A program made the translations under genes and the position numbers. Positions 1 through 21,037 of a stretch of 21,037 bases of DNA are shown in pieces. The number at the start of each line of letters is the position of its first letter. Position 1 is the stretch's first letter. The stretch is from a virus: positions 1 through 21,037 of IMG/VR virus record IMGVR_UViG_3300005527_000357; one strand, written 5' to 3'. The notes under the pieces were generated by a model. It saw only the letters and a program-made list of their open reading frames with translations. It searched no databases and was not told the DNA's origin.

Positions 1-1
1 T

Positions 2-3000
2 GTTGGTCTTGATTTAAGAAAGACCAAAATTCGTCCAAAATATGTTCCAAATCCAACAGATGATACTGTATCTAAATCTGCAATTTTTAGAATTACTGGT
101 GCTTGTTATTTTTGGCAATTTTCTATTTTTGATGCAGATGCAAGTAGCACGGTATATACAAATCCAGATGATTTTTCATCAATCTATCGCTCAACACCTA
201 ATTTTTCACACCATAAAGTAACTTGTTTTGAATTTTGTGATGGTGTAAATAATATTACATTGCCTATTGGTGGTGCTGGTGGAACTGCAACAGGTCTCAC
301 CGATCTTGATATGTATTATAGCAAAGTCTCAAATGCTTATAATGCATATCGTGAAATTAAAGCAGAAGATAAATATCCAACGAATCCTCTTGGTTTTGCA
401 AAGAGAGATCCAGAGTTTCAAATTGTCGGTGCTTTTGCTTCAGATCCAATTACAATTGCTTCAATATTTTCTGGTAATGGCAGTGTTGCAGACGCACGTG
501 TTACAGTTACAACCACAACAGAGCATGGTTTAAACGTAGGTACTCCAATTAAAGTTAAAGGAGTTGGTGTAGGGGTTTATAATGTTTCAACAACTGTTCA
601 ATCTGTTTTAAGTTCAACATCATTTACTTACCTTCTTTCAACAGTTCCTACAATTCCAAGTCCAAGTGCTGCCGGAGCGACAGTAACAGTTGAGACTGAT
701 ACTGTATCTGGCGCATCCCCTTACATTTTTAACTGTTCATTACGCTCTGTCTGGGGTATGAATGGTCTTCATGCTGATGGTAGCAAAGCATCAGGATTTA
801 GAAGCACCGTTGTTGCACAATTTACTGCAGTATCTCTTCAAAAGGATGATCGTGCCTTTGCAAAATATAATAAATCTTCTAGATCTTATGAAAAAATTGA
901 TTACACTACTGTTTCTGGTGGAGATCTTCCAAATGGAGCATCTCAAACAGATACAAATAGAGTTTATCATTTAGATCCAGACGCTATCTATCGTCAAGGA
1001 TGGGAAACAAGTCATATTAAAATTACAAATGATGCTTTCATTCAAATTGTTTCTGTATTTGCAATTGGATTTAATAAGCATTTTGATGCAGAAACTGGTG
1101 GTGATGCATCAATTACAAACTCAAACTCAAACTTTGGTCAAATTTCATTAAATTCTTCTGGATTTAAAAAAGAAGCATTTGATAAGGATAATAAAGCTTT
1201 TATTACCTCTATAGTCACACCAAGATCAGTTTCTTCTGTTGAAGATAACATTGAGTGGTTATCTTTAAACGTAGGACTTACAACTCAAGTTGGTATCTCA
1301 AGTCACCTTTATCTTTTTGGATTTAACTCAATTAATGTTGCCCCATCATCTCTTACACAAGGATATCGAATCGGTGCAAAATTAAATGATAAGTTATACG
1401 TTCCTTTGGGAACTGGAACTAGTGAAGCAAATATTTACATGTGTAATAATGCAATTAGTTCTTCTGGACTTACAACTGCATTAGGAACAACAAGTTCTGT
1501 TAAATTTTATGATGCAACCACTACACCTCCAACTGGATTTACGACATCATTTACAATTGGATCTAACAATCTGTTAACGGGTGAAAAGATCATAATCATA
1601 AGTGATGATGGAGATTTGCCAGAAAATATTGATCCTCATCAAATTTACTATGCAATTAATCCTGGAGATAATAATACAGTAAAACTTGCAGCATCGTATA
1701 CAAATGCTCTTCAAAACAAACCAATTCAAGTTGTAGGTGGTACAAATCTTCACATTTTAAGTAGAGTTTCTGACAGGGAATCTGGAGAACTTGGATCACC
1801 TATTCAATTTGATAGTCAAAATAATAACTGGTTTATTCACGTTAATCAAAACAATGAAATTTATAATGCATTGAGTATTGGTGGAACGATAACTTTTGGT
1901 CCAACAACAGATCTTGCTTATGTGAAGCGTATTTCTGATGAAAGAAGTTTAGACGAAAAAATTTATAAGTTGAGAGTTGTTATTCCAAAAGAATTTGCAA
2001 ACGCAAAAGATCCAGAAACGGGATTTATTCTTCAAGAATCCAGCACTACAGGTGTTAGAACTGACACTGATTTTACAAGAACTAGCATTGCAAGCACTGA
2101 TTATGCATATTTAAAAAATCCAAGATTGATTGCATCTTGTTCAGAAAGTTCAAATGTAGTTACGGTATTAACTGAACTTCCACATAATGTTCAAGTTGGT
2201 GAAGTAGTAACAATTAGAAATGTTAAAAGTTCAACAAATTCTACGGGAAGATTTGATTCTGGATACAATGGTAGATTCATTGTATCTAATATTATTGATG
2301 CATATACCTTTAGATATACAACAACAAATACAATTACGGGCGTAACACAATCTGCTGGAACATTTACAGATACAACATCAACTAGAGATCAAAATCTACC
2401 AAGATTTGAAAGGAATGATTGGCAAAGTAATTTATTTGTTTACAGAAATGAAATTATTTCTCCATATATTTTCAATCAACAAGATGGAATTTATCACTTA
2501 TATGTTTTAAACTCAAGTAATGCAATTAGTGCAAATCTTTTTACAAATCTTAAGTATGGACAATTACCTGTCGATTTATATCCTCAATTAGATAGAGATA
2601 ATGTAAATGATAACCCTCAAGCAGCAAAAACATTTGCAAAACGTGCTCCAATTGGTGCGGTTGAGACAAATGATCTAAAGAAAAGTATTACACGTGAAAC
2701 AACAGATCTCTCTCTTAAAAATGTTGGAGTTGCTCTTACAATTTCTTCTGTTGAATCAAGTTCTGGAATTGCAACATTAACTTTTGCAAGATTTCATGGT
2801 CTTTCAGGAATTGTAACTGGTTCAATTTCAAATGGTGGAACATCTTATACAAATGGAACATATTATAATGTTAAACTTCTTAATGGATCTCAAACAGGTT
2901 CATGGAGTGGTGCAACTTCAAAAGTAATTGTGAGTAGTGGAATTGTAACTTCTGTTGAAATTATGGCACCTGGATCTGGTTATACTGCTGGATCTCTATA

Positions 3001-4777
3001 TTTTGATCAAAGTAAAATTGGTGCTGGAAGTGGTGCTCTTTACACAGTCTCAACATCAGGAATTTCTACAAACATTGGTGACGTTGTTCAAATCACCGGT
3101 GCAGGAACAGTAACAGATGGTTATTATCGAATTACTTCTATTGGATCTTCAACATCAATTGCAATCGCTAAAACTGTTGGAGATCCAACAATACAAACTG
3201 GACAATACGCTTTTGTCGTTAACTCATCAATTAGAATTAGCGGGACAGCATACAACTCCTCAGCAGGTATTACAACATTTACAACTTACGATGCTCATGG
3301 TCTTCTTTCTGGAAATCGTTTCCGTGTAATTGATTCTAATAATAATAATATAGGAGATTACATTGTCGATAAGAGAGAAAGTGTAACGACATTTACAGCA
3401 CTTACAAACTCTTCAATTTCGGCAACAAATGGATATGTTTTAAAACATGGACTTTCTTCAAATAATGCAATTTCTGATGAAAATGGAGAAAATTTTGGAA
3501 CACGTAATGTCTCTTTTTATGATAATCAAACATTTATTTTAACATCTGAGTTAACAACAGGAAGCACAATTAATATTAGTCATACTGGTATTGGAACAGC
3601 ACAAAGATTGCCACTTGGATGTTATATTCAAATTGATAATGAAATTATGAGAATTACCAGCAGTGGTAATGATACTTCTGCAACTGTAATTCGTGGATCT
3701 CTTGGAACAGTTCAAGAAAATCATGATGTCAACTCGTTGATTCGTAGAATTAATCCAATTGCAATTGAGTTCAGAAGACCTTCTATTCTTCGTGCGTCAG
3801 GGCACACCTTTGAATATCTTGGATATGGTCCAGGTAACTATTCGACTGGATTGCCACAAGTTCAGGTTAAAACACTAAATGATCAAGAAAACTTTTTAGC
3901 GAACTCTCAGGAACGTTCTGGTGGTATTGTTGTATATACTGGAATGAACAATTCTGGAGATTTTTATAATGGAAATACCAAAACATCTGCAGCAAGTGGA
4001 GAGGTTGTTTCTTATGATATTCCAAAACCAACAGTTACTGGTGAAAATCCTAATCGTTTAAGTGCCGTATTTGATGAAGTTACAATTAAAGAGAGATTAC
4101 TTGTAGAAGGTGGTGCATCTGGACAAGTTCTTTCTCAGTTTGATGGTCCCGTAACATTTAATAAAGAAATTAGAGCAAAATCACAAACAACATTTAATAA
4201 TACAGTCAGACTGACACAAGGAGCAGAGTCTACTTCTTCAACAACTGGGGATTTAATTATTTCTGGTGGAGTAGGAATTGGTAAAAATGTTTATATTAAT
4301 GGCACATTAAATTGTTCTACTGTTCAACTTGGAAATATTAAATTAGCACAAACTGATGATAATACAATTGACACATCATCTGGAGATCTTAAATTAAGTG
4401 CAGTATCTGGATCAAAGGTAGCAATTAATACAACAACTCAAATCAATTCCGATTTAAATGTAACTGGTGATATTACTGCATTTTATACCTCTGACCAGAG
4501 ACTAAAAGATAATATTACTCCAATTGATGATCCTCTTGCAAAAGTTCTTTCCATTAGTGGTAATACTTATACTTGGAATGAAAAGTCTGGCAAGGAAGGA
4601 AATGATGTTGGAGTAATCGCACAAGAAGTTCTTGAAGTTCTTCCTGAGGCGGTTGTAACAAGAGATAATGGTTACTTGGCAGTTGATTATCATAAGGTCG
4701 TTCCACTTCTTGTTGAAGCAATCAAGGAACTTTCTGCGAAGGTTGAAAACCTTGAACAAAAACTTACGGATAAATAA
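2..4777 (+). CDS. Large virion structural (fibre-like) protein with C-terminal S74 chaperone, 5' partial
   Basis: The reading frame is open to the left edge, so the start codon lies outside the window; 1,591 residues are visible and the internal TTG at 260 is not the start. The C-terminus (nt ~4480-4777) is a peptidase S74 / intramolecular chaperone domain: T-S-D-Q-R-L-K (Ser codon 4490-4492), then the VGVIAQEVLEVLPEAV segment and a terminal helix. In this family the domain drives trimer folding of fibres and usually cleaves itself off at that Ser. The body is rich in Thr, Ser, Asn and Gly and short beta strands, with a recurring module (H-G-L/x-x-G-x-x-V, G-x-Y-x-V, then T-F-T-Y-like) at about nt 502-632, 2159-2325 and 3271-3406. 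This fits an elongated, trimeric cyanophage fibre or baseplate-associated protein. The exact place in the virion cannot be told. The stop codon is part of the late promoter for the next gene. Confidence 0.85.
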   Translation, partial: VGLDLRKTKIRPKYVPNPTDDTVSKSAIFRITGACYFWQFSIFDADASSTVYTNPDDFSSIYRSTPNFSHHKVTCFEFCDGVNNITLPIGGAGGTATGLTDLDMYYSKVSNAYNAYREIKAEDKYPTNPLGFAKRDPEFQIVGAFASDPITIASIFSGNGSVADARVTVTTTTEHGLNVGTPIKVKGVGVGVYNVSTTVQSVLSSTSFTYLLSTVPTIPSPSAAGATVTVETDTVSGASPYIFNCSLRSVWGMNGLHADGSKASGFRSTVVAQFTAVSLQKDDRAFAKYNKSSRSYEKIDYTTVSGGDLPNGASQTDTNRVYHLDPDAIYRQGWETSHIKITNDAFIQIVSVFAIGFNKHFDAETGGDASITNSNSNFGQISLNSSGFKKEAFDKDNKAFITSIVTPRSVSSVEDNIEWLSLNVGLTTQVGISSHLYLFGFNSINVAPSSLTQGYRIGAKLNDKLYVPLGTGTSEANIYMCNNAISSSGLTTALGTTSSVKFYDATTTPPTGFTTSFTIGSNNLLTGEKIIIISDDGDLPENIDPHQIYYAINPGDNNTVKLAASYTNALQNKPIQVVGGTNLHILSRVSDRESGELGSPIQFDSQNNNWFIHVNQNNEIYNALSIGGTITFGPTTDLAYVKRISDERSLDEKIYKLRVVIPKEFANAKDPETGFILQESSTTGVRTDTDFTRTSIASTDYAYLKNPRLIASCSESSNVVTVLTELPHNVQVGEVVTIRNVKSSTNSTGRFDSGYNGRFIVSNIIDAYTFRYTTTNTITGVTQSAGTFTDTTSTRDQNLPRFERNDWQSNLFVYRNEIISPYIFNQQDGIYHLYVLNSSNAISANLFTNLKYGQLPVDLYPQLDRDNVNDNPQAAKTFAKRAPIGAVETNDLKKSITRETTDLSLKNVGVALTISSVESSSGIATLTFARFHGLSGIVTGSISNGGTSYTNGTYYNVKLLNGSQTGSWSGATSKVIVSSGIVTSVEIMAPGSGYTAGSLYFDQSKIGAGSGALYTVSTSGISTNIGDVVQITGAGTVTDGYYRITSIGSSTSIAIAKTVGDPTIQTGQYAFVVNSSIRISGTAYNSSAGITTFTTYDAHGLLSGNRFRVIDSNNNNIGDYIVDKRESVTTFTALTNSSISATNGYVLKHGLSSNNAISDENGENFGTRNVSFYDNQTFILTSELTTGSTINISHTGIGTAQRLPLGCYIQIDNEIMRITSSGNDTSATVIRGSLGTVQENHDVNSLIRRINPIAIEFRRPSILRASGHTFEYLGYGPGNYSTGLPQVQVKTLNDQENFLANSQERSGGIVVYTGMNNSGDFYNGNTKTSAASGEVVSYDIPKPTVTGENPNRLSAVFDEVTIKERLLVEGGASGQVLSQFDGPVTFNKEIRAKSQTTFNNTVRLTQGAESTSSTTGDLIISGGVGIGKNVYINGTLNCSTVQLGNIKLAQTDDNTIDTSSGDLKLSAVSGSKVAINTTTQINSDLNVTGDITAFYTSDQRLKDNITPIDDPLAKVLSISGNTYTWNEKSGKEGNDVGVIAQEVLEVLPEAVVTRDNGYLAVDYHKVVPLLVEAIKELSAKVENLEQKLTDK
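4480..4777 (+). other. S74 intramolecular chaperone domain (coding segment)
   Basis: This C-terminal segment of the preceding protein carries the S74 signature: S-D-x-R-L-K-x-x-I near its start, Y-T-W-N in the middle, G-V-I-A-Q-E-V and L-P-E-A-V, then V-D-Y-x-K-V-V-P-L-L-V-E-A-I-K-E-L and a coiled-coil end. In endosialidases and other fibres the Ser/Lys pair releases the domain after the trimer has folded. Here the Ser and Lys of the S-D-Q-R-L-K motif are both present, so self-cleavage is likely. That cleavage happens is inferred from the family. Confidence 0.85.
4769..4776 (+). promoter_or_regulatory. Late promoter box GATAAATA
   Basis: The T4-type late promoter consensus (TATAAATA; NATAAATA in cyanophages) is matched at seven of eight positions. 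It covers the last codons and stop (GAT AAA TAA) of the upstream gene and sits 18 bases before the next ATG, so the transcript would have a leader of roughly a dozen bases. The box recurs in the same place relative to genes at 8040, 9603, 13123, 13707 and 14122. Confidence 0.6.
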
Positions 4778-4794
4778 CTAAAAAACCATATAAG

Positions 4795-6579
4795 ATGGCA
4801 AATTATAGAAAGTCATTTAACCTTAGAAATGGTGTTCAAGTTGATGATGATAATTTCGTTGTAAATGCAAATGGTTTGGTGGGAATTGGAACTTCCGTTC
4901 CTACCGAATATTTGTTAAATGTTTATGGCGATACTAGAGTTACTGGTGCTACAGTAACAAAAGATCTAAATGTTTCTGGTGTTACAACAGTAGGAATTTT
5001 GAGTGTAACACAAAATGTATCAGTTTCTGGTGTTGTTACAGCAGAATTATTTTCAGGAAGTGCATCTGGATTAACTGACATCTATGCAATTGCTGTTGAT
5101 GGATGGTATGTAAACAGCAGTAATTCTACAATTTCTACATCCTTCAGCGTTGGTATAGGAACTACGATTCCAAGAGGAAATTTACAAATTGGAACTGGAG
5201 TTACAATTAATTCAAATGGAAATGCATCATATTCTGGAATTATAACTGCAGCAAGTTTCACTGGTTCTGGTATTGGTCTTACTGGTCTTAATGCTCCACA
5301 ATTAACTGGAACAATTGATAATGCAAGATTACCATCAAATATTAATGTTGGAATTATAACAGCAACAACGGGTTTTTATGGAAATTTAACTGGAATAGCA
5401 TCAACTGCATCTTCAATTACAACAACAGCAGATATTACAGTCAATTCAATTAATAGTGGATTTTCAACAACTGGAGTATCAACAGTATTTACAAGATCTC
5501 ATGTTGGAACTGGAGGAACTGCATTTGCTGCTCTTAATTCTGGGAGAATTGGTGTTGGAACAGCATTACCAACATCAGAATTGCAAATTAGAAAAGAATC
5601 TGGATCACTCTTAGAAGTTATTTCCAATAGTGGAAATGCAAGAATTAGTATTGGTCAATCTGTTGGAGTAGGAAAAAGCACAGCACTTTTAAGATTTGGT
5701 GATATAGACAGGACACTTGAGATTTTAAACAATGATACTGGTGATTTCAGTATGTACTTACATGCTGGTCCTATGGGAATTGGCACTGGTAGGTTTAATT
5801 GGTTCTATGGACAAACATTTGTCGAATTAATGACACTAACTTATGATGGAAGGTTAGGTATTGGGAATACAGATCCACAAGGAAATCTACAAGTTGGAAC
5901 TGGAGTTACAATTAATGCAAATGGAACTGGATTTTTTAGTGGAAATGTAAATATACTTGGTACAATATCAGCCGGAACGTTTGATTTACCAACGATCCTT
6001 AACAATAAAAATATTAGCAATACATCTGGAATATCCACATTCTTTAATGTTGGTATATCAAGTAATTTGAGTGTTGTTAATAGTGTTGGTATTGGAACAA
6101 CCATCCCAATTGCTAATCTAGATGTTAGAGAAAAAACTGCCCTTTTTGGAAATGTAGGAGTTGGAACAGCACAAATTCCTACCGTCGCTTTAAAAGTTTC
6201 TGGGCAAACTATTAGTGATAACGTTGGAATTGGAACTACAACCACTAATGGTGAGGGATTGTATATAGAAGGAAAATCAATTGTCCAATATAATGCAACA
6301 ACAAACTTATATAATTCTGTACTTTATATAAGAGGATCTGGAGGTGTAGGTGTAGGAACAACAGCGGTTCGTTCTGCAGTTGATTTTTCTGATGCTGGGA
6401 AATCTTCACCAGGTTTATTGCCCGGTGAAGGCGTTGGATCTAGAGCATATATGTTACCTCCAAGACTAACAACTGCTCAAAGAGTGGGTTTAGTAACTGT
6501 TGCTGGAGCATTTATTTTTAATACGGATACAAATAAATTTCAAGGATATACTGGAGTTGGGTGGACTGATTTCCATTAA
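4795..6579 (+). CDS. Tail-fibre/virion protein with repeated VGIGT stalk motifs
   Basis: A 594-residue protein with the N-terminus MANYRKSFNLRNGVQVDDDN. Its body is built of repeats centred on V/L-G-I/V-G-T/N-x-x-P-x-x-x-L-x-V/I; at least eight occur (for example VGIGTTIPRGNLQIG, LGIGNTDPQGNLQVG, VGIGTTIPIANLDV). Two of them extend into near-identical 30-residue units (nt ~5150-5240 and ~5857-5940), which suggests internal duplication. Such motifs form the beta-rich trimeric stalks of phage fibres and commonly occur with S74 domains, but here no S74 domain is present; the C-terminus instead ends in P-R-L-T-T-A-Q-R, G-A-F-I-F-N-T-D-T-N-K-F-Q-G-Y and G-W-T-D-F. It is placed between another large structural gene and the halogenase and has a late promoter box just upstream. 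Probable role: a fibre or whisker-like appendage. Its receptor or partner is unknown. Confidence 0.8.
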   Translation: MANYRKSFNLRNGVQVDDDNFVVNANGLVGIGTSVPTEYLLNVYGDTRVTGATVTKDLNVSGVTTVGILSVTQNVSVSGVVTAELFSGSASGLTDIYAIAVDGWYVNSSNSTISTSFSVGIGTTIPRGNLQIGTGVTINSNGNASYSGIITAASFTGSGIGLTGLNAPQLTGTIDNARLPSNINVGIITATTGFYGNLTGIASTASSITTTADITVNSINSGFSTTGVSTVFTRSHVGTGGTAFAALNSGRIGVGTALPTSELQIRKESGSLLEVISNSGNARISIGQSVGVGKSTALLRFGDIDRTLEILNNDTGDFSMYLHAGPMGIGTGRFNWFYGQTFVELMTLTYDGRLGIGNTDPQGNLQVGTGVTINANGTGFFSGNVNILGTISAGTFDLPTILNNKNISNTSGISTFFNVGISSNLSVVNSVGIGTTIPIANLDVREKTALFGNVGVGTAQIPTVALKVSGQTISDNVGIGTTTTNGEGLYIEGKSIVQYNATTNLYNSVLYIRGSGGVGVGTTAVRSAVDFSDAGKSSPGLLPGEGVGSRAYMLPPRLTTAQRVGLVTVAGAFIFNTDTNKFQGYTGVGWTDFH

Positions 6580-6590
6580 TTTATAATTTT

Positions 6591-8048
6591 ATGAAAAAAT
6601 TTATTGTTTTGGGGGCAGGAACCTCTGGATTGATTGCAGCATCAATGATTAAAAAATATTGGGGAGATAAAGTTCAAGTTTCTCTATATTTTGATGCCAA
6701 AAGAAAAAATATAGGTGTTGGTGAAAGTACTACACCAATTATTCATTTATTCCTTAATTCTCTGGGAATAAAAACTGAAGATTTAATTAGAGACTTAAAT
6801 GTAAGTGTAAAATTAGGAATAAATTTTAAAAATTGGATTCCCAATACAGAATATTTTCATGGATTTAAAGAAGTTTCTTTTTGGGGGGAGTCGGATCAAT
6901 CAAGTGCAATCTATTCTATTCTAAACGATTGCTATAATGGTGGTCTACTTTATAATGAAGCAACATCTACATTACCAAAAAAAACTTTTGATTATAGTCA
7001 TGCGCTGCACATTGATACACAAGAATTTTCAAATTATATTTTTGGAAAGATGAATAACGAGATTGATTTTATTGATGATATTGCTGAAAAAATTAATATT
7101 GAAAATAATCAAATTGAAAGTATAGATTTCAAAAATAGTGGAAATGTAAAAGCAGATTTTTATATTGATGCCTCTGGATTTAACTCTATGTTAATTAAAA
7201 ACTTAAAGGTAAAGTGGAATGACATTACAGATTATTTGCCAATTGACAGAGCAATTCCACAACAAATTCCATATGATTTTGAAGAAGTGCCATCTTACAC
7301 GTTAGCAGAAGCGACAGATAATGGATGGATATGGCAGATACCAATTGGAAATCGATATGGAACTGGATATCTTTATTCTTCCAGATTTACTTCAGATGAA
7401 GAAGCAAAAACAAAATATAATTGTTGGCTATTAGAAAAATTTGGAGTTAGATTGCAAACAGACAAAATTATTTACTATAAACCTGGATATTATGATCAAG
7501 CATGGGTTGGAAATTGTTTAGCAATTGGTCTTTCAAGTGGATTTGTAGAACCGCTAGAGTCTACTGGTATTCACATTATCATAAATCAAATTAAAGATTT
7601 TATTTCTTTAAATTCAAATTTAACCTTCTTGGAATATAATAGAAAAAAATTTAATGAAATAAACCTAAATGCTTATAAAGTCATCGTGGATTTTATTTGT
7701 CTTCATTATAATACAAATAGATTTGATTCTGACTTTTGGAAATACATGACTGAAAATAAAACTGAATGGGTCAGAGATTTTGAGGAAAAATGTAAGTACG
7801 AGTTTTTAGATGCTAAAAATCTAGGCAATAATTCAACCAAATTTGTTTGGTCACTTGATAATTTTATTCAAGTTTCAAACGGATTAAATATGTTTGATAA
7901 AAATGCAATTCGAGATTTCTTAAATTCAAAAAGAAATAAACAACAGATTTTAGAATTTGCAAAAGAACATTATGAATATACGAAAATTAAAAAATTAGAA
8001 AATCAAAGAATATCACATAAAGAAATTATAAACGCCATTCATAAATAA
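6591..8048 (+). CDS. Flavin-dependent halogenase (tryptophan-halogenase family, VirX1-like)
   Basis: A 485-residue enzyme with every hallmark of FADH2-dependent halogenases: the nucleotide-binding G-A-G-T-S-G at residues 8-13, G-V-G-E-S-T-T-P at 42-49, a Lys at 74 aligning with catalytic Lys79 of PrnA, W-I-W-Q-I-P (W-x-W-x-I-P signature) at 246-251, and E-P-L-E-S-T-G at 320-326, which holds the Glu and halide-site Thr/Gly of the family. These enzymes use reduced flavin, O2 and a halide to make hypohalous acid, which is relayed by the Lys to an electron-rich substrate. A viral member, VirX1 of cyanophage Syn10, is known and favours iodide. The substrate here is unknown, and a flavin reductase is not encoded nearby, so the host would have to supply FADH2. 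The gene lies between two structural genes, 11 bases after the fibre gene, with no clear ribosome-binding site. It appears intact. Confidence 0.9.
   Translation: MKKFIVLGAGTSGLIAASMIKKYWGDKVQVSLYFDAKRKNIGVGESTTPIIHLFLNSLGIKTEDLIRDLNVSVKLGINFKNWIPNTEYFHGFKEVSFWGESDQSSAIYSILNDCYNGGLLYNEATSTLPKKTFDYSHALHIDTQEFSNYIFGKMNNEIDFIDDIAEKINIENNQIESIDFKNSGNVKADFYIDASGFNSMLIKNLKVKWNDITDYLPIDRAIPQQIPYDFEEVPSYTLAEATDNGWIWQIPIGNRYGTGYLYSSRFTSDEEAKTKYNCWLLEKFGVRLQTDKIIYYKPGYYDQAWVGNCLAIGLSSGFVEPLESTGIHIIINQIKDFISLNSNLTFLEYNRKKFNEINLNAYKVIVDFICLHYNTNRFDSDFWKYMTENKTEWVRDFEEKCKYEFLDAKNLGNNSTKFVWSLDNFIQVSNGLNMFDKNAIRDFLNSKRNKQQILEFAKEHYEYTKIKKLENQRISHKEIINAIHK
8040..8047 (+). promoter_or_regulatory. Late promoter box CATAAATA
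   Basis: A NATAAATA box made from the end of the halogenase gene (CAT AAA TAA) lies 18 bases before the next ATG, exactly the spacing seen at 4769. It probably drives the glycine-rich adhesin gene late in infection. An AAGGA-like stretch follows it, but it is 13-14 bases from the start codon, too far to be a normal ribosome-binding site. Confidence 0.6.
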
Positions 8049-8065
8049 AGGAAAAACTCAGTGTA

Positions 8066-9607
8066 ATGGCAGTAACAGTATCAAAAGCTGGTCCTTATTA
8101 CTCTTCAGGTGCTATTTCCTTTAGTTCTTTAAGATCTAATTTTCGTGCTCAGCAGAGAAAACAAACCTCTTCTACAACTGAGACATTTAATAGTGATACT
8201 GGTCAAATTAGTGTTTCAGAACTAAAAAGAATCATAAGTACAACAAATACAGACCCAGTTGTTCCAGATTCTACCGAAAATGCCAATATTTCAACATCAA
8301 ATAATTGGAAAACATCACAATTTAGAAATTCAGTAAAATATTATTATCTTACTCAAAGTGATACTGAACTTAATCTTGATATCTCAAATCAATCTTGGAA
8401 TAATAATTTAAATAAGAACATTAGAAAATTTTTGTTTATTGATGGAATCTGTGGATCTGTAAATACTTCTACTCCATCTGCAATATTGAATACAATTGCA
8501 CATAATTTGGTAATTGATGTTTTTGGTCAAATTTTTGGTGCTTCTGGAAGAGGAGGTGGAACTGGTAATGGCGCACCTGATCCTGGAGGTGAGAATGGTG
8601 GAAACGCTTTTTCGTTATCTCCCATCGGTGGAAATAATGTTAATGTTTTATTAAGACCATCGGCACAAGTATATGGTGGCGGCGGTGGAGGTGAGAGAGG
8701 ATCTCAAGGTGCTCCTGGAGGCGCAGGATCTTGTTATAATGAATATACGACTCAAGGATGTGGCGGAGCTCCTGGTTGCGGTAGTGGTTATAATGATGCT
8801 GGAACTTGGGGTGGGAATTGTTGTCAATCTACTTGCGATTGGTGCTGGGGTTGTTGTGAACGATGTGTGAAAAATACTCAGTATCGTCGATGTACTCAAT
8901 ATTCAACAATCACTGCTGGAGCAGGTGGATATGGAGGAACAGGTGGATATGGTAGAGGATATAATAATCAAGATGGAACTTTATTAGGGTCTCCTGGAGG
9001 TCTTGGTTCGGATCCTGCAGGTGCTGGATATTCCTTATCATCTATCGGATATTACTGGACAGAAAATAATGATGATGCTTTCTTAAATGTAACTGGGAGT
9101 GGATCTGCCCGAATTACTATGGAAATTGATACAAATGATAATCCAAATACTAATGGTAGATGTTACGATACGATTAGAGTTCGTGATGGTAATACTGCAG
9201 CGTATGCAGAAATATTCTCATGGAATTTTAAAAATGGAATTAGAAGATATACTTTTAATGTATCTCCAAAGACATATATGGTGCAAATTTCTGGAAATCC
9301 AAGAAATGTTCTAATTAGAGATAATGGTGTTAAGTTGAGAGACAATAGTGGAGATGATACAAATGCAAGAATTTATATAACCTCTGTTGATCAATATACT
9401 TTGTCGTATAGCCCATCAACTTGTGGTGCTACTCGTGGATCAAATGGAGAATCCGGTGGTTCTGGTGGAGATTGGGCAACATCTGGATCTGGCACCACAG
9501 GAGCTACAGGTGCAGGAAATGGTGGATCGGCAATTGTTGGATCAAATTATACAATATCAGGATCAATAAATGCATCAACTATAAAGGGATCTTATCAACC
9601 ACAATAA
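8066..9607 (+). CDS. Glycine-rich adhesin-like virion protein with cysteine-rich insert
   Basis: A 513-residue protein. The N-terminal ~150 residues are a Ser/Thr/Asn-rich domain (MAVTVSKAGPYYSSGAISFSSL) like those that attach short fibres in cyanophages. Then come glycine-rich tracts (about residues 160-240, 284-320 and 450-495), reminiscent of the polyglycine-II helices of T-even gp38 adhesins and related tail tips. Between the first two tracts lies an insert with eleven Cys in residues 223-276, including C-C, C-x2-C and C-C-x2-C spacings. A beta-rich segment follows at about 330-440. Collagen-like G-x-y order is not seen. The location after fibre genes and a late promoter box support a receptor-binding role; this is inference, and no sequence feature names a receptor. 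Several short overlapping frames inside the glycine tracts are by-products of the GGT/GGA repeats, not genes. Confidence 0.7.
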   Translation: MAVTVSKAGPYYSSGAISFSSLRSNFRAQQRKQTSSTTETFNSDTGQISVSELKRIISTTNTDPVVPDSTENANISTSNNWKTSQFRNSVKYYYLTQSDTELNLDISNQSWNNNLNKNIRKFLFIDGICGSVNTSTPSAILNTIAHNLVIDVFGQIFGASGRGGGTGNGAPDPGGENGGNAFSLSPIGGNNVNVLLRPSAQVYGGGGGGERGSQGAPGGAGSCYNEYTTQGCGGAPGCGSGYNDAGTWGGNCCQSTCDWCWGCCERCVKNTQYRRCTQYSTITAGAGGYGGTGGYGRGYNNQDGTLLGSPGGLGSDPAGAGYSLSSIGYYWTENNDDAFLNVTGSGSARITMEIDTNDNPNTNGRCYDTIRVRDGNTAAYAEIFSWNFKNGIRRYTFNVSPKTYMVQISGNPRNVLIRDNGVKLRDNSGDDTNARIYITSVDQYTLSYSPSTCGATRGSNGESGGSGGDWATSGSGTTGATGAGNGGSAIVGSNYTISGSINASTIKGSYQPQ

Positions 9608-9610
9608 ATA
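9603..9610 (+). promoter_or_regulatory. Late promoter box AATAAATA
   Basis: This box straddles the stop of the adhesin gene (CAA TAA ATA) and lies 24 bases before the next ATG. It is the same motif as at 4769 and 8040 but in a different frame relative to the stop codon. Confidence 0.55.
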
Positions 9611-9633
9611 TTTTTAGTTGAAATATAAAAACA

Positions 9634-9966
9634 ATGTCTGAAGATAAAAATTATCCTTCTCTTATAGAACAAACCAAAAATCTTGCTAATTTTTCTTGGG
9701 AATTAGTTCAATACATAACTCAAAATCGTGATGCAATTCTCTTTGTTTCTGACGAAATTTATAAACAAAGAATTGAAACATGCAAAGGTTGTGATAAGTA
9801 TGATGAATTAGAAAATCGTTGCAGAGAATGTGGATGCTATGTTCCTGCAAAGGCAAAAATTATCCTTGACTCATGCCCACTAAGTAAATGGGATGCTGAT
9901 AAAGAAACTTGGGATTCAAAATTTCAAAAAATTGCTGAAGATATTGACAAAAAACAACAATCCTAG
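9634..9966 (+). CDS. Small cysteine-cluster (zinc-binding-like) protein
   Basis: A 110-residue protein, last gene of the structural block. Six Cys lie in C50-x2-C53, C63-x2-C66-x-C68 and C81, followed by P-L-S-K-W; this layout (C-x2-C ... C-x2-C-x-C ... C-P-L-x-K-W) is that of a small zinc-binding or rubredoxin-like knuckle found in many phage hypothetical proteins. The first ~45 residues are probably helical and the C-terminus is charged. It has its own late promoter box and is followed by a terminator, so it is likely made late, but no enzymatic motif is visible and its role is unknown. No clear ribosome-binding site precedes the ATG. Confidence 0.8.
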   Translation: MSEDKNYPSLIEQTKNLANFSWELVQYITQNRDAILFVSDEIYKQRIETCKGCDKYDELENRCRECGCYVPAKAKIILDSCPLSKWDADKETWDSKFQKIAEDIDKKQQS

Positions 9967-10023
9967 TAGACTACCTTTGTCCCGGTTGAAGATGAGAATC
10001 TAAAGCTTCATAGGACACTTAGG

Positions 10024-10057
10024 AAACCGTCCACTGAGTCGCATCAGGGACGGTTTT
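10024..10057 (+). terminator. Hairpin terminator after the structural block
   Basis: A perfect 9-bp stem (AAACCGTCC at 10024-10032 with GGACGGTTT at 10048-10056) encloses a 15-base loop and is followed by T's (TTTTCT). This is a typical rho-independent terminator. It lies 57 bases after the last late gene and immediately upstream of the helicase promoter, so it insulates the two transcription units. Confidence 0.8.
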
Positions 10058-10060
10058 CTG

Positions 10061-10080
10061 CTATGATAGTCTCATACGCA
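10061..10080 (+). promoter_or_regulatory. Promoter core of helicase unit (shared with 20119)
   Basis: The 20 bases CTATGATAGTCTCATACGCA contain a sigma-70 -10 element (TATGAT, 10062-10067). They match 18 of 20 bases at 20119-20138, upstream of another gene, which makes this a repeated promoter and not chance. No good -35 is seen at 17 bp (TCGCAT), where the terminator loop lies. Transcription would begin near 10074, giving a very short leader. Confidence 0.6.
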
Positions 10081-11343
10081 ATGATCCCTGTGATTCAACT
10101 CCGTCCTCACCAGCAACGCGGTCTTGAAGCAATGCTCAAGTATCGTATTGGTCAATTGATCATGCCGACTGGTGCTGGAAAGACTCTGACCATGATTGCT
10201 GATGCGATCAAAGAGTTTTCCAATAGCGATCCTCAAACTATTGTTGTAGTTGCTCCTCGTATTCTTTTGAGTGAACAGTTGTCTGCTGAATTCTTGGAGT
10301 ATGTTACTAATGCATCTGTTATTCATATCCATTCGGGGGAAACAAGGCATTTTAGCACTACAAAACCCTCTGAGATTCAGTATTGGAATCAAATTGTGAC
10401 TAGTGCATTCAATCCTGATGCTCCCAAACACAAACTGATCTTCACTACCTACAACTCTCTACAGCGTCTACAGCAAGCAGACATTCATATTGACACTATT
10501 TACTTTGATGAAGCACACAACAGTGTTAAGAGTCATTTTTTCCCTGCTACAAAACACTTCTCTGCTACTGCTAACCGCTGCTATTTCTTCACTGCTACTC
10601 CTAAGCATTCTGCTACTATTTCCAAACCTGGCATGAATGATGGATCTGTATATGGTCAAGTAATTTGTAATGTTGCTGCACCTGAATTGGTTGAAGGTGG
10701 TTTCATTGTTCCTCCTCAGGTTTGTGTGAGTCAGATCAATGCAATTCGTGACAAAGATGATGCAGCAGAGCGTGATTGCATGACTCTTCTGGATAAGATT
10801 CTCAATGAGGACAATATGCAGAAGGTTTTGGTAGCAGCACCCAATACTAAAGTGTTGGTTCGAATGCTTGCTGAGACTGATTTTATGACAGAAGTTCAGT
10901 CACATGGTTATGATGTATTGTGGGTGACTGCAAAGTATGGTGCATTCATCAACAACAAAAAGGTTTCCCGTGAACTGTTTTTTGACACTCTGACTGCATG
11001 GGGTAAGGATCCTGAGAAGAAGTTCATCATTCTTCACTACAGCATCCTTTCTGAGGGTATCAACTGTCCTGGATTGACCTCCTGCGTCCTCATGAGGAAC
11101 ATGGATTACATTGCTATGGCACAGACCATTGGGCGTGTGATTCGCCTCCATCCAGACGATTCTAAGCGCCTCTCAGAGGGTTCTTTGGTGCCTGGACAGT
11201 TGAAGGACTATCACAAGTCCTATGGGTTCATTCATGTTCCCGTGTATAGTAACGTTGGCATCGCAACTGCCAAACGTTTGCAGAGTGTCGCTGAGACGAT
11301 CTTTGTTCAAGGCGAACCTGCAATCTCCACCATCAAACGCTGA
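10081..11343 (+). CDS. SF2 DEAH-type helicase/ATPase
   Basis: A 420-residue helicase from this start. Motifs in order: L-R-P-H-Q-Q-R-G (Q-motif-like) near the N-terminus; Walker A M-P-T-G-A-G-K-T (nt 10162-10185); D-E-A-H (nt 10507-10518); T-A-T-P (nt ~10591-10602); S-E-G-I-N-C-P (motif V); and Q-T-I-G-R-V-I-R (motif VI, from nt 11122). It couples ATP hydrolysis to movement on nucleic acid, and it resembles the type III-restriction/UvsW-like branch. T4 UvsW is longer (about 500 aa) and carries an extra N-terminal domain that is absent here, so calling it UvsW is not justified. An in-frame ATG at 10063 would add six residues but lies inside the -10 element of the promoter, so 10081 is preferred. 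It heads the DNA-transaction block with a nuclease and a methyltransferase. Codon and base use look more balanced than in the very AT-rich structural block. Confidence 0.85.
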   Translation: MIPVIQLRPHQQRGLEAMLKYRIGQLIMPTGAGKTLTMIADAIKEFSNSDPQTIVVVAPRILLSEQLSAEFLEYVTNASVIHIHSGETRHFSTTKPSEIQYWNQIVTSAFNPDAPKHKLIFTTYNSLQRLQQADIHIDTIYFDEAHNSVKSHFFPATKHFSATANRCYFFTATPKHSATISKPGMNDGSVYGQVICNVAAPELVEGGFIVPPQVCVSQINAIRDKDDAAERDCMTLLDKILNEDNMQKVLVAAPNTKVLVRMLAETDFMTEVQSHGYDVLWVTAKYGAFINNKKVSRELFFDTLTAWGKDPEKKFIILHYSILSEGINCPGLTSCVLMRNMDYIAMAQTIGRVIRLHPDDSKRLSEGSLVPGQLKDYHKSYGFIHVPVYSNVGIATAKRLQSVAETIFVQGEPAISTIKR

Positions 11344-11350
11344 GGTAATT

Positions 11351-11491
11351 ATGAAGCATCGTGTCACCTGCATGGTTAGTGGACAAACATTCTATGTTGA
11401 GTGTTATGCCCGCAATCGTCAAGAAGCAATACAAGTTGCTCTTGCACAATATCCAAATGCCCGTGTAATGTCCTCTAACATTGTATTTTGA
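11351..11491 (+). CDS. 46-aa conserved-type small protein
   Basis: MKHRVTCMVSGQTFYVECYA... has 46 residues with predicted beta-beta-alpha order (T-F-Y-V-E-C, then a helix R-Q-E-A-I-Q-V-A-L-A-Q-Y, then V-M-S-S-N-I-V-F). The start is set by a GAGGT ribosome-binding site (11342-11346) that overlaps the helicase stop; a longer upstream extension of the same frame would lie inside the helicase gene. Function not recognised. Its place between helicase and HNH gene suggests co-transcription with both. Confidence 0.7.
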   Translation: MKHRVTCMVSGQTFYVECYARNRQEAIQVALAQYPNARVMSSNIVF

Positions 11492-11493
11492 TT

Positions 11494-11952
11494 ATGTTGA
11501 GTCTTTCCAAACAAATGAAAGAGAAGTTCTTTGTCGAAGGGCATGAACTTCCTACATGTGTCAATGATGGTTGTAATAATAAAGTTCTTGTGCGAGAATG
11601 GAAGTATTGGTCTTTCAAATCCGAATGTTCCCGTTGCACTAGTGCTCGAAAGAATGGTAAAGTAATTCCTGGAGTTACAATTCATAAGAAATCATATTGT
11701 GAAAATCATGATGGACATCTTGGATGGACTTGTCCAGTTCCTAAAGATGGATGGGTTGGATTTGAAAACAGTTTGGATCTTGACCATCTAGATGGCGATC
11801 ATCATAACAATATTCCAGACAATGTTAAAACTTATTGTAAACTGTGTCATGGTCGAAAATCACTAATTAACGGTGATTGTGATAGTAACAAAGCATCGAG
11901 TAGAAAAATTCAATGGATCAGATCTTACAGGGAGATTCATCCCGACTTTTAA
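11494..11952 (+). CDS. HNH endonuclease-like protein
   Basis: 152 residues from the ATG at 11494; a TTG two codons earlier or an ATG at 11515 are alternatives. Two Cys pairs in the N-terminal half (C22/C27, C45-x2-C48) look like a zinc ribbon. The C-terminal half is an HNH (treble-clef) nuclease: L-D-x-D-H-L-D-G-D-H-H-N-N-I-P-D-N at 94-110, then Y-C-K-L-C-H-G-R-K-S with C115-x2-C118-H119; C69 and C80 could add ligands. HNH enzymes cut DNA using a metal held by the two His and the Asn. Its last 40 bases overlap the methyltransferase gene. It could be a restriction-type nuclease with a partner methylase, a homing-type nuclease, or a host-DNA-degrading enzyme; sequence alone does not decide. Confidence 0.75.
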   Translation: MLSLSKQMKEKFFVEGHELPTCVNDGCNNKVLVREWKYWSFKSECSRCTSARKNGKVIPGVTIHKKSYCENHDGHLGWTCPVPKDGWVGFENSLDLDHLDGDHHNNIPDNVKTYCKLCHGRKSLINGDCDSNKASSRKIQWIRSYREIHPDF

Positions 11953-12701
11953 AAGAAATAGAAAGTGAGAGTGTGCATCTTACTTGCACCTCTCCTCCAT
12001 ATTATAACGCCAGAGAATATTCAACTTGGCCAACTTACCAAGAGTATCTTGACTTCTTGAGAAATGTGTTTCTTGAAGTGTTAAGAGTCACTCAACCAGG
12101 TAGAATGTGTGTTGTAAATCTTTCTCCAGTGATTGAGGCAAGACAATCACGGGCACATGAGAGTAAACGTCTTGCAATTCCATTTCATTTTTTTACTTTA
12201 ATGGAACAAATGGGATGGAAATACATTGATGATATTATCTGGTTAAAACCTGAGGGTGCATCAATTAATCGTAATGGTGGATTCTTTCAACATCGCAAAC
12301 CAGTTGCATACAAACCAAACATTGTAACTGAGACTATCTTTGTATTTCAGAAACCAGCACCATTCTTAATTGATAAAGTTGTTCGATCTTATGATGGTGA
12401 TGTATTAGAGCAATCACTTGTCAATGAAGACTATGAACGATCTAACGTATGGAAGATCAATCCAGAAACACATTCAGATCATTTAGCGCCCTATCCAAAA
12501 GAACTGTCTGATCGTATCATTAAGTATTACAGTTACATTGGTGATTTAGTTCTTGATCCTTTTATGGGATCTGGGACAACTGCAATTTCATGTATTGATT
12601 TGAAACGGAAGTATCTTGGAGTTGAAATTCATGAGGAGTATGTTAATATGGCAATGGAACGAATCCGATCTTTTAATCCTTTAGATCAATTTTTTAACTG
12701 A
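11913..12701 (+). CDS. DNA methyltransferase, beta class (SPPY, N4-cytosine or N6-adenine)
   Basis: 262 residues. The order of motifs shows a beta-class enzyme: the catalytic motif IV T-S-P-P-Y comes first (26-30) after an I-L-Q-G-D-S-S start typical of this class, and the AdoMet-binding motif D-P-F-M-G-S-G-T-T comes near the end (215-223), followed by G-V-E-I. SPPY is more usual for N4-cytosine methylation, but some N6-adenine enzymes of the class share it. The ATG at 11913 is needed for the conserved G-D-S segment, so the 40-base overlap with the HNH gene is real. Likely roles are protecting phage DNA from host restriction or from the adjacent HNH nuclease; the recognition site cannot be read from sequence. 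Full length and undamaged. Confidence 0.85.
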   Translation: MDQILQGDSSRLLKEIESESVHLTCTSPPYYNAREYSTWPTYQEYLDFLRNVFLEVLRVTQPGRMCVVNLSPVIEARQSRAHESKRLAIPFHFFTLMEQMGWKYIDDIIWLKPEGASINRNGGFFQHRKPVAYKPNIVTETIFVFQKPAPFLIDKVVRSYDGDVLEQSLVNEDYERSNVWKINPETHSDHLAPYPKELSDRIIKYYSYIGDLVLDPFMGSGTTAISCIDLKRKYLGVEIHEEYVNMAMERIRSFNPLDQFFN

Positions 12702-12702
12702 A

Positions 12703-12924
12703 ATGAATATACAAAATGAAGGTATTCTGAATCCTAAACCAGGAGACCCCAACGGATATGTGACTAAGGATGGCATGTGGGCTGCCGTTCCTTATGGTAA
12801 AAAGTTTGTTATCATTCACAATGGGCAGCAAGTTCACACTGCCAGCACCTATAAGACTGCCAAGTCTTATATTCAGAAGGCAATGAACGGCAAATCAGTC
12901 TCATCACTGGACAAATTTCTATGA
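12703..12924 (+). CDS. 73-aa hypothetical protein
   Basis: The ATG follows the methyltransferase stop by one base. The 73 residues include G-Y-V-T-K-D-G-M-W-A-A-V-P-Y-G-K-K-F-V-I-I-H-N-G-Q-Q-V, beta-hairpin-like, and a helix ending in S-L-D-K-F-L. It looks like a soluble alpha/beta mini-protein. No motif of known function. Co-transcribed with the methylase. Confidence 0.7.
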   Translation: MNIQNEGILNPKPGDPNGYVTKDGMWAAVPYGKKFVIIHNGQQVHTASTYKTAKSYIQKAMNGKSVSSLDKFL

Positions 12925-13127
12925 CTCAGACATTTAAAGTCACATCTGATGTCCCTTATGATAGACATACCTATGAAGTTGTCCTGAAAAATGACAAAAA
13001 GGTATTTTTCGACAATTGGACGGATGCTCAGGGGTTCTGGTTCCAGAACTGCCAGATCCCCGATTTTTTAGATGTTATCATCGTAAAAGATAAACAAAAG
13101 GTTAAGAGCAAGGGATTTGGTCAATAA
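12921..13127 (+). CDS. 68-aa hypothetical protein
   Basis: ATGA overlap with the previous gene. The sequence opens T-F-K-V-T-S-D-V-P-Y-D-R-H-T-Y-E-V-V-L and has an aromatic centre (F-F-D-N-W, F-W-F-Q-N-C), consistent with a small beta-sheet protein. No catalytic residues can be named. It ends the helicase-led operon; its stop codon forms part of the next late promoter box. Confidence 0.7.
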   Translation: MTQTFKVTSDVPYDRHTYEVVLKNDKKVFFDNWTDAQGFWFQNCQIPDFLDVIIVKDKQKVKSKGFGQ

Positions 13128-13130
13128 ATA
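13123..13130 (+). promoter_or_regulatory. Late promoter box AATAAATA
   Basis: Overlaps the stop of the previous gene (CAA TAA ATA), as at 9603, and lies 22 bases before the next ATG, which has its own ribosome-binding site in between. Probably starts late transcription of the small genes that follow. Confidence 0.55.
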
Positions 13131-13151
13131 TTTTGAGAATAGGAGAGAGCT

Positions 13152-13322
13152 ATGACTGCTCTGTTTCTCACTACGATTATCACCTGCGGTCAAGCTCATG
13201 ATGTTATCAATCGAATTCGAACACATAAAATGTTATCGAATGAAATCAAAGTAGAACTTATCAATCTCATTCGTGAAACTATTCCATCCTGCCCTGTGGT
13301 GATTAAAAAAGATGCAAAATGA
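13152..13322 (+). CDS. 56-aa small protein with hydrophobic N-terminus
   Basis: An AGGAG ribosome-binding site at 13141-13145, six bases before the ATG, supports this short gene. The N-terminus M-T-A-L-F-L-T-T-I-I-T-C is hydrophobic but lacks a positive charge, so it is not a convincing signal peptide; the rest is helical and charged, with two further Cys-Pro-type features (S-C-P). Function not recognised. It overlaps the next gene by 11 bases. Confidence 0.65.
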   Translation: MTALFLTTIITCGQAHDVINRIRTHKMLSNEIKVELINLIRETIPSCPVVIKKDAK

Positions 13323-13485
13323 ATCTCAATCCGATAAATGGAATCGTGGTTTGACTTTATTTGAAGAGAGTGTTCTGAAACCAGATCATGAATTGAGAAA
13401 CTGTGCTCATAATCAAGAATGTTACAACGAACTCATGATTGTTCGTGAGCATGTGTTAGAATATCTCAAAACTCTAAGACAATGA
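13312..13485 (+). CDS. 57-aa helical hypothetical protein
   Basis: MQNESQSDKWNRGLTLFEES... is 57 residues, mostly helical, with two Cys (C-A-H-N-Q-E-C). It starts inside the previous gene and ends with an ATGA overlap to the next, the normal packing here. The ATG at 13319 is out of frame and closes after eleven codons, so 13312 is the start. Function not recognised. Confidence 0.6.
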   Translation: MQNESQSDKWNRGLTLFEESVLKPDHELRNCAHNQECYNELMIVREHVLEYLKTLRQ

Positions 13486-13715
13486 GTACCTCATACATTT
13501 ACTTTATCATATTCTTTTGCATCGCATATCTGATTATCACCGATCAATCAGTCGCAAGAGGGTTTTATATGCTCACTCAACTTGCAAGAGTTCAATATGA
13601 AAAGACAAAGTGGTGGATATTACATAATCCTGCAAATCCGATTGTGAAGTATCTTATGTGGCGTCGGTCTATGAAACTCGCAAAAGAGTTAATGGATGAA
13701 TACAAAAATAAATAA
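13482..13715 (+). CDS. 77-aa single-pass membrane protein
   Basis: An N-terminal hydrophobic segment (residues 4-20, Y-I-Y-F-I-I-F-F-C-I-A-Y-L-I-I) is followed by an amphipathic, basic region with Trp pairs (K-W-W-I-L, M-W-R-R) and a Lys-rich tail. This indicates one membrane span and a charged cytoplasmic part. ATGA overlap with the previous gene. Role unknown; small phage membrane proteins often act in lysis timing or superinfection, but nothing specific is seen here. Confidence 0.75.
   Translation: MSTSYIYFIIFFCIAYLIITDQSVARGFYMLTQLARVQYEKTKWWILHNPANPIVKYLMWRRSMKLAKELMDEYKNK
13707..13714 (+). promoter_or_regulatory. Late promoter box AATAAATA
   Basis: Made from the last codons and stop of the membrane-protein gene (AAT AAA TAA), as at 4769 and 8040; 22 bases before the next ATG, with a GGAG ribosome-binding site between. 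Confidence 0.55.
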
Positions 13716-13735
13716 CCCATATCTGGAGTTAGAAT

Positions 13736-14059
13736 ATGCTTTCCACACAATACAGACTCAGACTTGAATCAATTTGTGATAAGATTGTAAAAGGTGAGTC
13801 AGTTGAATTAAGTGAAATGATTTGGTGTGAAAAACTCGCCAAAGCAAACCGAAGTGCTGCAACAATCCTTCGTCAGGCAAGAAGGAGAGCAGAGAATCCA
13901 GATATGGTAGAAGGTGACTTAGACGACTTTATGAATCAATTAGATATTGGTGGATTGGGTCACGAAAGATTTGGTCGTCGTGGTTTTGATTCTCCTGATG
14001 ACTTACACGATTGGTTTAAGAGAGATGAAGATGACACTGATTGGCGCACTCGTGATTGA
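13736..14059 (+). CDS. 107-aa conserved-type cyanophage protein
   Basis: A GGAG site about eight bases upstream sets the start. The N-terminal 55 residues form helices with L-A-K-A-N-R-S-A-A-T-I-L-R-Q-A-R-R-R-A, basic and possibly nucleic-acid or protein binding; the C-terminal half is acidic (D-L-D-D-F-M-N-Q-L-D-I-G-G, D-S-P-D-D-L-H-D-W-F-K-R). From memory this type occurs in many T4-like cyanophages next to small late genes; function unknown. Preceded by a late promoter box. Confidence 0.75.
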   Translation: MLSTQYRLRLESICDKIVKGESVELSEMIWCEKLAKANRSAATILRQARRRAENPDMVEGDLDDFMNQLDIGGLGHERFGRRGFDSPDDLHDWFKRDEDDTDWRTRD

Positions 14060-14075
14060 TGGTGGGCAGCAACAA

Positions 14076-14151
14076 TAAGTCTTGGCGGAATTATGTTGCG
14101 TAAGACCCACACATATGTTATTATAAATAGTATCAGTCACGCCAAGACTTA
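14076..14151 (+). repeat. 12-bp inverted repeat around a late promoter (RNA hairpin candidate)
   Basis: The arms TAAGTCTTGGCG (14076-14087) and CGCCAAGACTTA (14140-14151) are perfect complements with a 52-base loop. The right arm ends two bases before the ATG of the homing-endonuclease-like gene, so in a transcript running from upstream it would hide the ribosome-landing site. The late promoter at 14122-14129 is in the loop; RNA started there lacks the left arm and cannot form the stem. No T-run follows, so it is not a terminator. Confidence 0.75.
14122..14129 (+). promoter_or_regulatory. Perfect T4-type late promoter TATAAATA
   Basis: All eight bases of the T4 late consensus are matched. 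It is the best of the six boxes and the only one that does not touch a stop codon. A transcript would start near 14135, inside the hairpin loop and before the right arm. Confidence 0.75.
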
Positions 14152-14153
14152 CA

Positions 14154-14627
14154 ATGAAAGTATCACAACACCCCCTATATCATACTTGGAATGGTATGAT
14201 ACGCAGATGTAAAGATCCAAAAAATATAAACTATTCAGAGTATGGTGCTCGTGGGATAGAAATTTTTGAAGAGTGGTCTGAAAGAGGGTTTCACGGCACC
14301 ACACAAACTCCGCCAGGTTTTATAAAGTTTCTAAAATATATTGATGAAAATTTGGGTGAAAGACCAGAAGGATATTCTATTGATAGAATAAACAACAACT
14401 CTGGATATATTCCTGGCAATATAAGATGGGCAGACAACTCTACACAAAATATAAATCGCAGATGTCCCAATGGTGAGTTGAGAAATATAAAAAAAGTCCC
14501 ATCTGGTAAATATCAAGTCAATATGTGGCATAAAAAGATTAACTACTATGTTGGCACTTATGATACGATAGATGAAGCAATTATTGCCAGAGATTGTTAT
14601 AGAAAAATGTTACAAGAGACAACTTAA
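14154..14627 (+). CDS. Homing-endonuclease-like protein (HNH-type with AP2-like C-terminus)
   Basis: 157 residues. The N-terminal ~110 match the phage endonuclease family with H-x-W-x-x-M-I-x-R-C, Y-x-x-Y-G-A-R-G-I, L-G-E-R-P-E-G-Y-S-I-D-R-I-N-N and G-Y-I-P-G-N-I-R-W-A-D; residues ~118-155 (S-G-K-Y-Q-V, Y-V-G-T-Y-D-T-I-D-E-A) look like an AP2 DNA-binding module, which often accompanies such nucleases. These free-standing genes copy themselves by cutting alleles that lack them. The gene sits between two unrelated small genes, is flanked by a hairpin leader with an internal late promoter, and has no other regulatory signals; no intron is evident. It appears complete. The target site is probably in the neighbouring intergenic sequence of empty phages; this is inference. 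Confidence 0.75.
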   Translation: MKVSQHPLYHTWNGMIRRCKDPKNINYSEYGARGIEIFEEWSERGFHGTTQTPPGFIKFLKYIDENLGERPEGYSIDRINNNSGYIPGNIRWADNSTQNINRRCPNGELRNIKKVPSGKYQVNMWHKKINYYVGTYDTIDEAIIARDCYRKMLQETT

Positions 14628-14630
14628 CCA

Positions 14631-14834
14631 ATGAAATCCTATCAAGAGTTTATAGCAGAAGAAGAAAAGTCTTCTAAGGAAACAGCAAAATATCAAAATC
14701 ATCCGAAGGGCAATGAGAAGTGCTCCAATTGTAATATGTGGAGACCACCGAATGCCTGTACCGCAGTAAAAGGAAAGATTGCTGCCGATGGTTGGTGCAA
14801 GTGGCATCAGTATGATAGAAAAAACAAAGATTGA
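14631..14834 (+). CDS. HiPIP-like iron-sulfur protein with T4-type capsid-targeting N-terminus
   Basis: 67 residues. The first ten, MKSYQEFIAE, are nearly identical to the capsid-targeting peptide of T4 internal proteins (MKTYQEFIAE), whose I-A-E end is the cleavage site of the head protease gp21. Residues 31-58 have C-x2-C-x8-C-x12-C with a G-W-C-x-W ending, the arrangement of high-potential iron-sulfur proteins (short form), which hold a 4Fe-4S cluster. HiPIPs normally act as periplasmic electron carriers in bacteria. A reasonable inference is a protein packed inside the head and trimmed after Glu10. Alternatively the fold binds zinc or no metal. It follows the endonuclease gene by three bases and would be made from the late promoter at 14122. 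Confidence 0.7.
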   Translation: MKSYQEFIAEEEKSSKETAKYQNHPKGNEKCSNCNMWRPPNACTAVKGKIAADGWCKWHQYDRKNKD

Positions 14835-14859
14835 CAAACTGCCCTAGATACCCTATAAT
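14831..14859 (+). promoter_or_regulatory. Consensus sigma-70 promoter
   Basis: TTGACA (14831-14836), a 17-base spacer and TATAAT (14854-14859): a perfect match to the bacterial consensus. The -35 overlaps the stop of the HiPIP-like gene. Transcription would begin near 14866, fifteen bases before the next ATG. Such host-like promoters serve phage early genes, and it heads the long run of small genes. Confidence 0.9.
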
Positions 14860-14880
14860 ACCTGCATATACTTTCTGATT

Positions 14881-15084
14881 ATGAATTATCGTCCTTATAG
14901 TATGGAATGGAGTCGGAGGAGATACCTTGCCGAAGCAATCCAGAAATACTTTGATACTGATGCCTCTCTGGATGTTGTGCTGGACGATATTGTAGGTGTA
15001 TTGGAAGAGAATGTAGAGCACCACAAGAGTCGTGCCGAAAGATTCCAAGAAGTATTAGATGGTCTGAAGTCGTTACCTTACTGA
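14881..15084 (+). CDS. 67-aa hypothetical protein, first gene of early operon
   Basis: MNYRPYSMEWSRRRYLAEAIQKYFDTD... is helical, with a basic aromatic N-terminus and a charged C-terminal helix. It directly follows the consensus promoter; no strong ribosome-binding site is present. Function not recognised, though an early, host-directed role is plausible from position. Confidence 0.75.
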   Translation: MNYRPYSMEWSRRRYLAEAIQKYFDTDASLDVVLDDIVGVLEENVEHHKSRAERFQEVLDGLKSLPY

Positions 15085-15086
15085 TT

Positions 15087-15371
15087 ATGAAACTCATTCA
15101 ATTTGGCGAAAGAAACGACTACGGAAAAGAATGGTATATGACTCTTTGTACTGGAAGACGATATTCACTACTTCAACTTGCTTTTGATTATGGAGAGTAT
15201 GGGAAATGGATTGAATTTCCTTATCTTCAAATCTCTATGGGATATGGAAGACTATTCTCCTTTCTATTTTCTATTGGTCGGTTAGGTTTCACTTTTGATA
15301 TTTGTGGTCGTAACTGGCGTGATGAATTGTTTTACCGTGCAAGAGATTATATGAAGTTGAAAGATGGCTAA
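15087..15371 (+). CDS. 94-aa hypothetical protein, paralogue of the gene at 17338
   Basis: Shares with the protein at 17338 the order D-Y-G-K-E-W, R-R-x-x-L-L, D-Y-G, F-P-x-x-Q-x-S-x-G, L-F and an R-x-x-F-x-x-D segment ending in W; the two are clearly homologous. Alternating hydrophobic and aromatic residues suggest a beta-sandwich or sheet protein. No active-site motif can be named. It starts two bases after the previous gene and overlaps the next by eight. Confidence 0.75.
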   Translation: MKLIQFGERNDYGKEWYMTLCTGRRYSLLQLAFDYGEYGKWIEFPYLQISMGYGRLFSFLFSIGRLGFTFDICGRNWRDELFYRARDYMKLKDG

Positions 15372-15714
15372 AAAACTAAACTGGTTTGAATATTACTTTG
15401 GTCACTGCTTCCAAACTGGTTGGAGAGAGATGTGGAATAACTTCAAGATGTGGAGAGACCTCATCAGTGGAAACTATAAGGACTATGCTCTACTTCCAAC
15501 TGATGACCCATATGAAGAATGTTACCAGTGGTTTTGGACAAGTATCAACCTAGATGAAACCTACCCCAAAGAGTTTCTTGAGTACCTGATGGAAATGTGT
15601 GATAGAATTGATAGAGGAGAAGAAAAGGTATATCCACTTGATGAAGATTTCTTTGACCGATTGAAAGACCTTACTGATGGTATTGATGTTGATTTAGATG
15701 AAGAACTTACCTGA
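15364..15714 (+). CDS. 116-aa acidic hypothetical protein
   Basis: Starts inside the end of the previous gene. The first ~45 residues are rich in Trp, Tyr and Phe (W-F-E-Y-Y-F-G-H-C, W-R-E-M-W-N-N-F-K-M-W); the remainder is acidic (D-E-D-F-F-D-R-L-K-D-L-T-D-G-I-D-V-D-L-D-E-E-L-T). The mix suggests a soluble protein that binds a partner or mimics nucleic-acid charge, but this is a guess. Function not recognised. Confidence 0.75.
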   Translation: MAKKLNWFEYYFGHCFQTGWREMWNNFKMWRDLISGNYKDYALLPTDDPYEECYQWFWTSINLDETYPKEFLEYLMEMCDRIDRGEEKVYPLDEDFFDRLKDLTDGIDVDLDEELT

Positions 15715-15892
15715 TAAACTACAACTTGATATAATGTGGACTGTTGCCACCTCATCCAGTATTGAAACTGGCACAAAACCCCAGTACGGGTTCGCCCAGA
15801 TGCTGTATGATTACCTTGCAGACACAAAACCCCGTGTTGAACTTGGACCTTATGAACCTCAAAGAAAAGAAAGCACTTCTCAAGAGACTTGA
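15698..15892 (+). CDS. 64-aa hypothetical protein
   Basis: Overlaps the previous gene by 17 bases and the next by 41. An alternative start, ATG at 15734 (M-W-T-V-A-T), would give 52 residues. The sequence has Q-Y-G-F-A-Q-M-L-Y-D-Y-L-A-D and a charged end. Function not recognised; that it is a gene is supported by the lack of any other good frame between 15715 and 15851. Confidence 0.55.
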   Translation: MKNLPDKLQLDIMWTVATSSSIETGTKPQYGFAQMLYDYLADTKPRVELGPYEPQRKESTSQET

Positions 15893-16124
15893 AACTGCTT
15901 ATAATACCTGTATGGATTGTGGACGAACCTATGGTGTTTATTCGGTAGGTTGTTCTTCTGTTTATACGTCAACCTGTGATGTGTGTGGTGAAACCAAACC
16001 TATCACAGAGACCCGTGACTTTGCTTACTTCATTACTGGAATTCGTAAACTCAAACTAGAGATTGAAAATGAAAAGAGTAACCGTAAGACCCAAAAGCAG
16101 CAAGGCGAAGAACCGTCTGTGTAA
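15852..16124 (+). CDS. Zinc-ribbon-like small protein
   Basis: 90 residues from the ATG at 15852; the frame is open further left to a TTG but that would lie entirely inside the preceding gene. C-x2-C (N-T-C-M-D-C-G) and C-x2-C (S-T-C-D-V-C-G-E) pairs about 20 residues apart form a zinc ribbon, preceded by a basic helix (L-K-E-K-K-A-L-L-K-R-L) and followed by a lysine-rich coiled helix. This suggests nucleic-acid or protein binding, for instance a transcription-linked role early in infection; no partner is known. Confidence 0.75.
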   Translation: MNLKEKKALLKRLETAYNTCMDCGRTYGVYSVGCSSVYTSTCDVCGETKPITETRDFAYFITGIRKLKLEIENEKSNRKTQKQQGEEPSV

Positions 16125-16269
16125 TATGATGGGCAACAATCCTGTTTGTATTGTTGAGCAAGACAAGGGTGATGGTATGATGTTTCTTGCATCCGAGAAT
16201 CAGAAATACTTCTTCTGGGTCAATGTAAACAACGATTGTCATTGGGAATGTGATTGGGAGGTATTATGA
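16069..16269 (+). CDS. 66-aa hypothetical protein
   Basis: Starts at ATG 16069 (M-K-R-V-T-V-R-P-K-S-S), overlapping the zinc-ribbon gene by 56 bases; a shorter start at 16126 would avoid most of this. The centre N-P-V-C-I-V-E-Q-D-K-G-D-G-M-M-F-L-A-S-E-N-Q-K-Y-F is typical of a small beta-barrel, with a basic N-terminal arm. Function not recognised. Confidence 0.65.
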   Translation: MKRVTVRPKSSKAKNRLCNMMGNNPVCIVEQDKGDGMMFLASENQKYFFWVNVNNDCHWECDWEVL

Positions 16270-16439
16270 ACTACTTGTGCTTGGTTGATGGTCTGGTAGA
16301 ATATGGGAGCACAAGTCTCTCTGACTTCGCACACTATCAACTGATGTATGCCGAAGAACACCAAGATGCTGATGTTCAGTACCTGACTCTGACCGATGAA
16401 GAGTATGATGCTATGTTCCCTTGTGAGGAAGAAGAATGA
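16266..16439 (+). CDS. 57-aa acidic hypothetical protein
   Basis: GGAGGT at 16257-16262, three bases before ATG, sets the start and overlaps the previous stop (ATGA). M-N-Y-L-C-L-V-D-G-L-V-E-Y-G-S-T-S-L ends in a very acidic tail (E-E-E-E). Function not recognised. Confidence 0.7.
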   Translation: MNYLCLVDGLVEYGSTSLSDFAHYQLMYAEEHQDADVQYLTLTDEEYDAMFPCEEEE

Positions 16440-16618
16440 AACCTAAGTTTTATGTCATTTTAGAACAGGCAATTGAAGAGGGTGTGCGTCAAGGATGGCA
16501 TCGGGCACACAAACATGTAGAAAACCCCAGTGAAGGTGCTGTGATTGAGCATATTGAAGATGCTGTGATGTCTGCGATTCACGAATACTTTACTTTTCCT
16601 GAGGACGAATACCAATGA
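16436..16618 (+). CDS. 60-aa helical hypothetical protein
   Basis: ATGA overlaps at both ends. It is predicted to be helical with a conserved-looking G-W-H-R-A-H-K-H-V and E-H-I-E-D-A-V-M-S-A-I; several His might bind metal, but there is no clear site. Function not recognised. Confidence 0.7.
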   Translation: MKPKFYVILEQAIEEGVRQGWHRAHKHVENPSEGAVIEHIEDAVMSAIHEYFTFPEDEYQ

Positions 16619-16905
16619 GTTTTTCTAAAACTGTTTCTGTTGTTGCTGCCCTTGCTAGTATTTTTAGTGTGGGTCTTGCAAGTTGGAAGATTTCTGAGGA
16701 TATTAAAAACGCACAAACTGCTCCTCTGGAACAGACTCTGGAACAGAAAATCCAAGAACTTGAAAAGAAACTAGAAGAACCAGCACAACCAGCACAACCA
16801 GTTGAGCAAGTGGCACAACCTCAAGTGCAAGCAGTTCAACAACCCGTTATACTACCTCCAGTAGCACCACCCCCTGTGCCACCTGAACAACCTACAAATC
16901 CATGA
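16615..16905 (+). CDS. Membrane-anchored coiled-coil, proline-rich protein
   Basis: 96 residues in three parts: a hydrophobic N-terminal segment (residues 5-24), a coiled coil (E-Q-T-L-E-Q-K-I-Q-E-L-E-K-K-L-E-E, about 39-55), and a Gln/Pro-rich tail with P-P-V-A-P-P-P-V-P-P-E-Q-P. A short span plus coiled coil plus extended Pro-rich tail resembles proteins that reach from the inner membrane into the periplasm, such as spanin subunits, though there is no lipobox partner in sight and a scaffolding role is equally possible. Confidence 0.75.
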   Translation: MSFSKTVSVVAALASIFSVGLASWKISEDIKNAQTAPLEQTLEQKIQELEKKLEEPAQPAQPVEQVAQPQVQAVQQPVILPPVAPPPVPPEQPTNP

Positions 16906-17351
16906 AAACCTACACTCTCACTATCACAGAAGAACAGGCACGGGCACTGCAATATGCTACTGATGTACTCCAACGAGTTCAGTTGGGGCAGTGGGAAGAG
17001 ATTGTGGATTGGTTGCCTCTTAAAAAACCGACTGATTATACCAAACTTCACGAAGACACACGCACGATTGGCAATATTCTTTGCAATCATATGGTAGATG
17101 ATATTGATTGTCCTCAAGTTTCTTTGGGTATTGGGCATCCAGACCTTCCCAAGAATAATGGAGTTCTTTATGACCTTCACTGTGTTATTCGTAAGAAACT
17201 TTCTTGGGAACGGGCAGTAGAAGAAGGTATTATTGAGAGTGAGGATTCGGAAAGAAAGTGGCCTGAAATGATGCAGGTATGCTATGATGACCCTATGAAA
17301 TGGGGACACGAACCCCTTGCTAAAATGGAGAGGATTGATGAAACTCTTTGA
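16902..17351 (+). CDS. 149-aa hypothetical protein
   Basis: Largest protein of this run apart from that at 18801. It begins M-K-T-Y-T-L-T-I-T-E-E-Q-A-R-A-L-Q-Y-A-T-D-V-L-Q-R-V-Q-L-G-Q, a pattern seen from memory in several phage proteins annotated only as hypothetical, followed by a mixed region with Cys and His (I-L-C-N-H-M-V-D-D-I-D-C-P). No catalytic signature is certain. ATGA overlap with the previous gene and 14-base overlap with the next. Confidence 0.75.
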   Translation: MKTYTLTITEEQARALQYATDVLQRVQLGQWEEIVDWLPLKKPTDYTKLHEDTRTIGNILCNHMVDDIDCPQVSLGIGHPDLPKNNGVLYDLHCVIRKKLSWERAVEEGIIESEDSERKWPEMMQVCYDDPMKWGHEPLAKMERIDETL

Positions 17352-17601
17352 CTATGAAACCTATGAGGACTATGGGAAAGAATGGTTTCTCCAAGTTCTC
17401 TCATGCCGCAGATTTGCTCTGTTGGATATTACTCTCCAATGGGATGATTATGGATGTGATGATTTATTCCCAGCATTTCAGTTGAGTATTGGTTCCAGTC
17501 ATTTGTTCGGTGGTTTTATCCGATACAAACGATTTCAATTTGATTGTAGTATAGTTGATTGGAAACCAAGAGACCTTCGTTGGTATAAAGAACACAAATG
17601 A
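17338..17601 (+). CDS. 87-aa hypothetical protein, paralogue of the gene at 15087
   Basis: Start at ATG 17338, inside the previous gene; an upstream TTG in frame is less likely. Shares D-Y-G-K-E-W, C-R-R-F-A-L-L-D, W-D-D-Y-G, F-P-A-F-Q-L-S-I-G and L-F-G-G-F with the protein at 15087. The pair indicates an old duplication inside the small-gene region, with other genes since placed between. Function not recognised. Confidence 0.75.
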   Translation: MKLFDYETYEDYGKEWFLQVLSCRRFALLDITLQWDDYGCDDLFPAFQLSIGSSHLFGGFIRYKRFQFDCSIVDWKPRDLRWYKEHK

Positions 17602-17789
17602 CGACTAGGGCACAAGAACTCCTAGATGCTTCTATGGAACTCACATTGCGACCACAGAAGGATGACCGCAAGAAACTGATTGCTTTTATCATCAACGAAG
17701 CAGCAGCACGACTTTGTACTGATTGTGGAGAACTTCAAAGTCCTGTTGATGTATTGTATGAACTTGCCAATGAGGTAGAAGCACTATGA
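17598..17789 (+). CDS. 63-aa helical hypothetical protein
   Basis: ATGA overlaps at both ends. Two predicted helices around a C-T-D-C-G turn (C-x2-C), too little for a full zinc site on its own. Function not recognised. Confidence 0.65.
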   Translation: MTTRAQELLDASMELTLRPQKDDRKKLIAFIINEAAARLCTDCGELQSPVDVLYELANEVEAL

Positions 17790-18031
17790 GTAGAAAAAAC
17801 AGAGCACAACAAGTAATGAATGAGTATTATAGTAAGTTGGGTCCAGGTCCAAATTATTATGATAATGCTGCCGTTGCTGCTGCTCTCCGTGAAGTAGTGG
17901 AGGGTCTCAATATTGAACCAGACCCTGACCGAGAATTGAGTATGGAAAAAAATTATTTCATCAAGGGACAGAAGTGGGTAAAGGGTGCTATACTGCGTCT
18001 TGCTGATGAGTTGGAGGACGATGAACTCTAA
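17786..18031 (+). CDS. 81-aa hypothetical protein
   Basis: ATGA overlap upstream and TAATG overlap downstream. Mostly helical, ending in an acidic D-E-L-E-D-D-E-L; a basic N-terminus S-R-K-N-R-A-Q-Q-V. The motif E-Y-Y-S-K-L-G-P-G-P-N-Y-Y-D gives it an aromatic, flexible centre. Function not recognised. Confidence 0.65.
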   Translation: MSRKNRAQQVMNEYYSKLGPGPNYYDNAAVAAALREVVEGLNIEPDPDRELSMEKNYFIKGQKWVKGAILRLADELEDDEL

Positions 18032-18216
18032 TGGTTGAGAAAGTAAAGTTTGTAACTGTTACACGAACTATTGACATCACAAAAGGTATTCATTACCTTG
18101 ATGCTATTGATGAGAATGGGTATCACTGGACAGCAGAAATGGATAACAGACAAGAGAAGTGGTTAGTGTATACAAAAGTGTGGACTAAAGACCCTCAAAT
18201 GCCGTATGATATATGA
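18031..18216 (+). CDS. 61-aa hypothetical protein
   Basis: Shares one base with the previous stop (TAATG) and ATGA with the next. Predicted beta-rich (V-K-F-V-T-V-T-R-T-I-D-I; G-Y-H-W-T-A-E-M-D; W-L-V-Y-T-K-V-W). Function not recognised. Confidence 0.65.
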   Translation: MVEKVKFVTVTRTIDITKGIHYLDAIDENGYHWTAEMDNRQEKWLVYTKVWTKDPQMPYDI

Positions 18217-18434
18217 AAAACTATCGTATCAAAAAAGTCACAGACGGACACTCAACCAGATATTACCCACAACACAAAAGATTTGGATTGTTCTGGTATA
18301 ATATATTTGTAGATGAATATAGGGATGGTGATTATTCTACATTTGAAGAAGCACAGTGGCACCTTTGTAACTTCTTGAGGAAACCTGTGATAGAATACCT
18401 TGACTTTGATTGTGATTGTGGAGAACCTCTGTGA
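18213..18434 (+). CDS. 73-aa hypothetical protein with C-terminal Cys pair
   Basis: Basic, Tyr-rich N-terminus (M-K-N-Y-R-I-K-K-V) and a C-terminal D-F-D-C-D-C-G-E-P-L. The TATAAT sequence inside it (18297) lies in Y-N-I and is not thought to be a promoter. Function not recognised. Confidence 0.65.
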   Translation: MKNYRIKKVTDGHSTRYYPQHKRFGLFWYNIFVDEYRDGDYSTFEEAQWHLCNFLRKPVIEYLDFDCDCGEPL

Positions 18435-18643
18435 CTGAACCCATTCGTCTATGTAAGGATTGTAAGCACTACAAGAAAGATTGGTGTGCTCGTATTACTG
18501 GATATGGAGACACATTTGACTTATGCCTCAATCCTCATCTGTCTGGAAATGTTGTGACTGGGAAATCTAATGGTGGTTTTTGTGATAATATGAGAAAGTA
18601 TCACGGATGTGGAATGGAAGGTAAGTATTGGGAGGCAAAATGA
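18431..18643 (+). CDS. 70-aa cysteine-cluster protein
   Basis: GTG start at 18431, overlapping the previous stop (GTGA), gives M-T-E-P-I-R-L-C-K-D-C-K-H-Y-K-K-D-W-C. The C-x2-C pair, further Cys (D-W-C, D-L-C, G-F-C) and G-C-G suggest a small zinc-binding fold. A TTG at 18416 would add five residues. ATGA overlap with the next gene. Function not recognised. Confidence 0.65.
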   Translation: MTEPIRLCKDCKHYKKDWCARITGYGDTFDLCLNPHLSGNVVTGKSNGGFCDNMRKYHGCGMEGKYWEAK

Positions 18644-18804
18644 CTGAAAAGTATTACTGCGATTACCCAACAGAACCTATTGGTGGTGATAATCCTTATT
18701 ATCGTTGTTCTTATTGTAAGATTAGTGATCCACAAATCAACGGATACTTGGAAAATCACGAAGAATGGTGTGAGTATCGCATAAAAATGGAGGCACGGAA
18801 ATGA
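18640..18804 (+). CDS. 54-aa zinc-finger-like protein
   Basis: A GGAGG site at 18631-18635 sets the start. Y-Y-R-C-S-Y-C-K-I ... Y-L-E-N-H-E-E-W-C has C-x2-C followed by H and C about 15-20 residues later, the spacing of a C2HC-type finger. Overlaps the next gene by four bases. Too short to be certain of fold, but the strong ribosome-binding site supports it as a gene. Confidence 0.65.
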   Translation: MTEKYYCDYPTEPIGGDNPYYRCSYCKISDPQINGYLENHEEWCEYRIKMEARK

Positions 18805-19388
18805 CTGAAATTGAAAAAACAAAAGCAGAAATTAAAGTGCTTGAAAAGAAACTCTCTTTCCTTGAAGAACTGGAAAAAACAAAATCACCAGTAGAAGAAG
18901 CATATAAAGATTGGATGGGTGTGTATCCTCCAACTAATCCAAGTGTTGATAATATTTTTGATATTAGGTGGAGAGCATTTCAAATGGGATATAATGCCTC
19001 AAAAGAAAAGAAAGTGAGTGAAAGTTTCCAAGCAGGTTATGAGTTTGCTTATCAACAAAATGTGAGTGAGTGGGAACCAACTCCACAAACACCAGAGCAA
19101 GTTGCTGATGGATTGAAAGGAGCATTCAGGGAAGCAGTCAAGCAAGGTGTAGTTTCATCTTCTACTAAACCACAAAATCTTACTGATTTGATTTATGATT
19201 GGTGGGAAGATGTATTTACAACCAATAGTAATGATGATATGGAAACTTCTATTGAGGATTTGGTAGATAGGATTGAGTTGTTCTTACCGAAAGAACAATC
19301 TTCTGCTGGTTCTCAAAATGAGTATGTTGAATGCACGGTAGATGGTTTCAACGATTGTCTCAAGAAAATTAAGGGGAAACTACGATAA
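18801..19388 (+). CDS. 195-aa coiled-coil hypothetical protein
   Basis: GGAGG (18789-18793) precedes the ATG by seven bases. The N-terminal ~30 residues form a coiled coil (I-E-K-T-K-A-E-I-K-V-L-E-K-K-L-S-F-L-E-E-L); the rest is mixed, with aromatic-rich W-R-A-F-Q-M-G-Y-N-A-S and an acidic C-terminal half. Largest protein of the small-gene run. No enzyme motif; probably an oligomeric accessory protein. Confidence 0.75.
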   Translation: MTEIEKTKAEIKVLEKKLSFLEELEKTKSPVEEAYKDWMGVYPPTNPSVDNIFDIRWRAFQMGYNASKEKKVSESFQAGYEFAYQQNVSEWEPTPQTPEQVADGLKGAFREAVKQGVVSSSTKPQNLTDLIYDWWEDVFTTNSNDDMETSIEDLVDRIELFLPKEQSSAGSQNEYVECTVDGFNDCLKKIKGKLR

Positions 19389-19582
19389 TGCCATTCTTTC
19401 CCGACTGCTATGATGAGTGGGGGCTTTATAAGTTTACCTACGATGGAGACCACAAGATGTATGAAATGCTGTTTGAGGGCACAGAAGAAGAGTGTCGTCA
19501 GTATGCTTACGACAACTATACTGATAAGGAGCAAACTAACATGTGCCTGATGGATTGGGAAGCAAGGGAGTGGAGTGTATGA
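19388..19582 (+). CDS. 64-aa acidic hypothetical protein
   Basis: TAATG overlap with the previous gene. Aromatic and acidic (F-P-D-C-Y-D-E-W-G-L-Y-K-F-T-Y-D-G-D-H). It ends with an ATGA overlap. Function not recognised. Confidence 0.65.
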   Translation: MPFFPDCYDEWGLYKFTYDGDHKMYEMLFEGTEEECRQYAYDNYTDKEQTNMCLMDWEAREWSV

Positions 19583-19848
19583 CCCATGAGGAAATGCTAG
19601 AAGTTGCCGCACAACGAGAAGCAGAAAACAAAGCCTTAGAATCACTTGGAATTGATTATGGTGATTTTGAGGGTGAAGACGATGTAGATTATTATGCACC
19701 GAATGGTGATTACATCAAGTCTTATCCACTTATCAATCGTGTAGAAGTGATTGGTAAGAATGGACGAGAGTTTGTTCAATATGACTGCTCTAATGTTCAA
19801 ATATCAGAACAAGATGAAGGACGTACACTCAAGGTATTTTTATCATGA
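19579..19848 (+). CDS. 89-aa acidic hypothetical protein
   Basis: Start at ATG 19579 (ATGA with previous stop); the frame extends left but into that gene. Acidic N-terminal helix, D-F-E-G-E-D-D-V-D-Y-Y, then a beta segment V-E-V-I-G-K-N-G-R-E-F-V-Q-Y-D-C. Function not recognised. Confidence 0.65.
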   Translation: MTHEEMLEVAAQREAENKALESLGIDYGDFEGEDDVDYYAPNGDYIKSYPLINRVEVIGKNGREFVQYDCSNVQISEQDEGRTLKVFLS

Positions 19849-20114
19849 GACTCATAGACCGATATAACGAATACTACAACGATGAATGTGCTGCTGCTCC
19901 TTGGGGTTCTCTTACCAGCATGGAACATTTGCAGGCAACCACAATTCGTGCTGTGCTTTATGCCTTTGCCCGTAAGTATAATATGAAGGAGAGTATTTCT
20001 GTAGAAGATTTGAACAACCTTGCTGACCTGATTGAAGAACAAGGAAACGAAAGCAACAAGAGGCATGAGACAGTTATGAAAGTGGCACAAGAGCACTCCA
20101 CAGATGCCACTTGA
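19845..20114 (+). CDS. 89-aa helical hypothetical protein
   Basis: ATGA with the previous gene. Helical throughout, with L-I-D-R-Y-N-E-Y-Y-N-D-E-C-A-A-A-P-W-G-S-L-T. Ends the consensus-promoter operon: a 37-base gap with a new promoter follows. Function not recognised. Confidence 0.65.
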   Translation: MRLIDRYNEYYNDECAAAPWGSLTSMEHLQATTIRAVLYAFARKYNMKESISVEDLNNLADLIEEQGNESNKRHETVMKVAQEHSTDAT

Positions 20115-20118
20115 TGCC

Positions 20119-20138
20119 CTATAATAGTCTCATACACA
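20119..20138 (+). promoter_or_regulatory. Second copy of the 20-base promoter core
   Basis: CTATAATAGTCTCATACACA includes a perfect -10 (TATAAT, 20120-20125) and differs from the helicase promoter core at 10061 in two bases. No good -35 is present at 17 bp (TCCACA). It is followed by an AAGGA ribosome-binding site at 20139-20143, eight bases before ATG 20152, so it probably restarts transcription for the last genes. Confidence 0.65.
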
Positions 20139-20151
20139 AAGGAACTCCCTA

Positions 20152-20388
20152 ATGCCTTTCTACACAAAACTTCCTGGAACTGATGTGCTCCGCAGTAAGA
20201 TTGATGTCTTCACGATGTCTGACCCTGATGATGAAAAGATTTTTCATCGGGTAGAACTTACAGTAGATAATGCTGGTGTCTTCATTACTTCCTGTGAAGG
20301 GGGTGCTCGTGAGGATATGAGTATCGCACAGAAGGATTTGGCAATCGCAGTTGCCCGTGCTATTCTGGAAGCATACGGAGAGGTTTGA
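20152..20388 (+). CDS. 78-aa hypothetical protein
   Basis: First gene after the second promoter, with an AAGGA site. Contains M-S-D-P-D-D-E-K-I-F-H-R-V-E-L-T-V-D-N-A-G-V-F-I-T-S-C-E-G-G-A (beta-rich) and a C-terminal helix A-I-A-V-A-R-A-I-L-E-A-Y. Function not recognised. Confidence 0.7.
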   Translation: MPFYTKLPGTDVLRSKIDVFTMSDPDDEKIFHRVELTVDNAGVFITSCEGGAREDMSIAQKDLAIAVARAILEAYGEV

Positions 20389-20684
20389 TGACTTATTCAC
20401 TCAACCAAGAAGCAAAAGCATTCTCATACACAAGAGAAGAACTCTTTAAGTGTATCACGAATATCGTAGCACATCCTCATAAAACCATCACAGAGCACGA
20501 CCAATCCCGTGCTCTTGCAATTATGGTGGTGATTGATGATTACTACACCAATTATGTTCAAAGTGATAATAATGGTGGGTATTGTGTCTATGAATGTGAT
20601 GCTACTGACCTCACTGATTTTGTAAGGTTCAAACTTGGTATTGGAGATTATGATGCCGTTGATGTTTATGAGGTTTTGAAATGA
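20388..20684 (+). CDS. 98-aa hypothetical protein
   Basis: ATG at 20388 shares one base with the previous stop (TGATG). Helical with V-Y-E-C-D-A-T-D-L-T-D-F-V-R-F-K-L-G-I-G-D-Y-D-A-V-D near the end. Function not recognised. ATGA overlap with the next gene. Confidence 0.65.
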   Translation: MTYSLNQEAKAFSYTREELFKCITNIVAHPHKTITEHDQSRALAIMVVIDDYYTNYVQSDNNGGYCVYECDATDLTDFVRFKLGIGDYDAVDVYEVLK

Positions 20685-20905
20685 CAGAAGACCGCAACGA
20701 TTTTCCAAAGGAAGAATGTAAGAATCCCGATGAGATTATCGTGCGGGATATTGATACATTTCATATGGAAGTGATGGGTCCTGATAGTGTGTGGATTGGG
20801 ATTACTCGTAAAAATGGACAGATTGATCACTTTAATGTTATAGTGAAAGGTAAGAAGTTAAGCACCTTATGGTCTCCTAATACAGGTAATCTAAATGAGA
20901 TTTGA
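20681..20905 (+). CDS. 74-aa hypothetical protein
   Basis: Acidic and basic alternate; the centre (F-H-M-E-V-M-G-P-D-S-V-W-I-G-I-T-R-K-N-G-Q-I-D-H-F-N-V-I-V-K-G) suggests a small beta-sheet protein. ATGA with the previous gene, and an 11-base overlap with the next. Function not recognised. Confidence 0.65.
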   Translation: MTEDRNDFPKEECKNPDEIIVRDIDTFHMEVMGPDSVWIGITRKNGQIDHFNVIVKGKKLSTLWSPNTGNLNEI

Positions 20906-21037
20906 AAACCCAACAAAATGGGAACTCTTCCTTGATGGTTTCCATAACTTCTGGTATGCTTTGGATAGTTATGATACTATTGAGCACTTTCCAGATGATT
21001 TTTGGGAAGCACTTTCTTATGGTTGGATGCAAGAATA
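20895..21037 (+). CDS. Hypothetical protein, partial at the right edge
   Basis: ATG at 20895 opens an intact frame to the window end (47 residues). The sequence is aromatic and acidic (F-L-D-G-F-H-N-F-W-Y-A-L-D-S-Y-D, F-P-D-D-F-W-E-A-L-S-Y-G-W-M-Q-E). The last two bases, TA, could begin a stop codon, so the protein may be almost complete. Function not recognised. Confidence 0.6.
   Translation, partial: MRFENPTKWELFLDGFHNFWYALDSYDTIEHFPDDFWEALSYGWMQE

Follow-up and report, generated by a model that had tools for sequence, protein, structure and literature searches.

The virus record that we analyzed (hereafter the window, 21,037 bases) contains a gene for a small protein in which a decapeptide resembling the capsid-targeting sequence of phage T4 internal proteins directly precedes an iron-sulfur domain of the HiPIP type. 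Because the first ten residues match the T4 head tag, the virus probably packs a redox protein in its particle. The whole explanation, that the gene encodes a virion cargo which is packed, cut, ejected and redox-active, appears reasonably likely to us. The features of the gene are as follows:

14631-14834, + strand: HiPIP open reading frame, ATG to TGA, 67 aa, product MKSYQEFIAEEEKSSKETAKYQNHPKGNEKCSNCNMWRPPNACTAVKGKIAADGWCKWHQYDRKNKD.
14631..14660, + strand: capsid-targeting-like propeptide MKSYQEFIAE, with Y4, F7, I8 and E10 as the T4-mapped determinants and a predicted gp21-type cut after codon 10 (T4 ipII/ipIII, NC_000866; PMC9026906; 47/47 complete relatives).
14661..14831, + strand: predicted mature HiPIP of 57 aa, 6.6 kDa as apoprotein, pI 9.2 (Pfam HIPIP, PioC match, computed mass and pI).
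14721..14798, + strand: codons of the predicted cluster ligands C31, C34, C43 and C56 (Iro ligand spacing, PMC10654088; 48/48 rows).

The open reading frame is a real gene, given that relatives were recovered in viral-contig scans, that tblastn yielded 48 distinct rows, and that the gene is under purifying selection: among 53 distinct coding sequences, dN/dS is 0.048 overall, 0.095 for residues 2-10 and 0.033 for residues 31-59. Relatives were collected in three viral-contig scans, of which the best 80 of 85, 85 and 87 matches were taken, and a tblastn search with the window protein matched 204 of 204 loci, many of them the same contigs fetched repeatedly and one of them the isolate S-SRM01. 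One of the resulting 48 rows (L092) is truncated by the contig end and was excluded from the N-terminus counts, leaving 47 complete rows. All 47 start with MK, and E10 and the four cysteines are present in 48 of 48. Homologues lacking the N-terminal peptide or the cysteines, which would have spoken against the original prediction, were looked for, and none was present in the 48 rows, within the pattern-based scans; likewise, the matches listed from two scans (the best 80 of 85 with the HiPIP core alone and the best 80 of 87 with a profile into which PioC was mixed) included no relative without the peptide. The loci had been chosen by peptide patterns derived partly from the cysteine region, and cysteine-free relatives may therefore be missed; the family count obtained with a pattern requiring four cysteines did not change when it was repeated with tblastn.

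The isolate S-SRM01 encodes a HiPIP, QPX48026.1, that is 88% identical to the window protein and is annotated as hypothetical, and a HiPIP identical to the window protein is encoded by record G001 (174,667 bases). When PioC was used as query against 50,697 phage records, S-SRM01 (two records, one phage) was detected at E 1e-6 and, besides, three matches at E 5-7; phage matches beyond S-SRM01 are weak, with E above 1. The phage HiPIP core was found in none of the bacterial genomes searched, and the PioC-mixed profile matched two Rhodopseudomonas PioC proteins there. As photosystem reaction-centre genes are present in 7 of the 15 HiPIP-bearing records and the host of S-SRM01 is a Synechococcus, we conclude that the HiPIP-bearing viruses are cyanophages.

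A predicted short HiPIP domain

The cysteine arrangement that had suggested a HiPIP, C-x2-C-x8-C-x12-C with G-W-C-x-W, is indeed present, with cysteines at residues 31, 34, 43 and 56 and GWCKWH at residues 54-59, and the assignment is independently supported by homology to PioC. PioC is the best sequence match of the window protein in the PDB (E 2.4e-10). Two other HiPIPs come next (E 0.0023 and 0.39, the second being weak), and the family profile matches PioC with an E of 2.9e-12. PioC and the phage protein can be aligned over 48 residues without a gap and with 38% identity, the short HiPIP region corresponding to residues 12-59 of the window protein. The Pfam family HIPIP (PF01355) matches the window protein with 24.2 bits, above its cut-off of 22; in the 15 records with relatives, 10 matches are above the cut-off and all 15 are at E<=0.001. 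The Pfam and PioC matches of the window protein speak against a chance resemblance.

According to PMC10654088, the cluster ligands of Iro are Cys24, Cys27, Cys36 and Cys49, and its stabilizing aromatics are Tyr14, Phe30 and Tyr48, the last of which is Trp in PioC. Adding seven to these positions gives C31, C34, C43 and C56 and Y21, W37 and W55 of the phage HiPIP, all of which are invariant in 48 of the 48 tblastn rows. Membership in the Iro iron oxidase family (NF041615) was considered and rejected: the E value is 1.7e-10, but the score of 41 bits lies below the curated equivalog cut-off of 100, and the window protein is therefore not a member.

AlphaFold produced poor models, with a mean pLDDT of 54 when 19 phage HiPIP sequences were used and of 59 when 16 of those 19 were combined with two PioC homologues, and a Foldseek comparison of these low-confidence models with the PDB gave no usable match. 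The fold is therefore assigned from the sequence, from which we consider it very probable that the window protein adopts a HiPIP fold with a cluster.

Other HiPIPs carry electrons outside the cytoplasm. Among 14 control genomes, the HIPIP family matched in one, Haloferax; since the control list of the sister search includes Synechococcus elongatus, there is no sign of a host HiPIP pathway in this single cyanobacterium. The N-terminus of genomic PioC is, by eye, an export signal of the twin-arginine type, and the PioC-like match in the window protein starts at residue 12, directly behind the tag. Judged from the sequences, the putative head tag occupies the place of the PioC export signal, with one targeting peptide in the position of another.

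A putative N-terminal address shared with virion proteins

The original prediction placed the first ten residues of the HiPIP one residue away from the capsid-targeting peptide of the T4 internal proteins. In the T4 record (NC_000866), ipII and ipIII begin with MKTYQEFIAE, from which the HiPIP differs at position 3 only, whereas ipI begins with MKTFKEFTST; the claim thus holds for ipII and ipIII and fails for ipI, which means that two of the three T4 internal proteins carry the peptide. The first ten residues of T4 IPIII are enough for packaging, with targeting depending mainly on positions 4 and 7 and processing on positions 8 and 10 (PMC9026906). In the 47 complete HiPIP relatives, position 4 is F in 41, L in 4 and Y in 2, and position 7 is F in 46 and Y in 1. 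Position 8 is L in 45 and I in 2, and position 10 is E in all 47, in agreement with the gp21 consensus that had been read in the I-A-E end of the peptide. Position 9 is S in 32 of the 47. The residue behind the predicted cut is Glu in the window HiPIP and Ala in T4 ipII and ipIII. The major capsid protein of S-SRM01 contains an FLSE-A stretch ending at residue 54, which is a candidate processing site.

Besides the conservation of the targeting and processing positions, the reading of the decapeptide as a capsid address is independently supported by the presence of the same N-terminus on cyanophage virion proteins detected by mass spectrometry. The address was expressed as a tight motif, [MVL][KR]x[FYL]xx[FY][LIMF]xE, which all 47 complete HiPIP relatives fit. 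In the window it occurs once, at the HiPIP start, and at open start-codon positions it occurs at 4 of 11,486 in S-CREM2, 2 of 13,561 in S-SZBM1 and 5 of 15,989 in S-SRM01.

In purified virions of S-CREM2, which has 219 coding genes, 52 proteins have been identified (Table 3 of PMC10665884); N-termini were read for 50 of them, ORFs 85 and 130 being left out as they cross locus edges. A first pattern, fixed before the S-CREM2 N-termini were read, matched three annotated starts, those of the SAM hydrolase gp6, of gp13 and of the cytidylyltransferase gp154, and all three are virion proteins in that table (p about 0.013, calculated by hand). When GTG starts were allowed, the kinase gp14 was added, which is also listed as a virion protein. 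For the tight motif, which was fixed after the first S-CREM2 matches had been seen, all four matching genes (gp6, gp13, gp14 and gp154) encode listed virion proteins, with a hypergeometric p of 0.0029. A looser motif added gp136 (MQTFSMFFSE), listed in the virion, and gp175 (MNWLKNYLIE), not detected there according to the same table. The two tight-motif genes of S-SZBM1, SSZBM1_191 and SSZBM1_192, are both absent from the 30 virion proteins listed for that phage. S-SRM01 has the tight motif on four genes, encoding the HiPIP, the cytidylyltransferase, a PHROG 1742 protein and a 447-aa protein, plus one 18-codon frame; virion mass spectrometry was not found in the available main-text passages of the S-SRM01 paper. 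In record G001, the motif is present on the HiPIP, on a member of PHROG 1742 and on two other genes, and the looser pattern gives three extra matches that are not gene-start-like.

The cytidylyltransferase T4-GC190 is the best independent case for a head address in cyanophages. It has been detected in virions of S-SM1 (PMC3037559) and S-SCSM1 (PMC9602691), and it is also among the virion proteins of S-SZBM1 and S-CREM2. Nine of the 526 cytidylyltransferase records were read, a small sample in which the tight motif is present in eight phages: MKSFLQFLKE (S-SCSM1), MKSFSQFLTE (P-SSM2), MKSFFQFLSE (S-SM2), MKSFLNFLFE (S-CAM7), MKLFNQFFKE (S-CRM01), MKNFNSFLTE (S-B68), MKNFSSFLTE (S-CREM2) and MKNFHQFITE (S-SRM01). 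The ninth, from S-SZBM1, has only a shortened MRFRQFIIEA, and yet it is virion-detected.

The window spans no head genes, and a head protease was searched for in related records. The prohead protease family PF03420 is present in 4 of the 15 HiPIP-bearing records and in four of the five larger than 140 kb, including G001, the record with the identical HiPIP; it was not found in G006 (174 kb) nor in the ten HiPIP records smaller than 140 kb. The S-SRM01 gene at 135233-135883 (L164, 30233-30883), annotated as 'primosomal protein', is a gp21-type prohead protease (PF03420 E 7.9e-37, phrog_207).

Some further observations concern other proteins. The four PHROG 1742 members that were read (S-SRM01, S-SZBM1, G001 and G011) have the same N-terminal peptide; this family is of unknown function and occurs in 135 phage records, and the S-SRM01 gene (126582-126890; L164, 21582-21890) sits among structural genes. 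G001 encodes, at 56341-56991 on the - strand (L173, 16741-17391), a 216-aa protein starting with MKTFSEFIAEARR that has, by eye, ADP-ribosyltransferase-like motifs; it had no Pfam or NCBIfam match, its PHROGs match was weak and covered residues 1-15, and a PDB search gave nothing convincing. The virion protein Cas9 of S-CREM2 (gp12; L154, 7704-10313) contains a capsid-address-like KPLRFASFMAEA at residues 15-26, and it may be loaded into the head on purpose.

Gene neighborhood and expression signals

Around the HiPIP gene, the following features were identified in the window:

13708..13714, + strand: ATAAATA resembling a late promoter, 28 nt upstream of the ORF at 13736.
13736..14059, + strand: upstream gene, PHROG 507 (function unknown), whose S-SRM01 counterpart shares one base with the HiPIP gene.
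14123..14129, + strand: ATAAATA resembling a late promoter, 31 nt upstream of the HNH gene.
14154..14627, + strand: HNH endonuclease gene, between the PHROG 507 and HiPIP genes and 3 nt before the latter; absent at this place in S-SRM01.
14831..14859, + strand: perfect sigma-70 consensus TTGACA-17-TATAAT (12/12), beginning at the HiPIP stop codon, ahead of a run of small ORFs.

Because the PHROG 507 and HiPIP genes overlap by one base in S-SRM01, the HNH gene of the window looks inserted, together with its own late-type promoter. ATAAATA is the core of T4-type late promoters. Its number in the window, 7, shows no excess over the 7.3 expected; all seven copies are on the gene strand, and six of them lie 25-31 nt ahead of an ORF start. 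In the 650 nt that precede the HiPIP gene, it is present in the forward orientation in 26 of 46 loci and in the reverse orientation in none of the 46, a forward-only bias to which strand-biased composition could contribute; in 22 of 48 the heptamer is absent. The strand and positions of ATAAATA are suggestive of late HiPIP expression, alongside head assembly. The sigma-70 site likely starts the next transcription unit, as judged from its sequence and position, and it is not conserved, a similar site being present within 120 nt downstream in 2 of 46 relatives.

A conserved neighborhood of the HiPIP gene was considered and rejected, as a PHROG 507 gene was found upstream in only 18 of 49 loci (pattern search). 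Elsewhere in the window, the product of the gene at 8066-9607 is adhesin-like and rich in glycine, and it contains a cysteine-dense block (CCQSTCDWCWGCCERCVKNTQYRRC), which is unusual in a tail adhesin. The 485-aa ORF at 6591-8048 likely encodes a flavin-dependent tryptophan halogenase, since the matching part of S-SRM01 includes an equally long protein annotated as a halogenase.

Proposed route, alternatives and known systems

The course of events that we infer is as follows. The HiPIP would be synthesized late, and its residues 1-10 would direct it into the prohead core, where a gp21-type protease would cut it after Glu10. The resulting basic, PioC-like high-potential [4Fe-4S] protein of 57 aa and 6.6 kDa would be retained in the head beside the DNA and, on infection, ejected with the genome, as T4 internal proteins are. 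In the newly infected cell, or packed against the DNA, it could then act as a one-electron carrier or donor, or as a redox buffer, during the first minutes. A high-potential cluster would remain reduced in the host cytoplasm, which favors the role of electron donor or redox buffer. That the HiPIP is a head cargo is probable from its sequence, and by analogy with T4 it may well be ejected into the host. A redox role there is the weakest step of the proposal and is put forward tentatively; we know of no redox partner for it in the cyanobacterial cytoplasm.

The same gene might instead be an ordinary auxiliary metabolic gene, its HiPIP working in the host cytoplasm and its peptide being a shared phage N-terminus with another role, for instance in translation or in docking to some phage protein. 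The two S-SZBM1 motif proteins that are undetected in virions would fit this explanation, as would the lack of virion mass spectrometry in the available passages on S-SRM01, but the fit of the T4-mapped targeting and processing positions in 47 of 47 relatives, the presence of all four S-CREM2 tight-motif products in its listed virion proteome, and the virion cytidylyltransferase with the same start in eight of the nine phages read argue against it, and we regard it as rather unlikely. A different possibility accepts the packaging and drops the redox work: a HiPIP-derived fold would serve as a small basic protein with a DNA-associated or anti-defence role, in the manner of T4 IPI, its cysteines holding a structural metal or a redox-idle cluster. 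The pI of the predicted mature protein is indeed near those of predicted mature T4 IPII (9.56) and IPIII (9.65), and T-even internal proteins have been described as a varied set of defence proteins that have nothing but the capsid-targeting sequence in common. Against this stand the invariance of the HiPIP-special residues Y21, W37 and W55 and of the cysteine spacing in the 48 rows, and the strong constraint on the core, whose dN/dS is the lowest measured, as expected if the cluster matters; this explanation seems unlikely.

A head-borne cluster could also be a store of iron and sulfide for the host machinery after infection, and a packaged iron-sulfur protein would bring four iron atoms per copy. 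HiPIP clusters are tightly held and buried, and the kept aromatics fit stability rather than release, so we consider iron supply very improbable. The preferred reading remains a redox-active head cargo.

Extended beyond this gene, the preferred reading would mean that cyanophages inject a ready HiPIP, its export signal swapped for a capsid address, before phage gene expression, and that cyanomyoviruses load a SAM hydrolase, a kinase, a cytidylyltransferase and possibly Cas9 by a T4-type N-terminal address; we offer this wider view as a conjecture. If true, a photosynthetic cell receives a redox cofactor protein from a virus, and iron travels within the phage head; moreover, a short sequence rule predicts injected cyanophage proteins, so that the actions of cyanophages in the first minutes of infection become testable from sequence.

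The proposed mechanism is of a known kind, that of the T4 internal proteins, and the HiPIP cargo appears new to us: in the titles and abstract starts of open-licence literature, we found no earlier report of a phage-encoded HiPIP or of a capsid address in cyanophages. As in T4 IPII and IPIII, the decapeptide fits the targeting (4 and 7) and processing (8 and 10) positions, the predicted mature protein is small and basic, and a gp21-type protease gene is present in related phages; unlike them, the predicted cyanophage cargo is of the HiPIP type and has Glu instead of Ala after the predicted cut. The protein resembles PioC of Rhodopseudomonas palustris (a short HiPIP, 6xyv) in the gap-free 48 residues, the cysteine spacing and the Trp before the last cysteine, and it differs from PioC in that a putative head tag stands at the site of the twin-arginine-type signal and in its extra C-terminal tail, WHQYDRKN. 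With Iro (NF041615) it shares an identical cysteine spacing, although its score is below the cut-off for membership. The address-like stretch of the S-CREM2 virion Cas9 is an internal look-alike only, unlike the N-terminal tag of the HiPIP. Finally, the motif is common to the HiPIP and to the virion-packaged cytidylyltransferase, SAM hydrolase and kinase of cyanophages, but these are enzymes detected by mass spectrometry, whereas for the HiPIP a role as electron carrier is predicted.
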